Source of the DNA: Deltaproteobacteria bacterium
Lineage (GTDB): Bacteria; Desulfobacterota; Desulfarculia; Adiutricales; JAFDHD01
NCBI GenBank assembly: GCA_019308995.1
Contig: JAFDHD010000005.1
Span: 1-64,000 of the forward strand
DNA length: 64,000 nucleotides
Direction: 5' to 3'
Shown here piece by piece: positions 1 through 64,000 of the stretch; position 1 is the first letter of the stretch, and the number at the start of each line of letters is the position of its first letter. A model generated the notes under the pieces. The model was not told the DNA's origin. It saw nothing but the letters and a program-made list of their open reading frames with translations, and made no database searches. Both the position numbers and the translations under genes were made by a program.

Positions 1-1149
1 TGGTGCAACACCTGCATCCTTCCGAAAGACTCGATACCCAAAGGAGTTATCTGGGGTGAATCCCCGACCTTCAAGCCCACAAGGGTTGCTCCTCCGGGAA
101 CCGGCCCCTTCGAGGTGGTCGAGTACCAGCAGAAGCTTCAGGCGGTCTTTGCGCGGCATAAGGACTACCATATTTCCGGGTTGCCTTACCTGGATCGGGT
201 AATCTTCAAATGCATTTCGAAAACTCAACCTCGAACCATGGCTCTTCGCGCTGGCAATCTGGATTACATTTTCGGTGTAGAATCAAATTACGCCAGCGAG
301 CATCTTAAGGGTCATTTAGGAAAACTTGACGATCCTGAGCAGCCCCCGCCGGTTTATATCGAAAAAGATAAGATTTTCATTTGGGCCCGGCAAACCGAGT
401 CAACGCATGCCTTATTTGCTAATAGTCATGATAAATTGGGAGATTCTCCGTTTAGGGATGTCAGAGTCCGGAAGGCCTTGGACCTTTGCATTGACCGCAA
501 AGTGTTAACCAAAGTACTGTACGATAAACTGATGGTTCCCACGATTCAGGGTTTTGAGCCCGCCGTTTCACCATGGGGATTTGAGGATATCAAACCAAAA
601 CCACCGGACATTGAAAAGGCGAAAAAGCTGCTTGCTGAAGCAGGATATCCCAATGGCCTGGATGTGGTATTTCACATTACACCAACCTGGGGTAAACAGG
701 ACCTCATGGCCCAGATTGTTCAGCAGATGGCCAAGCCGGCCGGATTCCGCATGAAGATTGTTCCGGAGGTGGGGTTGCAGTATTGGAGTCATATCAGGGC
801 GCGAACCTACCATATCATGGTCTATGGCCTGATGGGTGAGGACCCCATGAACTTCTACCACTACTACCTCCATACCCGCCCGGAAAAACCGTATGACGGC
901 TATGCCTTACTTGGGGGGAAGGATAAGGTCATGGATCAACTCTTAGATGATATGGCTGGTGAAGTAGACTTCCAGAAACGAAAGGCCAAGTTCAAGAAGG
1001 TCGTCTTGAGGTGCAATGAAAAGGCCTATATCATTCCTTATGGAAATTCGGTGTCGGTCGCGGGTTGGAGCGAAAAGGTAAAAAACTTTAAGCCTCAGAA
1101 TTATTATTTCCCGGAGCAGGCCTTTAGAGAAGCCTGGATCGAAAGATAA
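1..1149 (+). CDS. ABC transporter family 5 solute-binding protein, C-terminal part (partial at 5' edge)
   Basis: The reading frame is open from base 1, so the gene starts upstream of the window. About 382 residues are visible. The stretch DVRVRKALDLCIDR and the following segment on a few-residue gain of a Pro-rich linker (KLLAEAGYPNG) are typical of SBP_bac_5 proteins (DppA/OppA type), which bind peptides, nickel chelates or other small solutes outside the membrane and deliver them to a DppBC permease. It ends 362 bases before a complete dppBCDF-like set on the same strand, so it is very probably the binding protein of that transporter. The substrate cannot be read from the sequence. Confidence 0.9.
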   Translation, partial: WCNTCILPKDSIPKGVIWGESPTFKPTRVAPPGTGPFEVVEYQQKLQAVFARHKDYHISGLPYLDRVIFKCISKTQPRTMALRAGNLDYIFGVESNYASEHLKGHLGKLDDPEQPPPVYIEKDKIFIWARQTESTHALFANSHDKLGDSPFRDVRVRKALDLCIDRKVLTKVLYDKLMVPTIQGFEPAVSPWGFEDIKPKPPDIEKAKKLLAEAGYPNGLDVVFHITPTWGKQDLMAQIVQQMAKPAGFRMKIVPEVGLQYWSHIRARTYHIMVYGLMGEDPMNFYHYYLHTRPEKPYDGYALLGGKDKVMDQLLDDMAGEVDFQKRKAKFKKVVLRCNEKAYIIPYGNSVSVAGWSEKVKNFKPQNYYFPEQAFREAWIER

Positions 1150-1511
1150 CCATAACCAGCGGTTTTTTGGTTTTAAAATGGGTCAGGCCGGCCTGACCCG
1201 AGGATAAAGTTTATTGGTATTTAAAAAATGGGTTGACTTAAAAAGAGTTATGTAATAAAGAAGCATCCAATATGGTTAATAGGGTCTTAAAAGATAGGTA
1301 ATTTTTTGCAGTCATAGCAGAACCACGGTTATCAGGTGCGTCTAGCAAAAGGAATTTTATAAAAATTGGTATGCATCATCCATTTCCAGTTCTTATGCCT
1401 AGCGCTCCCCCCTGGAAACCAGCTTACATAGATCACCTTAATTAAAACCCTTCTTTGTTTATGGTGTTTAGTGGTGATTTACTACACATATGGCTTTGAG
1501 GTGACGTGGAA
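1150..1511 (+). other. Gap between the binding protein and permease genes: palindrome and weak promoter
   Basis: This 362-base gap holds a perfect 20-bp palindrome right after the binding-protein stop (listed separately). It also holds a weak sigma70-like pair: TTGACT at 1233-1238, a 17-base spacer, and TAAAGA at 1256-1261. No open frame of note was seen. The palindrome plus promoter would fit a layout where binding protein and permeases are expressed at different levels. Confidence 0.35.
1180..1199. repeat. Perfect 20-bp palindrome after the binding-protein gene
   Basis: GGGTCAGGCCGGCCTGACCC is its own reverse complement. As RNA it would form a strong GC-rich hairpin about 30 bases after the stop codon. 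There is no T-run directly behind it, so it is more likely an mRNA-stabilising or partial-termination hairpin, or a protein-binding site, than a classical terminator. Confidence 0.55.
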
Positions 1512-2465
1512 ATGAGTTTTACTCAATTCCTGATACGAAGGCTTCTATTCGTTGTACCCACTATCTTTCTGGTCACTGTCGCTGTATTTTCCATCCTTCA
1601 ATTGGTTCCGGGCGACCCTGTTGACGCGTTGCTGGAAGAGGGGATGCAGGATGAGGAGATGCGGGAAATCATAATCAAGCAGTACGGTTTTGATAAGCCG
1701 ATATACGTTCAATACCTTCGGTGGATGGGGAAGGTGCTACAGGGTGATCTCGGAAGTTCGATCCTGCATGCCAGGCCGGTCTCGGAGATAGTAGGCGACG
1801 CCCTTCCGCGTACGGTTTACCTTACTATTGCCGCCATGGCGATTGCATTGATCATCTCTTTTCCCCTCGGTATCTTTGCCGCGGTAAACCGCAAGTCCTG
1901 GGTGGATTATACAGCGCAAGTCACTGCATTAATCGGGTTATCCGTGCCCGGGTTCTGGGCCGCCTTGATGTTGATGCTCTATTTCGGCCTTATGTTAGGG
2001 TGGTTCCCGGTGGTGGGCTATACGCCTCCCACTGAAAATTTTACTGACTTTCTGCACCATCTGACCCTTCCGGCTTTTACTCTCGGGCTGGAGATGGTGG
2101 CTGTTCAGACCAGGATGACGCGTTCAACCATGCTGGATGAGCTGAACAAGGATTATGTCCAGACTCACCGCTCTCAAGGCCTGCCTGAGAGACAGATCAT
2201 TGCGCGTTATACACTTAAAAACGCCATGATACCCACTTTGACCATTGTTTCGATTCGTTTTGCCGCGCTCCTGGGGGGTACGGTGGTTATCGAGTCTGTG
2301 TTTGCCTGGCCCGGGATCGGTCTCACGATCTATGACGGCATTATGACCAAAGATTTTCCAGTGGTTCAGGGCGGGATACTGGTGCTGGCCTTTTCATTCA
2401 TCTTTATAAATCTATTGGTGGATATCGGCTACAAATGGCTGGACCCCCGTATTGTGCTTGAATAA
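1512..2465 (+). CDS. ABC transporter permease, DppB/OppB type
   Basis: About 317 residues, the normal DppB length. The N-terminus (FLIRRLLFVVPTIFLVTV) is the characteristic first membrane helix, and five more hydrophobic segments follow. The loop motif TRSTMLDELNKDYVQTHRSQG with its downstream EXXAXXXG-like region (GLPERQIIARYTLKNA) contacts the ATPases. The ATG at 1512 is chosen over the GTG at 1506 because GAGGTGA at 1498-1504 is correctly spaced only from the ATG. It is the first gene of a tight permease-permease-ATPase-ATPase run. Confidence 0.93.
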   Translation: MSFTQFLIRRLLFVVPTIFLVTVAVFSILQLVPGDPVDALLEEGMQDEEMREIIIKQYGFDKPIYVQYLRWMGKVLQGDLGSSILHARPVSEIVGDALPRTVYLTIAAMAIALIISFPLGIFAAVNRKSWVDYTAQVTALIGLSVPGFWAALMLMLYFGLMLGWFPVVGYTPPTENFTDFLHHLTLPAFTLGLEMVAVQTRMTRSTMLDELNKDYVQTHRSQGLPERQIIARYTLKNAMIPTLTIVSIRFAALLGGTVVIESVFAWPGIGLTIYDGIMTKDFPVVQGGILVLAFSFIFINLLVDIGYKWLDPRIVLE

Positions 2466-2482
2466 AGAGGCGAATAAAAGAT

Positions 2483-3385
2483 ATGGATCAAGATAGAACA
2501 ATATTTATGGAAACCGGCTTGAAGGGGGACGTCGCCCGACTTTTTCGGCGTTTCTGGTCATCCCTCGGCCTCCTGTCCGAGTCCCGCCTCGCCCTGGTCG
2601 GGTTAATTATTTTCACCATTGTGATGGTTATTGCCTTGATTGCCCCGTGGCTGGCTACGCACGATCCCCTCCATGGAGACTACCTTAGCATCAACGCCTC
2701 GTCAAGCCGTGCGCACTGGCTGGGTACTGATAACCTTGGGCGGGACATTTACTCCAGACTGGTGTATGGCGCCCAAAACGCCATGCTGGTGGCCTTCATC
2801 GTTGTACCCCTGGGTATGTTCGTGGGAGTCATTATAGGAGGGATCCCAGGCTATTTCGGCGGTAAGGTTGACAACATTATGATGCGTTTTACCGATGCCG
2901 CGCTCTCCTTTCCCGGTTTGATTATATTCATGGCCATTTTAGCCATACTCGGGCCGGGCCTGTGGCAGGTCATCCTGGCTTTGATCCTGGGGGGAACGCC
3001 AAGTCTGGTTCGATTCACCCGCGGCCTGGTCCTTGCGGAACGAGAAAGGGATTACGTCAAGGCCGCCAAACTGATTGGTGAGAATGACCTCCGCATACTC
3101 TTCAGACAGGTCATCCCCAATGTCTCTTCACCATTAATCGTTATGGCCACCGTCAGGCTCGGCGGGACCCTGCTGATCTTTGCCGGCTTAACTTACCTGG
3201 GCCTGGGGCCTCCACCCCCGGAACCCAGCTGGGGGCTGATGCTCAATGAAGCCCGGGACCTCATGGAAACAGCGCCCATGGTGGCCGTCTATCCAGGGCT
3301 GGCCATCTTTGTAACTGTTCTGGGCGTGAATCTTCTTGGAGATGGGCTTCGAGACGTTTTGGACCCGAGATTGTCGGAAAAATGA
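2483..3385 (+). CDS. ABC transporter permease, DppC/OppC type
   Basis: 300 residues. It has the DppC N-terminal pattern of a cytosolic tail, one membrane helix and the periplasmic stretch HWLGTDNLGRDIYSRLVYGA, which is a hallmark of DppC/OppC. The C-terminal half is the six-helix BPD_transp_1 domain, ending in DVLDPRL. It starts 17 bases after the DppB-like gene and overlaps the next gene by four bases (ATGA), which implies translational coupling. Confidence 0.93.
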   Translation: MDQDRTIFMETGLKGDVARLFRRFWSSLGLLSESRLALVGLIIFTIVMVIALIAPWLATHDPLHGDYLSINASSSRAHWLGTDNLGRDIYSRLVYGAQNAMLVAFIVVPLGMFVGVIIGGIPGYFGGKVDNIMMRFTDAALSFPGLIIFMAILAILGPGLWQVILALILGGTPSLVRFTRGLVLAERERDYVKAAKLIGENDLRILFRQVIPNVSSPLIVMATVRLGGTLLIFAGLTYLGLGPPPPEPSWGLMLNEARDLMETAPMVAVYPGLAIFVTVLGVNLLGDGLRDVLDPRLSEK

Positions 3386-4353
3386 GTGAAAATCAGGAAT
3401 TTCTCGTTGTAAAGGATCTGTGTGTCTCCTTTTATCTCAGAGCCGGTATCTTACAGGCCATTAGAGGGGTAGACTTAAATCTCAAGGCCGGAGAAACCAT
3501 TGGCGTTGTGGGCGAATCCGGCTGCGGAAAGAGTGTCATGGCCAAGGCCATCATCCGCCTCAACCCCACCCCCCCGGCCAAAACCACGGGCGAGGTGTAT
3601 CTGGACGGTATTGATGTCTTTTCGCTCTCAAAAGGACAGATGCGGGACGTTCGAGGGACCAAGACGTCCATGATCTTCCAGGAGCCCATGACGAGCCTTA
3701 ACCCGGTCTTCAATATCGGCCAGCAGATGACTGTCGTCATGACGACGCATTTAAAGATAACAAAAGCAGAGGCCTTGGACAAGGCGATCGGACTCCTGGG
3801 AAAAGTCGGCATCCCCTCGCCCAAGGAACGCCTGAAACAGTATCCGCACGAGCTTTCAGGCGGCATGCGGCAGCGGGTCATGATGGCCATGGCCCTTTCC
3901 TGTGATCCAACCCTCTTGATCGCCGATGAACCCACCACCGCACTGGATGTGACTATTCAGGCCCAGATCTTAGACCTGCTGGCTGAGACGATAAAAACGC
4001 GCGGCATGTCTTTGATGTTGATCTCCCACGATCTGTATGTGGTCGCCGATGCCTGTGACAAAATTTGCATTATGTACGCCGGGCGGCAGGTCGAGAGGGG
4101 GCCGACCGAAGAGGTTTTTAAAAACCCGCGTCATCCTTACACCATTGGGCTGAAGGAGTCGCAGCCCGCTATTGGGGAGAAAAGAGACTACCTGAAACAG
4201 ATTCCCGGAATCGTGCCTGATATGCTTCAGGTGCCATCCGGGTGCGCCTTTCACCCCCGGTGTAGTTATGCTGAAGAAATATGTAAAGGCAAAATCCCGG
4301 AACTCAAAGATGTCGCCCCGGGGCACTCAATCGCGTGTCACCTGTTTGATTAG
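3382..4353 (+). CDS. ABC transporter ATPase, DppD/OppD type
   Basis: 323 residues. Walker A GESGCGKS lies at about residues 44-51, the signature LSGGMRQR in the middle, and Walker [13 protein letters not shown] follows. The C-terminal oligopeptide-transporter extension carries the Cys-rich pattern GCAFHPRC...C...C typical of OppD/DppD. It powers import together with the DppF-like ATPase that follows. The start overlaps the stop of the DppC-like gene. Confidence 0.95.
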   Translation: MSENQEFLVVKDLCVSFYLRAGILQAIRGVDLNLKAGETIGVVGESGCGKSVMAKAIIRLNPTPPAKTTGEVYLDGIDVFSLSKGQMRDVRGTKTSMIFQEPMTSLNPVFNIGQQMTVVMTTHLKITKAEALDKAIGLLGKVGIPSPKERLKQYPHELSGGMRQRVMMAMALSCDPTLLIADEPTTALDVTIQAQILDLLAETIKTRGMSLMLISHDLYVVADACDKICIMYAGRQVERGPTEEVFKNPRHPYTIGLKESQPAIGEKRDYLKQIPGIVPDMLQVPSGCAFHPRCSYAEEICKGKIPELKDVAPGHSIACHLFD

Positions 4354-4367
4354 TAAGACTGAGGATA

Positions 4368-5357
4368 ATGGCTGAAGTCATGACCACTGATACGAAAACC
4401 GGTTTCGACCAGAACACCCCGATTCTTGAAACCAGAAACCTTTGTAAATACTTCACCGTAAGATCCAGAGGCAAAAAGGTCGCACTCAAAGCCGTAGATG
4501 AAGCGACCCTGAAAATCTATCCGGGCAAAACACTCGGCCTGGTCGGTGAAAGCGGTTCTGGTAAATCCACCATCGCCTTCACCATAGTCCAGCTTCACAA
4601 ACCAACCTCAGGCGATATCCTCTTTGAAGGACAGTCCGTGGCCCACCTGAAAGCCCGAGCCTTAAAAAATTTTCGCCAACACGTCCAGATGGTCTTCCAG
4701 GACCCATACAGCTCTCTTGATCCGCGCCAGATGCTCAAGACCATCGTCGAGCGTCCCTTAAAGCTGCATACGGATCTTAATAGCGCGGCTCGTCTGGATA
4801 AGATTATCGAGATTCTGAATCAGGTTGGCCTGGACACAGGCCAGCTTTATAGATACCCTCATGAGTTTAGTGGGGGGCAGAGGCAGAGAATTGCCATGGC
4901 GCGCGCCCTGGCGGTCAATCCTCAGATGGTCGTCTGCGATGAGCCGGTCTCAGCCCTGGATGTGTCGGTCCAGGCCCAAATACTCAATCTCCTTAAAAAA
5001 CTGCAGGAAGACCTTGGCCTGGCCTACCTCTTCGTTGCCCACGATCTCAACGTGGTGCGGCACATTTCTCATGAGGTCGCGGTGATCTATATGGGTTGCA
5101 TTATGGAAACCGCGCCCACCGAGGAACTCTTCAATAACCCGACTCATCCTTACACTCGAGCCCTCTTAGCCTCCATGCCAGGGCTGGAGAGAAAGGATGC
5201 GAGCGTAAGATTGATCGGGGAAATCAGTTCGCCTATTGATCCACCTCCTGGATGCCGGCTCGCTTCCAGGTGCTCGGTGGCCAAAGAGGAATGCCACCGG
5301 ATAACGCCAGAGTTAAAAGAAGTATCGCCCGGGCATATGGTAGCCTGCCTTTTTTAA
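4368..5357 (+). CDS. ABC transporter ATPase, DppF/OppF type
   Basis: 329 residues. Walker A GESGSGKST is at about 60-68, the signature is [15 protein letters not shown], and Walker B is [14 protein letters not shown], which is the DppF/OppF version. The C-terminal extension has the GCRLASRC cysteine pattern. It begins 14 bases after the partner ATPase gene and closes the transporter operon. The convergent acyl-CoA ligase ends 40 bases further on. Confidence 0.95.
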   Translation: MAEVMTTDTKTGFDQNTPILETRNLCKYFTVRSRGKKVALKAVDEATLKIYPGKTLGLVGESGSGKSTIAFTIVQLHKPTSGDILFEGQSVAHLKARALKNFRQHVQMVFQDPYSSLDPRQMLKTIVERPLKLHTDLNSAARLDKIIEILNQVGLDTGQLYRYPHEFSGGQRQRIAMARALAVNPQMVVCDEPVSALDVSVQAQILNLLKKLQEDLGLAYLFVAHDLNVVRHISHEVAVIYMGCIMETAPTEELFNNPTHPYTRALLASMPGLERKDASVRLIGEISSPIDPPPGCRLASRCSVAKEECHRITPELKEVSPGHMVACLF

Positions 5358-5396
5358 GGCTGTTTTGAATACACGGTATTAATATCTCTTCCCAAA

Positions 5397-6947
5397 TTAC
5401 TCGCCTGCCTCTTTCCGGCTTTCCCTGTCAATGAGCCTTTTCCTCAATTCAGTCCTTAACACCTTGCCAATGGGACTTTTAGGCAAAGCGTCCACAAATT
5501 CTATATATTTTGGTTTTTTAAAACTTGCCAGATTCTTCTTTGAAAACTCGATAACCTCCTCCGCCGTCATCTGCTCCTCATTTTTTAATACCACGGCCGC
5601 ACAAACCTTCTCGCCCCAAACCTTATCCGGCGCACCATAAACCGCGACCTCCACAATCTTGGGATGGCGATAGAGAATATCCTCAACTTCCTTGGGATAA
5701 ATGTTTTCCCCGCCGCTGATGATCATGTTTTTCTTTCTTTCAACAATATACAGAAACCCGTCCTCGTCAAATCGGCCGAGGTCCTCAGTGTAAAGCCAGC
5801 CGCCTCGAAGCGCTTCAGCCGTTTTTAGAGGATCCTTGTAATATTCCTGCATGACGTTAGGGCCGCGCACAATGATCTCTCCAACCTCCCCCGGGGCGAC
5901 ATCGCCGCCTTGCTCGTCCACAACGCGCACCTGGATGGAAACCGGCGGCAGACCGACGGAGTAAGGCTTTGATGCGGTGTACTCTTCCGAGCGGGATGTC
6001 GTACCGCCGCAAGTCTCGGTCATGCCGTAATTTTCAATAATACCTGCCTTTGAGAAAACCTTTTTCAGTTTGTTTCTCGTCTCATCGGGCATCACCTCGG
6101 AACCGGACATAAGATATCTCACCGAGCTCACGTCATAGCGATCAATATCTGGTTGCTGAAGAATCATATTGTAAACGGTGGGGGGATTCCCAAGTCGGTT
6201 GACCTTCTCCTTATGGATGAATTCAAGCATCTTTTGCGGGTCGAACTCCTTGAGAATAATGAGGGCAGTTCCATTAAAGATGTTACCGGTAAGGTTGGCA
6301 ATAGAACCGGCGTGAAAGAGCGGATAGACCGTCAGCGACTTCATATCAGGCTCATCTTTCCTCCCGGCGGCGGCGTTTATGTTCATCCAGACCCAGTTCT
6401 TATGCGTGGCCACCACTCCTTTTGGCTTGCCCGTGGTCCCGGCGGTATACAAAATGGTGGCTATCTCATCTTCTTTGACTTCTCCTGGCGGCTCCTTGGT
6501 GGATTGTCCCGGTAATTTGGCCTCTAAGTCCATGAAACCCTGGGAGGGATTCCTCCCAAAAGAAATGAGCCTCTTGACCTTTTTGATTTGAGGTTTTATC
6601 TGGTTGATGACATCCTCGAATCTATTCAGAAACAGAATGGTGGAGGCGTCGGAATGATCAATAATATAGATGAGTTCTGCTGGCGATAATCGAATGTTCA
6701 ATGGGACAAGGACGGCCCCCATCCGCCAGACGGCATAAATGGACTCTACAAGCTCCATGCAGTTGGTGGCAAGGATTGCGACATGATCGCCCCTCTTTAC
6801 CCCCAGGGCCAGCAGGGCGTTGGCTCTCTGGTTTGCGCGATCATTAAGCTGAGAAAAGGTAGCTCGCGCGTCCTCGAAAATAATTGCCTCATTATGAGCA
6901 AACTTGCTGGCATTCGTACTCAGAATGGAACTGAGCGTCATTTCCAT
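5397..6947 (-). CDS. AMP-dependent acyl-CoA ligase (long-chain fatty-acid-CoA ligase type)
   Basis: 516 residues, ANL superfamily. It activates a carboxylic acid with ATP and CoA. The P-loop-like A3 motif YTAGTTGKPKGV, the A5 region NYGMTETCG and the A7/A8 hinge YTEDLGRFDEDGFLYIVER are all present, as is the catalytic-lysine segment near the C-terminus (LPKSPIGKVLR). The ATG at 6947 follows GGAGG with an 8-base gap. The acid cannot be identified. Convergence with the peptide-type transporter, repeated near 54-62 kb, suggests the two functions may be linked. Confidence 0.92.
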   Translation of the reverse strand: MEMTLSSILSTNASKFAHNEAIIFEDARATFSQLNDRANQRANALLALGVKRGDHVAILATNCMELVESIYAVWRMGAVLVPLNIRLSPAELIYIIDHSDASTILFLNRFEDVINQIKPQIKKVKRLISFGRNPSQGFMDLEAKLPGQSTKEPPGEVKEDEIATILYTAGTTGKPKGVVATHKNWVWMNINAAAGRKDEPDMKSLTVYPLFHAGSIANLTGNIFNGTALIILKEFDPQKMLEFIHKEKVNRLGNPPTVYNMILQQPDIDRYDVSSVRYLMSGSEVMPDETRNKLKKVFSKAGIIENYGMTETCGGTTSRSEEYTASKPYSVGLPPVSIQVRVVDEQGGDVAPGEVGEIIVRGPNVMQEYYKDPLKTAEALRGGWLYTEDLGRFDEDGFLYIVERKKNMIISGGENIYPKEVEDILYRHPKIVEVAVYGAPDKVWGEKVCAAVVLKNEEQMTAEEVIEFSKKNLASFKKPKYIEFVDALPKSPIGKVLRTELRKRLIDRESRKEAGE

Positions 6948-7350
6948 GATCTAACCTCCGTTTTTATTTTCTCAATGATATTTTCTTTTTGTTTTCACAG
7001 GCCGGGTTTAGCATTAAAGACCCTGTTGCTTCTTGCGTTTTCGTTGAATCTTTTACTCATTCATGAGATACATAATAGACATGATCAATAAGACTCTTAA
7101 TACTCTGATAAGGCGCTGTCTAAATAAATAGTGGGCTACCTGACCATTGTCAATTAAATTTACCTCTCGATTTGAAGAAAGTTGACTTTAATACTGGATT
7201 TTAAGAGCATTGTCTTGTTTCAACTAGGGTTTTACCAGGAGGCGGTTACCCTTATTGATAAAATATGGTAATAATCAGAAACAAAGATTCTGTGCCTGTA
7301 TTTTGGCGGTCAGAGCTACATAATTTCAACGATCAGAAGTGAGGCGAATC
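6948..7350. other. Divergent intergenic region between acyl-CoA ligase and FMN dehydrogenase genes
   Basis: About 400 AT-rich bases between two divergently oriented genes, so promoters for both should lie here. I see the ribosome binding sites at the two ends but no convincing -35/-10 pair, no RNA gene and no credible open frame. Confidence 0.5.
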
Positions 7351-8316
7351 ATGAATCTGAGTGAAATCTACGAGAAAGGCGCAAGTATTATTAATGAGCA
7401 GGACTACGGCCTTTTGCTTGAAGGGGTGGAGACAGGATTTGTTCTAACCAATAACCGACGGGTCATGGATCGTTACACCTTCAGGCAGATGGTAATTGAC
7501 GCCTTTGAAGCTTCCACAAGGTGTCAGGTTCTGGGAGTGGAACTGGCCACGCCGGTGATCATGTCGGCCATAACCATGCCCATCCCGGCCATTGCTGCTG
7601 ACGGTCTCATGAAGGTGGCCCTGGGCCTCAAGGAAGCCGGTTCCCTGATGTGGACCGGCACCCCTGTCCCCGGAAACCTGAAGGAGCTCGCCGCGACCGG
7701 CGTTCCCTTCGCCTCCACGGTTAAACCTTTCAAGGATCGAAAAAGGGTTTTTCAGGAGCTGGAACGTGTCCAGGATGCAGGCGTCACCTGGGCCGGTATC
7801 GAAATTGACGTTGGTTATGGAACCAAGATCAAGGACAGGGCCATTGTCTCTGACTGCGCGCCGCTATCTCTGACTGAACTGAAAGAGATCAGAAGAGCTG
7901 TTTCCGGAATCCTTGTATTCAAGGGCGTGCTGAGCCGTGCCGACGCCTCCAAGGCCATTGAAGCCGGCGCAGACGGAATCGTGGTCTCCAACCATGGGGC
8001 CCATACCCTTGACTACCTCCCTCACCCGTTCCAGGTCATGGATGAAATCATGGAGGTTGCGCAAGGAAACACGGTGGTCATGGTGGACGGCGGATTTCGG
8101 CGCGGCAGCGATGTCCTGAAGGCATTGGCCTTTGGAGCCTCCCTGGTGGGCCTGGGCAGACCGATCCTTTATGCTCTGGCCGCTGACGGCCAGGCGGGCG
8201 TCCAAAGTCTCGTCGAGGAGATTACGGCTGAACTGAAACGGATTATGAGCATGGTCGGCGCTAAAGACCCGGGCAGCGTCAGCCGTGAAACCTTGATATC
8301 TGATGGAGGAGAATGA
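7351..8316 (+). CDS. FMN-dependent alpha-hydroxy-acid dehydrogenase family protein (atypical active site)
   Basis: About 321 residues with a TIM-barrel fold of the lactate/glycolate oxidase family. The family lysine is in LVFKGVL (about residue 191). The catalytic-histidine loop is SNHGAHTLD (His about 215) and the phosphate-binding part is VDGGFRRGSD followed by FGASLVGLGRP. In canonical members the histidine loop reads SNHGGRQLD, whose arginine holds the substrate carboxylate. Here that position is histidine, so a different substrate is likely. The start at 7351 follows GTGAGG at 7339-7344. It overlaps the next gene by four bases (ATGA), so the two products probably act together. Confidence 0.8.
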   Translation: MNLSEIYEKGASIINEQDYGLLLEGVETGFVLTNNRRVMDRYTFRQMVIDAFEASTRCQVLGVELATPVIMSAITMPIPAIAADGLMKVALGLKEAGSLMWTGTPVPGNLKELAATGVPFASTVKPFKDRKRVFQELERVQDAGVTWAGIEIDVGYGTKIKDRAIVSDCAPLSLTELKEIRRAVSGILVFKGVLSRADASKAIEAGADGIVVSNHGAHTLDYLPHPFQVMDEIMEVAQGNTVVMVDGGFRRGSDVLKALAFGASLVGLGRPILYALAADGQAGVQSLVEEITAELKRIMSMVGAKDPGSVSRETLISDGGE

Positions 8317-9674
8317 TGATTTCAAATTTAAGCAGCAGCGATAAAAGCAAGAAGTCTGTTCCGTGGGCAACCCTGCCTCTCGGACCGGCTGAACTTTATG
8401 ACATGAAAGAAATTCTTGACGAAAATACTCTGGAAACTAACATTATAAAAGATGAAATTATTGAAAGCACGGCCCGGCCCGGAAAAAAGGTGCGCCTTAT
8501 CCACCTGACCTTCACCAGCCAGAACTGGCATGGGTTTGTCTGGAATCATACCGCCCATATTTATGTACCGGATGATTACAAGAATAAAGGAAACGTGGGT
8601 ATCATCGGAACTGCCTGCTCTTTCTGGGACGAGGATTCTGAAAGGGCGTTTATCCAGGATACAGGTCTGGGAACTGAGGCGGAATATGCCGAAGGCACTG
8701 CTCTGGACCTCGAGACACCTATTATGATCTTCCCAACTCCCCCGGAAGAAATCAATGGCATGCACGAATCAGACCTTATGGGCTACGCCATGGGCAAGGT
8801 CGTTGAGACCGGCGACATTACCTGGTATGGCTACCACGCCATAGCCAAGTCCTATCTTCGGGCCATCACCCTTCTGCATTCCCTTCCAGACATACAGGCC
8901 AAGCGGGCGGTTCTTTTTGGCTGTTCCAAGAGAGGCAATGCGGTCTGTGTTGCCACGGGAGTGGACCCGGAGCGAGTGGCCGGGGTTATGCCCACCTGTT
9001 ATCCAGGCGGGAATCACCTGTACATGATCGCCATGAAGTTTGCTCAGCTTGGTCCGGATATAGGCGGACCCTTTGAAGAAAGGGAAGGGCCCGGATACCA
9101 GCCTGCGTCAGTATTACTCCGCGCAATGAACACACCTCTGGGATTTCTATTGCTGCTGTATTTCGACCCTTATCTCTGGCGGGACAAAATCAAAGCCTCT
9201 TATATGCTGGCTCTAGGAACCAATGACGAATTTTACGGCCTGGGTACGCCTAACGAAATGATCAATCAACTTCAAGGCGATAAGGCCTTTCTGGCTGTGG
9301 ACAACCTTCCCCATACCTGGGTATCGGAAAAACATCTGGCCGCGTGGAGAACGTGGCTGGCCCATACTTTTTACAAACGAAAAATTCCAACAGTGGAAGT
9401 GGATGCTGAAACCACCTCTTCCAGATTGAACGTAAAAGCCGAGATCAAGTCTGAAACTTCGATTCAAGGAGTTAAGCTCTTTTATGCCTATAATCAGACA
9501 ACAGACTGGCGCCTGACTACCTGGTTTTCTTCCCCCATGAAGGCTGAAAATGAAATTTATTATGCCCAATTAGAGTTGAAACCAGGCGAAAGCCTTGCCT
9601 ATTATGTTGAAGTGGAGGACACCGGCCTGGGCGGTCCCGGATATATAAGCTCACTGGTTGAAATTATTAAATAG
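8313..9674 (+). CDS. PhoPQ-activated protein (PqaA)-like alpha/beta hydrolase
   Basis: 453 residues. The sequence resembles the PhoPQ_related/PqaA family: the nucleophile elbow GCSKRG puts Ser at about 205, LGTNDEFY supplies an Asp at about 305, and NLPHTW a His at about 334. No signal peptide is seen, unlike some family members. A C-terminal region of roughly 100 residues looks like a beta-rich domain. GGAGGA just upstream and the ATGA overlap with the FMN enzyme gene indicate coupled translation. The substrate is unknown; an ester or peptide bond is possible. Confidence 0.75.
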   Translation: MMISNLSSSDKSKKSVPWATLPLGPAELYDMKEILDENTLETNIIKDEIIESTARPGKKVRLIHLTFTSQNWHGFVWNHTAHIYVPDDYKNKGNVGIIGTACSFWDEDSERAFIQDTGLGTEAEYAEGTALDLETPIMIFPTPPEEINGMHESDLMGYAMGKVVETGDITWYGYHAIAKSYLRAITLLHSLPDIQAKRAVLFGCSKRGNAVCVATGVDPERVAGVMPTCYPGGNHLYMIAMKFAQLGPDIGGPFEEREGPGYQPASVLLRAMNTPLGFLLLLYFDPYLWRDKIKASYMLALGTNDEFYGLGTPNEMINQLQGDKAFLAVDNLPHTWVSEKHLAAWRTWLAHTFYKRKIPTVEVDAETTSSRLNVKAEIKSETSIQGVKLFYAYNQTTDWRLTTWFSSPMKAENEIYYAQLELKPGESLAYYVEVEDTGLGGPGYISSLVEIIK

Positions 9675-9835
9675 AATTATTTAAGGGATATACGATTCAC
9701 TCTAATTTTTCTCCTGTTAAACAGGCGGAGGATCTATTCTAAAAAAGGATGAACCGGGCCATTTCAAACAAGAAAGGATGGCGAACAGGCTTGACCCCGT
9801 GTCGGTACGAACTTGACAACCAGCGCCTGCGGGCA

Positions 9836-11401
9836 ATGAAGCAGATCGTAATACGGAACCTGCTCATTCTACTGCTCCTGCTGACCATCGCCACGGTCCC
9901 TGGATGTGCGGTCAATCCGGTGACCGGCAGGCAGGAACTGGCCCTGGTCTCAGAATCACAGGAAATTCGACTCGGTGAGGAGCATTACGGACCGAGCCGA
10001 CAGATGCAGGGAGGGGACTATGTCGTTGATCCAGGGTTGAATGAGTATGTAAAAAATGTGGGACTGCGGCTGGCCGCCGTAAGCGACCGTCCGAAACTGC
10101 CTTATGATTTCGTGGTCTTGAACAACTCCGTGCCCAATGCCTGGGCCTTACCCGGAGGTAAGGTCGCTATTAACCGCGGGTTGTTGCTGGAACTTAAAAA
10201 CGAGGCCGAACTGGCGGCCGTTTTGGGACATGAGATCGTTCATGCCGCGGCTCGACACGGCGCCAAAAGCATAGAGCGCGGTATGCTCATGCAAGGCGCT
10301 ATCCTGACGGCCGGTATTGCGGTTCGAGACAGCGAGTACGTGAATTTCGTGATTGGCGGCGCTCAGATTGCCGCGGGTCTGATCCAGCAGAAGTACAGCC
10401 GGAGCGCGGAACGCGAGGCCGATTACTACGGCATGTTATACATGTCTCGAGCGGGATATAATCCGCAAGCGGCAGTTGACTTGCAGGAACTATTCGTTCG
10501 TTTATCAAAAAGTCGAGACCCTAACTGGCTCGCAGGCCTGTTCGCCAGCCATCCCCCCTCCAAGGAACGCGTCGAGGCCAACCGCGCCACCGCCCTCAGC
10601 CTGCCTTCCAGGGGAAAATTAGGCGCCGAAATCTACCAACGCAAGATCGCTCACCTGCACAAGACCAGGGAGGCTTACCAGGCTCACGACAAGGGACGGC
10701 AGACGCTGAGCAAAGGAAAAATAGGGCCAGCCCTGACCCTGATACAAAAGGCCATCAAGATTGAACCCAGAGAGGCGACTTTTTATGCCTTGCGCGGGGA
10801 TGTGCGTTTCAAACAAGGCCGATATCAGGATGCCTTGAAAAACTATAACCAGGCCTTGAACTTAAACAATCAATTCTTCTACTTTTTCCTCCAGCGAGGT
10901 TTAACAAAGACCAGGCTGGGTGATCGTCCGGGAGCACGCCGCGACCTGGAAAGCAGTAAGCGCCTGCTGCCCACAGCCACAGCTTATAACGCCCTGGGCA
11001 ATCTCTACCTGGCTGACGGGGATCGGCAAAAGGCGAAGCAGTATTTCAAGACCGTGGCCGGATCTAAATCCGAACCAGGCAGGCAGGCGCTGCGCTCACT
11101 CATCCGGCTGGACCTTCCAGAAAATCCCAGCCTTTACCTCAAGGTGCGGACCGGCTTAAGCAGCAGGCGTTACCTAATTGCTCAAATCTCCAATCCAACC
11201 CCAGTGCCGGTCAGGAACATACAACTTACGATCCGATACCGCGACAGCCGCGGCCAGCTGCGTGTGAGTACGAGAACAATTCAAGGGATCATCGCACCGG
11301 GCCGGGTCGTACAAGTTTCACTGGGAGTGGGGCCAATCAAAGACACTGCCGCCTTACGTGACGTCTGGGTCAGGGTGGTCCGCGCCCAGGTGGCAGAGTG
11401 A
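9836..11401 (+). CDS. M48 family metallopeptidase with TPR repeats, lipoprotein
   Basis: 521 residues from the ATG at 9836. A frame extends up to 9749, but 9836 gives a clean lipoprotein signal: a basic start, a Leu-rich core and the lipobox VPGC with Cys at about 24. The zinc site is HEIVH at about 132-136, with the third ligand in SAEREADYYG. The C-terminal half contains TPR-like helices (repeat centred on YALRGDVRFKQGRYQDALK) and ends in a beta-rich segment. This is the BepA/YfgC-like arrangement used in outer-membrane protein quality control. The ribosome binding site before 9836 is weak, so the start is not certain. Confidence 0.87.
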   Translation: MKQIVIRNLLILLLLLTIATVPGCAVNPVTGRQELALVSESQEIRLGEEHYGPSRQMQGGDYVVDPGLNEYVKNVGLRLAAVSDRPKLPYDFVVLNNSVPNAWALPGGKVAINRGLLLELKNEAELAAVLGHEIVHAAARHGAKSIERGMLMQGAILTAGIAVRDSEYVNFVIGGAQIAAGLIQQKYSRSAEREADYYGMLYMSRAGYNPQAAVDLQELFVRLSKSRDPNWLAGLFASHPPSKERVEANRATALSLPSRGKLGAEIYQRKIAHLHKTREAYQAHDKGRQTLSKGKIGPALTLIQKAIKIEPREATFYALRGDVRFKQGRYQDALKNYNQALNLNNQFFYFFLQRGLTKTRLGDRPGARRDLESSKRLLPTATAYNALGNLYLADGDRQKAKQYFKTVAGSKSEPGRQALRSLIRLDLPENPSLYLKVRTGLSSRRYLIAQISNPTPVPVRNIQLTIRYRDSRGQLRVSTRTIQGIIAPGRVVQVSLGVGPIKDTAALRDVWVRVVRAQVAE

Positions 11402-11527
11402 TGTTTAGAGATTCAAAAGGAAACGGAATTTTACTTACGAAAGAAAACTGCTCTTGCGGAAAGCCGAGTTAGCCTGCTATTAACTATAATGGCCAAATAA
11501 ATCTAATAAAATGCTTAGGAGGATTCA

Positions 11528-12061
11528 ATGGCTAGTTTTACAAATCGTATGATTCGGGCCGCCAGATTAGACGTTAACCTGTATGAAGAGGTTGAGGCTG
11601 ACAGGGGTGCGCTGCGACAGGCCGTGGGTGTCGTTGTTCTGGCCAGCATAGCAGCCGGTATTGGAAGCATTGAAACAGCAGGGTTCAAAGGCATCATTGG
11701 AGGGACCATCGGGGCCCTGATTGGGTGGTTTATCTGGGCCTACATAACATATTTTATTGGCACGAAACTTCTTCCTGAACCCCAGACCGAGGCAAATCCC
11801 GGTGAACTGCTGCGAACGATCGGCTTTTCGAGCTCCCCTGGGTTGCTCCGAATATTTGGCATCATCCCAGGTCTCAACGCGATCATTTTTTTCATCACCT
11901 CCATCTGGATGCTGATCGCAATGGTTATCGCAGTGAGACAGGCACTAGATTACAAGAGCACCCGGCGCGCCGTAGGGGTTTGCATTATCGGCTGGATTAT
12001 TCAAGGCATAATTCTCTGGATATTACTCTCTATTTTTGGAGGGTTCGGAGGACCAGCCTGA
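11528..12061 (+). CDS. Yip1-like integral membrane protein
   Basis: 177 residues with four to five hydrophobic helices. The layout of a short N-terminal helix with an acidic stretch, an early membrane segment, a loop with Pro and Gly, then three helices matches the Yip1 domain family. In bacteria this family has no fixed function. AGGAGG sits seven bases before the ATG. It is followed after 15 bases by the convergent URO-D-family gene. Confidence 0.75.
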   Translation: MASFTNRMIRAARLDVNLYEEVEADRGALRQAVGVVVLASIAAGIGSIETAGFKGIIGGTIGALIGWFIWAYITYFIGTKLLPEPQTEANPGELLRTIGFSSSPGLLRIFGIIPGLNAIIFFITSIWMLIAMVIAVRQALDYKSTRRAVGVCIIGWIIQGIILWILLSIFGGFGGPA

Positions 12062-12076
12062 GGCTTTGCGTTGAGT

Positions 12077-13171
12077 CTAGGATCGGTTTGGCCGGCTTAT
12101 GTCTTCAGCGGCTAAAGTTTTAAGGAAATCTTCGGCCTCGTCAGGCTTCATTCGATTTATGACATACAAGGCAAAACCTTTCCCGCCTAACTCCTGGACT
12201 ATTTTACGCGCCCCTTCAGCGGTGACATAAACCTGGCAGCGCTTGCCGCCGTCTATGATGCGCTTGAGCAGGTCGAGCCACTTCTCGACTTCCGGCTGCC
12301 CGGCTCCTGGTATCCACTGAATCCCGGCCAGGTTTTCCATGGCGAGTAACATATCCAGGTGAGGAATCTGTCCCTTGCCATCAAGGTGATAAAAGGCATG
12401 ATCCATGATTTCAAAACAGGCGTTCAGATCAGGGAGCACAAAACTTTCGAACATCTCGGGTGAGATCATATAGCAAAAATCACTCTGGTGCATGCAGGTC
12501 CGCTTGGGTGACCAGACAGCAGCCCAATTGCAGGTCCCTCGGCCGCCCTTTTCAATGATGGCATTGAGTTCATTATAGTAACGTATCCAGGCCGTGGTGA
12601 TCTCTTTTGACAGTCGCATCACCTCGTCCGGCGCATCGTACAAATCATATAAAAGCTGGTTGGTTGTGCGAAAGGAGGCCAGAATATCGAGATTGCCTCC
12701 TATGTCCGTGTGGGCCACGGCGACTTTATCGCCCCATCGTTCCACCGCGCCGCGGGTTAGACTCAAGACTCGCTGCCACCAGATGTTGTCGGCATCATAA
12801 GCCAGATGTAACTTTTCTATAGGCACCTGCTGTGGAGCATCAAACCAGATAGTATGCTGATCTGGCATGCTGTGAACATTCGCGCCCAGGAAACCGGCGG
12901 CAATGCCCGGGCCGTGATTGTAAAAAAATTTGGGCCAGGCGTCCCCGTAATAATAAGCCTTCTCCATTTGCTCTTGAAAAATATCAAGCACCTCATTAAC
13001 GGGCAGCTCCAGCATCCATTCTCTCGTATATATCTTCCTGGAGCCAAAAATCAGGGGATTGAACGTTTCCATCATGATCATCGGTCGGTTAAGTTCGCCC
13101 GCCCACCATACCGTCCAATCGCGTTCAATGCGCTCCCAGTCCTCTACAGTGAATTTGAGGTTAATGCTCAT
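12077..13171 (-). CDS. Uroporphyrinogen decarboxylase (URO-D) family protein, probable corrinoid-linked methyltransferase
   Basis: 364 residues. The fold family is shown by HTDIGGNLDILASFR and the central stretch around FCYMISPEMFESFVLP. The MtaA/MtbA/CmuA branch of this family moves methyl groups between corrinoid proteins and coenzyme M or tetrahydrofolate. The nearby corrinoid protein gene supports such a role. The His-X-Cys zinc motif of MtaA is not evident: the matching place reads YHLDGKG (His about 262), so metal binding or substrate may differ. It is the last gene of a three-part minus-strand run. Confidence 0.78.
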   Translation of the reverse strand: MSINLKFTVEDWERIERDWTVWWAGELNRPMIMMETFNPLIFGSRKIYTREWMLELPVNEVLDIFQEQMEKAYYYGDAWPKFFYNHGPGIAAGFLGANVHSMPDQHTIWFDAPQQVPIEKLHLAYDADNIWWQRVLSLTRGAVERWGDKVAVAHTDIGGNLDILASFRTTNQLLYDLYDAPDEVMRLSKEITTAWIRYYNELNAIIEKGGRGTCNWAAVWSPKRTCMHQSDFCYMISPEMFESFVLPDLNACFEIMDHAFYHLDGKGQIPHLDMLLAMENLAGIQWIPGAGQPEVEKWLDLLKRIIDGGKRCQVYVTAEGARKIVQELGGKGFALYVINRMKPDEAEDFLKTLAAEDISRPNRS

Positions 13172-13288
13172 TGATACTTAAAGCCTCCTGATTGGCCGGT
13201 CTTGCTCTAGAAAAAGGAGACACCTAAAAAGGCTTGGTTGATGCGGTGTCTTGTATCGGGTATGAATGACGAATAAGCGTGCGTCCCG

Positions 13289-13597
13289 TCAGCTATATGT
13301 GCCCAGCGTGTCCACCAGATGGCGGATCAAACGAAAATTTTCAACCTGAGCGCCGCGCGGCGTGACATCTGCGCTTCCTAACAAAACGCCCCTGAACGGT
13401 TTGATACGTTTGATCAGGCCCGATATTTCAGCCTTCACAAAATCCGTATCCTGGCTGATAAAGGTGGTTGGGTCAATACCGCCAATGACCGTCTTTTCTG
13501 AAAGATTGGCCGCGGCTATATCTAAGGGAAAATCGCCGGTGGGAGGCGGAGGGACATAGGTTGATAAAGATACATGCTTCCAATCGGCTCTAATTTG
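13289..13597 (-). pseudogene. C-terminal remnant of a second URO-D-family methyltransferase
   Basis: Translating the minus strand between the two neighbours gives 102 open codons ending at TGA (13289-13291). The product contains VIGGIDPTTFIS and LLGSADVTPRGAQVENF, the C-terminal signature of URO-D-type methyltransferases. There is no start codon with a ribosome binding site: a TAG in this frame lies immediately upstream (13598-13600), within the last codons of the corrinoid gene. About two thirds of the expected gene is missing. It is best read as the leftover of a deletion between a corrinoid gene and its methyltransferase. Confidence 0.75.
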
Positions 13598-14228
13598 CTA
13601 AGCCAATTAGCTCTTTAACCTTCTTAACGGCGCTTGCAGCGTCAGGGGCATAGCCATCAGCACCGATCTGCTCCGTATAAGCTGCCGTTACCGGAGCTCC
13701 ACCAAACACCACCTTGACATGCTCATGCAAACCCGCATCGTTCAGCGCCTGTATAACTTCCGCGGCAGAAGGCATGGTGGTGGTCAACAAGGCCGACATC
13801 CCCAGGATCTGGGGCTCTTCCCGCCTGACCGCCTCCAAGAAATCTTCCACTGAAACATCCGTTCCCAGGTCAACAATCTCAAAGCCGGCTCCTTCCAGCA
13901 TCAGCCCCACTAAATTTTTTCCGATGTCGTGAAGATCACCTTTTAGCGTACCCAATACCACTTTACCGGTGGGTTCTATGCCGGTTTCGGCTAACAGCGG
14001 TCTCAAGATCCCGATTCCGGTTTTCATTGCCCGGGCTGATATCAGCATTTCAGGAACGAAAAAATCTCCGGCCTCAAAGCGTTTTCCAACTTCATCCATT
14101 GCTGCGATAAGGCCTTCTTTCAGAATGACTTCAGGAATTATCTCAGCCTCCAGAGCCTGCTTCACTCCATCTTCAGCACCTGGGGCATCCCCCTCAAGAA
14201 CTGCTTTGTAGATTGTGTTCAGGACCAT
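13590..14228 (-). CDS. Corrinoid (B12-binding) methyltransferase protein, MtbC/MtaC-like
   Basis: 212 residues. It has an N-terminal four-helix cap (about 1-85) and a Rossmann-like B12 domain with the base-off motif DLHDIGKN (Asp 98, His 100, Gly 103 approx.), where His is the lower axial ligand of cobalt, plus later GG-containing loops. The family shuttles methyl groups between a substrate-specific methyltransferase and an acceptor. No MtaB/MttB-type partner is visible in the window. The only partners seen are the downstream URO-D remnant and the intact URO-D-family gene. Confidence 0.92.
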   Translation of the reverse strand: MVLNTIYKAVLEGDAPGAEDGVKQALEAEIIPEVILKEGLIAAMDEVGKRFEAGDFFVPEMLISARAMKTGIGILRPLLAETGIEPTGKVVLGTLKGDLHDIGKNLVGLMLEGAGFEIVDLGTDVSVEDFLEAVRREEPQILGMSALLTTTMPSAAEVIQALNDAGLHEHVKVVFGGAPVTAAYTEQIGADGYAPDAASAVKKVKELIGLAN

Positions 14229-14487
14229 TAATACTCCCTCCCGTCAGGAATGATTTTTCATTTACCCGCTGAATATAGCAAGTGAATTTAACACAACCTT
14301 ATAGCGAATTCCACTAAATCTATAATCCAAGCAAGTATTGACCATGAAAGGACATCGGTCAGGCTGAGCCAGACCAGGCGGGGGATTCAGATTAGATTTA
14401 AGAAAATGAGGGAAAGGGAAATGGTCACGCAAGAAAGCAGACCTTAAGGCAAGGCATATCTTTCAGATTCCCTTTACATCGGATATC

Positions 14488-15276
14488 TTACAGACGTTCA
14501 TCTGGTTCATACCATTCAACTAGCGGCGGCTCAAGCTCAAGCGCTCCAATGACAATCTTTTCCAGTTTGTCATGACCTTTTATCAAAAGGATGGACCCTA
14601 TTTTTTGTGCGGCTTTGTGTGCACCTTCATCCTCTGCCTTGTTGAGAAAAACAAAGCGTCTGGCCCGGGAGGGGCTGCCTTTCATGAGCCCCTGATGGTG
14701 CAGGATAATCCTGGCCACAGAATCTTCTGTGACCGGCTTTCCCGGCGGCAGACCGGTAATTTGTGAATAAAGCCGCGACCTGAAGACCCATTGATCCTCC
14801 AGGGGTTTACCCACAGCGTCCAGGCCGATCATTGCTACCACCCATCCGGAGCAGGTTGGAATCACCGGCTCGTGCGATGCGGGCGCTTTAAGAGGTTTGC
14901 GGGCGGCCCCATCGGCCTCCACCAGAATCCACCTAAACAGACCGGTTTCCCAAAGCTGGTTGATAACGTAAGGCTTGAACCCGGTCAGCTTCCCCTGGGA
15001 GGCGAGATACCCACAGGCGGCCGTGATATGAGCACACTCCAGCTTGAATTTTTTGGCCTGCTTTACAACCTCTTCGAGATCGGCCGAAATTATTATGCAG
15101 GGGGATTGCTCCTTGGATGGCTTATAAATCTTGGTGGTGGTAGTGGTGAGAACGGTCTCGCCCGCGTCCGCGAGCTCTCTGGCGAGGCGGAACATAAGCG
15201 TCGTCTTGCCACCGGCGCCGACCAGACTTATCACTCCGCCACCCTTAAGCAGCAGCTTTTCGCGAAGGGACGCCAT
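14488..15276 (-). CDS. yqeC: YqeC-like selenium-dependent hydroxylase accessory protein
   Basis: 262 residues. A P-loop at about 21-27 (GAGGKTT) is followed by LTTTTTKI and the conserved VEADGAARKPLKAPA segment, all typical of YqeC. YqeC genes co-occur with YqeB and with selenium-dependent molybdenum hydroxylases. The biochemical step is not established. It starts next to the stop of yqeB (no gap), so the two are co-translated. Confidence 0.88.
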   Translation of the reverse strand: MASLREKLLLKGGGVISLVGAGGKTTLMFRLARELADAGETVLTTTTTKIYKPSKEQSPCIIISADLEEVVKQAKKFKLECAHITAACGYLASQGKLTGFKPYVINQLWETGLFRWILVEADGAARKPLKAPASHEPVIPTCSGWVVAMIGLDAVGKPLEDQWVFRSRLYSQITGLPPGKPVTEDSVARIILHHQGLMKGSPSRARRFVFLNKAEDEGAHKAAQKIGSILLIKGHDKLEKIVIGALELEPPLVEWYEPDERL

Positions 15277-16095
15277 TTACGACTCGTTGAACACCCTGAG
15301 GATGGCCTCCAGCACGCCCCCGCCAATGGCCCGCGCCTTATCTGAAATAGTGCCGCAGTAACTCACATCCCCCCTGGGGTCAATATCCCCGATTTTAAGG
15401 CCTCTGTTGACCTGCACCCCGGAGGCAATCAATCCTCGAATCACGCCGCCGATCCTGGCTCTGACTTCATTTCCGTTCACGTCACCGACGATCTCATCGG
15501 GCTCGACCTGATCACCGATTTGAGGGAACGACCTGAAGAGGCCATTTGAAGGGGCTCTCAAAACCCTCTCTGCTGAAGACCCCAGGATCTCTCCGGGCAC
15601 CCCTGTATTGGATTCTGCCTGGCCGGAAAGAATAACTCGGCCGAGATTGTGACCCCGGTTGGTTTCAATAACCATATGCACATCCTGTCCCGCAGTAAAA
15701 CCCGGTCCCAGACCTATCACCAAAGAGGCTTCCCTCATAGTGGTTCCAAGATTTCGTTTGGCCAGGATAGCATCAACCACCACGTCAGGACCCATTTCAT
15801 CAATGGTCTCCCAGCGGGGATCAACAATAACCGGAATCTGCGTCTGTTCCCAGGCGCGGGCGATTTCTTTTACGCCCGCGGCTCTAACCGCCTCCACCCC
15901 CTCAACCGTCTTCAGCCCTTCATGAAGAGCTTCACAAAAGGAGACCTCCCTTCTCACAGCCAGGGGCCGGGGGATCTCCATCATGAAGAGTTGACGTATT
16001 CTTGCCTGGTAGAGCCGCCAGGCGACCGCGCTTGCCATCTCGCCCGCGCCCTTCAGGCCGACAATCAACTCATTTAAAGCTTTTCCAGGCTTCAT
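15277..16095 (-). CDS. yqeB: YqeB-like selenium-dependent molybdenum cofactor protein (EF2563 family)
   Basis: 272 residues. GLKGAGEMASAVAWRLYQA at the N-terminus is a Rossmann-type nucleotide loop. GTTMREASLVIGLGPGFTAG and GHNLGRVILSGQAESNTG are hallmark segments of the YqeB family. The role is inferred from genome context: delivery or insertion of selenium into the molybdenum cofactor of hydroxylases. It is coupled to yqeC and lies 15 bases after the molybdopterin-binding gene. Confidence 0.88.
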   Translation of the reverse strand: MKPGKALNELIVGLKGAGEMASAVAWRLYQARIRQLFMMEIPRPLAVRREVSFCEALHEGLKTVEGVEAVRAAGVKEIARAWEQTQIPVIVDPRWETIDEMGPDVVVDAILAKRNLGTTMREASLVIGLGPGFTAGQDVHMVIETNRGHNLGRVILSGQAESNTGVPGEILGSSAERVLRAPSNGLFRSFPQIGDQVEPDEIVGDVNGNEVRARIGGVIRGLIASGVQVNRGLKIGDIDPRGDVSYCGTISDKARAIGGGVLEAILRVFNES

Positions 16096-16110
16096 ATTCC
16101 CCTCTTAACA

Positions 16111-17130
16111 TCATTTTCCAAAAGGACAGACCGGATAACGACAGTCCTGGCAATTCAAGCACAAACCACCGTGGCCCATCTCGGCGATCTCATGCCTGGT
16201 GATCTGCCTCCCGGCCAAAACCCGCGGCAGGATAAGATCATAAACCGTTGTTTCGTAGTAATAGACGCAAGCTGGTAAACCCAGAATCGGTATCTCGCCA
16301 AGAATGGCATAGAGAAACATGGCTCCAGGCAGGATGGGACTGCCGTAGCAGATGATCTTCGCTCCAGCCTCCCTGACACCCCTTCGCGTCACATCATCCG
16401 GGTCAACAGAGAGCCCTCCTGTAGCCAGGATCAGCTCACAGCCAAGTTCTTTCAATTCCAGGATGGCCTGTGAGATAGCCCTGGCATCATCAGGAACAAT
16501 AATCTTTTTCATGAATTGACAGCCGTAATCAATGACTTTCCTGGCCACATACCGGTCGAATTCATCCTTGATCAGACCCTGGTAAATCTCTGAACCGGTA
16601 ACCACGCCGCCAACGCGCATTTTCCGGTACGGGAGCATCTCAAGGATGGGCTTGTACCGCTCGGCCAGATTCTCAACCTTCTCGATTTTCTTACGCGAGA
16701 TGGTCAGGGGAATGATCCGCGTAGCGGCAACCGTCTGATCCTTTCTGCCAGGATAGTTCGTCTTGAGGGTCGAAACGATAATATTACCCAGCTTGTTTAT
16801 CCTGAGAAGCCCCGCCACATTCACTTTCAGCAAGCCGTCTTTGAGGCTGACGATATTCGATTTGCCTTCCACCGGTTCGGTCCATCTTAAGTTATGGCCG
16901 GAGATGGCGCGGGCAATACGGAGAGCCGCTTCGTCTTCATGCAGCTGACCTTCTGGGAGATCAAGCACGTAGAGGTATTTCTTTCCGAGCTTGAGCAGCT
17001 CGGGCACGTCATCCCCCGTAACAATATGCCCTTTCTTGAAACCTACTCCTTTGAATTTTCCAGGAATAATCCGGGTTATATCGTGAGCTAAAACTGTTCC
17101 GACCGCATTTTCAACCTTTATCTTTTTCAT
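16111..17130 (-). CDS. Molybdopterin-binding protein (MoeA/MoaB-like domain) with C-terminal Cys cluster
   Basis: 339 residues. The centre has GGVVTGSEIYQG, ILATGGLSVDPDDVT and PILPGAMFLYAILGEIPILG, which match the MoCF-binding fold that recognises molybdopterin. The C-terminus ends in CLNCQDCRYPVCPFGK, a four-Cys pattern suited to an Fe-S cluster or zinc. Such proteins accompany YqeB/YqeC and molybdenum hydroxylases. It is the first gene of the minus-strand maturation operon and diverges from xdhC. Confidence 0.85.
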   Translation of the reverse strand: MKKIKVENAVGTVLAHDITRIIPGKFKGVGFKKGHIVTGDDVPELLKLGKKYLYVLDLPEGQLHEDEAALRIARAISGHNLRWTEPVEGKSNIVSLKDGLLKVNVAGLLRINKLGNIIVSTLKTNYPGRKDQTVAATRIIPLTISRKKIEKVENLAERYKPILEMLPYRKMRVGGVVTGSEIYQGLIKDEFDRYVARKVIDYGCQFMKKIIVPDDARAISQAILELKELGCELILATGGLSVDPDDVTRRGVREAGAKIICYGSPILPGAMFLYAILGEIPILGLPACVYYYETTVYDLILPRVLAGRQITRHEIAEMGHGGLCLNCQDCRYPVCPFGK

Positions 17131-17541
17131 CTATTAACTCTTAAACCTCTTCAAAACCGTGATATGACGTCACTTCACTCCAGCCCTGGACATATCAAAA
17201 ATTCTTCGAGGATTATAGAGAGTAAGCGCCAAAAGTAAAACACAAATTAGAAGTCAATTTGTGATTGTATTGGACAGAGTGACAGCAATAATTGTAATAT
17301 TTTTTTTTGATCATTCTTTATTGTCTTTAAAGAACCAAAGGCAAATTCCCTTACAGGGCGGATAAACGGGCCGACCGAGGTTGAGGCCAGGACTTTTTTA
17401 ATCGAAAAGAGAGCATGCTATTAAGCCTCAACGTCGTGGTTCTTGTCTCAACTTTGCCTTCAGGCTGTTATCCGTGCTAAAATAAATGAAGGGGAAAAGC
17501 AGAAACATTTAGTTGGAATTCCGGGCACCAAGGTAAAAACT
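17131..17541. other. Divergent intergenic region between two cofactor-maturation operons
   Basis: About 410 bases, AT-rich, with a run of nine T around 17300. Promoters for both operons are expected. TTGGAC near 17250 and TAATAT near 17297 are present but at a poor spacing. I could not recognise a molybdenum-cofactor riboswitch by eye. Confidence 0.4.
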
Positions 17542-18627
17542 ATGACTAATAATATATTTTTACAGGTAGATAAATTTTTAAGTCGCGGCAAACGAGTCGT
17601 TCTGGCTCGAATCGTGGCCCGCAAAGGTTCGACGCCGCGTGCTATCGGTTCAAAGTGCATCATCACAGAGGATGGAACCTTGGTCGGAACGATTGGCGGC
17701 GGTTTCGTGGAGCATGTAGTTCTTGAGCAGGCAAAAGACGTTTTCCGGGAGAAAAAATCTCATATCCATCACTTTGAGCTTACCGGCGAGGACTTATCCA
17801 GGGCGGACATGCTGTGCGGAGGCGTTCTGGATGTCTACCTTGATCCAATATTTCCTGAGAATAAAGACACGATTGATTTATTCCGAACAGTAACAGAACT
17901 GATTGAAACCGGTCTGGGAGGAACCTTTTTAACCTTGGTTTCTGAGGGAGCCTCTGCTCTGGATACTGGAAACAGAATGCTCATCAAAATAGACGGTTCC
18001 ACACAAGGTGAGATCCCTGAATTAATGGGGAGCCTGGAAAGGCTCAGCCTGGCTGACAAACCATCCCTAATTGAATTTCCGGAACTTGAATTTCAAGTTT
18101 TTGTGGAATCCATCGAACTCGATCCCGTGCTTCTGCTGTTTGGCGCCGGCCATGTCTCCGCTTTCGTCGCCCGCCTGGCAAAAATGGTCGGCTTTCAGGT
18201 GGTCGTGATTGACGATCGTGCCGAATACGCCAACGAGGAAAGATTTCCCCAGGCCGATGAAATTCACGTCCTTCCGTTTCCCCGGGCCTTTGAGCCTTTT
18301 CAGGTCACTCCAGACTCCTACATCACCATCCTCACCAGAGGGCATACGTCTGACAGAATCGTTCTGAAATCAGTCCTTCAGACAGACCCGGCTTATATCG
18401 GCATGATTGGCAGCCTAAAAAAACGGAACACGATATATCAGGCCCTTATGGAGGAAGGGATTCCCAGAGAAAAGCTCGACCGGGTCTGTTCGCCCATCGG
18501 AATCGAAATCAACGCCGAAACACCCGAAGAGATCGCTGTCAGTATCGTGGCGGAACTGATTAAAACCAGGGCTAAAAGAGTCGGTGAGAAAATGACGCCA
18601 TCATTGGTTGTAAAATCGAAGACCTGA
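17542..18627 (+). CDS. XdhC/CoxI family molybdenum hydroxylase maturation factor
   Basis: 361 residues from ATG 17542, which has AAGG eight bases upstream. The frame is open to a TTG at 17443, but no site supports that start. The N-terminal XdhC/CoxI domain shows ARIVARKGSTPRAIGSKC and GTIGGGFVEHVVLEQA. The C-terminal Rossmann domain has LLFGAGHVSAFVARLA and ends in the usual GMIGSLKKR and SPIGIEINAETPEEIAVSI stretches. XdhC binds molybdenum cofactor and passes the sulfurated or selenated form to xanthine-dehydrogenase-type enzymes. Confidence 0.9.
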   Translation: MTNNIFLQVDKFLSRGKRVVLARIVARKGSTPRAIGSKCIITEDGTLVGTIGGGFVEHVVLEQAKDVFREKKSHIHHFELTGEDLSRADMLCGGVLDVYLDPIFPENKDTIDLFRTVTELIETGLGGTFLTLVSEGASALDTGNRMLIKIDGSTQGEIPELMGSLERLSLADKPSLIEFPELEFQVFVESIELDPVLLLFGAGHVSAFVARLAKMVGFQVVVIDDRAEYANEERFPQADEIHVLPFPRAFEPFQVTPDSYITILTRGHTSDRIVLKSVLQTDPAYIGMIGSLKKRNTIYQALMEEGIPREKLDRVCSPIGIEINAETPEEIAVSIVAELIKTRAKRVGEKMTPSLVVKSKT

Positions 18628-18641
18628 GGCTCGGAAAGGCG

Positions 18642-19271
18642 ATGATTCATAAAGATCATATGATCTCGGGAGTAATCCTGGCCGCAGGTCGGTCCACCCG
18701 TATGGGCCAGGTCAAGCAGCTTTTACATTTCAGAGGCCAAACCATCCTGGGCCGGATCGTGGAAAATGCCTTTAAATCTTCCTTACAGGAGATCATCGTG
18801 GTCCTTGGCCATGCTGCTCAGCAAATCCAGCAGACCGTTGATCTTCACCGTGTGAAAGTGGTCGTAAATGAACATTATGACCTGGGGCAGAGCACATCAA
18901 TTAAGGCGGGCCTGGCAGAGGTCTCGGACCAGAGCGCCGGCGTGATGTTCATTCTGGGAGATCAACCACTAATAGAGGTGAAAGTAATTGATGCGCTCAT
19001 TGAAGGCTATCGCCAGGATAGAGCCTGGCTGGTGATTCCCACCTGGCGCGGCAGGCGAGGCAACCCCGTGCTTATCGCCCGCTCACTCTTCCCTCGGCTA
19101 AACACACTAATTGGGGATCCAGGGGCGAGAGTGCTTTTTGAGGAATATGCAAAGCAGATCAAGGAAATTGAGGTGGAAAACGACAGTATTCATTTTGATC
19201 TGGATACCTGGCATGACTACACTGAACTGAAAAAAAGGGAAGGCGCAACTCCGCCGAACCGGTGCGGTTAA
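18642..19271 (+). CDS. mocA: Molybdenum cofactor cytidylyltransferase (MocA-like)
   Basis: 209 residues. The NTP-transferase loop VILAAGRSTRMGQVKQLL, GQSTSIKAGL and FILGDQPLI identify a MobA-like enzyme of the MocA branch, which makes the CMP form of molybdopterin used by molybdenum hydroxylases. It follows xdhC by 14 bases. With yqeB, yqeC and the molybdopterin-binding protein it completes a hydroxylase maturation set. Confidence 0.88.
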   Translation: MIHKDHMISGVILAAGRSTRMGQVKQLLHFRGQTILGRIVENAFKSSLQEIIVVLGHAAQQIQQTVDLHRVKVVVNEHYDLGQSTSIKAGLAEVSDQSAGVMFILGDQPLIEVKVIDALIEGYRQDRAWLVIPTWRGRRGNPVLIARSLFPRLNTLIGDPGARVLFEEYAKQIKEIEVENDSIHFDLDTWHDYTELKKREGATPPNRCG

Positions 19272-19476
19272 GTTTTTCTCCCGCACTTTGATAACGAATG
19301 TCTTTAGTCACAACATTACTTATTGTGATTACTGAAAGGGCGTCGGGGACATTAATTCCTCTACCTGCTGAAGGTATTCTTAGCGCTGGCACAGGGTTGT
19401 GAAACAGAAAGTGTTTTTATAATTACTCTTGGACAAGGATCAATCAGAGCTGACAGCAATCAGAAAGGAATGCGGT

Positions 19477-20895
19477 ATGTCGAATTTGGAGATTTGCTTT
19501 ATGACTGCCACGGAGTTGTGCGACCGCATCCGCGCCAAAACCCTGTCGGCGCGGGAGGTCATGGAGGCCCATCTGGCGCAGATCGAACGGGTTAACCCCA
19601 AGGTGAACGCCATCGTTACGCTACTGCCCGATCAGGCCATGGACCAGGCCAAAAAGGCTGACGAGGCCCTGACCCGGGGCCAGGAAATCGGACCGCTGCA
19701 CGGTCTGCCCATGGCGCATAAAGATCTGGTACTCACCAAAGGCATCCGCACCACCTTTGGCTCGCCGATTTACAGGGACTTTGTCCCGACTCAAGACGAC
19801 CTGATCATAGAGCGGCTGAAAAAGGCCGGGACCATAGCCATGGGCAAGACCAACACGCCTGAGTTCGGGGCCGGTTCGCAAACCTATAATGAAGTCTTTG
19901 GGCAGACCCTCAACCCATACAACACCACCAAGACCTGCGGCGGCAGCAGCGGCGGGGCGGCCGCGGCCCTGGCCTGCGGCATGCTGCCTCTGGCCGATGG
20001 CAGTGACATGGGCGGCAGCCTGCGCAATCCGGCCAACTTCTGCAACGTCGTCGGGTTTCGCCCCTCTCCCGGCCGGGTGCCCATGTATCCCAGACAGGTC
20101 GGCTGGACTACCTTCTCGGTGCAGGGCCCCATGGCCCGAACGGTCGAAGATACCGCGCTCATGCTGAGCACTATCGCTGGACCTGACCCGCGCTCACCCA
20201 TCGCCCTGACTGAGCCGGGCAGCCTGTTTGCCCGCTCCCTTAAACGAAATTTCAAGGGGACGCGCCTGGCCTGGAGCCGCGATCTGGGGGGACTGCCCGT
20301 GGACGGGCGCGTGACTGCGGTCATTGACGGGCAGCGAAATGTCTTTGAATCCCTGGGCTGCCAGATCGAGGATGCCGAGCCGGATTTCTCAGGCGCGGAT
20401 GAGGCTTTCAAGGTCTGGCGGGCCTGGGTCGTGGAACTGGGCATGGCCCGCCTGCTGGAGACGCGCCGGGATCAAATCAAGGACACACTGATCTGGAACA
20501 CCGAACAAGGCATGAAGCTGACCGGCCCCCAGATCGGGCGGGCCGAAGTCCAGCGCACCCGGCTCTATCACCGCGTGCGGGAGTTCATGGAAACCTATGA
20601 GTTCATGATCCTCCCGGTGAATCAGGTGCCTCCCTTTGACGTGAAGCAGCCTTATATCACCGAGATCAACGGCGTCAAGATGGAGACCTACATTGACTGG
20701 ATGAAGTCCTGCTACTACATCACCGTGACAGGGCATCCAGCTATTTCAATGCCCTGCGGCTTCACGCCCGAGGGTCTGCCCGTGGGCGTCCAGATCGTCG
20801 GCCGCCACCAGGACGATTTCGGCGTTCTGCAATTAGCCTATGCCTTTGAACAGGCCACCGAATTCTGGAAACAGCGGCCGCCAATAGTGGAGTGA
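19477..20895 (+). CDS. Amidase signature family enzyme
   Basis: 472 residues from ATG 19477, with AAGGA seven bases before it. A TTG at 19429 is in frame but lacks a site. The Ser-cisSer-Lys triad is visible: Lys in MAHKDLVL, and the Gly/Ser-rich block from GGSSGG to DGSDMGGSLRNPAN. The family hydrolyses amides to acid and ammonia; the substrate is not readable from the sequence. The C-terminus is complete (GVQIVGRHQDDFGVLQLA). An insertion sequence begins 84 bases later. Confidence 0.9.
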   Translation: MSNLEICFMTATELCDRIRAKTLSAREVMEAHLAQIERVNPKVNAIVTLLPDQAMDQAKKADEALTRGQEIGPLHGLPMAHKDLVLTKGIRTTFGSPIYRDFVPTQDDLIIERLKKAGTIAMGKTNTPEFGAGSQTYNEVFGQTLNPYNTTKTCGGSSGGAAAALACGMLPLADGSDMGGSLRNPANFCNVVGFRPSPGRVPMYPRQVGWTTFSVQGPMARTVEDTALMLSTIAGPDPRSPIALTEPGSLFARSLKRNFKGTRLAWSRDLGGLPVDGRVTAVIDGQRNVFESLGCQIEDAEPDFSGADEAFKVWRAWVVELGMARLLETRRDQIKDTLIWNTEQGMKLTGPQIGRAEVQRTRLYHRVREFMETYEFMILPVNQVPPFDVKQPYITEINGVKMETYIDWMKSCYYITVTGHPAISMPCGFTPEGLPVGVQIVGRHQDDFGVLQLAYAFEQATEFWKQRPPIVE

Positions 20896-20971
20896 TTCAA
20901 CGTTTATCTCCTCGTCACCCAGAGAGGTAGATGGAGGCATCCCTTTTTCACCCCTCACCTCAATCCTCTCC

Positions 20972-20979
20972 CGCAAGGG
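20972..20979. repeat. Target site duplication, left copy
   Basis: CGCAAGGG directly outside the left inverted repeat matches 22703-22710 outside the right inverted repeat. Eight bases, identical copies. Confidence 0.85.
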
Positions 20980-22702
20980 CTCATCTTTACCCACAAGTTT
21001 TTCTTTGTCACTCTTTCTTACAACTCGTTGAAATTACATAATAATTTACCATGAAAAAAAATCTAGACTTTTCAAGGTAAATATGGCATACCATATTATG
21101 TGAGTGCCAGATTCGTTCATACCGAAAAAATGCAATCCTTTTACCCTAATAGTGGTAATGGATTGAATGCTAAGCCGGGTCATGCCACAGAGGATATAGC
21201 AGAATGGGCCATGCGGCAATACAAAACCCTGGACCTCCCCGACGCTCGTTTGGAAAGAAGGTGTCTTAGGACTGTATTGACTTTGGCCAACAAACCTCAA
21301 GATAGTATTAACCAAGCTTCTGAGAACTGGGCGCAAGCCAAAGGTGCCTATCGATTTATTGAAAATGATCGAGTCACATCTGAATCCCTCCAGGCACCCA
21401 TTGGCGATGCGACCGCCGATGCTTGCGCCAATCAAGACACTATTATTGCGGTTCAGGATACCACCACCCTGAGCTTTGGCAGTGCACGCCAGGCTAAGGG
21501 ATTGGGAACGATTAACGACTCCTCTTCCGCCAGGGGCATGTTTTATCACCCTGTTTTGGCTCTTCGAGAAGACGGCCTCGCTCTCGGCCTTCTTGATCAG
21601 CAGCACTGGTGCCGGGAACCGGAAGTCAAACATAAAGCTAAAGACAGGTACAAACGATCCATCAATGAAAAAGAAAGCGGCAAATGGCTTAAAGGTGTGG
21701 CGGCTGCTAATTTGGCCTTGAAAACCAACCTGTCTAAAGATAAGCGCCCTAAAATCATTCATGTTTTTGACCGTGAAGGTGACGTGCACGAAGTCTTCCA
21801 ACTCATTGAGACGCTGCAAGACGGGGCCGTGATCCGTAGCGCCCATAACCGCCGGGTGGTCACTGACCATGGCCACGCTGATTACGCCCACGACTTGGTC
21901 CGTAAGGCTCCGCTTCTTGGTGAAATCACCATTGATGTCCCCCGAAAACCAGGCCAGAAAAAACGAAAAGCCACCCTTCAGCTTCGGGCCGTAAGAGTGA
22001 CTTTGACTCCAAAAAAACACAAACATCCCGACCGTTATCCCATCACTCTGACCCTGGTTGAAGTCCGGGAGATTATACCGCCAACCAAAACCACACCTCT
22101 TCACTGGCTGTTGTGGTCCAACGAGACCGTTCATGATCTCAATGGGGCTGGACGAATCATGCATATTTACACTATGCGCTGGAAGATTGAAGACCTTTTC
22201 TTGACCCTTAAACAAGGGTGTCGGATCGAGAAAGTTCAATTTGAAACCTCGGAACGCCTGGCCAAAGTCGTCTCATTACTTGCACCCATCGCCTTACGTA
22301 TCCTCCAATGCCGGGACTTGGCCCGGCTGGAACCCGAGGCACCAGGCACCGTGATTCTCAGCGAAGATGAGTGGAAAACTTTGTGGGCTTATATCCATAA
22401 AAAAACGCCTGCAGAGGGTCAATCTCCGCCAAGTTTAAGGCAAACCGTTTTATGGATCGGCCGCCTAGGGGGCCATCTGGGCCGAAAGTCAGACGGTATG
22501 CCAGGGGTAAAAACCTTATGGCTAGGCCTTAAGGACCTGACCATCATGACGATAGGGTACAAAATAGCTCAAAGCTAAAGCCAAAAATATTTTCTATTTA
22601 AATTCCTTGGTAAATCCTCTATATTCAAACACCGATATTGCTTCTATTTGCCTACTCCCTTACCCTTACATCCATTTTTTAACTCTTGTGGGTAAAGATG
22701 AG
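20980..22702 (+). mobile_element. IS4-type insertion sequence (1723 bp) with intact ends
   Basis: Perfect 18-bp terminal inverted repeats (CTCATCTTTACCCACAAG at 20980-20997 and its complement at 22685-22702) bracket one full-length transposase gene. The 8-bp direct repeat CGCAAGGG on both sides marks the insertion. Undamaged repeats, identical target copies and an open transposase frame point to a recent, possibly still mobile copy. No passenger gene is present. Confidence 0.9.
21100..22578 (+). CDS. IS4 family DDE transposase
   Basis: Up to 492 residues from GTG 21100; ATG at 21130 (482 residues) is an equally possible start, and neither has a clear ribosome binding site. The N-terminal region resembles the Tn5/IS50-type DNA-binding domain (ALDARLERRCLRT-like, WAQAKGAYRFIEND). 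Catalytic residues are visible: Asp in VQDTTTLS, Asp in VFDREGD, and the Glu in the IS4 Y-(2)-R-(3)-E-(6)-K signature YTMRWKIEDLFLTLK. A long antisense frame over this gene is a shadow. Confidence 0.93.
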   Translation: MSARFVHTEKMQSFYPNSGNGLNAKPGHATEDIAEWAMRQYKTLDLPDARLERRCLRTVLTLANKPQDSINQASENWAQAKGAYRFIENDRVTSESLQAPIGDATADACANQDTIIAVQDTTTLSFGSARQAKGLGTINDSSSARGMFYHPVLALREDGLALGLLDQQHWCREPEVKHKAKDRYKRSINEKESGKWLKGVAAANLALKTNLSKDKRPKIIHVFDREGDVHEVFQLIETLQDGAVIRSAHNRRVVTDHGHADYAHDLVRKAPLLGEITIDVPRKPGQKKRKATLQLRAVRVTLTPKKHKHPDRYPITLTLVEVREIIPPTKTTPLHWLLWSNETVHDLNGAGRIMHIYTMRWKIEDLFLTLKQGCRIEKVQFETSERLAKVVSLLAPIALRILQCRDLARLEPEAPGTVILSEDEWKTLWAYIHKKTPAEGQSPPSLRQTVLWIGRLGGHLGRKSDGMPGVKTLWLGLKDLTIMTIGYKIAQS

Positions 22703-22710
22703 CGCAAGGG
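22685..22710. repeat. Right inverted repeat and right target copy of the insertion sequence
   Basis: 22685-22702 is the complement of the left end (18 of 18 bases) and 22703-22710 is the second CGCAAGGG copy. Confidence 0.88.
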
Positions 22711-22750
22711 GAGGAGGGTTTTATTTGAGCATCCTTTCGAGCAAGGCTAA

Positions 22751-22811
22751 ACCCCGCTCCAACAATCCCCGAGTTTCGCCATTCAAACCTAGGAGCGGGA
22801 TTTATTCCCGC
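22751..22811. repeat. REP-like inverted repeats between the insertion sequence and tRNA-Pro
   Basis: CCCCGCTCC at 22753-22760 region pairs with GGAGCGGG at 22793-22799, which in turn pairs with CCCGC at 22807-22811 (GCGGGA-TTTAT-TCCCGC). Alternating hairpins of this kind look like a dispersed extragenic repeat. Other copies were not seen in the window. Confidence 0.4.
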
Positions 22812-22916
22812 CCGAATCATTCTGCAATTGGCGCGAAGAAAATTGGAAATTATCTGCCCGGGTTGGTTTCTGGTGTCAGGGAGGCGTTTAAAAAGTGATG
22901 TATTGATAAAAGTATT

Positions 22917-22959
22917 GAGAAAAAGCATCAAAGGGTTAAGCGAAATCGCTTAGCCCCTT
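22917..22959 (-). terminator. Rho-independent terminator of tRNA-Pro
   Basis: Read on the minus strand, an AAGGGGCTAAGCGA stem pairs with CGCTTAACCCTT around a TTT loop (22931-22959), and TTTTTCTC follows at 22917-22924. It lies directly after the tRNA 3' end. Confidence 0.8.
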
Positions 22960-22966
22960 GATTTTA

Positions 22967-23045
<79 letters not shown>

Positions 23046-23070
23046 AAATTATTATTCGATTTTCCTTTGT

Positions 23071-23910
23071 CTAGTCCTGCAAGCGGCTGCGCACCCAGTT
23101 CTGATAGGCTTGCAGGCCCTTAACCAGCGCCCGAGTGATGGCGTCCCGGTAAGCCTGGCTCAAAAGCCTTCTTTCCTCTTCCGGATTGGTCAAGTACCCC
23201 ACCTCAATCAGCACCGCCGGGCGGGCCGCGCCAGCCAGTACAGACAACGGCAGCCCCAGCACCTCCCGACTCCTGATCCGAAGCACCTCACTTAAGGCCT
23301 GGTTGACTTCACCGGCCAGCCGCCGACTGGAAATAATAAAAGGGCTCTGCGCCAGGGCCCATTCCACGGGCTGCCCCGGGGCTGGCGGTTTCAAGGATAC
23401 CCGATCCGCCAGGCCCTCTTGAAGGCTGTAATCCTGAAAAAAAACTCCGAAACCGGACTGCGCCCGCTGGGCCGCCCCCCCGGCGTGGAGGGACAGGAAA
23501 AGGTGCCCCTTGACGCGATTCACCACCGCGGTCCTTTCAGCCAAACTGGGATTTTCATCCCCGGTCCGGGTCAAAAAAACCCGCACCCCAAGCTCATCTT
23601 CCAGAACCATTTTAAGCTGACGGGCAAGCGCCAGGGTCAGGCGGCTTTCCGTCAGCCCGGTGGGGCCGGTCACACCAGTGTCCTCTCCGCCGTGGCCCGG
23701 ATCAATGACCACCCGTTCTACGGTTTCTGACACCTGGCCCTGAAGCCGCTCAGCCTCTTCTGCCGCTATTGGCGAAGTGGCATAACAAAAGGCCGTAAGA
23801 GCCAGGAATATCACAGAATAAACGCGCACAGTCAAACCACGACGTATGAAATCATGTCCCTCTGGCAGTGTCAAGAATTTTATCAGGCAGGGAACACGGC
23901 TTCTTGACAT
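23071..23910 (-). CDS. N-acetylmuramoyl-L-alanine amidase, Amidase_3 (AmiC-like)
   Basis: Up to 279 residues. Zinc-site motifs are [18 protein letters not shown] and [11 protein letters not shown], the standard Amidase_3 set. The enzyme cuts the amide between MurNAc and the peptide stem in the cell wall. The N-terminal hydrophobic stretch [21 protein letters not shown] is a signal peptide. It would fit better at the N-terminus if translation began at GTG 23829, but no ribosome binding site decides between 23829 and ATG 23910. It diverges from the acidic protein gene. Confidence 0.88.
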
Positions 23911-23976
23911 CCACCAGTGCCTGTGCTAGTCTTGAGAGGTCTAATCAAAGATTTCCCATTTTTTTGGAGGTATGCC

Positions 23977-24786
23977 GTGGCCGACGAAAATGACACGCGT
24001 TCAGGTAACGGTACAGACCTTGATGTAACTAAAATCCTGGACGAGGATGTTGATTTTGAACTGGAAGACGTCCTGGTCGAGGAGGATGAATCTGCCTTGA
24101 GCGCGGTAGTGGAACCGGCTGAGGCCGGGGCTTCTTCCGAGGAGACCGAACGCGGTCTCACCCTGGAAGACATTGTTTTTAGAGATGAATTTGAGGCTCA
24201 AGTAGAAGGGGAAGTTGATTTTGAGCTTGAGGAGGAGGCCGAAAAGGGGGAGTTGAGCTTTGACGAGGAAGTCCAAACTCCGGATACGCCCGGTTTGGAA
24301 GAAGTTGAGGAAGACCTTGATTTTGAACTGGATGAGGTCGTCGAGGAGGCTCCTGAGATGATCGGCGCCGAGGCTGAAGCTCCTTCGGAAGAGGAAGACC
24401 TTGATTTTGGACTGGAGGACATCATTAAGGAGGCTCCTGAGGCCATGGAAGCCGAACCCGAAGCTCCTTCCCTCGAAGTCGAGGAAGCGGATGTTTTTGA
24501 ACCAGAAGAGTTTCCTGAAGCGGTTGCCGAACCGGCCGAGGAGATACCTGCCGCTCTCATAAGCGAGGCAGGGCCGGTGGATGAACGGTCTCCAGCGACT
24601 GAGATGGCCCGGAGGCCCGGTGGTGTGGAAGTCCCTGCCCTGGATCAGGAACGGCTGGAGGCGATCGTCAAAGAAACCGTCCGGGAGACGGTCAGCCAGG
24701 TCCTGGAAGGCATACTGCCTGGCGTGATCGAGGAGGTTGTGACCCGGGAGATTGAAAAACTGCGGGCCGAACTGGAGGAGATTTGA
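23977..24786 (+). CDS. Acidic repeat protein with C-terminal helical region, function unknown
   Basis: 269 residues from GTG 23977, which has GGAGG (23966-23970) six bases upstream; the ATG at 23972 is out of frame. A region of about 180 residues is dominated by Glu and Asp. It holds at least four degenerate repeats around (D/E)-(V/L)-D-F-(E/G)-L-(E/D), for example EDVDFELEDV, GEVDFELEEE, EDLDFELDEV and EDLDFGLEDI. The last 60 residues are predicted amphipathic helices (VKETVRETVSQVLEGILPG, then VTREIEKLRAELEEI). This acidic linker plus C-terminal helix layout recalls polar scaffold proteins such as PopZ, but I have no direct match. Confidence 0.8.
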   Translation: MADENDTRSGNGTDLDVTKILDEDVDFELEDVLVEEDESALSAVVEPAEAGASSEETERGLTLEDIVFRDEFEAQVEGEVDFELEEEAEKGELSFDEEVQTPDTPGLEEVEEDLDFELDEVVEEAPEMIGAEAEAPSEEEDLDFGLEDIIKEAPEAMEAEPEAPSLEVEEADVFEPEEFPEAVAEPAEEIPAALISEAGPVDERSPATEMARRPGGVEVPALDQERLEAIVKETVRETVSQVLEGILPGVIEEVVTREIEKLRAELEEI

Positions 24787-24822
24787 TGCGCCTGTTTAGA
24801 GGAAGCCTGTTTTTTGTAACTA

Positions 24823-24838
24823 GCCCCTCTTGAGGGGC
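24823..24838. terminator. Short GC hairpin after the acidic protein gene
   Basis: GCCCCTC-TT-GAGGGGC at 24823-24838 forms a perfect 7-bp stem. It lacks a T-run, so termination would depend on the second hairpin 20 bases further on. Confidence 0.5.
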
Positions 24839-24858
24839 GTTTGAAAAGAATATATTCC

Positions 24859-24892
24859 AAGGGATTGGCCCGAGGCTGATCCCTTCTTTTTT
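24859..24892 (+). terminator. Rho-independent terminator upstream of valS
   Basis: AAGGGAT (24859-24865) pairs with ATCCCTT (24879-24885), followed by CTTTTTT. It separates the acidic protein gene from valS. Confidence 0.65.
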
Positions 24893-24990
24893 CTGGAAGG
24901 CTGGACGCAAAGGTTTTGACTTGCCTATGTTCGGGCTTTGCGCTAATTTAGCCGGACGTTTATCAATGTGAGATACAAACGGAGTGGTAC

Positions 24991-27657
24991 ATGACGACCG
25001 AAAAACTGGATAAGGCCTACGAGCCGCAAAAGGTTGAAGAGCGGTTTTATAGATACTGGGAAGAAGGCGGATATTTTCGGGCGGATGAAAACAGTACCGA
25101 GGAGCCTTATACCATTGTCATCCCTCCGCCCAATGTAACCGGTACCCTTCATCTGGGACACGCCCTGGACAACACGCTGCAGGACATCCTGATCCGGTAT
25201 CACCGCATGAAAGGGTATAACGCCCTGTGGCTGCCCGGCACGGATCATGCCGGTATTGCGACTCAGAATGTCATGGAACGCCAGCTGGTCGAGGAAGGCA
25301 CCTCCCGGGAGGAGCTGGGCCGGGAAAAGTTTGCCGCCCGCATCTGGGAGTGGCGCAGGCGGTATGGAGGCATCATCATCAACCAGTTGAAACGCCTCGG
25401 TTCTTCCTGCGACTGGAGCCGGGAGCGTTTCACCATGGATGAAGGGCTTTCGGCCGCGGTGAAGGAGGTCTTTGTCAGTCTTTATGAGCAGGGCCTCATT
25501 TATCAAGGAAACCGCATCATCAACTGGTGCCCCCGCTGCCAGACCGCGCTGGCTGACATAGAAGTCGAACACGAAAACCTCAAGGCTCATCTGTATTATG
25601 TCCGCTATCCCCTGGCCGAAGGCGACGGGCATCTGGTCGTGGCCACCACGCGTCCCGAGACCCTGCTCGGGGATACTGCCGTGGCGGTCAATCCTCAGGA
25701 TTCCCGATACAAAGATTTCGTGGGCCGCAAGGTTGTTCTGCCTGTATTAAAGAGGCAGATCCCTGTTATTACCGATGATTATGTGGACCTGGAGTTCGGC
25801 ACCGGGGCCCTGAAGATAACCCCGGCCCATGACCCGAACGACTTCGAGATCGGGCTGAAGCATGACCTGCCTTCTGTCAGGTGTATTGACGACGTGGGCC
25901 GTATGAACGAGGAAGCCGGTCCTTATCAAGGGCAGGATCGGTTTGAATGCCGCGAAAACATCGTGGCTGACCTCGAAAAGGAAGGGCTTCTTGAAAGAAT
26001 CGAAGATTATCAGCACGCCGTGGGTCACTGCTACCGCTGCAAGACAATGGTTGAGCCCACCCTTTCCAAGCAGTGGTTCGTCAAGGTCAAGCCGCTGGCT
26101 GAAAAGGCCGTGCAGGCCGTGGAACAAGGCCGCACCCGCATCATCCCGCCCAACTGGGAAAAGACTTTCTTCGACTGGATGAACAATATCAGGGACTGGT
26201 GTGTTTCGCGTCAGATCTGGTGGGGTCACCGCATCCCGGCCTACTACTGCCAGGACTGCGACGAGGTCATTGTCAGCCGCGAGCCGGTGGAAGTTTGTCC
26301 CGCCTGCCAGGGCTCGAAGATCGAACAGGATTCGGACGTCCTGGACACCTGGTTCTCGTCAGGCCTCTGGCCCTTCTCTACCCTCGGCTGGCCGGAAAAA
26401 ACCAAAGACCTGGAGGTGTTTTATCCGACCACCGTCCTGGTGACCGCCTTTGATATCATTTTCTTCTGGGTGGCCAGGATGATGATGCTGGGGATTCACT
26501 TCATGGGTGATGTTCCGTTTCGAGAGGTGTACATCCATGCCTTGATCCGTGATCCTGAAGGCCAGAAGATGTCCAAATCCAAAGGCAACGTCACCGACCC
26601 TCTGGAAATTATGGAAAGATATGGCACAGACGCCTTTCGTTTCACCCTGACCGTCCTGGCGGCCAAGGGACGGGACATTCGCTTGTCTGAGGAGCGCATC
26701 GCCGGATATGCCCACTTTGTCAACAAGCTCTGGAACGCCGCCCGCTTTACCCTGATGAACCTGGAGGGCTTCAGCCCGGAGCGGCTTAAACGGCCTGTTC
26801 TGGATGAAAAGGCCCTGACCCTGGCTGACGCCTGGATCATGAGCCGGATATCCTCCATAACGGCCGAAGTCGAAGAACACCTGGCTGGTTATGATTTTGA
26901 CCGGATGGCCGGCTCCCTGTACCAGTTCGTGTGGCATGAATTCTGTGACTGGTATCTGGAACTGGCCAAGCCGGTGCTTTACGGGGAGGACCCCATCGCC
27001 AGAAGGCAGACCCAGGCCGTGCTGGCTCACGCGCTCTCGGTCATCCTGCGGCTGCTCCATCCAATCATGCCTTTTATCACCGAGAGGATCTGGCAGGCCC
27101 TGCCCGGGACAGACGAAAGCATCATGATCGCTCCTTTCCCCTCCCCGCAGGCCGGTAGGCCTGACCCCGAGGCCGAGCGGCGCATGGCGCTCATTCAGGG
27201 CGTCGTTACGGCGGTCCGTAACATCCGGGGGGAGATGAACGTCCCGCCTTCACAGGAGGTTGAAGTCATCGCCATGGACGATAACCCGGAGAACCGGCAG
27301 CTCCTTAAGCAGCAAAGGGGAGACATCCTGAAACTGGTCCGAGGCAAATCCCTTGAGGTCGCCCCTCCCCAAAAAAAACCAGAAGGCGCCGCGGCCGCGG
27401 TCGCCGGGGCGGTCGAGATCTTCGTCAAGCTAAAAGGCATAATTAACCTTGAGAAAGAAGCTCGCCGCCTGCAAAAGGAACTGGAAAAGGTCGCGAAGGA
27501 GATCGCCCGGTCGGGCCAGAAGCTGGCCAATGAAGATTTTCTGGCCAAAGCTCCGGCTGAAGTCGTGACGCGGGAAAAGGAAAAGAACCGGCTTTTGAAC
27601 GAAAAAAAGGAGAAGCTGGCCATGAACCTCGAACGAGTGGAAGCCCTGAGAAGGTGA
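24991..27657 (+). CDS. valS: Valyl-tRNA synthetase
   Basis: 888 residues, the usual bacterial length. The class I signatures are HLGH (residues 54-57, in GTLHLGHAL) and KMSKS (526-530). The editing domain lies between (VVATTRPETLLGDTAVAV). The C-terminal coiled-coil arm with heptads (LEKEARRLQKELEKVAKEI) is present, as expected for ValRS. It charges tRNA-Val with valine. It overlaps or abuts nadC, so the two are probably on one transcript. Confidence 0.98.
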   Translation: MTTEKLDKAYEPQKVEERFYRYWEEGGYFRADENSTEEPYTIVIPPPNVTGTLHLGHALDNTLQDILIRYHRMKGYNALWLPGTDHAGIATQNVMERQLVEEGTSREELGREKFAARIWEWRRRYGGIIINQLKRLGSSCDWSRERFTMDEGLSAAVKEVFVSLYEQGLIYQGNRIINWCPRCQTALADIEVEHENLKAHLYYVRYPLAEGDGHLVVATTRPETLLGDTAVAVNPQDSRYKDFVGRKVVLPVLKRQIPVITDDYVDLEFGTGALKITPAHDPNDFEIGLKHDLPSVRCIDDVGRMNEEAGPYQGQDRFECRENIVADLEKEGLLERIEDYQHAVGHCYRCKTMVEPTLSKQWFVKVKPLAEKAVQAVEQGRTRIIPPNWEKTFFDWMNNIRDWCVSRQIWWGHRIPAYYCQDCDEVIVSREPVEVCPACQGSKIEQDSDVLDTWFSSGLWPFSTLGWPEKTKDLEVFYPTTVLVTAFDIIFFWVARMMMLGIHFMGDVPFREVYIHALIRDPEGQKMSKSKGNVTDPLEIMERYGTDAFRFTLTVLAAKGRDIRLSEERIAGYAHFVNKLWNAARFTLMNLEGFSPERLKRPVLDEKALTLADAWIMSRISSITAEVEEHLAGYDFDRMAGSLYQFVWHEFCDWYLELAKPVLYGEDPIARRQTQAVLAHALSVILRLLHPIMPFITERIWQALPGTDESIMIAPFPSPQAGRPDPEAERRMALIQGVVTAVRNIRGEMNVPPSQEVEVIAMDDNPENRQLLKQQRGDILKLVRGKSLEVAPPQKKPEGAAAAVAGAVEIFVKLKGIINLEKEARRLQKELEKVAKEIARSGQKLANEDFLAKAPAEVVTREKEKNRLLNEKKEKLAMNLERVEALRR

Positions 27658-27662
27658 GCGCC

Positions 27663-28508
27663 ATGCCTCCCTTTTATCTCACCGAGATTATCCGCCTGGC
27701 TCTGGCTGAGGACGTGGGCAGCGGAGACCTGACCACTTCTCTGATCGTACCTCCCTCTACGCCGGCCCAAGCTGAGATCGTGGCCAAGCAAAATTTGGTG
27801 GCGGCTGGACTTGAGGCGGCGCGCCTGACTTTTGAGACAGTTGATACGGCTGTTGATTTTGACCCGCTGGTTGCAGACGGCGGTCAGGCGGTTTCAGGCC
27901 AGGTTTTGGTCCGGCTGGCTGGCCCGGCTGCTTCCATCCTGACTGCTGAGAGAGTGGCGCTCAATTTCCTGATGCATCTGTCCGGCGTGGCCACGCTGAC
28001 CGCCCGGTTCGTCAATGCGGTCAAGCCGCACCGGGTTCGAATTGTAGACACCCGCAAGACCACTCCGGGATGGCGTGTCCTGGAAAAGGCGGCCGTTCGG
28101 GCCGGCGGCGGAGAAAATCACCGCCTGGGGCTCTTTGATGGAATCCTGATAAAAGATAACCACATCGCTGCCGCTGGCACCGTTACCGCCGCCGTCACCC
28201 GCGCCAAAAAAGGAGCGCCTCATACCCTGAAGGTTGAGGTCGAGGTCAGTGATCTTCCCGGCCTCGAAGAAGCCATCGCCGCTGAGGCAGACGTGGTCCT
28301 GCTGGATAACATGAACCTGGATCAGCTCCGGCAGGCAGTGACCCTCACCAAAGGTCGGGTGCTCCTGGAGGCGTCCGGCGGGATCAACCTGGAAAACGTG
28401 GCCCAGGTGGCTGCCACGGGTGTGGATATCATCTCCATCGGCGCCCTGACTCACTCCGCTCCGGCCGCGGACATGAGCCTGAAGTTTAACCTGGGGGAGG
28501 CGTGCTGA
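27663..28508 (+). CDS. nadC: Nicotinate-nucleotide pyrophosphorylase (carboxylating)
   Basis: 281 residues from ATG 27663; a GTG at 27654 overlaps the valS stop and is in frame. The enzyme converts quinolinate and PRPP to nicotinate mononucleotide in NAD synthesis. Typical stretches are LAEDVGSGDLTT, NFLMHLSGVAT, VDTRKTTPGWRVLEKAAV, GGGENHRLGLFDGILIKDNH and LLEASGGINLENV. All belong to the family active site. Confidence 0.96.
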   Translation: MPPFYLTEIIRLALAEDVGSGDLTTSLIVPPSTPAQAEIVAKQNLVAAGLEAARLTFETVDTAVDFDPLVADGGQAVSGQVLVRLAGPAASILTAERVALNFLMHLSGVATLTARFVNAVKPHRVRIVDTRKTTPGWRVLEKAAVRAGGGENHRLGLFDGILIKDNHIAAAGTVTAAVTRAKKGAPHTLKVEVEVSDLPGLEEAIAAEADVVLLDNMNLDQLRQAVTLTKGRVLLEASGGINLENVAQVAATGVDIISIGALTHSAPAADMSLKFNLGEAC

Positions 28509-28614
28509 GAAAGGTTCGCCTGGTTTGATCTTATTTTTTTGTAATATGAGGCGGTAAGCAGGCGGGTGAGGCAGAAGACGGCGGGCTTACTCTGTCTGCT
28601 GGCAGAAAAAACAC

Positions 28615-28656
28615 AAGGACGGTCGTTGTCTCACAGGAGACAACCCCGCCCTTTTG
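28615..28656. terminator. Bidirectional terminator between nadC and a small membrane protein gene
   Basis: GTTGTCTC-ACAG-GAGACAAC (28625-28644) is a perfect 8-bp stem, extended outward by AAGGACGG against CCGCCCTT with one mismatch. A-rich sequence on the left and CTTTT on the right give U-tracts in both directions, which suits two convergent genes. Confidence 0.65.
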
Positions 28657-28690
28657 ATTTGTCTTGCCGCTCGTGTGGTTTGAATTTAAA

Positions 28691-28921
28691 TTAGTGGTGG
28701 ACTGCGTGGTGGACTGGCACGTCCTCTGTTTTCCCTGCTTCCGAGACAACAATTAACGTAGTCGCCAGCACTATCCCGGCCGTCACTACAGCTGGTACCA
28801 GGGATACACCGGCAAAGGTCGCTCCGGAAGAAACCAATCCTGCCGCAGCCATTGACATGCTTGGCACTAAAATTAACAGCCCAACAAGAAGCACCATCAG
28901 TGGTATTCTGACTTTCCGCAT
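28691..28921 (-). CDS. Small membrane protein of unknown function (76 aa)
   Basis: ATG at 28921 follows GGGGGGAAGAGAT. The longer frame up to 28978 would start inside the promoter and is rejected. The N-terminus MRKVRIPLMVLLVGLLILVP is a signal or membrane segment, followed by Ala/Gly-rich sequence, a second hydrophobic stretch (VPAVVTAGIVLATTLIVV) and a short polar tail ending HHAVHH. I do not recognise the family. A near-consensus promoter and its own terminator indicate a separately expressed gene. Confidence 0.72.
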   Translation of the reverse strand: MRKVRIPLMVLLVGLLILVPSMSMAAAGLVSSGATFAGVSLVPAVVTAGIVLATTLIVVSEAGKTEDVPVHHAVHH

Positions 28922-28948
28922 ATCTCTTCCCCCCTTATATTTGATTAC

Positions 28949-28978
28949 ATCATATATAACTTTTTTCCCAAGTGTCAA
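28949..28978 (-). promoter_or_regulatory. Strong sigma70-type promoter of the small membrane protein gene
   Basis: On the minus strand: TTGACA at 28978-28973, an 18-base spacer, TATGAT at 28954-28949. The -35 is a perfect match and the -10 matches five of six positions. The start codon at 28921 lies about 28 bases downstream of the -10. Confidence 0.75.
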
Positions 28979-29009
28979 TGTTTTTTTTTAAAAATGCATT
29001 TTTTTTGAT

Positions 29010-29645
29010 TTAAAGGGTTTCAAGGTTTGTTTCTCTCTCGTGAGCGATGGTCGAATGCGGGGTGGGCCCATAGTCATGGCCCGGCCAGACAACCGTATCC
29101 CCGGGTAAAGTATACAGTTTTTCTTTAATGGACTGAAGCAGCAGGAACAACGACCCGCCGCCAAGGTCCGTCCGGCCGATGCCTCCGACAAAGAGCGTGT
29201 CCCCGGTGAAAACATGGCCCTCGGTGTAAAGGCAGATGCCGCCCATGGTATGCCCAGGGGTATGAAGCACCTTGAGTGATTGTTCGCCGATATGAATCAC
29301 GTCTCCGTCCTTCAGCAGCCGATCAGGCGACGGGGACCCTCTTCCGCCCATTAATCTGGATACGGCCCGGTTCAGAAACTTTTCCAGCCGTTTCGCCTCC
29401 AATTCATGGATGAGAAGTTCGGCGTTGGTGGCGGCAATTATTTGAGCGTTGCCGCCTATATGGTCAGTATGACCGTGCGTATTGATGACGTAGGTCACCG
29501 AAAGGCCGAGGGTTTCCGTCTCTTTCAGGATTTTTTTCGCTTCAGCCGCAGGGTCTACCAAGGCGCAGGTACCCGAGGCTTCATCCCCGATAATATAGCA
29601 AAGGGTAGCCATCGGGCCCACGCGAATCTGCCTTATTTTTATCAC
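29010..29645 (-). CDS. Metallo-beta-lactamase-fold hydrolase (glyoxalase II-like)
   Basis: 211 residues. The zinc motif THGHTDHIGG (His 57, His 59, Asp 61, His 62 approx.) is followed by LHTPGHTMGG, FTGDTLFVGGIGRTDL and WPGHDYGPT, the layout of hydroxyacylglutathione-hydrolase-like proteins. Many anaerobes lack glutathione, so the substrate may be another thioester. ATG 29645 has GGAGG upstream on the minus strand. Confidence 0.9.
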   Translation of the reverse strand: MIKIRQIRVGPMATLCYIIGDEASGTCALVDPAAEAKKILKETETLGLSVTYVINTHGHTDHIGGNAQIIAATNAELLIHELEAKRLEKFLNRAVSRLMGGRGSPSPDRLLKDGDVIHIGEQSLKVLHTPGHTMGGICLYTEGHVFTGDTLFVGGIGRTDLGGGSLFLLLQSIKEKLYTLPGDTVVWPGHDYGPTPHSTIAHERETNLETL

Positions 29646-29906
29646 CTGGGAGCCTCCTCGGCCTGATTGGTGTGGAGTTTTGAAAAAGCGCCCTAAAAAA
29701 ATATTTTATCATATTTTCATGGCCGGGGAAGCCATTGGCTCAAAAGGTTTGCCTCAGGACCTGCCGGCGCGGTATGAGAGGAGGGAAAAGATTTGCTTTT
29801 CAGGGTTAAATACTTTAATTTTGATGCTCTCAATTCTTTCAACGCCGCGCCTGGGCCGCCTGCAAATAAGGGTTCCCTGCCAGCCAGGCTCCTGAGGAGA
29901 AAAAAA

Positions 29907-31028
29907 GTGAACTTAAAGCAACGACTCGGCGGGAAGGCCCTTGAACTGGATTTTGAAGATGTTGGTTTTACGAGCGCAGAGCCTCTGGATGTGTATATTC
30001 AGGAGATTGAGTCCCGGCCGGAGATGTATAACTGGGTCATGAGGGAAGATTTTGACCTGAAGCGCGGCGCGGCGCTTTCTCAAAAACATCCCTGGGCCAG
30101 GTCCCTGGTGGTCCTGATTAGAAACTACCATCATCGCCGGTTCCCTCTTCAACTCATCGGGAAGATCGGCCGCTGCTACCAGGTGGATGAGCGGAGGGAG
30201 AGAGGCGCGGAATACCGGCGCCTGGTTGACTACTTTGCCTTTTTGGAGAAGCAAGGCATCCGTTTTTGCTTCGACGATGAGACGCCTGCCCGCATGTCGG
30301 CCGCTAGGGCCGGATTGGTGACTTATGGCAAGAATTGCTTTATCTTTGCCAAAAAAACCATGCTGGGCGCTTCATGGCTGGAAAGCATCCCCATCTTGCT
30401 GGACGCAGAGATCGAACCCGATCAGCCGTCCATTGAGCTTGGATGCCCTAGCTGGTGCAAGAATGCCTGTATTGCGGCCTGTCCCACCGGCGCCCTTTAC
30501 GCGCCGAAAAAGATGAACCCTTTGCGGTGCATCGCCTTCAATACTTACTACGGGTCCGGGATCACGCCCATGGACTTGAGGGAACCCATGGGCACCTGTG
30601 TGTATGGGTGTGATCGCTGCCAGGAAGTTTGTCCGCGGAACCAATCCTGGATGAATCAGGACCTGCCGAAAAATCAAGAACTATCGGACAGGGCCGCTGA
30701 CTTTCAGCTCGACACTCTCCTGAGGATGGACCAGGAACACTATGTCAATAAAGTCTGGCCGCTCGTCTTCTATATCTCCCGGAAAAATATCGCCAAATGG
30801 CAGATGAACGCTGCGCGCGCCCTGGGGAACCTGGGTGCGCGGATGTACGTCCCCATCCCGGTTGAAAGCCTGAACGAAAATCAGTACGAAACGATTCGGG
30901 GAATGTGCGCCTGGGCCCTGGGCAAGCTCGGCGGCAGCCAAGCCAAGGCGGCTTTGGAATCCCGCCTGCCAGGGGAGGCAGACCTGGTCCGGGAAGAGAT
31001 CAACCTCGCCCTGAATAAAATGACATGA
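29907..31028 (+). CDS. QueG-like double [4Fe-4S] protein
   Basis: 373 residues from GTG 29907, chosen because TGAGGAGA lies six bases upstream; an ATG at 29793 is in frame but has no site. The second cluster C-x3-C-x2-C-x3-C (GTCVYGCDRCQEVCP) and the C-terminal HEAT-like helices (ARALGNLGARMYVP, WALGKLGGSQAKAAL) resemble epoxyqueuosine reductase. The first cluster is unusual: C-x3-C-x3-C-x3-C (CPSWCKNACIAACP), where QueG normally has C-x2-C. So it may be a relative with another role rather than QueG itself. It precedes the Hdr-type operon on the same strand. Confidence 0.75.
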   Translation: MNLKQRLGGKALELDFEDVGFTSAEPLDVYIQEIESRPEMYNWVMREDFDLKRGAALSQKHPWARSLVVLIRNYHHRRFPLQLIGKIGRCYQVDERRERGAEYRRLVDYFAFLEKQGIRFCFDDETPARMSAARAGLVTYGKNCFIFAKKTMLGASWLESIPILLDAEIEPDQPSIELGCPSWCKNACIAACPTGALYAPKKMNPLRCIAFNTYYGSGITPMDLREPMGTCVYGCDRCQEVCPRNQSWMNQDLPKNQELSDRAADFQLDTLLRMDQEHYVNKVWPLVFYISRKNIAKWQMNAARALGNLGARMYVPIPVESLNENQYETIRGMCAWALGKLGGSQAKAALESRLPGEADLVREEINLALNKMT

Positions 31029-31375
31029 AAGTCCTCCGGGTTACGGGCCGGAGTTGAGCACGGCGTCACACCGTCCCAGGAGCCTTGCACCAGGATGCAG
31101 GGCTCAAAAAAGTTATAAAATCTAGGGACTTGACCGCCGGGCTGCCGCATGCTGCATCGGGCAGAGTCCTTCCGCCATTCCGGGCAGATAAATTGAACGA
31201 TCTGCTGGCCCACCGCGGGATGAAGCCGGGTTGTATATAATTCCATTATCCATTATAATACATTATTCTCTGAAGGAAGGTTGTCACTCTCACCAAAAAA
31301 AAGAAAGACTTGCAGCAATTTTCACCCATCAGGCGGCAGGGCCTTGAAGCCCGAAGCAGCGATAGAGGAGAGGAG
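31029..31375 (+). other. Leader of the Hdr-type operon
   Basis: 347 bases between the QueG-like gene and the NuoF-like gene. Apart from the candidate promoter at 31231-31259 (listed separately) and the long purine-rich ribosome binding site before 31376, I see no gene or clear hairpin terminator. Confidence 0.5.
31231..31259 (+). promoter_or_regulatory. Candidate promoter of the Hdr-type operon
   Basis: TTGTAT at 31231-31236, a 17-base spacer and a perfect TATAAT at 31254-31259. The start codon of the NuoF-like gene is about 117 bases downstream. Confidence 0.5.
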
Positions 31376-33163
31376 ATGAAGGCTTATCGTTTTCACGCCC
31401 TCATTTGTGGGTGCACCACATGTCGCTCCCTGGGGAGTCTTGAGGTCAAGAAGGCCCTTGAGGCTGAATTGGCCAAACAAGGGCTTGCCGAGGAGGTCAA
31501 GGTTGGGGAAGTTGGTTGTATTGGCTACTGCACCGCCTCCCCCATCATGCTCGTTTACCCTGGAGGGCTGTATTACCAGAAGCTGACCCCTGAAGACATC
31601 CCTGAATTGGTTAGTGAACACTTTCTTAAGGGCCGGCCTGTAGAACGCTTCTTTTATCAGGAACCGAAAAAGAAGGAATTCATTCCGGAGTTGGCCAAGA
31701 TCCCCTTTTTCGCCAACCAGCGCCTCGTGGTCTTGCGCAACCGGGGCCTTATCAATACCGACCGGATTGATGAATATATCGCTCAGGACGGGTACGCCGC
31801 GGCAGGCAAAGCCCTCCTGGAGATGACCCCCCAGGAAATCATCGAAGAAATCAAGGCCTCCGGCCTCAGGGAACGCGACGGGACCGGGTACCCCACCGGT
31901 TTGAAGCTGGAGTTCGGTTACAAGTCCAACCCGGAAGTCAAGTATATCGTTTGCACCGCCGGCGAGGGTGATCTTGGGGCCTTCATGGATCGCTCGATTC
32001 TGGAATCCAACCCGCATGCCATCATCGAAGGCCTGATCATCGCCGCCAGGGCCGTGGGCGCTCATCATGGTTATATTTATTGCCAGGAGGAATATTCCAT
32101 GGCCATTGCCAGGCTCAACATCGCCATGGCCCAGGCCACTGATTACGGACTTCTGGGCGAGGACATCCTGGAGTCTGGCTATGATTTTGACCTCCAGGTC
32201 CGGGAAGGCGCGGGCATCTTTTTAAGCTCCGAGGAGTCGGCCATGATCGCCTTGATCGAGGGCCGATCCGAGATGACTCAGCCGGAAACGCCCACCCTCT
32301 CGGAGTCAGATATTCTCGGCCATCCCACCATCACCAGCAATGTGGAGACTTATGCCAATTTGCCTCCGGTGATTCGGCGCGGTTCGGAGTGGTTCGCATC
32401 CATTGGCACGGAAAAGAGCAAGGGGACCAAGGTCTTTGCCTTGACCGGCGATGTTTTTCACAAGGGTCTGGTTGAGGTGCCCATGGGCACGAAGCTCAAG
32501 ACCCTGATTTACAACATCGGCGGAGGCATCCCCAGACAGAGGAAGCTCAAAGCCGTCCAGCTCGGCGGGCCCTCGAGCGGCTGCATCCCGGCCGAGCTTC
32601 TTGACCTGCCGTGCGACTACGAATCCGTGACTGAGGTTGGCGCCATCATGGGCGCGGGCGGGCTGATTGTCATGGACGATGACACCTGCATGGTGGATCT
32701 GGCCCGGTTTTATATGGAGCACGTTCAGAGGAAGTCCGATGATAAATGTCCTCTCTGCCAGGAAGGCACCAGGCGGATGCTTGAAATCCTGGAAAAAATC
32801 TGCCAGGGCCAGGGCGAGGTCGAAGACCTCAACACCCTTGAGTCCCTGAGTATCGCTGTCAGAAGGTGCGCTACCTGCGTCCAGGGTAAAATCGGACTCA
32901 ACCCCGTGTATTCCACGCTCAAATACTTCCGGGACGAGTACATGACGCACATCCTTGAGAAGCGCTGCCCGGCCAAACGCTGCCAGAACTTGGTGGAGTT
33001 CGTGGTTGATGAGGAAAGGTGCAGGCAGTGCGGGGCCTGTTATCCGGTCTGTCCGATGGGAGCCGTGGCCTGGGAGGAAGGTCAGCCGGCGCGCATTGAC
33101 CGTGATAAGTGCACCCGGTGCCTGGCCTGCATATCCGCTTGTGAGTTTTACGCCATTGACTAA
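31376..33163 (+). CDS. NuoE-NuoF-like fusion, NAD(P)H-oxidising flavoprotein subunit with ferredoxin tail
   Basis: 595 residues from ATG 31376, preceded by GAGGAGAGGAG. Domains in order: thioredoxin-like [2Fe-2S] domain (Cys pairs in CGCTTC and GCIGYC); FMN/NAD-binding NuoF core (REGAGIFLSSEESAMIALIEG) with the SLBB domain; the [4Fe-4S] motif CPLCQEGTRRM; and two ferredoxin clusters at the C-terminus (CRQCGACYPVCP, CTRCLACISACE). Proteins of this type bring in electrons from NADH or release them to NAD in HydABC, FlxA-like and BamH-like complexes. First gene of the apparent 9-kb operon. Confidence 0.92.
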   Translation: MKAYRFHALICGCTTCRSLGSLEVKKALEAELAKQGLAEEVKVGEVGCIGYCTASPIMLVYPGGLYYQKLTPEDIPELVSEHFLKGRPVERFFYQEPKKKEFIPELAKIPFFANQRLVVLRNRGLINTDRIDEYIAQDGYAAAGKALLEMTPQEIIEEIKASGLRERDGTGYPTGLKLEFGYKSNPEVKYIVCTAGEGDLGAFMDRSILESNPHAIIEGLIIAARAVGAHHGYIYCQEEYSMAIARLNIAMAQATDYGLLGEDILESGYDFDLQVREGAGIFLSSEESAMIALIEGRSEMTQPETPTLSESDILGHPTITSNVETYANLPPVIRRGSEWFASIGTEKSKGTKVFALTGDVFHKGLVEVPMGTKLKTLIYNIGGGIPRQRKLKAVQLGGPSSGCIPAELLDLPCDYESVTEVGAIMGAGGLIVMDDDTCMVDLARFYMEHVQRKSDDKCPLCQEGTRRMLEILEKICQGQGEVEDLNTLESLSIAVRRCATCVQGKIGLNPVYSTLKYFRDEYMTHILEKRCPAKRCQNLVEFVVDEERCRQCGACYPVCPMGAVAWEEGQPARIDRDKCTRCLACISACEFYAID

Positions 33164-33488
33164 TCTAGTTTCATCCTTTATTCTTGAAATGGATGGCCGA
33201 AGAAATCGTGAAGGCCATCGTCAGCGTGCCAGTCGGGCTGCGGGCGAGCTGAGGTCCCGGATTCAACCCGGACCTAGGTCTGATGAAGATGAGTTGCTTG
33301 TGGAGCTGGCTCTGATCCGGTCGTTGAAAAGAAAATAGCTAAGGAGATCACAGGCCTCTTTGAAGACTGTCTTCTGACCCATATGACCGGTGAGACAGCC
33401 TCTGAGGCGGATAAAGACGTGTTACGATCTAACAATGCCAGCCTTTCAGTTATCGTAACACTCCCTCCTTTAGGAAGGAGTTCGAGCA
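33164..33488 (+). promoter_or_regulatory. Leader of hdrA with stem-loop and masked ribosome binding site
   Basis: 325 bases without a credible gene. A perfect 10-bp inverted repeat GTGTTACGAT (33419-33428) / ATCGTAACAC (33452-33461) encloses 23 bases. Right after it CTCCCTCC (33461-33468) can pair with GGAAGGAG (33473-33480) around TTTA, with 7 of 8 positions paired; the right arm is the Shine-Dalgarno sequence of hdrA. The left C33461 is shared, so the two hairpins may compete. A 49-codon frame (33189-33338) has no ribosome binding site and is not called. Confidence 0.5.
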
Positions 33489-35474
33489 ATTCCTCATAAA
33501 ATTGGTGTTTATGTCTGCCATTGCGGCACAAATATCGCAAGTAAGGTTGACTGCGCCGAAGTGGCGCGGTTCGCCTCAGGTTTAAAAAATGTCGTCATCG
33601 CCCGGGACTACCAGTTCATGTGCTCGGACCCCGGTCAGGACATGATCATAAGTGATATTAATGAGCTGGGCCTGAACCGCGTCGTGGTCGCCTCCTGCTC
33701 GCCCCAACTTCATGAGAAGACCTTCCAGAACGCCTGCCAGAACGCCGGACTCAACCCTTATCTGTTTCAGATGGCCTGCATTCGGGAGCATTGTTCCTGG
33801 GTGATCGAGGATCCGGTTGAGGCCACCGAAAAGGCCATGCACCTCGTGACCGCCGCGGTGAATCGGGTTGATCAGCACCATGAGCTGTTTGCCCCGGAGA
33901 TTCAGGTGCGTCCGGGAATCATGGTGGTCGGGGCGGGCATCGCCGGTATTCAGGCGGCGCTGGATATCGCCGATGCCAGGCAGAAGGTCTATCTGGTGGA
34001 AAAGGCCCCGTCCATCGGCGGGCATATGGCCCAGTTCGACAAGACTTTTCCGACCCTGGACTGTGCGGCCTGCATTTCCACGCCCAAGATGGTGGCCGTG
34101 GCTCAAAACCCGTATATTGAAATGCTCACCTACAGCGAGGTCATCGAGGTCACGGGATACATCGGCGATTACCTGGTGAAAGTTCGCCGCAAGCCCCGCT
34201 ATGTCAATGATGATGTCTGTACAGGATGCGGCTTGTGTATTGACAAGTGCCCGGTCAAGGTGCCCAGTGAGTTTGACGAGCTGCTGGGGACGCGCAAGGC
34301 GATTTACCGGTATACGCCTCAGTCGGTGCCGCTAACGCCTGTCATTGACCCTGAGCATTGCCGTTACTTAACCAAAGGCAAGGGCCGGGTTTGCGAGCAG
34401 CTTTGCCCCGCGCAGGCCATTGATTTCACCCAGGAAGAAACAGAACTGACTATCCCGGTGGGGTCCATTATCCTGGCCACCGGTTATGACCTCTTCGACC
34501 CGACTCCCTTATGGCAGTATGGTTTCAACCGCTTTGACGAAGTCTATACCGGCCTGCAGTTTGAGCGCCTGAACAGCCCCGTCGGCCCCTCCGGCGGGGA
34601 AATCATCATGAAAAACGGGAACCCTCCAGAGGGCGTGGCCATCCTGCACTGCGTTGGCAGCCGCGATCAGAATTACCACGAATATTGCTCTCGAGTTTGC
34701 TGCATGTACGCTCTCAAGTATGCTCACCTCCTCCGGGAAAAGGTCGGTCCGGACGTGCCGATTTATAATTTCTACATTGACCTGCGCTGCTTTGGCAAAG
34801 GCTACGAGGAATTTTACCACCGCGTCCAGGAAAAGGGGATCGTCTTCATCAGGGGACGTCCGGCCCAAGTCACCGATCAGGCGCTGACGCCTGAAGAAGA
34901 AGGCAAGCTCATCGTCATCTCAGAAGATACCCTGCTTGGAGAAATGCTGCGCGTTCCGGTGGACATGGTTATCTTATGTACCGCCATGGAACCGTCTCGG
35001 GAGGCGGCCGAAACGGCACGAATCTTCGGCGTCAGCCAGGGGCAGGATGGATTCTTCCTGGAAGAGCACCCCAAGCTGGGGCCGATCACCACCACCACTG
35101 ATGGTATCTTCCTGGCCGGCGCCTGTCAGGGACCCAAAGATATTCCAGACTCCGTCTCGCACGCTTCCGGCGCCGCGGCCAAGGCCCTGGCCCTTGCCAC
35201 CCGAGGCACGGTCACCGTCTCTCCGGCCACGGCCTGGATAGACCCGGACATCTGCTCCGGCTGCCTGACATGCCGGGAGCTTTGCGTTTACTCGGCCATT
35301 GAATTCGACGAGTACAGGGGTGTGTGCGTCGTCAATGAGACGGTCTGCAAGGGATGCGGAAGCTGTGCCGCCTTCTGCCCCAGTAACGCGGCCCAGATCA
35401 AGCATTTTACCGAAAAGCAGATTTTCGCCGAGATTGAGGGGCTCCTGGACAGGGTCTCGTCACAATCGGCTTGA
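33489..35474 (+). CDS. hdrA: HdrA, FAD/Fe-S subunit of a heterodisulfide-reductase-like complex (probable ATT start)
   Basis: 661 residues if translation begins at ATT 33489, eight bases after AAGGAG. The nearest usual start (GTG 33561) would remove the conserved HdrA N-terminus IGVYVCHCGTNIA, which is encoded in frame upstream of it. A TAG lies just before the ribosome binding site, so no ATG is available. Domains: N-terminal Cys region (also ASCSPQLHEKTF), FAD loop VVGAGIAGIQAAL (about 146), LDCAACISTPKM cluster, ferredoxin clusters (CTGCGLCIDKCP, CRYL...CEQLCP), TrxR-like part, C-terminal clusters CSGCLTCRELC and CKGCGSCAAFCP. FAD here is the bifurcation centre in known HdrA. Confidence 0.9.
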   Translation: MPHKIGVYVCHCGTNIASKVDCAEVARFASGLKNVVIARDYQFMCSDPGQDMIISDINELGLNRVVVASCSPQLHEKTFQNACQNAGLNPYLFQMACIREHCSWVIEDPVEATEKAMHLVTAAVNRVDQHHELFAPEIQVRPGIMVVGAGIAGIQAALDIADARQKVYLVEKAPSIGGHMAQFDKTFPTLDCAACISTPKMVAVAQNPYIEMLTYSEVIEVTGYIGDYLVKVRRKPRYVNDDVCTGCGLCIDKCPVKVPSEFDELLGTRKAIYRYTPQSVPLTPVIDPEHCRYLTKGKGRVCEQLCPAQAIDFTQEETELTIPVGSIILATGYDLFDPTPLWQYGFNRFDEVYTGLQFERLNSPVGPSGGEIIMKNGNPPEGVAILHCVGSRDQNYHEYCSRVCCMYALKYAHLLREKVGPDVPIYNFYIDLRCFGKGYEEFYHRVQEKGIVFIRGRPAQVTDQALTPEEEGKLIVISEDTLLGEMLRVPVDMVILCTAMEPSREAAETARIFGVSQGQDGFFLEEHPKLGPITTTTDGIFLAGACQGPKDIPDSVSHASGAAAKALALATRGTVTVSPATAWIDPDICSGCLTCRELCVYSAIEFDEYRGVCVVNETVCKGCGSCAAFCPSNAAQIKHFTEKQIFAEIEGLLDRVSSQSA

Positions 35475-35481
35475 AACATCC

Positions 35482-35943
35482 ATGGAACGCGCCGCTATCG
35501 AAGGCAGGTTAAAGGAGGGAACCATCGCTGAATTTGAGCCGACAATCATCGCCTTTGTCTGTAACTGGTGCACTTACACCGCGGCCGATTTGGCCGGTAC
35601 CTCGCGCATGACCCAGCCGGGCAACGTCCGTCTGATCCGTGTCAACTGCACCGGCATGGTGGACCCTAAATACGTCATCAAGGCTTTGCTGGCCGGGGCC
35701 GACGCCGTCCTGATCAGCGGATGTCATCCCGGCGACTGCCATTACGTCAATGGCAACTACAAGGCGCGCAGACGGGTCAAACTGCTTCAGGAAATACTGA
35801 GCAGATTCGGCATCGAAAAAAACAGGGTCAAAATGACATGGATTGGCGCCAGCGAGGGTAACATATTCGCCGACACAGTCAAGTCACTCGTCACGGAAGT
35901 CAAAACGCTAGGACCAAACCAGGCCCGGAACCTCATGATCTGA
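35482..35943 (+). CDS. MvhD-like [2Fe-2S] electron-transfer subunit
   Basis: 153 residues from ATG 35482. The motif FVCNWCTY (Cys 27, 30), NCTGM (Cys 56) and SGCHPGDCHY (Cys 81, 86) are the five conserved Cys of MvhD/FlxD/BamF proteins, which hand electrons to HdrA. It starts 8 bases after hdrA stops. The longer frame from 35299 overlaps hdrA and is not used. Confidence 0.93.
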   Translation: MERAAIEGRLKEGTIAEFEPTIIAFVCNWCTYTAADLAGTSRMTQPGNVRLIRVNCTGMVDPKYVIKALLAGADAVLISGCHPGDCHYVNGNYKARRRVKLLQEILSRFGIEKNRVKMTWIGASEGNIFADTVKSLVTEVKTLGPNQARNLMI

Positions 35944-35986
35944 TGAACATCCGCGCTCATTCACCTCTACCTCGGAGAAAAGTTCG

Positions 35987-37141
35987 ATGGCAAAGATGGC
36001 CAAAATCGCGGTCAAAGACCGCAACCCCGTATCCTCGCTTCAGGAATTTCTAAAAAAGCTGCTCCACGATGAAGAAATAGCAGCCATCCTGGTCCCCCAG
36101 CATCTGCCGCTCAAAAATACGATCATGCCCATGCTGGTGACCGACCCTGGCAAACTCGACCAGGCCGACCCCCTGGCGCCTGTCTTTCCAATCAACGCCG
36201 CCAAAATACTCACCAGACTGACCAGCGCGCCTCTCGAACGGAAGCTGGCCGCGGTCCTTCGTCCGTGCGAAATCCGGGCTTTCATCGAACTAACCAAGCT
36301 CAACCAGGGAAACATGAATGAGGTGCTTATCATCGGGCTGGACTGCCTCGGGGCATATGAAAACGATGATTACTCCCGATTCGTCGCGGCCAGCGAAAAC
36401 GACGGCCTCAAAGCGAGCTTGAGGTTTTTCCGGAACATTCGCGCCGGCCAAGGCACGGCCGAGCAGGACTTCAATATCGCCAGAGCGTGTCAGGCCTGCG
36501 AACGCCCGTCCCCGGACAAGGCAGACCTGGCCGTCGGTCTGATCGGGGTGAACATGGAAGACTGGCTGCCGGTCACGGCCAACACCGCCTGGGGCGAGGA
36601 AATCCTGAACAGGCTCGACCTGCCCGAAGCTGAAAAGCCGGAGGAACATGAGCGGGCCTTAGCCGAACTCGTTCAGGAGCGCCTGGCTTTTCGGGATAAG
36701 ATGTTTGAGGAGACCCGCCAGGAAACGTCGAGTCTGGAGAAGCTGACAGAGTACCTCGCCGGGTGCGTCAACTGTTACAACTGTCGGGTCGCCTGCCCGG
36801 TTTGCTACTGCCGGGAGTGCGTCTTTCTCACCGATGTCTTTGACCACAAGCCCTGGCAGTATCTCGGATGGGCCGAGAGAAAAGGCGCGCTCAAGATGCC
36901 CACGGACACGCTTTTTTATCATCTGACCCGGCTGACTCACATAAGCCTGACCTGTGTCGGCTGCGGGCAGTGCTCCCGGGCCTGCCCAAACCATATCCCG
37001 GTCATGGAGCTCTTTCGGTTGATCGCCGCCGACGTCCAGGAAGCCTTTGGATACGAACCCGGGCGCGATCCGGACGAACCGCAGCCCCTGTCTGTTTTCA
37101 AGGAGGACGAATTTGGGGATGTCACAAAAGAAGCAGACTGA
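35987..37141 (+). CDS. FrhB/FdhB-like Fe-S oxidoreductase subunit
   Basis: 384 residues. The N-terminal 240 residues resemble the FrhB/FdhB C-terminal domain that often binds FAD (LRPCEIRAFIEL at about 92-103, EVLIIGLDCLGAYE). Then come two ferredoxin clusters: a Cys-rich block at 260-278 (CVNCYNCRVACPVCYCREC) with more Cys than a normal cluster, and CVGCGQCSRACP at 323-334. It could link the complex to formate dehydrogenase, ferredoxin or F420-like carriers. Fifteen-base spacing and strand place it in the hdr operon. Confidence 0.82.
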   Translation: MAKMAKIAVKDRNPVSSLQEFLKKLLHDEEIAAILVPQHLPLKNTIMPMLVTDPGKLDQADPLAPVFPINAAKILTRLTSAPLERKLAAVLRPCEIRAFIELTKLNQGNMNEVLIIGLDCLGAYENDDYSRFVAASENDGLKASLRFFRNIRAGQGTAEQDFNIARACQACERPSPDKADLAVGLIGVNMEDWLPVTANTAWGEEILNRLDLPEAEKPEEHERALAELVQERLAFRDKMFEETRQETSSLEKLTEYLAGCVNCYNCRVACPVCYCRECVFLTDVFDHKPWQYLGWAERKGALKMPTDTLFYHLTRLTHISLTCVGCGQCSRACPNHIPVMELFRLIAADVQEAFGYEPGRDPDEPQPLSVFKEDEFGDVTKEAD

Positions 37142-37165
37142 CGGTCAGGACAGAGGTATGAGAAG

Positions 37166-40100
37166 ATGAATTATACCGCTTTGGTCGTCGGTGCGGGCGT
37201 GGCCGGCGTTCGGGCCGCTCTGGACCTGGCTGAAGCCGGAAACAAGGTGGCGCTTATTGATAAGAGCCAGGGTCTGGGAGGCGTGCTGATCCAGCTGGAC
37301 CGGCAGTTCCCCAGCGACCGCTGCGGCATGTGCCAGATGCTCCCCCTCGTGGAACGCGATGCGTGTTCTCAATACTGCCTGCGCAAGGGGCTGTATCACG
37401 AAAATATTGATCTCATGCTTTCCACCGAACTGACCGCGGTCGAGGGCGAGCCGGGTAAACTCCACGTCACCCTGCGGAAAAAATCAACCTTTGTCAATCC
37501 CAACCTCTGTATCGGCTGCGGCGAGTGTGCTGCGGTCTGCCCGGTGCAGGCGCCCGACGAGTTCAACGCCGGGCTGACCTTGCGCCCGGCCGTGCATCTG
37601 CCTGCGCCTTATACGATTCCCAACCATTATGTGGTGGACCTGGACAGCTGCCAGAGATGCTGGGCCTGTTTCAAGGCCTGCCCCACCGGAGCCATAGACT
37701 TCAGGTTTGAGGCCCGCTCTGATTTCAAGATTCTCATGGCCGACCCCGACCCCTCGACCAAGGACAACCTCGAGGCGTGGCTGAAGGACGAAATTTTTCC
37801 TCTGGATGCGGCCGGAACCGGGGCCGAAGCCCTGGAGAAGATGGCGCAGGATGGCAGTTACCGGCTGGTGCTTCTGGATATGGATCTGCCTGACATGCCT
37901 TTAGAGGAGGCCCTCGACCGCATGCAGGAACAGCATCCCGGGCTGCCAGTGGTCCTGATGGCCGCGCCGGGCGAAATCCAGGCAGCCCAAAAGCTTTTGG
38001 CTCATGGCGCCCTGGAGGTCCTGGCCAAGCCTTTGGAAGAAGAGGTCCTGGTCCCCTGGCTGGACAAGCTCTATCTGAAGCTGGAATCTGACGAGGAGTT
38101 CGGCCTGGAGGTCGGGTCCGTGATCCTGGCCGCTGGATTCGAATGCTTCAAGCCTTCGGAAGCCGCCAATCTTTACGGCTACGGCGCTCTGCCTGGAGTG
38201 GTCACGGCCGTGGAGTTCGAGCGCATGGCCAGCGGTACCGGCCCGCACCGCGGCGAACTCCTGATCCCCGGGAGTTCGAAACCGGCGCGCCGCATTGCCT
38301 GGCTGCAGTGCGTCGGGTCCAGGGAACCGCGGATTGAAGCCGATTTCTGCTCATCCGTGTGCTGCATGTTTTCGATCAAGGAGGCGGTCATGGCCAAAGA
38401 GATCACCCAGGGCCGGGCCGAGGCCGTTATTTTTTACATGGACATGCGCACCTTTGGCAAGGATTTCGAGCGCTACCGGGACCGGGCGGAAACAGAATTC
38501 GGCGTGAAATTCAGGCGAACCCGTGTTCACTCCGTCGCCTCGGCTGAGGGTTCGGAAGGGCTGCAGCTTGATTTTCTGGATGCAGCAGGGAAGAGGCGGA
38601 GGGAGATATTCGATCTGGTCATCCTGGCCGTGGGGGCCAGGCCGGCGGCGGACATGGAGGATCTTCTGGAAATAACCGGCGCCAAGGCCGGCCGCTGGGG
38701 GTTCTGTGAGACGTCCTCCTTTGCCTCGGCCCAGACCGGCCGGCTGGGCATCTTTGCCGCTGGCACTATCACCGGGCCAAAGGACATTTCAGAGTCGGTC
38801 ATTCAGGCCGGGGCGGCGGCTATGGAAGCCTCCCGCCTGGTTATCGGCCATGAGGAGCTTACGGCAGAGGCGGCGGAGCCGGTTTACCGGGACGTATCCC
38901 TGGAAATGCCCCGGACCCTCGTGGCCCTGTGCACCTCCTGCCGCACCCTCGAAAAAGGCGTTGATCTGGACGCGCTTCGGAAAAAACTCTCCGGGCTTCA
39001 CTCGGTCCAAAGCGTGATTCATGTTAAGAACATGTGCACCCAGATGGGCTGGTGGCAGCTGGAGAAGGAGGTCAGGAACTCCCAGGCCAACCGAATCCTG
39101 CTCGGCGCGTGTCAGCCTTTTGTGTACGAGCCGAAGATGAAGGAGTTGGGCCGGAAGATCGAGCTCAACCCGTCCCTCATGAGCGCGGTTGACATCTTTA
39201 CCCCGACTTTTCCGGGATTACTGGCAGATGCGAAGGCCAGGGAACAGGAGATATTCGCCACCCTGAACACAGGCCTGGTCAGGCTTCTCGGGGCAAACCC
39301 CGCACCGGTTCCTTCCATCGCGGTGACCCCGAGGGCGCTGGTGGTCGGCGGGGGCGCAGCCGGTTTGACCGCGGCGCTCTCCCTGGCCGAGCAAGGGCTC
39401 GAGGTGGACCTGGTGGAAAAGGATAAAGCCCTGGGCGGCGTGGCCCTGACCCTGCAGTACACTCTGAACGGGGATTCACCTCAGGAGTACCTCCTGGGCC
39501 TGATCGAGCAGATAAAGAAGCATCCCAAGATCAGCGTCTTCCTGAGCACCCGGGTGGTTGCCTCCAGGGGAAGCGTCGGGCGGTTCGTAACGACCGTGAA
39601 GACCGAAGACGGGGAATCCGTGGACCTGAAGCACGGGGCCGTCATTCTGGCCACCGGCGGCCGCCAGGGGAGCGTCACATCGTATGGCTACGGCCAGCAC
39701 GAGACAGTGATAACCCAGGCAGAACTGGAACAGGAGCTTACCTTCGGCAACCTCGACCCCACAACCCTGACCGCCGTGGTCATGATCCAGTGCGTAGAGT
39801 CGCGCCAGGAGCCGCACTTGTATTGCAGCCGGGTCTGCTGCCTCGCCGCCCTGAAAAACGCCCTGTTTCTCAAGAAAAAAAATCCCAATCTCCCCATCTT
39901 TATATTTTACAGGGACATGATGGCCTATGGCCTTTTTGAGGCTTATTACACCAGGGCGCGGCAGGCCGGTGTCATCTTCATCCCATACGACGTCGGGGAT
40001 AAACCCCGCGCTAATTTTGAAGGCGACCGCCCGCTCGTTACCGCCAGGGACCCGGTTCTGGACATGGACATACAGATTCGCCCGGATTTGCTTATCCTGG

Positions 40101-40582
40101 CCCCGCCGATCGTGCCTCACGATGTTCATGATCTGGCTGAAATCTTTGGGGTGGAACTCAACCAGGACGGTTTTTTTCAAGAGGCGGAGTCCAAGTGGCG
40201 GCCGGTGGAATGCCTGAAGCAGGGGATATTCCTATGCGGGACGGCCCTTTCTCCCAGGTCTGTCAGCGAGAGCATTGCCTCGGCTGAAGCTGCGGCCGGC
40301 CGGGCTTTAAGCATCCTCAGCAAAGAGATGGTCGCGGGCAGCGCCGTGACAGCGGTGGTTCGCTTCAACCTCTGCTCCCGGTGCGAACTCTGCATCTCCG
40401 TGTGCCCGTATGGCGCCAGAAGCCTGGACCCTGAGGATGAGAAAATCGTGGTGGATGAGCTGTTATGCCAGGGCTGCGGCTCCTGCGCCGCGGTCTGCCC
40501 GAACAGCGCCACGGTGCTGAGGGGTTTTCATGACAGGGAGGTCATGGGGGCCATTGACGCTGCTTTGGAAGGATTTATATAA
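37166..40582 (+). CDS. Tandem HdrA fusion with an inserted response-regulator receiver domain (1138 aa)
   Basis: Domains in order: FAD loop VVGAGVAGVRAAL (6-19); Cys cluster (DRCGMC, Cys 53/56, 67, 71); two ferredoxin clusters (CIGCGECAAVCP 115-126, CQRCWACFKACP 162-173); a receiver domain at about 187-305; rest of the first TrxR-like domain (306-565) with CSSVCCM; an HdrA-type N-terminal domain (582-710: CTSC, GACQPF); second FAD domain with VVGGGAAGLTAAL (726-738); C-terminal clusters CSRCELCISVCP and CQGCGSCAAVCP. In the receiver, Asp 193/195, the phosphoacceptor Asp 238 (LVLLDMDLPDM) and Lys 288 (VLAKPL) are kept, while the Thr/Ser position is Ala 266. Last gene of the operon. Confidence 0.9.
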   Translation: MNYTALVVGAGVAGVRAALDLAEAGNKVALIDKSQGLGGVLIQLDRQFPSDRCGMCQMLPLVERDACSQYCLRKGLYHENIDLMLSTELTAVEGEPGKLHVTLRKKSTFVNPNLCIGCGECAAVCPVQAPDEFNAGLTLRPAVHLPAPYTIPNHYVVDLDSCQRCWACFKACPTGAIDFRFEARSDFKILMADPDPSTKDNLEAWLKDEIFPLDAAGTGAEALEKMAQDGSYRLVLLDMDLPDMPLEEALDRMQEQHPGLPVVLMAAPGEIQAAQKLLAHGALEVLAKPLEEEVLVPWLDKLYLKLESDEEFGLEVGSVILAAGFECFKPSEAANLYGYGALPGVVTAVEFERMASGTGPHRGELLIPGSSKPARRIAWLQCVGSREPRIEADFCSSVCCMFSIKEAVMAKEITQGRAEAVIFYMDMRTFGKDFERYRDRAETEFGVKFRRTRVHSVASAEGSEGLQLDFLDAAGKRRREIFDLVILAVGARPAADMEDLLEITGAKAGRWGFCETSSFASAQTGRLGIFAAGTITGPKDISESVIQAGAAAMEASRLVIGHEELTAEAAEPVYRDVSLEMPRTLVALCTSCRTLEKGVDLDALRKKLSGLHSVQSVIHVKNMCTQMGWWQLEKEVRNSQANRILLGACQPFVYEPKMKELGRKIELNPSLMSAVDIFTPTFPGLLADAKAREQEIFATLNTGLVRLLGANPAPVPSIAVTPRALVVGGGAAGLTAALSLAEQGLEVDLVEKDKALGGVALTLQYTLNGDSPQEYLLGLIEQIKKHPKISVFLSTRVVASRGSVGRFVTTVKTEDGESVDLKHGAVILATGGRQGSVTSYGYGQHETVITQAELEQELTFGNLDPTTLTAVVMIQCVESRQEPHLYCSRVCCLAALKNALFLKKKNPNLPIFIFYRDMMAYGLFEAYYTRARQAGVIFIPYDVGDKPRANFEGDRPLVTARDPVLDMDIQIRPDLLILAPPIVPHDVHDLAEIFGVELNQDGFFQEAESKWRPVECLKQGIFLCGTALSPRSVSESIASAEAAAGRALSILSKEMVAGSAVTAVVRFNLCSRCELCISVCPYGARSLDPEDEKIVVDELLCQGCGSCAAVCPNSATVLRGFHDREVMGAIDAALEGFI

Positions 40583-40640
40583 TCAAAATTTATCAGTGCT
40601 CCGTTCGTTGAACCCTGCACGAAAAATTCCCTAAGTCTCC

Positions 40641-41549
40641 CTAAACCGCATCCCTATCGAACCAGAAGGCGAGGTATTTCCACCGGCCCCAGTCCTCATA
40701 GATCGCCTGAGCTTCCCTGTCGGACGGGCGCTGCCCCTTGAAGTATTTCCGGCTCACGAACCGGCGAAAGCCCGTATCCACGGCCAGCTCGTCGTACCGC
40801 CCTAAAAGCATGAGCAGGGTCGCGGCGGCGTAATGGCCCACGCCTTTAATGGCCAGCAGCTTTTTCTTCAGTTCAGGGCTTGGGATGTCTAAATCTCGAA
40901 AAGCCTCCAGGTCAAGCTCCCCGGAGGCGACGCGCCTGGCCAGGGTGTGCACGTAATCGCCGCGGTAGCCTAAGCGGACGGCCTGATTAAAGGTTTCAGG
41001 CAGGGCGGCGGCCATGGCTTCGGGGGTGGGGAAGGCGCGTAAATAGGAGTCGCCGGGGTACGGCTCGCCCAGAGTGTTCACCAGGCCCTCGACCATGCGC
41101 GTCGTGCCTCCCCACTGGATGTTGGTGGTGCAGATGGTCTTGACGACATCCTCGAACACGGTCGGAGAGCGCAGCAGACGCCCCAGGCCGTGATTCATTT
41201 TTACCCAGCGCTGGCCGCGCTTCTTGCACAAGGCATAAAACCCGGACAGGTCTTCATCGGCACGGAACATGCGCCCCACCACGGCGGTGACCTCGTTTTG
41301 CTCCTTCTGGGACAGCCTGCCCGCGTGGCTGACTTTAATGGCGATTCGCGGCCGTTTGATCGTGCCGTCACCGCTGATATCCAGAAGCACGACCTTGCCA
41401 GCGCTCAGGCGTTCCACGCGCTTGAGCGCACGGCGTTCTTCATCCCAGGAGTTGGGCGCCAACACCACCCAGCCATGTGAGCGGGCGCTGTGATAAAAAT
41501 TAAAGGGGGCAGGAGGGGTTATTGAGAGATGTGTTGTGTTAATTTTCAA
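40641..41549 (-). CDS. HhH-GPD family DNA glycosylase (AlkA/OGG-like)
   Basis: 302 residues. The helix-hairpin-helix LLAIKGVGHYAAATLLMLLG is followed by YDELAVDT, where the Asp of VDT is the catalytic residue. The lysine used by bifunctional OGG enzymes is not at the usual place in the hairpin (GHYAAA), so a monofunctional glycosylase of AlkA type is likelier. It converges on the hdr operon with 58 bases between the stops. Confidence 0.82.
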   Translation of the reverse strand: MKINTTHLSITPPAPFNFYHSARSHGWVVLAPNSWDEERRALKRVERLSAGKVVLLDISGDGTIKRPRIAIKVSHAGRLSQKEQNEVTAVVGRMFRADEDLSGFYALCKKRGQRWVKMNHGLGRLLRSPTVFEDVVKTICTTNIQWGGTTRMVEGLVNTLGEPYPGDSYLRAFPTPEAMAAALPETFNQAVRLGYRGDYVHTLARRVASGELDLEAFRDLDIPSPELKKKLLAIKGVGHYAAATLLMLLGRYDELAVDTGFRRFVSRKYFKGQRPSDREAQAIYEDWGRWKYLAFWFDRDAV

Positions 41550-41639
41550 AATTTTATTTTACCCTCACTCATAGAGCAACAGCCAAATCCTCCTGTCCTC
41601 CGGCCCCGGACAATGAGTTACTAGAGCCACCCGTGACCC

Positions 41640-42143
41640 TCATCCTCTCTGTCTTTTGTACCTTCCCATGAGCACGCCTTCGGCCAGGATGTGGCCTTCA
41701 ATGGCCTTCAGGATTTCTTTTTTCGTGGCGGCCTTTGGTTCCAGATTCACGGCTGTATCCAGCGCGTAAACCTTGAAACAGTATTGGTGAGCGCCAAAAG
41801 GCGGGCAGGGACCACCGTATCCGCTCTTCTTGAATGACGTCATGCCCTGCTTCGCGCCGCTGTCAAGCGTTTCTTTTTCAGGAACGGCCGGGGGGAGGGA
41901 CGAGACATCAGGCCCAACATCGTACACCACCCAGTGGACCCACGTAAGCAGCGGGAGGTAGCGCATGGGAATGTCATGGTCGTCCATGATGATGACGAAG
42001 CTTTTCGTTCCTTCAGGCGCACCTGACCATGAAATGTCGGGAGACACGTTTTCGCCATCGCAGGTATGCTTCGGCGGTATCATTTCCCCTTCTTTAAAAG
42101 CAGAACTCGTTACCATGAGTTTCGTTTGCGGTCTATCAGACAA
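41640..42143 (-). CDS. YbhB/YbcL family (PEBP/Raf kinase inhibitor-like) protein
   Basis: 167 residues. The hallmark stretches are HTCDGENVSPDISWSGAPEG, VIIMDDHDIP, WVHWVVYDV and GYGGPCPPFGAHQYCFKVYA. No signal peptide is present. The physiological role of this family in bacteria is not settled. It starts 2 bases after the methyltransferase gene ends, so the two are co-transcribed. Confidence 0.93.
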   Translation of the reverse strand: MSDRPQTKLMVTSSAFKEGEMIPPKHTCDGENVSPDISWSGAPEGTKSFVIIMDDHDIPMRYLPLLTWVHWVVYDVGPDVSSLPPAVPEKETLDSGAKQGMTSFKKSGYGGPCPPFGAHQYCFKVYALDTAVNLEPKAATKKEILKAIEGHILAEGVLMGRYKRQRG

Positions 42144-42145
42144 TT

Positions 42146-42733
42146 TTACACCTCCTTTGCCTTTGAATCATTTCTCGGCCTACACTTCAGGTGATCAGAA
42201 CTCTCTTCAAAGATATCCCAATGACCTGACTCCTGAATTTTATCTTTGGTAACTGTCCGTGGCTGATGGCCGTCGTCAATTACCAGTACTCCATCGTTCT
42301 TTGTTATTCTTTTTACTTCTCCTAAAAATTCAGAAGGATTTTTAATTATGAAGAACATGTCAATGGCGCAGACCACGTCTGCTGTATTATCAGGCAAGGT
42401 ACTCTTATAACCGTTAATCAATACAGGCTCTATGTTTGTAAGGCCGTATTTATCAATTTTCTTTTTCACGGCTTCTATGGCCAGTTCGTGAATATCTATG
42501 GCATAAACCTTACCTTTTTCACCCACGAGTTCCGCCAGCCTGGCGGCATACCTCCCCGGACCGCAGCCATAGTCAACCACGGTCATGCCTTCGCGAACAC
42601 CAAATTTTTTGATGCGTTTTTTTATATATGGATAAAAAAAATCAACAATTTTAAAAATGAGGGACATCCCCTTAAATGCTGTATTTGACATTTTTTCCAT
42701 GCGTCTTTTCTCAACTCTTTTTCCTAGACTCAT
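42146..42733 (-). CDS. Class I SAM-dependent methyltransferase
   Basis: 195 residues from ATG 42733, which has GGAGG five bases before it; TTG 42745 is in frame but too close to the site. Motif I is VVDYGCGPGRYA, and AIDIH is the acidic end of the next strand. The substrate is unknown. The product has a basic N-terminus (SLGKRVEKRRMEKM). Confidence 0.87.
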   Translation of the reverse strand: MSLGKRVEKRRMEKMSNTAFKGMSLIFKIVDFFYPYIKKRIKKFGVREGMTVVDYGCGPGRYAARLAELVGEKGKVYAIDIHELAIEAVKKKIDKYGLTNIEPVLINGYKSTLPDNTADVVCAIDMFFIIKNPSEFLGEVKRITKNDGVLVIDDGHQPRTVTKDKIQESGHWDIFEESSDHLKCRPRNDSKAKEV

Positions 42734-42888
42734 CACTACCTCCAAAAGCAGTAAGTATTATTTACGGAACTAAAAAAACAGGGGCAGTCTGCTCAACTGG
42801 ATGCCATCAATTTTTTTCTCAGCTGTCTGACAAGAGGCAGGGCCCGGCCGGCAGCCCTCGCAATACTGTGTCCTGGAATTTACAGCCT

Positions 42889-43281
42889 TCAGTCCCTGAC
42901 GAAGAACACCGGGCTCGACCAGGCCATCTCGCCATCTTCCTGAGTTATCCTGACGCAGTAGTAGCTGTTTTGCGTTCTGTCGTATTGCCTGTCCTCCAGG
43001 GCGGTGTCAAATTCTGGAGATTCTAAGTCCTGAAATAATTGAATGACGCTTCCGTTCTTGATCACTTCTATCTTCCTGATCTTATCCATGGCTCGTACGG
43101 CCAGTATAATCTCGGCCTTCTCTGCCGCACCGCTGCTTATTTCGCCGCCCATGACGCTGTCATTGACCGCAAAGTACAAGGCAATCGGCGCTCCAGTCAC
43201 GGCGTATCAGCGTCTCATTTTAAGCGCCTCATAGACCGCGTCCCGGCCCAGTGTTTCCGCCAGGACCGCGGCCATCGGCAT
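42889..43281 (-). pseudogene. C-terminal fragment of a DUF3604/PHP-like protein with an in-frame TGA
   Basis: The open part (43200-42889) reads like the end of DUF3604 proteins: EDGEMAWSSPVFF at the C-terminus and YYCVRITQ before it. In the same frame upstream lie MAAVLAETLGRDAVYEALKMRR, then a TGA codon (43207-43209), then YAVTGAPI. Homologues have Cys or Thr where the TGA stands. Further upstream (beyond about 43285) the frame does not resemble the family, so most of the gene is missing. Broken gene is the simplest reading; selenocysteine is a remote alternative. Confidence 0.6.
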
Positions 43282-43640
43282 GAAAGAGTTCCATATTATG
43301 ATCCTTGTCTCGCGAAATTTTTGGTTCTCATTATAACATTGGGTGAACCTCAGTCTAGAGATTAATACTCGGATAGTAGTCTGTCAACGCAGGAAAAGAG
43401 ATGAACCCCCACCCCGGTTTGACTTAACAGAAGATGCTATTTCATCAGGATACGAGAAGGGGTTAGCGGGTTTTTCTTTATAATGTCCATTTTCATGCTT
43501 GAGCGCTCTTCGCGGCTTTGATAGACTGACTTTTTAATCGTATTTATGTTTTCTTAGAATCATGGTCCATTTCTTGAGCATTCCAGACAGGGCCGATCAG
43601 ATTTTGCAGGTTTTAAATTACACTTAAGGAAATAAAGAAT
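43282..43640. other. Intergenic region without recognised features
   Basis: About 360 bases between the DUF3604 fragment and the MATE gene. Apart from the ribosome binding site AAGGA at 43626-43630 I see no RNA, repeat or credible reading frame here. Confidence 0.5.
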
Positions 43641-45095
43641 TTGATTACTCATAAGGTCTTTAAATACCTTGTTCAACATTGGCACGGCAAGGGCGGGTAT
43701 CGCCAGGTACTCTTTTTAGCGTTTCCTCTTATCTTCAGCTCCACGGCCATGGCGGTCCAGCAGTTTGTAGATCGAATGTTCCTGGCCTGGTATTCGTCGG
43801 AGGCCATCGCGGCCACGATGTCGGCTGGCATACTCAACTTCACCGTCATAAACCTATTTGTCGGGACGGCCGGTTACGTGGGCACGTTTGTGGCCCAGTT
43901 CTGGGGCGCTGATCAGGAAGACAGGATCGGGCCGATTATATGGCAGGGCGGTTACGTAGCCGCCGCGGCGGCCCTGGTGCATCTTTTAATGATACCGCTG
44001 GCCGGTCCTTTTTTTCGCCTGGTCGGCCATGAGCCAGTGGTGCAGAACCTGGAAGTGATCTATTTTCAAATTATATGCCTGGGGGCGGGCCCGGGCGTGG
44101 CCAGTGCGGTTCTGGCCGGTTTTTTTCTAGGCAGAGGTAAAACGCTCTATGTGATGACAGTCAGTATCGCCGGTACCATTATAAACATGTTTTTCAATTA
44201 TGTGCTCATCTTCGGGAGCCTGGGCTTCCCGGAAATGGGCGTTACGGGCGCAGCCATTGCAACGCTTATCTCGACCTTGTTCATTTTCACTGTTTTTTCC
44301 ATTCTTGTCTTTCGCTCCGCCCATGAGAAGACTTATCGCACGCATTCCGGCTGGCGCCTTGACGTTCCCCTGTTTATTCGACTCCTGCGCTTCGGCCTCC
44401 CGAACGGGGTGCAGTTTTTTCTCAGCCATATGAGCATCGCCGCCTTCATCCTGCTCGTGGGCCGGCTGGGCACGGTCGAACTCGCCGCGACAAGCATCGC
44501 CTTTAACATCAACATGCTGGCCTTCATGCCCATGATCGGCTTTGGTATGGCGGTCATGATTCTGGTGGGTCAAAATCAAGGCCAGGAACGGCCTGACCTG
44601 TCGGAACGCAGTATATACTCAGGTTTCCTGCTCACCTATATTTATATGACCACCATCGCCTTACTGTACGTGATTGTGCCTCACATGTTTTTATGGCCCT
44701 TTGCGGTGAAGGCCGACCCCGGGAGCTTTGCGCCCATATACCGAACCACCACGATTCTACTCAGATTCGTAGCGGTGTATTGTTTATTCGACACCCTGAG
44801 CATCATTTTTGCCTCTGGAATCAAAGGCGCCGGCGATACGCGCTTTGTCATGATCGCCATTGCTTTTTTGTCTCTATTCGGTCTGGGGCTGCCAACTTAC
44901 ATCGCCCTGGTCCACCTGAACCAGGGGCTTTACACGGCCTGGACAATCATCACTATTTACATAAGCCTTCTGGGCTTTATTTTCATGTTTCGTTTTCTGG
45001 GCCGTAAATGGAAAACGATGCGAGTTATTGAAACGAGAGAGCCGGTCCTTCCCGCGGCGGTTCATATAGAGCCCGCTTTATCCGACGAATCATAG
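43641..45095 (+). CDS. MATE family efflux transporter
   Basis: 484 residues with about twelve hydrophobic helices arranged as two similar halves. LFLAFPLIFSSTAMAVQQFVDRMFLA and GSLGFPEMGVTGAAIATLIS are typical MATE segments. It exports organic cations or drugs in exchange for Na+ or H+. The start is TTG 43641: AAGGA lies ten bases upstream and the next ATG would delete the first helix. Confidence 0.9.
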   Translation: MITHKVFKYLVQHWHGKGGYRQVLFLAFPLIFSSTAMAVQQFVDRMFLAWYSSEAIAATMSAGILNFTVINLFVGTAGYVGTFVAQFWGADQEDRIGPIIWQGGYVAAAAALVHLLMIPLAGPFFRLVGHEPVVQNLEVIYFQIICLGAGPGVASAVLAGFFLGRGKTLYVMTVSIAGTIINMFFNYVLIFGSLGFPEMGVTGAAIATLISTLFIFTVFSILVFRSAHEKTYRTHSGWRLDVPLFIRLLRFGLPNGVQFFLSHMSIAAFILLVGRLGTVELAATSIAFNINMLAFMPMIGFGMAVMILVGQNQGQERPDLSERSIYSGFLLTYIYMTTIALLYVIVPHMFLWPFAVKADPGSFAPIYRTTTILLRFVAVYCLFDTLSIIFASGIKGAGDTRFVMIAIAFLSLFGLGLPTYIALVHLNQGLYTAWTIITIYISLLGFIFMFRFLGRKWKTMRVIETREPVLPAAVHIEPALSDES

Positions 45096-45131
45096 GATGC
45101 TTTTTAAAAAAGCACCGTGTTTGATTGCAAA

Positions 45132-46181
45132 TCAACTGAAATAAGTATGGGATTTGGAGGCCACGACAATATCTTCTTCGAGGTGTTTGAAATTTTGCAT
45201 GTCCGCATTGACGACGTCTAACCCATGTTCGAGGGTGTAGGCGTAGGCTCGTTGGAACGGGTTGAGCGGGTAGGCCATAATTTTTTTATCATAGATGTGG
45301 TCAAAGGCGAAGGGATCACCTTGGCCGCCGACCCACGCGGAGGCCAGGTAGCGGACCGTTTTCATACCAATGAGTCCGATCCCGGCCTGACGCGCTTTTT
45401 CGAGTAAGGGCTGAAGCTCCTTGAGGGTGGGCGTGCCTTCCGCCAGCGTTTTGGTATGCCAGTCATACCATCCGGCTGGCGTAATACCGATCATGGCCAC
45501 GTCATACCAACCGATCTCAATTGCCGCCTTAAGGACCTCACCTGCATTTTCATGGGTGCTCAGGCCGAAATGCCTTACCTTTCCGGCAGCTTTGGCTTTT
45601 TGAAAGGCTTCGTACATTTCTTCGCATTTAACTAAGGCCGGGCTGTTGACGCCCATCAGGTAGTAAGTATCAAGAAAAGCGATCTCCAGGTTTTTCAGGC
45701 TTCTGTTCAATAGCTTCACCCATTTCCTGGCGGCCGCTTGAGCCTTCTTGGTCGTAAGTGACGCGCCAGGTCCTATGCGAATGTATACAGGTGCTTTTGA
45801 TGCGACCCAAACTTCGTCGCGGTGCGCCTTCAGGAACGGCGCTAAGCTGCGTTCCGCGCCGCGATAGACCATCTCCGATCCCACGTCGAAATGGTTGATG
45901 CCAGCTTCAAAGGCCCGGTCCAGGAGACGCACGGCCTTCCCGCCAGCCAGCGCGGCGCCGCAGCCAAAGACCAGACGGCTGGAATGGAAGCAGGTTCGGC
46001 CAAGTTTTCGGTACGTCATCGAGGGTCGTTCATTTCGGCGGATAAGGTTGGAACTGCCAGCCTGTTTTCGGGCGCCGGCCTCGGGAGCGACAAGCAGTGT
46101 TTGGCCGCAGATGGCCAGCCCTGCCGAGATTTTCATAAAATCCCTTCGGCCCAAGCCTTGACTGTCACCCTTGCTGGTCAT
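45132..46181 (-). CDS. Tat-exported aldo/keto reductase family protein
   Basis: 349 residues. The N-terminus GRRDFMKISAGLAICGQTLL is a twin-arginine signal, so the protein folds in the cytoplasm and is exported. The barrel that follows (FDVGSEMVYRGAERSLAPFL, FLDTYYLMGV, RHFGLSTHENAGE) is of the aldo/keto reductase type found in anaerobes. The C-terminus lacks the usual ferredoxin tail seen in some relatives. It diverges from the DUF6599-like gene. Confidence 0.85.
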   Translation of the reverse strand: MTSKGDSQGLGRRDFMKISAGLAICGQTLLVAPEAGARKQAGSSNLIRRNERPSMTYRKLGRTCFHSSRLVFGCGAALAGGKAVRLLDRAFEAGINHFDVGSEMVYRGAERSLAPFLKAHRDEVWVASKAPVYIRIGPGASLTTKKAQAAARKWVKLLNRSLKNLEIAFLDTYYLMGVNSPALVKCEEMYEAFQKAKAAGKVRHFGLSTHENAGEVLKAAIEIGWYDVAMIGITPAGWYDWHTKTLAEGTPTLKELQPLLEKARQAGIGLIGMKTVRYLASAWVGGQGDPFAFDHIYDKKIMAYPLNPFQRAYAYTLEHGLDVVNADMQNFKHLEEDIVVASKSHTYFS

Positions 46182-46358
46182 CCTAGCCTCCTTTTTAAGT
46201 AATTTGTTTTGAGCAAAGTGCCTGAACAGAGCTATATAAAACAGATCGCTGACGCCAGGTCAATCTCCTTTATAAGTTTCTTGAACGTCATCAGGGTGTC
46301 TCGTTCACCTGTTTCATCTGCTATAATGATTCAAATTATACCCTAAAGGAGCTTTTAG

Positions 46359-47309
46359 ATGAAACAGAACTGGTTCATGGTTTTTCCCTGCAGGCCCGGG
46401 GTGGGCATGGCCCTGAGGCTACTTTTGCTCCTGGCTTTCTTGTTTTTCGGGTCAAGTGTCTGTTGGGCGGCTGAATCTGAAAAGCTGACCGAAATCATGG
46501 CTGGCCTCACCCCTGGCGGCTGGAGAATGTATGAGGAGGTCAGGCGTTACCAGGCAGAAAATCTGTATGAAAAAATTGACGGAGCAGCCGAACTATACCT
46601 CTCCTACGATGTGGTTCGTTTGACCTTGGCTGGGTTTGAAAATAAAAAAGATGAGGAAACGTTTATCGAGCTGTTCGTCTATGACATGGGCACAGCCACG
46701 AACGCCTTTGGCATTTTTTCAGTGGAACGGATGAACGGAACACCGCTTGATCTGGGTCGCGCCGCCTACCGGTCAGGCGCACACTGTTTCATCTGGAAAG
46801 GCAGGTATTATATTAAGATCATTGTCTCGCCTGAAACCGAAGCGGTGAAACAGATCGGCTTGCGCATGGCCAAAGGGATAGCCAGCGCTCTCAGCAATGC
46901 AGGCGAGCCGGTTTGGGGATTAATTCATCTCCCCCTTAGCAACCTTATCCCAGACTCCATAAAATATTTTAAGGTGGACGCCGGCGGCCTGGATTTCATG
47001 ACAAATACATACACGGCCCGGTATCGGAAATATGGCAGCGTGATCAACGTCTTTCTATCCGGGCAGGACTCTGTCCGAGCGGCCGGCGAGGTGAAGGAAC
47101 GGTACAGGGAATACGCGTTAAAATACGGCAAGGGAGCTCGAAACCAGAGCAGAGAAGGCATGACGTTCGTTTTATGCGATATGAAGAACACCTTTGACGT
47201 CGTCTTTCAAAAGGGACGTCTGGTGGGTGGCGTATCTGCAGTCCCGCACCAGGCCCTGGCCGTTCAGGCCGCCATGGATCTGTGGCGCCAGCTCCCCCAT
47301 CAGGATTAA
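46359..47309 (+). CDS. DUF6599-like exported protein
   Basis: 316 residues. A signal peptide (LLLLLAFLFFGSSVCWA) is followed by a mature part with ENLYEKIDGAAELYLSYDV, FVYDMGTATNAFGIFSVE and FIWKGRYYIKI, the recurring segments of this family. The function is unknown. ATG 46359 has AAAGGAG nine bases upstream. The sulfatase gene follows 78 bases later on the same strand. Confidence 0.75.
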   Translation: MKQNWFMVFPCRPGVGMALRLLLLLAFLFFGSSVCWAAESEKLTEIMAGLTPGGWRMYEEVRRYQAENLYEKIDGAAELYLSYDVVRLTLAGFENKKDEETFIELFVYDMGTATNAFGIFSVERMNGTPLDLGRAAYRSGAHCFIWKGRYYIKIIVSPETEAVKQIGLRMAKGIASALSNAGEPVWGLIHLPLSNLIPDSIKYFKVDAGGLDFMTNTYTARYRKYGSVINVFLSGQDSVRAAGEVKERYREYALKYGKGARNQSREGMTFVLCDMKNTFDVVFQKGRLVGGVSAVPHQALAVQAAMDLWRQLPHQD

Positions 47310-47387
47310 CAGATAATAAGCGCTCAGCGGATATTGAGGAAATCAACCTTTTTAAGAAAATAAAAAGCCATGAAACAGGAGGTCATT

Positions 47388-48875
47388 ATGAATCACAAGA
47401 AAAGGTCTGCCAGAAGCGAATTTCCTGAACTTAAGCTGAGGCGTAGAGATTTCATAGGGCTTATGGGCGCCACCGCTTTGAGCCTTTTAGCACCGGGCCT
47501 TGCCTTCGCCTCCCAGGACCGGCATGCGCGTCCGCCTAATATTATATTACTTTTCGCGGATGATCTGGGCTATTGCGACACCGGACTTTACGGATGCGAC
47601 CGCGTCCCCACCCCGCACATCAATTCCATCGCCAGAGACGGCGTGCTTTTTACTGACGGCTACGTCACGGCCCCGGTCTGCAGCCCCTCCAGAGCGGGTC
47701 TTTTAACCGGCCGGTATCAGCAACGATTCGGTTGTGAATTCAACGTCGGACCTATTAGGAGAGCTTTGAGGTACGGCGTGGGTCTCCCGGCTTCGGAAAT
47801 CACTCTGGCTCATATCTTGAAAAAGGCAGGCTATACCACAGGCGTCATTGGCAAATGGCATGTGGGGGCGCAGCCGCAGTATCACCCTTTCAAGCGCGGG
47901 TTCGATGAATTTTTCGGGTTTATCGCCGGGCAGAACTACTATCTCGATCCTCAAACACCTGACGCCCAAAGCATTTTTATCCTGTGGCGGGACGGCCAGC
48001 CGGGGTTCGCGCGATTCAGGCAGATAGACCCTATCAGGCGCGGGAGAGACCCGGTTGAAGAAAAAGAATACCTCACCGATGCCTTCACCCGTGAAGCGAT
48101 TGATTATATCGAACGGCACAAAGCCGAACCTTTCTTCCTATACCTTTCTTACAACGCGCCGCATACTCCGCTTCAGGCCACCAGGAAGTATTATGATCGT
48201 TTTCCACACATCAAAGATGAACGCTGGCGGATTTACGCAGCCATGATCTCTGCTGTTGATGACTCGGTGGGCGCGATCCTGGGCAAACTTAAGGAAACTA
48301 ACCTGGAAGACAACACCCTCATTTTTTTCCTGAGCGACAATGGCTGCGCCCTTTATACACAAGCGTGCGACAATAAGCCCTTAAGGCTTGGCAAAATGTA
48401 CCTCCTGGACGGGGGAACTCGGGTCCCCTTTGCCATGAAATGGCCCGGCCAGGTTCCGGCCGGGAAGGTTTATCAGCACCCGGTCAGCTCCCTGGACGTA
48501 TTCCCCACCGCCGCGGCCGCGGCTAGAGTTGATGTACCGAAGGACCGAAAAATAGACGGCGTCAATCTGGTTCCTTACCTCAGGGGCGATAAAACCAGCC
48601 CGGCCCATGACACGCTCTTCTGGCGCAACGGCTCGCTCTGGGCGGTCAGAAGCGGTTATTGGAAGCTTTTTCAGGGTGCATGTCATTACTGGCTGTATAA
48701 TGTCTCCCAAGACATCGGCGAGCAAAAGAACCTGGCCAGTCAGAATCCCGGTGTCGTGAAACAATTGCAAGAGGCTTTTTTAAGCTGGAACGCCGGGCTT
48801 AAAGACCCCCTCTGGCCAAGTCGTCGCAGGATACCCTTTCAGTATGAAGGCGTGAGGCTTGAGATCCAAGTCTGA
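47388..48875 (+). CDS. Tat-exported sulfatase (arylsulfatase type)
   Basis: 495 residues from ATG 47388, which follows AGGAGG by five bases; an ATG at 47370 is in frame but lacks a site. A Tat signal (LRRRDFIGLMGATALS) precedes the alkaline-phosphatase-like fold. The modification site CSPSRAGLLTGR is the Cys type, which needs conversion to formylglycine. IILLFADDLGYCDTGLYG and FFLSDNGCALY are metal-binding segments. The sulfated substrate is unknown. The nearby radical SAM protein does not look like the modifying enzyme. Confidence 0.92.
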   Translation: MNHKKRSARSEFPELKLRRRDFIGLMGATALSLLAPGLAFASQDRHARPPNIILLFADDLGYCDTGLYGCDRVPTPHINSIARDGVLFTDGYVTAPVCSPSRAGLLTGRYQQRFGCEFNVGPIRRALRYGVGLPASEITLAHILKKAGYTTGVIGKWHVGAQPQYHPFKRGFDEFFGFIAGQNYYLDPQTPDAQSIFILWRDGQPGFARFRQIDPIRRGRDPVEEKEYLTDAFTREAIDYIERHKAEPFFLYLSYNAPHTPLQATRKYYDRFPHIKDERWRIYAAMISAVDDSVGAILGKLKETNLEDNTLIFFLSDNGCALYTQACDNKPLRLGKMYLLDGGTRVPFAMKWPGQVPAGKVYQHPVSSLDVFPTAAAAARVDVPKDRKIDGVNLVPYLRGDKTSPAHDTLFWRNGSLWAVRSGYWKLFQGACHYWLYNVSQDIGEQKNLASQNPGVVKQLQEAFLSWNAGLKDPLWPSRRRIPFQYEGVRLEIQV

Positions 48876-48929
48876 TCAATAGAGCGGCTGGCAGAATTAT
48901 GTTCGTTCAACCGGGTACAGGACGACGTT

Positions 48930-50036
48930 TCAGTAATCGTCCCCTAAGAGGTGAATATTGCCAATGTGTACCCGCCGCAGTCCAGCCCGCTTGGCTGCTT
49001 CCTGGCATCTAAGGGCATGACGGCGTGAGGTTGTGGGGAAGTCTCTGAGGTAAAACAGGGGATGGAAGGCCAGGAGGCTGTATGGGATGTCCGGGTTTAA
49101 CCCGGCCATATAAGAGGCGATGGCTTTGACCTCATCTTCGTCCACGTAGCCGGGCACCAGCAGGGTGCTGGCCAGAAGGAACGGCGGGTCAGGCCTTTGC
49201 GATATCCGTCCGGACAGTGTTTCAAAATTTTCCAGGGTTTTCTGGTTGCCTACGCCACACAAGGCATAGTGGATTCTTTCGTCCCAGGCCTTGAGGTCAA
49301 ATTTAACGCACCCGCCGGATTCGAGTGTTATCTCTGCCATCATGCTCAGAAAGGGTTCCTGCATGGCCCCGTTCGTCTCCCAGCAGACCCTGAGAATCCG
49401 GCCCGGGTTCTGCTGCCGCGCCAGCCTGGACGCCTTTAAAGCATGGAGAATCTGAGGGGTGGGGTCACCGCCAAAATAGCAGATACAGGTGGTTTTCTCG
49501 TCCACGGCATCGGCCAGGTCTTTTGAGGAAACCCTGATGGAAGAGGCGGTCTGGGTCTTGAAGTGATAGTTCTGGCAGTACAGGCAGTTGAAGGAACAGG
49601 CATGATAAAAAACAGCCAGGTTTTTATAGCCATACTCAGGTGTCCTGGAAACCGAATATTCAGGGTATCCGCCAGCCGTACCGGCCGGGCAGACAAAGCT
49701 GCCGACACAGTTCGTGGGCAGAGGATCATAGTAGTAGGAAAGATTTCCCTCGTGCGGTCTCCCGCCTAAAATTTTAGACGATTCCACGCGGCGAAGCCCG
49801 CAAAAGCCGGTGGCGCCCTCCGGGATACGACAGCCGTGAAAACACAGGCCGCAGGTCAGACCATCCTCGGCCCGGGGCGGATCAGCAGGCAGCCCAAAGG
49901 CCAGCCGACTGCGGTCATGGACCTTCTTGATTTCCGGCCAGACCTCGTCAAAATGATCCTGAATACAAGACGCGCAGTATCCGATGGTCGAGGAGATTGT
50001 TCTGTCGGTCCTGTCGCAATGTCGGCACGTGCCCAT
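48930..50036 (-). CDS. PflA-like radical SAM protein
   Basis: 368 residues. The radical SAM cluster is CSFNCLYCQNYHF (C-x3-C-x2-C). Two Cys-rich elements precede it: CRHCDR...CASC near the N-terminus and GLCFHGCRIPEGATGFCGLR, plus GSFVCPAGTAGG. These match the subgroup often annotated AmmeMemoRadiSam or PflA-like, whose partner is usually an AMMECR1/MEMO pair not seen here. It converges on the sulfatase gene. Confidence 0.88.
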   Translation of the reverse strand: MGTCRHCDRTDRTISSTIGYCASCIQDHFDEVWPEIKKVHDRSRLAFGLPADPPRAEDGLTCGLCFHGCRIPEGATGFCGLRRVESSKILGGRPHEGNLSYYYDPLPTNCVGSFVCPAGTAGGYPEYSVSRTPEYGYKNLAVFYHACSFNCLYCQNYHFKTQTASSIRVSSKDLADAVDEKTTCICYFGGDPTPQILHALKASRLARQQNPGRILRVCWETNGAMQEPFLSMMAEITLESGGCVKFDLKAWDERIHYALCGVGNQKTLENFETLSGRISQRPDPPFLLASTLLVPGYVDEDEVKAIASYMAGLNPDIPYSLLAFHPLFYLRDFPTTSRRHALRCQEAAKRAGLRRVHIGNIHLLGDDY

Positions 50037-50169
50037 GGTAAGACTTACCCGTTATCATGATCCAGGGAGGTTTTGCTTGAACTGGCCTTGATTCTCAGAA
50101 TCATCACTTAAAGACAGCCTTTATTATCCTGGGTTATTTCCAAAGGATCAAGTGCAGCCCTAACAGCTT

Positions 50170-50961
50170 TCAGCCTCCTACGATCAGGGTTTCTGGCAGG
50201 GTGCTGCCTCCGTCTATGACCACCTGCGTCCCTGTGATATAACTGGCTTCATCAGAAGCAAGGAAGGCGGCCAGCTCACCGATCTCATAAATATTACCGA
50301 GCCGACCCATGGGAATAGACTTCGCAATGGCCTCCAGAACGGCTTCCATGTTATCAGGGGCGATTTGACGAACTCCCTGTTCCACCATGGGCGTCCTGAT
50401 CATCCCGGGACAGATGGCGTTGACGGTTATATTGTCCCTGGCCACTTCCCGGGCCAGGGCCTTGGTGAACCCCCAGTTGGCCGCCTTGGTCGTGGCATAA
50501 GCCGTTTCGCCGGGGTCCACGACCATCGGTCCTGTGACCGACGACATGATGACGATCTTCCCGTACCCGTTTTTTTTCATGTTCGGGAGAACGGCCTTGG
50601 TGCAGTTCCAGACTCCTTTGATATTGACATCGAATTGAAAGTCCCGGTCTTCATCGCTCATTTTTAAAAAAACGGCCGACCGGATCACTCCGGCATTATT
50701 GCACAGGATGTCAATCTTGCCCAACCTTGCAATGGCCTCCTCAGCCGCAGTTTTGCAGGCCTCAAAATTCCTGACATCCACCTGGTACGCTATCGCCTGG
50801 CCGCCTTCGGATAAAATTGCCTTGGCGGTTTCAAACACCTGATCCAAAACGTCCCACAGGACAACGTGCGCCCCGTGTCCGGCCATCACCCTGGCGATCC
50901 CTTCGCCATTACCCATGGCCGCGCCGGTAACCACAGCCACCCTTGAATCCAACTTTCCCAT
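50170..50961 (-). CDS. Short-chain dehydrogenase/reductase (SDR)
   Basis: 263 residues. Nucleotide loop TGAAMGNGEGIARVMA (the usual TGxxxGxG pattern), DILCNNAG, active-site Ser in MSSVTG and YATTK. The acidic residue after the second strand (VLWDV) favours NAD. Typical of 3-oxoacyl reductase or alcohol dehydrogenase-like members; the substrate is not readable. ATG 50961 follows AGGAGG. Confidence 0.93.
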   Translation of the reverse strand: MGKLDSRVAVVTGAAMGNGEGIARVMAGHGAHVVLWDVLDQVFETAKAILSEGGQAIAYQVDVRNFEACKTAAEEAIARLGKIDILCNNAGVIRSAVFLKMSDEDRDFQFDVNIKGVWNCTKAVLPNMKKNGYGKIVIMSSVTGPMVVDPGETAYATTKAANWGFTKALAREVARDNITVNAICPGMIRTPMVEQGVRQIAPDNMEAVLEAIAKSIPMGRLGNIYEIGELAAFLASDEASYITGTQVVIDGGSTLPETLIVGG

Positions 50962-51435
50962 TACAGCACCTCCTGGAAAGAAGCCTGGCCCATGGCAGGC
51001 CCCAACCCATTAATAACGCTCTGCCCAAGGCACACTAACAAAAATACTCGGCTCGTTTCTAATTGTGGTATCACATTTTACGGTTCAATGCATCACCAGA
51101 GGCGCAGCAAAGATAAAAGGCAAGGCTTATGTGAAGTTAATAAAGGCTTTGACTGGTTAATAATAAGAAAAATAGACCGAAGGTAGAAAAAATCATAAAA
51201 TCAAAATGATCCCATCGAATAGCGAAGACGCCGTTGTGCCTGATATTCGTAAAAAATTCGCTTGACAATCACCATGTCCCATACTAATTTTTTTTTACAC
51301 TTCCCATAAAGTCCCGGAGTCAAAAAGCAGGGGAAAAGATTTATATGCCCGGGTTGATTCATATCATCATGGGTCACAGGCTTATCTGAGGCCCGGAAGA
51401 GCACCAGAAATATGCGCATGCAAGGAGGGAACACC
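50962..51435. other. Divergent intergenic region between SDR and serine hydrolase genes
   Basis: About 470 AT-rich bases. A perfect -35 TTGACA at 51262-51267 and a weak TAATTT at 51285-51290 (17-base spacer) could serve the + strand. Nothing else recognised. Confidence 0.4.
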
Positions 51436-52830
51436 ATGAAGCGAAAGGTACTGCTAGGCGTCCTGATTGGCCTGCTGATCTTTTCAGCAGGAACGTCTTT
51501 TGCTGCCTGTAAAAACACGATGGCCCTGTTCACGGCTTACAAGGCCAAGAGGCTCTGCTCCGACGTCTTTATCTCGATGCGGGACCCAGAAATCATCCAG
51601 AGCCAGGACTTGGCGGCGGTTCGTGCTTTCCCGGCCATAATTGATTATGCAGGCAAGGCAGTTACGGTTACATTTCAAGGAAAAATCAGGAAACGCGCCA
51701 TCTATCGTGAAGGATGCGGGTGCACTCTGGTCAATTATGCTACTGAAGAAGAAGTCTTAAATCAGGCCAGGGTTTACGTGGAACCCCGGCCGCGTCATCC
51801 GCAAAACGTTCCCTGGCCCACGGGAGACCTCACACCAAAGGCCGAACTCCCGGCCGGTGTTGATAAGGTGAAGCTGGCCGAGGCCATGGACAAGGCCTTT
51901 TCAGAACCCGATCCCAAGAAGCCCCGCCGAACCAGGGCCGTGGTAGTGGTTTATAAGGGCCGGATCATTGCGGAGCGTTATGCGTCCGGCTTTTCGCAAA
52001 GCACGCCCCTCCTGGGATGGTCCATGACCAAAAGCGTAACCAACGCCCTGATCGGCATCCTGGTTGGTCAAGGTAGGCTGCTCATCCAGGAGCCGGCTTC
52101 TGTGCCGGAATGGAGCGGAGCGGACGATCCGCGTCGGTCCATTACTCTTGACCAACTGCTTCGCATGAGCAGCGGACTGAAGTTTATCGAGGAGTACACC
52201 AAGAACTCAGACGCCACCTGCATGCTCTTTGGAACTCACGATACAGCGGCCTATGCCGCCTCCCAGCCCCTTGAAACTGAACCGGATAGCAAGTGGAGCT
52301 ACTCCAGCGGTACGGCGAACATCCTCTCGCGCATCGTACGCGGCGCGGTCGGCGGCACGAGCGCGGATTACTTCGCCTTCCCGCGCCAGGCCCTGTTCAA
52401 CCGCATTGGCATGCGCAGCGCCATCATGGAGCCTGACGCCTCGGGAACATTTGTCGGCTCCTCCTTCATGTACGCCACGGCTAGAGACTGGGCGCGCTTT
52501 GGCCTCCTTTATCTCCAGGACGGCGTCTGGGAGGGAACGCGTATCCTGCCCGAAGGCTGGGTAGATTATTCCCGAAGGCCCACACCCAAGGCTCCCCAGG
52601 GAAGATACGGCGCGCAGTTCTGGCTGAATGCCGGAAACCCCTCCGATGAAACCAAAAGGCCAATGCCGTTACTTCCAACTGATTTGTTTTTTGCCAGCGG
52701 TTTCGAAGGCCAGTCCGTCACGATTATCCCGTCCAAAAAGCTGGTGGCGGTGCGCCTCGGGCTGAGCCAGGCCAAGGGAGCCTGGAACCTGGAGGAGTTC
52801 CTGGCTGATGTATTGAAAGCGATTCCTTAG
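51436..52830 (+). CDS. Exported serine hydrolase, beta-lactamase class C/penicillin-binding fold
   Basis: 464 residues from ATG 51436 with AAGGAGGG upstream. The signal peptide runs to about residue 26 (LLGVLIGLLIFSAGTSFAA). The class C triad elements are SMTK (Ser nucleophile in WSMTKSVTN), YSSG for the Tyr motif and a later GFEGQS. An N-terminal region of about 130 residues before the hydrolase domain is Cys-bearing (CGCTL). Probably an esterase or peptidase rather than a true beta-lactamase. Confidence 0.88.
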   Translation: MKRKVLLGVLIGLLIFSAGTSFAACKNTMALFTAYKAKRLCSDVFISMRDPEIIQSQDLAAVRAFPAIIDYAGKAVTVTFQGKIRKRAIYREGCGCTLVNYATEEEVLNQARVYVEPRPRHPQNVPWPTGDLTPKAELPAGVDKVKLAEAMDKAFSEPDPKKPRRTRAVVVVYKGRIIAERYASGFSQSTPLLGWSMTKSVTNALIGILVGQGRLLIQEPASVPEWSGADDPRRSITLDQLLRMSSGLKFIEEYTKNSDATCMLFGTHDTAAYAASQPLETEPDSKWSYSSGTANILSRIVRGAVGGTSADYFAFPRQALFNRIGMRSAIMEPDASGTFVGSSFMYATARDWARFGLLYLQDGVWEGTRILPEGWVDYSRRPTPKAPQGRYGAQFWLNAGNPSDETKRPMPLLPTDLFFASGFEGQSVTIIPSKKLVAVRLGLSQAKGAWNLEEFLADVLKAIP

Positions 52831-52929
52831 GGTAGACCAGGAAGGAGCTTGATCAGCTTTTTGTGATCCAGCTTTTAATCCGGGCGCAAGTTTTATAAAC
52901 TCTAGGTGCGGCCGCTGTACTTCCAGGGG

Positions 52930-54081
52930 CTACCGCCTCAGCAGTTGATTGGCGATGATGATGCGCTGAATCTCGGAAGCTCCTTCATAGATGCGGAGCA
53001 TACGGATTTCGCGGTAGAGCCTTTCCACGACGTATCCCCGTGAAACGCCGTAGCCGCCGTGAATCTGCACTGCTTCATCAATCACTTCCTGGGCAATCTC
53101 GGTGGCATACAGTTTGGCCATGGCTGACTCCTTGGTGATGCGCTCCTTTCCCCGGTCCTTTAAAAAAGCAGCGCGGTAGATCAGAAGCCTGGCCGCGCTG
53201 ATCTTGGTGGCCATGTCCGCCAGCTTGCCTTGGATGAGCTGAAACTGGCTCAAGGGTTGTCCAAAGGCCTCCCTTTGCCTGGCGTAGGCTAAGGCTTCAT
53301 CAAAGGCGGCCTGGGCAAAGCCGACGGCACAGACGCCGACCGTGGTGCGGAAAAAATCCAGGGTCTGCATGGCAATCTTGAACCCGGCGCCTTCCTCTCC
53401 CAGCCTGTTCGCCGCTGGCACGCGGCAGTCCTCAAAATAAAGGGAGCCAATCGGATGAGCCGCCACCAGGTCCAGCCGCGCCCCCGGCGTAAAACCCTCA
53501 AAACCCTTTTCCACGATGAAAGCTGTGACGCCCTTCGTTCCTTTATCCGGGTCGGTCTTGGCAAAGACCGTGTAGACGTCCGCATCCGGGGCCATGGAAA
53601 TAAAGGTCTTACTCCCGTTGAGAATATATTCGTCCCCTTTACGCTCGGCCCGCGTCAGGATGGCCGCCACGTCCGAGCCGCCGCTGGGCTCGGTCAAGGC
53701 AAAGGTAATGACGCTTTCTCCTGAAGCCACGGGCGGGAGGTAGGCCTCCTTCTGGGTCTCACTGCCCGCCACCACGATCGGACCGGCCCCGAGGCCCTGC
53801 ATGGTGAAAATCAGTTCGGCGTTGAGGCAGGTCCGGGCCAGCTCCTCACGGACAAGACAAAAAGAAACCAGGGACATGTTTTCAGGACCGCCGCCATACC
53901 TGCCCGGAACCGTGAGCCCCAGGAGTCCCTGGTCGGCCAGGAACTTGAGGATCTCCCGGCTGACGATATTGGTTTCCCCTATTTTTTCCTCCAGCTCCTT
54001 TAATTTCCCCTGACAGATTTTTATAACGGACTCCCTCAACATCCTCTGCTCTTGGCTGAGGAGGCTCAGAATAAATTCCAT
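52930..54081 (-). CDS. Acyl-CoA dehydrogenase
   Basis: 383 residues, normal for the family. FAD and substrate segments FALTEPSGGSDVAAILTRAE, YILNGSKTFISMA and RQREAFGQPLSQFQLIQ are present, and YEGASEIQRIIIA near the C-terminus carries the catalytic Glu region. It oxidises an acyl-CoA to the enoyl-CoA and passes electrons to ETF. It lies after the acyl-CoA ligase on the same strand, so the pair may start degradation of one acid. Confidence 0.95.
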   Translation of the reverse strand: MEFILSLLSQEQRMLRESVIKICQGKLKELEEKIGETNIVSREILKFLADQGLLGLTVPGRYGGGPENMSLVSFCLVREELARTCLNAELIFTMQGLGAGPIVVAGSETQKEAYLPPVASGESVITFALTEPSGGSDVAAILTRAERKGDEYILNGSKTFISMAPDADVYTVFAKTDPDKGTKGVTAFIVEKGFEGFTPGARLDLVAAHPIGSLYFEDCRVPAANRLGEEGAGFKIAMQTLDFFRTTVGVCAVGFAQAAFDEALAYARQREAFGQPLSQFQLIQGKLADMATKISAARLLIYRAAFLKDRGKERITKESAMAKLYATEIAQEVIDEAVQIHGGYGVSRGYVVERLYREIRMLRIYEGASEIQRIIIANQLLRR

Positions 54082-54181
54082 AGCTTCACCCTTTGGTTAT
54101 GATTATTGGTTCTATCACCAGGAAGTTTGAGTAAAAAGACTGATGATCATCCGGGCTCGCGGCCCCTAGCATATCGAAAAA

Positions 54182-55834
54182 TCATTTTTTTTCAAACTGT
54201 TTTTTAACTTCCTTTTTGTCCATCTTTCCGACGCTCGTCTTGGGAATCTCATTGACCAGGTAAATCCTGTCCGGAACAGACCATTTGGAGATAAGGCCCT
54301 CATTGACAAACTTGTCCAGGAAGGCCCGGAGGTCTTCTTCAGACGCCCTCGCCTTGCTTCCCAATTTCGGAACCACCACGGCGATGGGCCGTTCGCCCCA
54401 CCTCTCGTCGTTTATACCAACCACCGCCACCTCGGATACGGCCTCATGCTGGCTCATAAGACTCTCTATCTCCAGGGAAGAAATCCACTCCCCGCCGCTC
54501 TTGATGACGTCTTTTAAACGATCGGTAATCTGCACATATCCCTCCTGGTCTATAGTGGCGATATCTCCGGTATGAAGCCAGCCTCCCCTCCAAAGTTCTT
54601 CAGACTTCTGAGGCTCCTTGAAGTACCCCTGGGTCAGCCAGGGAGACCGAACCACGATCTCTCCCGCAGAACTTCCATCTCTTGGGAGAGGGTCACCCGT
54701 CTCGTCCACTACCCTCAGGTCAACCAGAGGTATAGGGAATCCCGCCTTTCTTTGGACGTCCAATCTTCGTTCTATATCCCAGTCCAGCATGAAGGGCTTC
54801 AGGAGCGCCGCCGTCAGGATCGGACAGGTCTCGGACATGCCGTATCCGGCGATGAGCTTGACCCCCCGCTCCATAGCGGCCCTGGCCAGTCCTTTGGACA
54901 GGGCCGAGCCGCCGATGTTGACCTTCCATCCGTTTAGGTCAACCTTGCTGGCCATGGGGTCAGAGAGTATCATATGCAGCAGGGTCGGGACGCAGTGGGA
55001 AAAGGTCACCTTCTCTTTTTCAATGAGTTTCAGCAGTTTCCCGGCTTCGTACAAACCGGGGTAAACCTGCTTCACACCGAGCAGGGTGGCCACATAAGGA
55101 ATCCCCCAGGCGTGAACATGAAACATCGGCGTGATGGGCATGTACACGTCCCCGGACTGGAAGCGGGGTTCCCTGAAGCAGCCCAGCATCATGCCCGCGG
55201 CCAGGGTATGGAGGACGAGCTGACGATGGCTGAAATAAACACCCTTGGGGTCCCCAGTGGTTCCAGTGGTGTAAAAAACCGTGGCCTGGGTGTCTTCCTC
55301 GAAATCGGGAAAGTCGAAAGAATCATCAGCCCGCTTCAACATCTCTTCATATTCCGCGGTGAGAGGCAGAGAGGTGGGCGGTCTTTCGGAATCATCCAGA
55401 AGCAAAATGAAAGTCTGCACCGTCTCCAGTTTGCTGGCAATCCCTTCCAGGAGAGGCAGGAAATCCTGGTGCGCCAAAACCACGGTGTCCTCGGCATGAT
55501 TCATGGTGAAGAGAATCTGCTCCGGTGACAGGCGAATATTGACGGTGTGGAGAACCGCGCCCAGCATGGGAACGGCGTAAAAACACTCTAGATAGCGGTG
55601 GGAATCCCAATCCAACACGGCCACCGTATCCCCGGGCCTCACCCCCAGGGAGGTCAAGGCGGAAGCCAGGCGATTGATCCGGGCGTAAAAGTCCCGATAG
55701 GTATGACGCACCAGCTCCCGGTAAACGATTTCCTCATCCGGAGCGTATAAAAGGGGAGTATGGAGAAGCTGCTTGATAAGTAAAGGATACGCATAGGCCG
55801 ACGGCGTGCGGGGGATAAGACGGGTGCCTTCCAT
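54182..55834 (-). CDS. Acyl-CoA ligase, medium-/long-chain (AlkK-like)
   Basis: 550 residues from ATG 55834, which follows GGAGG; TTG 55864 is in frame but overlaps the site region. AMP-binding motif FYTTGTTGDPKGV, AGYGMSETCP and TGDIATIDQEGYVQITDR are present. The stretch KDVIKSGGEWISSLEIE is typical of medium/long-chain ligases. It supplies acyl-CoA to the dehydrogenase encoded 100 bases downstream. Confidence 0.93.
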   Translation of the reverse strand: MEGTRLIPRTPSAYAYPLLIKQLLHTPLLYAPDEEIVYRELVRHTYRDFYARINRLASALTSLGVRPGDTVAVLDWDSHRYLECFYAVPMLGAVLHTVNIRLSPEQILFTMNHAEDTVVLAHQDFLPLLEGIASKLETVQTFILLLDDSERPPTSLPLTAEYEEMLKRADDSFDFPDFEEDTQATVFYTTGTTGDPKGVYFSHRQLVLHTLAAGMMLGCFREPRFQSGDVYMPITPMFHVHAWGIPYVATLLGVKQVYPGLYEAGKLLKLIEKEKVTFSHCVPTLLHMILSDPMASKVDLNGWKVNIGGSALSKGLARAAMERGVKLIAGYGMSETCPILTAALLKPFMLDWDIERRLDVQRKAGFPIPLVDLRVVDETGDPLPRDGSSAGEIVVRSPWLTQGYFKEPQKSEELWRGGWLHTGDIATIDQEGYVQITDRLKDVIKSGGEWISSLEIESLMSQHEAVSEVAVVGINDERWGERPIAVVVPKLGSKARASEEDLRAFLDKFVNEGLISKWSVPDRIYLVNEIPKTSVGKMDKKEVKKQFEKK

Positions 55835-56000
55835 TGAGACTCTAACCTCCTGCCTTAGGTCCAATCCAAGGTTGTATTTTTTCCCCGGACAGGGAATCTC
55901 GCGCCATCCTTTTTCTAAAGAATCCCTCCCCGGCTTGCCCTCAAATTTTGATCACCGTTATTGAACGTTAAGGTTACTATTTAACAGGCTTTGCTGGGTA

Positions 56001-56978
56001 TTACAAGTGGCAGGCGACCCAGTGACCGCTACCGATGTCCTTTAATTCAGGGGCTTGTCTTTGGCAGACGTCCTTGGCCTTGTGACACCTGGGGTGGAAA
56101 TTGCAGCCTTCAGGGGGATTGATAGGGCTGGGCACATCGCCGCTTAAGAGAATACGCTCCCTTTTTCGATCAGCGACCGGGTCAGGCAGGGGAATAGCGG
56201 AAAGTAAGGCCTGGGTGTATGGATGCTGCGGATTACCGTAAAGCTCGTCGCTGTTTGTAATCTCGACAAGCTTCCCCAGATACATGACCGCCACCCGCTC
56301 ACTGATATGGCGCACCACGGAAAGATCGTGAGCGATGAAGAGGTAGGTCAGGTTAAATTCTTCTCTGAGCCGTTCCAGCAGATCAATGATCTGGGCCTGA
56401 ATAGAGACATCCAGGGCCGAAACGGGTTCGTCGCATACGATCAGGCTGGGCCTGACGGCCAGGGCTCGAGCTATCCCGATGCGCTGACGCTGGCCTCCAC
56501 TGAACTCATGGGGGTACCGCTCCATCATATCAGGATCAAGCTCGACCATCCGGAATAGCTCCTGAACCTTCTCCTTGTAATCCTTGCGGTTTTCGACCAG
56601 TCCATGATGTATTAGAGGCTCCCCGACAATTTTCCCAGCGGTCATGCGAGGATTGAGTGATGCGAAGGGGTCCTGGAATATCAACTGCATATGCCGCCGT
56701 ATGGCCCTCAGCTTCTCGCCTCTGAGCTCACAAAGATCCAGGCCCTGGAATAAGACCTGGCCTGAGGTTGCTTTATTCAGTTGCAGGATACAGCGTCCGG
56801 TGGTGGTTTTGCCACATCCGCTTTCACCGACCAGCCCGAGCGTCTCTCCCTGTTTTATATAAAAGCTTATCCCATCAACGGCCTTAACTTCAGCCACTTT
56901 TTTTCGAAAAACGCCTGCAAGTACCGGGAAGTACATCTTGAGATCAATAATTTCGGTTAAGATATCATTTCGAGGCAC
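56001..56978 (-). CDS. ABC transporter ATPase, OppF/DppF type (second transporter)
   Basis: 325 residues with a GTG start at 56978. Walker [10 protein letters not shown] at 51-59, signature [15 protein letters not shown], Walker [15 protein letters not shown]. The C-terminal Cys pattern [15 protein letters not shown] is present. Last gene of the minus-strand transporter run. Confidence 0.95.
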
Positions 56979-56997
56979 AGGGAGGTCTCCGTTTATC

Positions 56998-57996
56998 TCA
57001 ATGCGTCCTTATATCAATAAAACAGGCGCAAAAGTGATCGTCCCCAACTTTTACCAACTCAGGCTTTTCTTCCAGACATCGGTCCGCAGCATAACCGCAG
57101 CGAGGCGCAAAGGCACAACCCTTTGGCAGCGCAGCGAGATCAGGCGGCTGGCCCTTAATGGGCACCAGTTTGATACCGCGCGGCCTGTCCAGCCTGGGCA
57201 CCGAGGCCAGAAGCCCAACAGTATAAGGATGTCTGGGCTGGATATATAAGACTTCGGTCGGCGCGGTCTCTACCAGCCGTCCGGCATACATCACGTTCAC
57301 CCGGTCCACATAACGGGCAACAATCCCCAGGTTGTGGGTGATGAGGATGACCGAGGTTTCGAATTTGGACCTCAGGTCGTCTATGATTTCTAAAATCTGC
57401 GCCTGAACCGTCACATCAAGGGAAGTAGTAGGCTCGTCAGCTATGAGCAGTTCGGGGTCGCAGCTTAAGGCCATGGCGATCATGAGCCGCTGCTGCATCC
57501 CCCCGCTGAACTGGTAAGGATAGTCTGTCATCCTCCGTTTCGAATCCGGTATGCCCACAAGCTGGAGCAGTTCCAAGGCCTCCTGAGCGGCTTCATTCTT
57601 ATTCAGGCCGCGATGCAGCTTCAGGGCTTCAGAGACCTGCTTCTGAACGCTAATCACCGGATTGAGGGAGGTCGTCGGCTCCTGAAAGATCATGGCGATG
57701 CGGTTGCCTCTGATATGATGCATTTCGCTCTCGCTCACCTCAAGAAGGTCATGGCCTTTGAAGATAATTTTGCCGCCGATGATCAACCCGGGCGGGTAAG
57801 GGATGAGGCGTAAGATAGAGAGAGCGCTTACGCTTTTGCCACAGGCGCTCTCGCCCACAAGGCCGACGCTCTCCCCTTTCTTGACGTGATAGGATAGGCC
57901 GTCCACCGCTTTCACCAGACCGGCTTCGGTATAGAAATAGGTCTGCAGGCTTTTAACCTCCAGGATGTTTCCCTCTGCCGTCAATTCTCTTTCCAC
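56998..57996 (-). CDS. ABC transporter ATPase, OppD/DppD type (second transporter)
   Basis: 332 residues from GTG 57996. TTG 57984, eight bases after AGGTGG, is an alternative that fits the site better. Walker A is GESACGKS, signature [15 protein letters not shown], Walker [15 protein letters not shown]. The C-terminus has [16 protein letters not shown] 12-bp hairpin precedes it. Confidence 0.95.
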
Positions 57997-58012
57997 CTAT
58001 TAGAATAAGGAG

Positions 58013-58061
58013 CACAGGGGTTTAGGCGCCTGGCTGTCAACTGGCAGATTAAACCCCTGTG
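58013..58061 (-). repeat. Strong intercistronic hairpin after the binding-protein gene
   Basis: CACAGGGGTTTA (58013-58024) and TAAACCCCTGTG (58050-58061) form a perfect 12-bp stem with 25 enclosed bases. No T-run follows. It lies between the highly needed binding-protein cistron and the ATPases, a place where such hairpins usually protect the upstream mRNA and lower downstream expression. Confidence 0.7.
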
Positions 58062-58109
58062 TTTGTCAGGCCTGTCTTAAAGTAATTTTCTGTTATGCCT
58101 TTTATCTTT

Positions 58110-59822
58110 TTACTTGGACTTGGTTGTCCAAATACGGCCGAACACCGGACCCGGGCTAAAGAAGCCGATACAGTTTTCACCATGGAAGCCGCCGATATAC
58201 GGCTGCCAGTAGTTGTAAACGTACGGGGCCGGAGAGCTGAACCTGGGGACCAGGCTTAAGGCGTATACATTTGCTTTTTTCAGCTGCCGGTTCATCTCAT
58301 TAACATCATGTATTTGCCTGACGGTATCGTACAGTTCGGTCAGCTTGGCATCATTGATTTTCCCTGGGTTCCAGAATTCTCCAGGCGTCTGTTTCCGCAT
58401 GGCCACCAGGGGACCTGAGCCGCCGTCTGAGACTCCGATCATGCCTTCAAATTTCTTGGTGGCCATAATACTGTAAATCTGATTCGGTTCAACCACCCTC
58501 ATTTTAACCTTGACCCCGATCTGGGACCAGTAGGCCACGAGCATCTGGGCTATGTCATCATAGGTTTGGGGGTAGACCAGGTTAGTCTGGAAACCCTTGG
58601 GATAGCCGGCCTGGGCCAGAAGCTTCTTGGCCTTTTCCGGGTTGTATACATAATTCTCCTTGACGTCCGGTGGAAGCTTGTCCCAGGGGGTATAAAGCGC
58701 CTTCGGCCAGAAAGCCAGGAACGGATAACTGAATTTTGCATACTTGCCACCGTATAAAGACTTGCCGATGGCATCGCGATCCACGCCCATATTCAGGGCC
58801 TTGCGCACCCTGATATCTTTAAGGACCTCGTTATTCATCTCAAAATGAACCTGAAAAGAATCCGGGACAATGACACCTAATTTATTCAGCTCGGGGTTTG
58901 TCTTGTCCAGGCTTTCGGCGTTGTCCCACCTTACTGAATAGAGTATATCAATTTTACCTGCCCGCATAGCTGCTATCCTGGTGGCGCGATCGCGAATGAT
59001 GGGCAGCTTGATCTTGTCGGCAAAAGGTAATTTGTATTCCTTTCCGCCAAGCTTGACCGTCCCCCAGTAGTCAGGGTTCCGGGCGTAAGTAACGGAACTG
59101 CCGCGGACATATTTTTCCACTAGGAAAGGTCCTGTGCCGCAAGCATTCTTCCAGTTATCAGCGCCTGCTTCCACCATTTCGCGGGGGTATATTCCAATAT
59201 AGGCTCCATATCCGAGCAGATAGCGCCATTCACCGATGAATTTGTTCAGCTTAAAAACTACCGTGTATTTGTCAGGGGCGGTCACGGAATCCAGGCAGGC
59301 AAAACGTTTCTTGGCCACCCGGGGGCTTTTTAAAAGCCGATTCCAACTATAGACCACGTCATCAGCCACAAACTCCCGGCCGTTAACCGGCGGCTTATTC
59401 TGAAACTTGATCCCTTTGCGCAGTTTAAAGACCAGAGTCAGGGGATCGGTCCACTCCCAGCTTTCAGCCAGACATCCCTTTAAGACATGGGGGGGATACC
59501 ATTCCGTTTGGGTAAAATCCCATTCATTGGTACCCATCGGGCCTTTGGCCCAGTCACCGTACATCAATTTTTCAGCAAAAAATGAGGTGAACTGATCAAC
59601 GTTGTAATTCGCCATCCCTGGATCAAAGCCCTTAGGGTCGTAAGCTATTAAATAATTTCCAGCGATAATAGTTCCGCCATATTTCGGCTCCACCTTGGCA
59701 GCGTTGGCCTGACCGGTGATATTAACCACACCGGTATAACTCAGGAAACCAATTGCAGCCAGCAAGATCAAGGCTGCACCAAGGCTGAAGCCGACCTTTT
59801 TGATAGTGCTTCGCTTCATCAT
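58110..59822 (-). CDS. ABC transporter family 5 solute-binding protein (second transporter)
   Basis: 570 residues, starting at ATG 59822 with AAGGAG upstream. The signal segment LGAALILLAAIGFLSYTG is followed by the mature SBP_bac_5 fold (RVRKALNMGVDRD, LVFKLRKGIKFQNKPP, GTGPFLVEKY). It is closely related in plan to the partial protein at the window start. The peptide-binding fold also serves other solutes. Confidence 0.93.
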   Translation of the reverse strand: MMKRSTIKKVGFSLGAALILLAAIGFLSYTGVVNITGQANAAKVEPKYGGTIIAGNYLIAYDPKGFDPGMANYNVDQFTSFFAEKLMYGDWAKGPMGTNEWDFTQTEWYPPHVLKGCLAESWEWTDPLTLVFKLRKGIKFQNKPPVNGREFVADDVVYSWNRLLKSPRVAKKRFACLDSVTAPDKYTVVFKLNKFIGEWRYLLGYGAYIGIYPREMVEAGADNWKNACGTGPFLVEKYVRGSSVTYARNPDYWGTVKLGGKEYKLPFADKIKLPIIRDRATRIAAMRAGKIDILYSVRWDNAESLDKTNPELNKLGVIVPDSFQVHFEMNNEVLKDIRVRKALNMGVDRDAIGKSLYGGKYAKFSYPFLAFWPKALYTPWDKLPPDVKENYVYNPEKAKKLLAQAGYPKGFQTNLVYPQTYDDIAQMLVAYWSQIGVKVKMRVVEPNQIYSIMATKKFEGMIGVSDGGSGPLVAMRKQTPGEFWNPGKINDAKLTELYDTVRQIHDVNEMNRQLKKANVYALSLVPRFSSPAPYVYNYWQPYIGGFHGENCIGFFSPGPVFGRIWTTKSK

Positions 59823-59997
59823 TCGATTCTCCTTAGGATTAGATGGTTGGACCCAGGCTGTCTTGATACGGCAGCCACTTTCTGAACATAATGTCTATTT
59901 TAATTCACGCTTGAAAATTTTCACCCCCTTTTTTACCGGCCGACGACATGAGGCTGTGAAGGGTGCAGGAGGTTCTACTAGGCCTCTTTAATATCCT

Positions 59998-60960
59998 TCA
60001 CGACCTCAATATTGCCTTGCTCAAGGCCTTCCTGGCCTTGACTATACTATAGCTTCCCAGCCCCCCTCTTAACCTTGGATCCAATATGTCCCTGACAGCA
60101 TCTCCGAGCATATTGACGCTATACACTACGATGCAGAGGGCCAGGCCAGGCCAGATGGCCATCCAGGGGGCCTTGAACATATAATCACGTCCGGCGCCGC
60201 TCAGCATACCGCCCCAACTGGGCGCTGGGGGAGGAATGCCCAGGCCGAGGAAGCTCAGGCCGGACTCGGCCAGGATCATAGCCGGCACCCGTGTCGTAAA
60301 CAGGATGATAATAGGCGCCATGATGTTGGGCAGGATATGCATGGTCAGGATTTTCCTTTGGGGACAACCAATTGCCTCAGCAGCATCCACGTACATATTT
60401 TCTCTAATGCCTATGACCGCGCCGCGAACGATTCTCGACCCGCCAACGCCGTATAACAATCCTAAGCAAATGATAACCTGCCACAAGCCTGGTCCGACAA
60501 TGGAAGCGACCGCAATGAGGAAGACCAAGCCTGGGAAGCACATAAAGGCATCTACAAACCGCTGGATAAGGAGGTCGAATTTGCCGCCAATATATCCGGT
60601 TAGAATCCCTACCAATACAGAAACAGCCGTAGCCAGGGTACTGGCCACCAGACCAACAATGATCGAGATTCGAGCGCCGAATATGATGCGGCTGAGCATG
60701 TCTCGTCCCAGGTTATCCGTGCCCAGTAAATATTTGGCTGAAGGCGGGCTGAGGAAGTCAATGGGGTGAATCTCATTCATGCCATAAGGAGCCAGGAAAT
60801 TGGCAAAAATACCCACGAAAAGCATGATCAGAGTTACAATCGCGCCGGCGGTACCCAGGGGCTTTTCCTTGACCAGCCTGATCACGAAATCAGCCAGTGA
60901 GGAGCGCCTTTTTGAGGGTTCTCCAGGTCTGCCTATTACGTCTGTAGTGCTTTCACTCAT
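59998..60960 (-). CDS. ABC transporter permease, DppC/OppC type (second transporter)
   Basis: 320 residues. The hallmark LLGTDNLGRDMLSRIIFGAR follows the first helix, and the BPD_transp_1 domain ends with ILDPRLRGG. It starts 15 bases after the DppB-like gene. Confidence 0.94.
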   Translation of the reverse strand: MSESTTDVIGRPGEPSKRRSSLADFVIRLVKEKPLGTAGAIVTLIMLFVGIFANFLAPYGMNEIHPIDFLSPPSAKYLLGTDNLGRDMLSRIIFGARISIIVGLVASTLATAVSVLVGILTGYIGGKFDLLIQRFVDAFMCFPGLVFLIAVASIVGPGLWQVIICLGLLYGVGGSRIVRGAVIGIRENMYVDAAEAIGCPQRKILTMHILPNIMAPIIILFTTRVPAMILAESGLSFLGLGIPPPAPSWGGMLSGAGRDYMFKAPWMAIWPGLALCIVVYSVNMLGDAVRDILDPRLRGGLGSYSIVKARKALSKAILRS

Positions 60961-60975
60961 TTTTAAACCTTACCT

Positions 60976-61929
60976 CTAATCAAAACGCACCCTAGGATCT
61001 AAAAAGCCATAGATAAGGTCAATAAAAAGATTTATAACCAAGATGCCGCAGGCAATCAACAAGACGAGCCCGGAAACAATGCTGTAATCCCTGGTAAAGG
61101 CCGATTCAATCAGAAGCCGACCGATTCCAGGCAGGTTAAAGATCTGCTCTAAAATGACCGCGCCTTCCACGACGATAGGCATCCAGAGGCCGACGATGGT
61201 CACCACCGGGATGAGGGCGTTTTTCAAGGCATGCTTCCTGATGACCGTTTTTTCCTCCAGGCCTTTTGCCCAGGCTGTTCGGATGTAATCCTGCCTCAGG
61301 ACCTCCAGCATCATGGTGCGCATCATTCTCATGGTCACGCCGGACATGGCCATGCCCAAAATGATGGCTGGAACGATGACCTGCTTGAAATTTCCTATGG
61401 GGTCCTCGGTCAAGGAGATATATATCATCGGCGGCGACCACTTCCACCAGAGGGCCGGAAAGACCACAACCATGGTTCCGACCCAGAAGCCGGGCAGGGC
61501 GATCAGGAGGATGGCAAAGCTGCGGGCGATATAGTCGCCCACCGTATCCTGCCGCATGGCGGAATAAACCCCTATGGGAATGGATATGATCAACCCCACG
61601 ATGAGGGACAGGACACCAAGTTCAAGTGTGACTGGAATTCGAGCCAGTATCTCCTGAGTCACAGGCACGTTTTTCCATAAAGATTTCCCAAGACTGCCTT
61701 GCGAAATAATCTGCCAGACCCAGCGCACATACTGCGTATAGATCGGTTTGTCCAACCCCAAGGCATGCTGGATCGCATCCCTGTCCATCTGGGTTGTAAA
61801 CTCCATATCACTGACCATCAGGTCAATGATGCTGCCAGGCACGAGACGAACCACAAAAAACACGATCAAGGTCGTCACGATCAGGGTGGGGATCATGAGC
61901 AGTAATCTTCTAATGAGATACGCCTGCAT
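60976..61929 (-). CDS. ABC transporter permease, DppB/OppB type (second transporter)
   Basis: 317 residues with the first helix YLIRRLLLMIPTLIVTTLIV and the ATPase-contact region RQDYIRTAWAKGLEEK. It is the first transporter gene after the aminotransferase gene on the minus strand. Confidence 0.94.
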   Translation of the reverse strand: MQAYLIRRLLLMIPTLIVTTLIVFFVVRLVPGSIIDLMVSDMEFTTQMDRDAIQHALGLDKPIYTQYVRWVWQIISQGSLGKSLWKNVPVTQEILARIPVTLELGVLSLIVGLIISIPIGVYSAMRQDTVGDYIARSFAILLIALPGFWVGTMVVVFPALWWKWSPPMIYISLTEDPIGNFKQVIVPAIILGMAMSGVTMRMMRTMMLEVLRQDYIRTAWAKGLEEKTVIRKHALKNALIPVVTIVGLWMPIVVEGAVILEQIFNLPGIGRLLIESAFTRDYSIVSGLVLLIACGILVINLFIDLIYGFLDPRVRFD

Positions 61930-61938
61930 GTTGTTTCC

Positions 61939-62010
61939 CTACACTGCGCCCTTGGCTCGAATTACCCGCTTTTCAAGCGCTTGAATCTCCTGTTCAAGAT
62001 TAGAACTCAT
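61939..62010 (-). CDS. Possible 23-residue leader peptide
   Basis: ATG 62010 to TAG 61941-61939 encodes a peptide with heptad-like spacing (LEQEIQALEKRVIRA). The site before it is weak (GGAG with two bases spacing). It ends 9 bases before the DppB-like start. It could be a translated leader that couples the aminotransferase to the permease, or chance. Confidence 0.25.
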   Translation of the reverse strand: MSSNLEQEIQALEKRVIRAKGAV

Positions 62011-62061
62011 GGCTCCACCCCTTGCGATTTATTTGGCCGTTCTTCGGTCTTATCCCCCAGC

Positions 62062-63438
62062 TTAAACCCCCATTTCCTCTTCAAGTTCAGTTAAGGTGGT
62101 GTCAAGGCGATCCAGCATATCATCTACCTGCTCGCTGGTGATACAGATGGGTGGAAACACAAAGATAGGCAAGCCGCGTTTATGGGCGGCCGGTCGACGA
62201 GGACCATATAAAGTGGAATATAAAACAAGGCCATTTTTTAATGCAAGGGTCTGTAGTTTGCGCTCTGCCTCCGCACCTTGAGGAAAGAATTCCATGGTCT
62301 CTTTATTCATGACCAGCTCAAGAGGCATTAACATCCCGATGCCCCGTTTTCCTGCAATGATGGGATGCTTCAGCAGCCGCTCCGCTTGTGAGTGCAAGTA
62401 CGACCCGACTTCGGCACTATTTTCGATTAAACCATCTTCCTCTATGATATCAATAACAGCTTTAGCGGCGGCACATGCTATCGGATGTCCCTGATTGGTA
62501 AAGCCGTGCACAAAGGCAGCGCCTTTGGCAAACGGCTCATTAACCTTATCACTAGCGATCGCCGCCCCCATGGGCGCGTACAGGCTGGACATCCCCTTTC
62601 CGGTGATCATAATATCGGGTTTTACATCAAAGTGCTCCATACCAAACCACTTGCCGGTTCGGCCAAAGCCCGTCACAACTTCATCAGCGATGAAAAGTAT
62701 ATTGTACTTGTCACAGATCTCCCTTACCTTCTGCCAATATTCCTTGGGAGCCACAAACCCGTAATCCTCCCCTGCGCTTACCGGTGTTGCCATGAAGGCC
62801 GCCACGTGCCGTTCCCCGGCATAATGGATCGCTTCCTCCAGTTCATAATTGCAAAACTCCGCGTATTCTTCGGTACTCATACCTGCAGGGGGACGAGAGC
62901 TAGGCTGATGAATATGCGGCCAGGGATGCATATAAGGCACAAACTTGGTCTGGGATCCAGGACCACCGGCTGCTGAAAGCGCCCCCAGCGTCATGCCATG
63001 ATAGCTTTCGTGGCAGGTTATAATTTTGTATTTTTGATCATTCCCCGTTTCAACGTGATACTGGCGAGCCAGTTTAATAGCCGTCTCAATCGCCAAAGAT
63101 CCACCCGAGACAGGAAAGACGGTATTCAAATCCCATGGTGTAATTTGGCTAATTCTCTCGCATAGCTCCGCCCGAGGCTGGCTGGAAAGCATCGGATGAC
63201 AGTACTCGAACTTTTCCAATTGCTTGTTTATAGCCTCGCGAATTCTCCTGTCACCGTGACCCAGATTTATAGCGATTGGCCCTCCAGATACATCAATGAA
63301 ACGATTCCCCTCGTTATCATAGAGATATATCCCCTCAGCTCTATCCAAAATTGGTTTATACGGATGATAGCCAAGCATTTTACTCCACATGCCTTCCATT
63401 TTTCTTGGTCCAAATTTTTCTTCAATTTCCGGTGTCAT
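62062..63438 (-). CDS. Class III aminotransferase (PLP-dependent)
   Basis: 458 residues. The PLP lysine is in TGKGMSSLYAPMGA, with the aspartate loop LFIADEVVTGFGRTGKWFG before it. GSLAIETAIKLARQYH and YHGMTLGALSAAGG are further fold markers. Members act on omega-amino acids, taurine, polyamines or 2-oxo acids. Its position at the head of the transporter operon, downstream of alanine dehydrogenase, suggests it works on a substrate the transporter brings in with pyruvate/alanine as amino carrier. ATG 63438 follows AAGGAGG. Confidence 0.9.
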   Translation of the reverse strand: MTPEIEEKFGPRKMEGMWSKMLGYHPYKPILDRAEGIYLYDNEGNRFIDVSGGPIAINLGHGDRRIREAINKQLEKFEYCHPMLSSQPRAELCERISQITPWDLNTVFPVSGGSLAIETAIKLARQYHVETGNDQKYKIITCHESYHGMTLGALSAAGGPGSQTKFVPYMHPWPHIHQPSSRPPAGMSTEEYAEFCNYELEEAIHYAGERHVAAFMATPVSAGEDYGFVAPKEYWQKVREICDKYNILFIADEVVTGFGRTGKWFGMEHFDVKPDIMITGKGMSSLYAPMGAAIASDKVNEPFAKGAAFVHGFTNQGHPIACAAAKAVIDIIEEDGLIENSAEVGSYLHSQAERLLKHPIIAGKRGIGMLMPLELVMNKETMEFFPQGAEAERKLQTLALKNGLVLYSTLYGPRRPAAHKRGLPIFVFPPICITSEQVDDMLDRLDTTLTELEEEMGV

Positions 63439-63832
63439 AACAACCTCCTTAGATTTCTGACTTGTGGTTAATGTTTTAACAGAAAAAACACCGATCCCTT
63501 AGCTTATATCTCCCCTTAGCTAGTTGGGAATGAATCAGCGGCCATCCTGTCAACCCTTTTAACAATCTGAAAAAAAACATGCTTTCTAATAAGTACTGTA
63601 CTGCACCCGACCTCCTTGAACAACTTCTTCTCACGTTAGTGCAATTTCGTGGTCAAAGAAACCGGGAGCAACTCACCTTTACAACCTCCTTCATGAAAAC
63701 TTGGTTAAACAATTAAGAACTTATTTGAATCAGTCTGTTGTCAAAGAGTAATTTTAGTGCAACTTTCGTGGTGAATTCCCTTAAAAAAAATCACCCATGC
63801 CCGGCGGCCGGAAGCAGAGACACTTCTGCGCC
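63439..63832 (-). promoter_or_regulatory. Leader between alanine dehydrogenase and aminotransferase genes, with a direct repeat
   Basis: 394 bases. TTAGTGCAATTTCGTGGT at 63636-63653 recurs as TTAGTGCAACTTTCGTGGT at 63754-63772 with a one-base insertion, both followed by similar (T)CAAAGA-like sequence. Start-to-start distance is 118 bases, about 11 helical turns. The pair would suit cooperative regulator binding. No RNA gene recognised. Confidence 0.45.
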
Positions 63833-64000
63833 TTATGCCAAAAGCCTCAAGACATCCTCACAGAGGCAGCCCATCGGCTCGGCCACCCCGGGGCAAGTGA
63901 TCTTCCCTTTATAAAGATTCACGCCTGACGCCAGGGCCATATTTCCCTTTATGGCCCGCTCGATACCCTTGTTGGCAATCTCGAGGGCATAAGGCAGCGT
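63833..64000 (-). CDS. ald: Alanine dehydrogenase, C-terminal end (partial)
   Basis: 55 codons from the window edge to TAA at 63835-63833. TLPYALEIANKGIERAIKGN and GVNLYKGKITCPGVAE match the C-terminus of alanine dehydrogenase, which interconverts alanine and pyruvate with NADH and ammonia. The gene continues beyond the window. It lies on the same strand as the aminotransferase gene. Confidence 0.88.
   Translation of the reverse strand, partial: TLPYALEIANKGIERAIKGNMALASGVNLYKGKITCPGVAEPMGCLCEDVLRLLA

Follow-up and report, generated by a model that had tools for sequence, protein, structure and literature searches.

The 64,000-nucleotide stretch of DNA analyzed here (hereafter the window), which appears to originate from the genome of a sulfate-reducing member of the Desulfobacterota (dsrA of this genome scores over its curated cut-off), harbors upstream of valS a gene for an acidic protein that is, in our judgment, likely a distant relative of PopZ encoded at the popZ locus, and a PopZ-type hub outside of the Alphaproteobacteria. 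PopZ serves as a leading model for bacterial condensates and pole organizers. A 2022 paper on condensates contains the statement that PopZ is only found in alphaproteobacteria (PMC9512792), and we found no report of PopZ outside this class in the open literature; a PopZ-related variant elsewhere is therefore new, and such a family is of wider interest than the single gene in the window.

Architecture of the valS-linked protein and its C-terminal tail

The 269-residue open reading frame runs on the forward strand from a GTG start at position 23977 to a stop codon at 24784–24786 (23977–24786), with a Shine–Dalgarno-like GGAGG read in the sequence 6 nt before the start (23966–23970). A first-pass annotation had placed here, beside valS, a Glu/Asp-rich chain with a helical C-terminus, and both descriptions are borne out. 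The protein contains 94 acidic and 15 basic residues, with a computed pI of 4.05. Residues 1–220 (23977–24636) are 36.8% acidic, 4.1% basic, and 7.3% Pro and are predicted to be disordered from this composition and from an AlphaFold2 model obtained with a 53-sequence alignment (pLDDT mostly <55), which is the outcome of the disorder prediction that the annotation had proposed as a check. The same model predicts one long helix spanning residues 224–268 (24646–24780) with pLDDT values of 91–98, the rest falling below about 55.

On the same strand, 204 nt from the stop codon, begins valS (valyl-tRNA synthetase, 24991–27657; NCBIfam PRK05729, 1274 bits), a syntenic marker shared with alphaproteobacterial popZ, and this is followed by nadC, which encodes quinolinate phosphoribosyltransferase. 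The neighbor on the other side is a divergent N-acetylmuramoyl-L-alanine amidase gene on the reverse strand (23071–23910). A 492-residue open reading frame that by eye looks like an insertion-sequence transposase lies ≈1.4 kb before the gene (21100–22578), and a terminator-like stem at 24859–24885 is not above chance (1 found versus 1.4 in shuffled sequences).

A Pfam search with the window protein returned DUF2497 (PF10691), described as the conserved C-terminal domain of PopZ (PMC5182065), over residues 224–262 with 29.7 bits against a cut-off of 27, and neither a second domain nor Response_reg. This match is confined to positions 35–73 of the 75 in the model, and thus the H2 part of PopZ is not seen. 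We set aside a first alphaproteobacterial profile that included acidic columns and so matched partly by composition, and searched instead with a tail-only model of the PopZ helix, for which 61 of the 62 PopZ sequences from alphaproteobacteria were used. Alignment of 54 tails of the family described below with alphaproteobacterial PopZ tails in hhalign gave a probability of 96.5 and a score of 41.8 over 48 columns, compared to 16.1 for the best of 100 column shuffles and 13.3 for the reversed profile. Scores of 42.3 and 40.1 were obtained without the families nearest to PopZ, and 33.9 with only the 16 receiver-bearing members, where the best of 60 shuffles for each reduced set reached 14.8–15.3. 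On the strength of these sequence comparisons, we regard the C-terminal helix of the window protein as homologous to the oligomerization tail of PopZ. The first-pass annotation had noted a resemblance to polar organizing scaffolds and had left the family unrecognized; the DUF2497 match, the tail profile, and synteny with valS now lend this resemblance the support of homology and identify the protein as a divergent relative of PopZ.

Identity to the window protein over the last 60 residues is low, mostly 12 to 37%, and the whole-protein model NF052660 (PopZ_fam, NCBIfam) scores 17 bits on the window protein against a cut-off of 125. A six-frame search of 395 genomes of the phylum with PF10691 returned two matches at an E-value of 0.003 and none over the cut-off, and at an E-value of 0.01 this model detects 4 of 60 relatives in one test and 6 of 53 family members in another. 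PF10691 by itself is nearly blind outside of alphaproteobacteria, and for this reason the family counts given below rest on locus-based profiles. The window protein used as a query retrieved zero relatives from the genome contigs and zero matches in a sequence search of the PDB.

Synteny with valS and distribution of the family

Published descriptions place valS just downstream of popZ in Caulobacter, Agrobacterium, and Magnetospirillum. Of the 53 alphaproteobacterial loci analyzed here, 40 have valS after popZ in the same orientation, separated by −22 to 198 nt, and the remaining 13 have no valS within the sequence stretch examined. Within the phylum of the window, valS was located in 279 of 297 genomes, and within its order in 34 of 41. 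The sample analyzed in detail comprises 101 genomes from 51 families in which the sequence preceding valS spans at least 600 nt; another four genomes, in which valS had <600 nt upstream, were dropped before counting. This sample is not random, with 25 genomes from one sister family and the others representing best valS matches or one or more genomes per family. Six-frame open reading frames of at least 60 residues in these loci gave 1607 unique sequences, 181 of which lie just upstream of valS on the valS strand. When the alphaproteobacterial tail-only model was run against these 1607 sequences, 28 of its best 29 matches were upstream of valS (hypergeometric probability 4e-28), the 29th being a homologue on a contig without valS (L119, genome G003). 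An iterated profile search that started from the last 50 residues of the window protein converged on 58 of the 1607, of which 57 are directly upstream of valS, one is again the G003 protein, and none is found elsewhere; the next non-valS sequence has an E-value of 2.8.

By these profiles, the gene is present at valS in 53 of the 101 genomes and 33 of the 51 families, a conservative count since open reading frames with a shortened or missed tail (e.g., G269 and L068) were left out. In the sister family within the same order, none of the 25 sampled genomes has the gene at valS, and its occurrence is thus not universal. A whole-genome search with the tail alignment gave matches at an E-value of 0.001 in 112 of 198 genomes from the phylum. 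In 66 of the 73 genomes for which both were located, the tail precedes valS by ≤1 kb. The latter figure combines 66 of 69 paired rows with four genomes inspected by eye (G070, G071, G143, and G230), none of which has the tail there and two of which have valS at a contig edge. Alignments of the family include 53 (A1, partly masked G170 omitted) or 52 (A2, G170 and G049 omitted) of 54 members.

Several family genes are located away from valS (L283–L287). Two of these, L283 and L284, encode receiver-bearing members, and in both the next gene is of one kind (trpD-like, by eye) and not valS, which indicates that the gene moved in that lineage. Two short proteins of 112 and 125 residues (L273 and L282), also not beside valS, contain little beyond two copies of the tail. 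Finally, seven very acidic proteins from Pseudomonadota with weak DUF2497 matches (L270, L271, L272, L277, L278, L280, and L281) are encoded directly before valS; in four of these the N-terminus includes a SMEEVLNSLESML-like stretch reminiscent of PopZ H1, the remaining three are truncated at the start, and all seven look like intermediates between alphaproteobacterial PopZ and the family of the window protein.

Motifs of the disordered region and comparison with PopZ

The window protein resembles PopZ in its C-terminal helical tail, its acidic disordered middle, and the position of valS, which in both cases is the next gene on that strand. Beyond this, a majority of the wider family carries a DDVLELTEVVEE-like motif within the disordered region, as PopZ does. 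The pattern [IVL][LIVM][DE]LT precedes the tail in 45 of 62 alphaproteobacterial PopZ sequences and belongs to a 12-residue stretch with the consensus DDVLELTEVVEE. When scored against an acidic background, a matrix of this stretch detects sites scoring ≥10 in 34 of 54 family members versus 0.96 expected from shuffled sequences, with EEIIELTEVVEE and EEVLELVDVVEE as examples. A MAFFT alignment of 53 full-length proteins contains, besides the tail, a majority block EEIIELxDxVEE, and the conserved element of the other members that is comparable to DFEL reads EEIIELTEVVEE.

The first-pass annotation had also claimed at least four DFEL-type repeats in the window protein, and four are indeed found. 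The pattern [DE]x[DE]FxL[DE] matches DVDFELE (residues 24–30; 24046–24066), EVDFELE (residues 79–85; 24211–24231), DLDFELD, followed by EVVEE (residues 113–119; 24313–24333), and DLDFGLE (residues 141–147; 24397–24417), all on the forward strand, whereas shuffling of residues 1–215 yields a mean of 0.034 matches and not one of 20,000 shuffles has four. Repeats 3 and 4 lie within two direct 80-nt DNA copies (24307–24386 and 24391–24470, together 24307–24470 on the forward strand) that are 80% identical and 84 nt apart, and part of the repetition is therefore a recent tandem duplication. Lack of conservation of the repeat spacing, which the annotation had named as evidence against its reading, is half borne out: the DFxL form is repeated in G001, of the same genus, and G003, of the same order, but in none of the other members, and spacing within the window protein is uneven (55, 34, and 28 residues). 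Two of 62 alphaproteobacterial PopZ sequences have DFxL, with one copy each. The G003 protein (L119:2–1060) has five DFxL copies in an open reading frame cut by the contig end, and the gene that follows it is, by eye, CheA-like and not valS.

We considered whether the DFEL repeats simply reproduce the PopZ motif, an idea that failed a strict test. The best 12-mer in the window protein, DLDFELDEVVEE, is one of the DFEL repeats and scores 3.9 with the alphaproteobacterial matrix, which is not significant (p = 0.28); the phylum's own matrix gives p = 0.04–0.16, and the DFEL-bearing relative in G003 gives p > 0.9 with both matrices. With the phylum matrix, the four repeats rank 1, 2, 3, and 5 or 1, 2, 3, and 6 among the 12-mers of the window protein, depending on the background used. 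This ranking is suggestive, and the repeats may be multiplied, altered copies of an EEIIELTEVVEE-type motif.

Other features set the window protein apart from PopZ. The N-terminal H1 client helix of PopZ (TMEEILASI type, identified by pattern; PDB 6xry is an N-terminal construct) is present in 53 of 62 alphaproteobacterial PopZ sequences and in none of the 54 family members. The Pro content of the disordered part is 7.3% (residues 1–220) versus a mean of 23% in the disordered region of Caulobacterales PopZ; the acidic fraction, 0.368 versus 0.29, is in keeping with PopZ (means of 0.23 Pro and 0.29 acidic as given in PMC9512792). The window protein additionally has the four DFEL repeats and matches only the last part of DUF2497. 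Given the absence of H1, the PopZ_fam score of 17 versus 125 bits, and the lower Pro content, the name PopZ is not simply applicable by the features tested; the window protein is a PopZ-related variant that probably works like PopZ.

Proposed function, receiver-bearing relatives, and alternative explanations

PMC9512792 assigns three tasks to three parts of PopZ: oligomerization and condensation to the C-terminal helical region, tuning of fluidity to the acidic disordered region, and client binding to an N-terminal helix. In the mechanism we propose for the window protein, the tails would self-associate into a meshwork or condensate, the 220-residue acidic disordered region would keep this assembly fluid, and short hydrophobic–acidic motifs displayed by this region, the DFEL repeats in particular, would provide several weak docking sites for clients; the first-pass annotation had suggested that the repeat could bind a basic partner. 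The assembly may gather at the cell pole or in nucleoid-free space and act there as a hub, possibly serving ParB–parS or signaling proteins. The genome of the window encodes ParA and ParB, which makes an anchor for ParB–parS possible; the parA–parB pair (L295:440–2066) represents possible clients of the scaffold. Without the PopZ helix H1 to bind clients, the protein must have a set of clients other than that of Caulobacter. In its proposed role as a platform at the pole where clients, ParB among them, are gathered, the window protein would resemble the polar hubs HubP of Vibrio cholerae, which has been described as evolutionarily unrelated to PopZ, and DivIVA.

A receiver domain (Response_reg) precedes the same acidic linker and tail in 19 of 53 family members, and these proteins often end in WEVVP..AE..IKEEI. 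This N-terminal fusion creates a RomR-like layout that could respond to phosphorylation. RomR, a polarity hub in Myxococcus and Bdellovibrio, is described as a receiver followed by a disordered linker and a helical, Glu-rich C-terminus, with homologs that include Geobacter and Pelobacter; its linker and C-terminus thus resemble, by description, those of the family of the window protein, and we treat the link to RomR, compared by its description, as a lead. Receiver-bearing relatives and the cheA-like gene next to the G003 member make a role in motility or signaling a plausible alternative. The window protein could then be a RomR-type polarity or signaling output protein that lost its receiver or never had one, acting as a hub in motility or pilus polarity and not as an anchor of the centromere. 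The domain order of the 19 receiver-bearing members speaks for this, as does a published account in which the C-terminal region of RomR suffices for oligomerization and polar targeting; yet neither the window protein nor most members have a receiver, and should the two tails belong to a single family, RomR would not conflict with the PopZ reading. We consider this explanation unlikely on its own. A Trp and a Pro are invariant in the C-terminus of RomR, and the window tail has Pro but no Trp.

Two further explanations dispense with a polar scaffold of common descent. Acidic composition and Glu-rich helices evolve easily, and with identities over the last 60 residues of mostly 12 to 37% the window protein might be an acidic disordered protein of separate origin whose end is a generic charged coiled coil; such convergence is, however, not expected to yield a constant position before valS, a profile match far above that of column shuffles of the same composition, and a short motif shared by the disordered part of most members, and it strikes us as very improbable. 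The conserved adjacency to valS could instead mean that the gene is kept there because its product is a partner or regulator of valyl-tRNA synthetase or of translation. We give this last explanation hardly any credence, since some genomes have the family gene elsewhere than at valS (e.g., L283–L287) and the valS-linked popZ of alphaproteobacteria is described as encoding a pole organizer.

Kinship with PopZ, the reading that we prefer for the window protein, can be extended to RomR. A single ancestral valS-linked scaffold may have been the source of alphaproteobacterial PopZ as well as of the receiver scaffolds of RomR type in the former deltaproteobacteria. The PopZ tail and the C-terminus of RomR would then represent one oligomerization and pole-targeting domain, DDVLELTEVVEE would be a client-binding motif of ancient origin, and the window protein would be a form that lacks the receiver and has multiplied a derived motif, DFEL, to raise its valency; we advance this scenario tentatively, as having somewhat less than an even chance of being correct. 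If a PopZ-type family does occupy the same locus in 33 of 51 sampled families of another phylum, this pole organizer would be much older, and its essential parts would be the tail, the acidic disorder, and one short motif, to which individual lineages added the H1 helix, the receiver, or the DFEL repeats. A testable link to RomR would also be at hand, and a candidate chromosome or polarity hub is named in bacteria that include sulfate reducers. Finally, two valS-linked family members of 321 residues, both encoded on the reverse strand (L293:1004–1969 in G177 and L294:800–1765 in G149), harbor approximately four tandem copies of the tail with the repeat unit W..SEG..VLNQ...E..PRIA......EIEKL and represent a natural high-valency version.

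Follow-up and report, generated by a model that had tools for sequence, protein, structure and literature searches.

A CheY-like receiver inserted in a tandem HdrA: a putative phosphorylation switch of a bifurcating flavoprotein, probably disabled in the lineage studied here

Control of electron-bifurcating enzymes is generally ascribed to the availability of substrates, to the assembly of the complex and to transcription. The gene at 37166..40582 of the window (the whole stretch of 64,000 nucleotides analysed here) raises the question of whether phosphorylation may be another means of control. Its product of 1138 amino acids is a tandem (type II) HdrA with a receiver domain inserted in the first flavin domain, a combination that is not known from earlier descriptions according to the first-pass annotation and of which our literature search likewise found no description. 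That annotation had put forward two options: a histidine kinase could control the redox complex, or the domain could by now have a purely structural role. Our comparison of 39 loci suggests that both options apply, the former by inference to the branch with canonical receivers and the latter to the branch of the window. We consider it probable that the protein descends from a bifurcating flavoprotein under phosphorylation control, and that its own receiver persists as a structural pseudo-receiver.

Architecture of the tandem HdrA and fold of its insert

The gene reads as one uninterrupted frame of 1138 codons, with no internal stops, on the + strand, which also carries the domains and operon genes described below. 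The first part of unit 1 (37166..37711) comprises a FAD (Rossmann) segment with C53 and C56 and an inserted 2x[4Fe-4S] ferredoxin domain (C115-C172). Residues 4-178 match residues 145-309 of HdrA 9sfi (phmmer), and all ten cysteines of this part are invariant in 26 orthologues. The homology to HdrA breaks off at residues 178-182 and picks up again at 308-312, which identifies the receiver as an insertion. It lies after the inner ferredoxin domain and before the returning FAD domain of unit 1 (residues 311-575; 38096..38890), so that the match boundaries agree with the placement given in the first-pass annotation. Unit 2 (38909..40579) consists of a HdrA N-terminal-type domain, a FAD domain and a C-terminal 2x[4Fe-4S] ferredoxin domain (C1070-C1111); homology puts its start near residue 582, as had been proposed. 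Two HdrA-type FAD domains are thus found in one chain, as in type II HdrAs, and the full-length AF2 model matches the HdrA of methanogens.

In the alignment, E352 and K405 of unit 1 correspond to E356 and K409 of the HdrA of M. thermolithotrophicus, and the FAD domain of unit 2 retains E855 and K897, so residues of this type are present in both halves. E352, K405 and K897 are invariant in the 26 orthologues and E855 is found in 24 of them. Since a Glu/Lys pair at the FAD has been proposed as diagnostic of bifurcation (PMC12054007), the product of this gene should be a bifurcating core.

The insert itself (residues 187-305; 37724..38080) is a degenerate CheY-like receiver. Pfam places Response_reg (PF00072) at residues 189-296 with E=1.4e-14 and 54.6 bits (cut-off 30.2), and phmmer matches the segment to the LuxO receiver 5ep0 at 7e-13. 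The first-pass annotation had called a receiver at this place and suggested modelling both the full protein and the segment alone. AF2 gave a receiver fold in both cases, with pLDDT 82.5 and pTM 0.82 for the full protein (input of 22 aligned orthologues) and pLDDT 93.6 for the isolated segment. The full model shows the five beta/alpha repeats of a (beta-alpha)5 fold, with strands at 188-192, 213-216, 232-238, 262-266 and 284-287 and helices at 196-207, 219-228, 246-256, 268-280 and 292-308. With the isolated domain as query, Foldseek gave matches to receivers of a C. thermocellum response regulator, LuxO, NtrC1, Spo0F, NtrX and CheY (TM about 0.73-0.86 to the query). At the level of predicted structure, a CheY-like fold is therefore confirmed.

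The active site is another matter. The orthologue motif VVDDE is aligned with MADPD in the window, and the acidic pocket positions (37742..37750), D-D-E in canonical relatives, read D193-P194-D195. Asp 193 and 195 had been read as a kept acidic pocket; D193 does correspond to the first Asp, but Pro194 takes the place of the second and D195 aligns with the Glu of the relatives. Of the pair of neighbouring acidic residues with which receivers bind metal where beta-1 ends, only one is thus left, and a full pocket is ruled out by the alignment. The remaining assignments stood in the 39-locus comparison: D238, the equivalent of the phosphoacceptor Asp (37877..37879), and the conserved Lys K288 (38027..38029) are kept, and A266 (37961..37963) occupies the position of the lost switch Thr. 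The canonical Tyr that precedes the Lys is V285 in the window. Helix 5 carries a motif specific to the degenerate receivers, WLDK (residues 298-301; 38057..38068), with LDK in 8/8 covered rows of that group and W in 7/8.

Type I, Ia, II and III HdrAs have been described with no mention of a receiver (PMC12054007). The nearest known proteins are type II HdrAs, with two thioredoxin-reductase-like domains (PMC12054007), and the fused HdrA3/HdrA4 of ANME (PMC9012536), which also have two FAD domains per chain and share with the window protein the E/K residues of bifurcation and the clustering with FlpD/MvhD and FrhB/FdhB genes. The receiver after the inner ferredoxin, not mentioned for either of them in those two papers, sets the window protein apart. 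Type III HdrA/HdrL (PMC12054007, PMC2702500) likewise has an extra domain in the FAD-domain loop that contains the ferredoxin; this extra domain is GltD, a catalytic NAD(P)H module, whereas here a signalling module follows the second cluster of the inner ferredoxin. As for the receiver, its fold is shared with NtrC/LuxO-type receivers (5ep0, 3cfy, NtrC1, NtrX), whose complete active site is found in the canonical relatives. Those receivers belong to DNA-binding or AAA+ chains, in contrast to the flavin redox enzyme described here, in which the window copy is catalytically degenerate.

One receiver-bearing family with two regimes of evolution

When whole genomes were searched with the insert plus flanking sequence as query, the insertion turned up in 15 of the 395 genomes from the phylum, among them the window genome, and in 5 out of 98 relatives. 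Scanning named genomes yielded 23 loci, labelled as Desulfobacteraceae/Desulfobacterales, Syntrophobacteraceae, Desulfovibrio or Pseudodesulfovibrio, and Deltaproteobacteria or Proteobacteria. The final set comprises 39 loci, including the window, after removal of two duplicates, and a few species may be counted twice across collections. A frame error that joins separate genes had been named as a possible flaw; we considered it together with other artefacts of assembly or annotation, such as a misread insert. The window assembly is fragmented, but we found nothing in positive support of such an error. The frame is unbroken and the receiver occurs at the identical point in all 39 loci, among them genomes in 1-2 contigs (G329 and G437), which makes this explanation negligible.

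In a tree built without the receiver columns, 26 receiver-bearing rows fall on one side of a branch that separates them from 11 receiver-less tandem HdrAs (SH-aLRT 100), which have a short linker at the junction. The insertion therefore has one apparent origin. Longer HdrAs (1.4-1.5 kaa; L075, L089, L093 and others), which are loose matches to the query, came into question as additional carriers, and the receiver HMM finds no receiver in them. Tandem HdrAs of about 1500 amino acids occur on contig 14 of the window genome (L019:7173-11648) and also in L053, L066, L075, L086 and L091. For the contig 14 copy, the match to the L015 HdrA that carries GltD extends over residues 175-1091 at 45%, and these proteins thus look like tandem HdrAs with a GltD insert.

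The 39 receivers comprise 30 canonical and 9 degenerate ones, the window among the latter. In the canonical group, the residues D, D, E, D, T, Y and K are invariant in 30/30 where covered, the switch Thr in 30/30, and no other part of the protein is as conserved as the receiver, which has a mean pairwise identity of 0.70 as against 0.66, 0.55 and 0.50 in the other parts. The full set is found in none of the nine degenerate receivers. Their second acidic position is P, A, R or G, or a gap in L017; the Thr is replaced by A or I in eight; the equivalent of D238 is G in one and that of K288 is T or H in three. L017, which comes from a sister species and congener of the window organism, has a 48-bp in-frame gap by which beta-1 and the acidic pocket are gone.

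Distances tell the same two regimes apart, the ratio of receiver to rest of unit 1 being 0.77 in canonical pairs and 1.80 in the degenerate clade. In degenerate pairs, dN/dS is 0.29-0.42 in the receiver and 0.06-0.26 in the other parts, values that are rough, with dS near or above 1 in the window pair. Judged from these sequences, constraint on the degenerate receiver is relaxed yet not absent, and its own helix-5 motif suggests a structural role. The five degenerate rows used in the tree form one clade (support 99). Since receivers in general have intact active sites, and on grounds of parsimony more than of the deepest branches among receiver-bearing proteins in the tree, we read the degenerate state as a probable loss rather than an odd ancestral form.

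Operons and linked kinases

In the canonical operons the order is, with variations, [single receiver], HdrA with GltD, FlpD, FrhB-like, tandem HdrA with receiver, HdrC, HdrB, kinase and receiver-kinase. Kinases were scored within 6 kb in those 22 canonical loci for which 5 kb or more of downstream sequence was available. As the first-pass annotation had anticipated in proposing to look for a kinase near homologous operons, 18 of these 22 loci have a co-directional kinase downstream (the exceptions are L024, L028, L035 and L117), whereas no kinase of any kind was found within 6 kb in the 26 loci with receiver-less tandem HdrAs. A downstream kinase was seen in one of seven degenerate loci. These counts are not independent, the loci share descent, and Fisher values overstate their independence.

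A sensor kinase of CxxCH..CxxxCH type is present in 13 of the 22 canonical loci and a receiver-kinase in 15. The sensor kinases often begin with an N-terminal CxxCH and CxxxCH stretch, followed by HAMP, PAS, HisKA and HATPase; the sensor part is a weak match to Mcp40H-20_sensor (24.9 bits, cut-off 27). The stretch may bind c-type heme in the periplasm. Such putative c-heme sensor kinases linked to Hdr operons include L016:4858-7131, L044:14337-16640 and L045:14242-16614, besides others.

The window operon is different. A NuoE/NuoF-type subunit with a C-terminal ferredoxin (31310..33163; Pfam Complex1_51K, NADH_4Fe-4S, 2Fe-2S_thioredx) is likely to be the NADH input, judging from its domains; a NuoEF-type gene is found upstream in the congener L017 as well. 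The next gene (33489..35474) encodes a type I HdrA, the counterpart of the HdrL (HdrA with GltD) of the relatives. It has 64-66% identity to both GltD flanks of the L015 protein and leaves the GltD part of that query (322-803) unmatched, so the insert that defines type III HdrA/HdrL is missing. The partner HdrA of canonical loci is of the HdrL kind, unlike that of the window, and the partner HdrAs of the other degenerate loci are likewise without GltD. Most simply, the NuoEF-type gene would be an alternative NADH input where the GltD insert is missing. A FlpD/MvhD-type electron-transfer subunit (35473..35943; Pfam FlpD, 4.5e-52) and a FrhB/FdhB-type iron-sulfur subunit (35987..37141; Pfam FrhB_FdhB_C, Fer4_8) precede the tandem HdrA. 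No HdrB or HdrC gene is present in the window operon, which therefore does not encode a complete HdrABC; at E <= 1e-10, the window genome has a single HdrB-like match, with 38% identity, on contig 30. A histidine kinase was also looked for in the window operon and none was found. Nor does the window genome (96.5% complete) contain a match to the putative heme-sensor region of the canonical kinase.

The start of the type I HdrA is itself unusual. ATG, GTG or TTG are missing at the homologous start, where ATT (33489-33491) follows a Shine-Dalgarno-like ggaaggag; the same place has ATA in L017 and Met in L014 and L015, and the gene may possibly use a non-AUG start.

A published locus resembles the canonical operons. 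Locus VIII of D. autotrophicum HRM2 has tandem hdrL/hdrA4 with HdrB/HdrC and FdhB (PMC2702500), a gene content like theirs as far as the published description goes. The text on this locus mentions neither a receiver within HdrA4 nor kinase control, and the genes listed in the legend of the figure of Hdr loci in the same paper include a response regulator, a histidine kinase and a CheY-like regulator, with the locus not specified.

A possible mechanism and its competitors

The reading that we prefer would run as follows. The gene product is a soluble tandem HdrA with two FAD sites and with inserted and C-terminal ferredoxin domains, and would be the core of a complex of NuoEF, HdrA, FlpD and FrhB-like subunits that probably carries out NADH-linked flavin-based bifurcation. 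A NtrC-like receiver was apparently inserted once, right after the ferredoxin inside FAD domain 1, in an ancestor of scattered Desulfobacterota-type bacteria. In most descendants it would work as a phosphoacceptor, phosphorylated by the sensor kinase of the same operon, often with a putative periplasmic c-heme, and by the soluble receiver-kinase.

Along the chain, the receiver is the direct neighbour of the inserted ferredoxin domain, to which ferredoxin reduction has been assigned (PMC12054007). The likeliest effect of phosphorylation in canonical members would be a shift of the alpha4/5 face, transmitted to the ferredoxin/FAD interface, that alters ferredoxin docking or the geometry of the branch and thus the exit of electrons. 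If so, a signal sensed outside the membrane would set the electron flow inside without transcription, and a phosphoacceptor in a bifurcating flavoprotein, with co-encoded sensor kinases, would represent a direct switch on anaerobic energy conservation. The window lineage would have lost this control as its operon kinases disappeared and its active-site residues decayed; its NAD(P)H input would have come to differ, with the NuoEF gene in place of the GltD insert, and the receiver, with a new helix-5 motif, would have been retained as a structural pseudo-receiver.

Kinase control of the canonical relatives is favoured by the invariant active site and the operon-encoded kinases, but the same operons also allow a different account. 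NtrC-type genes or single receivers are present in many of the clusters, and in the majority of degenerate loci a divergent kinase-receiver and NtrC pair is all that is found; the kinases may thus act on transcription through such regulators, the HdrA receiver being a structural or docking element in the whole family. We regard this as rather unlikely, given that a domain with no more than a structural role would not be expected to retain the full set of seven residues in every canonical receiver, that the canonical receiver surpasses all other parts of the protein in conservation and the degenerate group shows what lost constraint looks like, and that the kinase pair usually lies directly downstream on the same strand. 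On balance we lean towards direct two-component control of bifurcation in the canonical relatives, with the window protein as a later, switch-disabled form reused structurally.

For the window receiver, the loss of the acidic residue and of the Thr, the operon without a kinase, the relaxed evolution and the deletion in L017 lend better support to a pseudo-receiver, a domain that probably no longer acts as a switch and is structural. As D238 and K288 persist, some residual phosphorylation is possible, and many other histidine kinases are encoded in this genome. A receiver that still works as a phosphoacceptor, supplied with phosphate by a kinase encoded elsewhere or by small phosphodonors, nevertheless appears improbable. 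It would have to do so with Pro194 and Ala266 at two key positions, in a group in which the congener dispenses with beta-1 and the pocket and in which, in other members, the residue corresponding to D238 or to K288 is gone. The natural series of intact, degenerate and beta-1-deleted receivers offers built-in controls for the role of the domain, and the family as a whole supplies testable proteins.

Several other features were noted in these genomes. An ORF of 492 amino acids at 21100-22578 of the window is transposase-like by eye. On contig 8 of the window genome (33798-35756; L022), a HdrA with an in-frame TGA, possibly a selenocysteine, is adjoined by several receiver and kinase genes. Downstream of the receiver-HdrA operon of L035, a receiver is fused to PPDK_N, the ATP-binding domain of pyruvate phosphate dikinase (13368-16403). 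In the canonical operon of L124, HdrB is directly followed by a Usp-receiver-Usp protein (14195-15517), in which a receiver closely related to the one in HdrA (158 bits to the HdrA receiver of L014) sits between two universal-stress domains.
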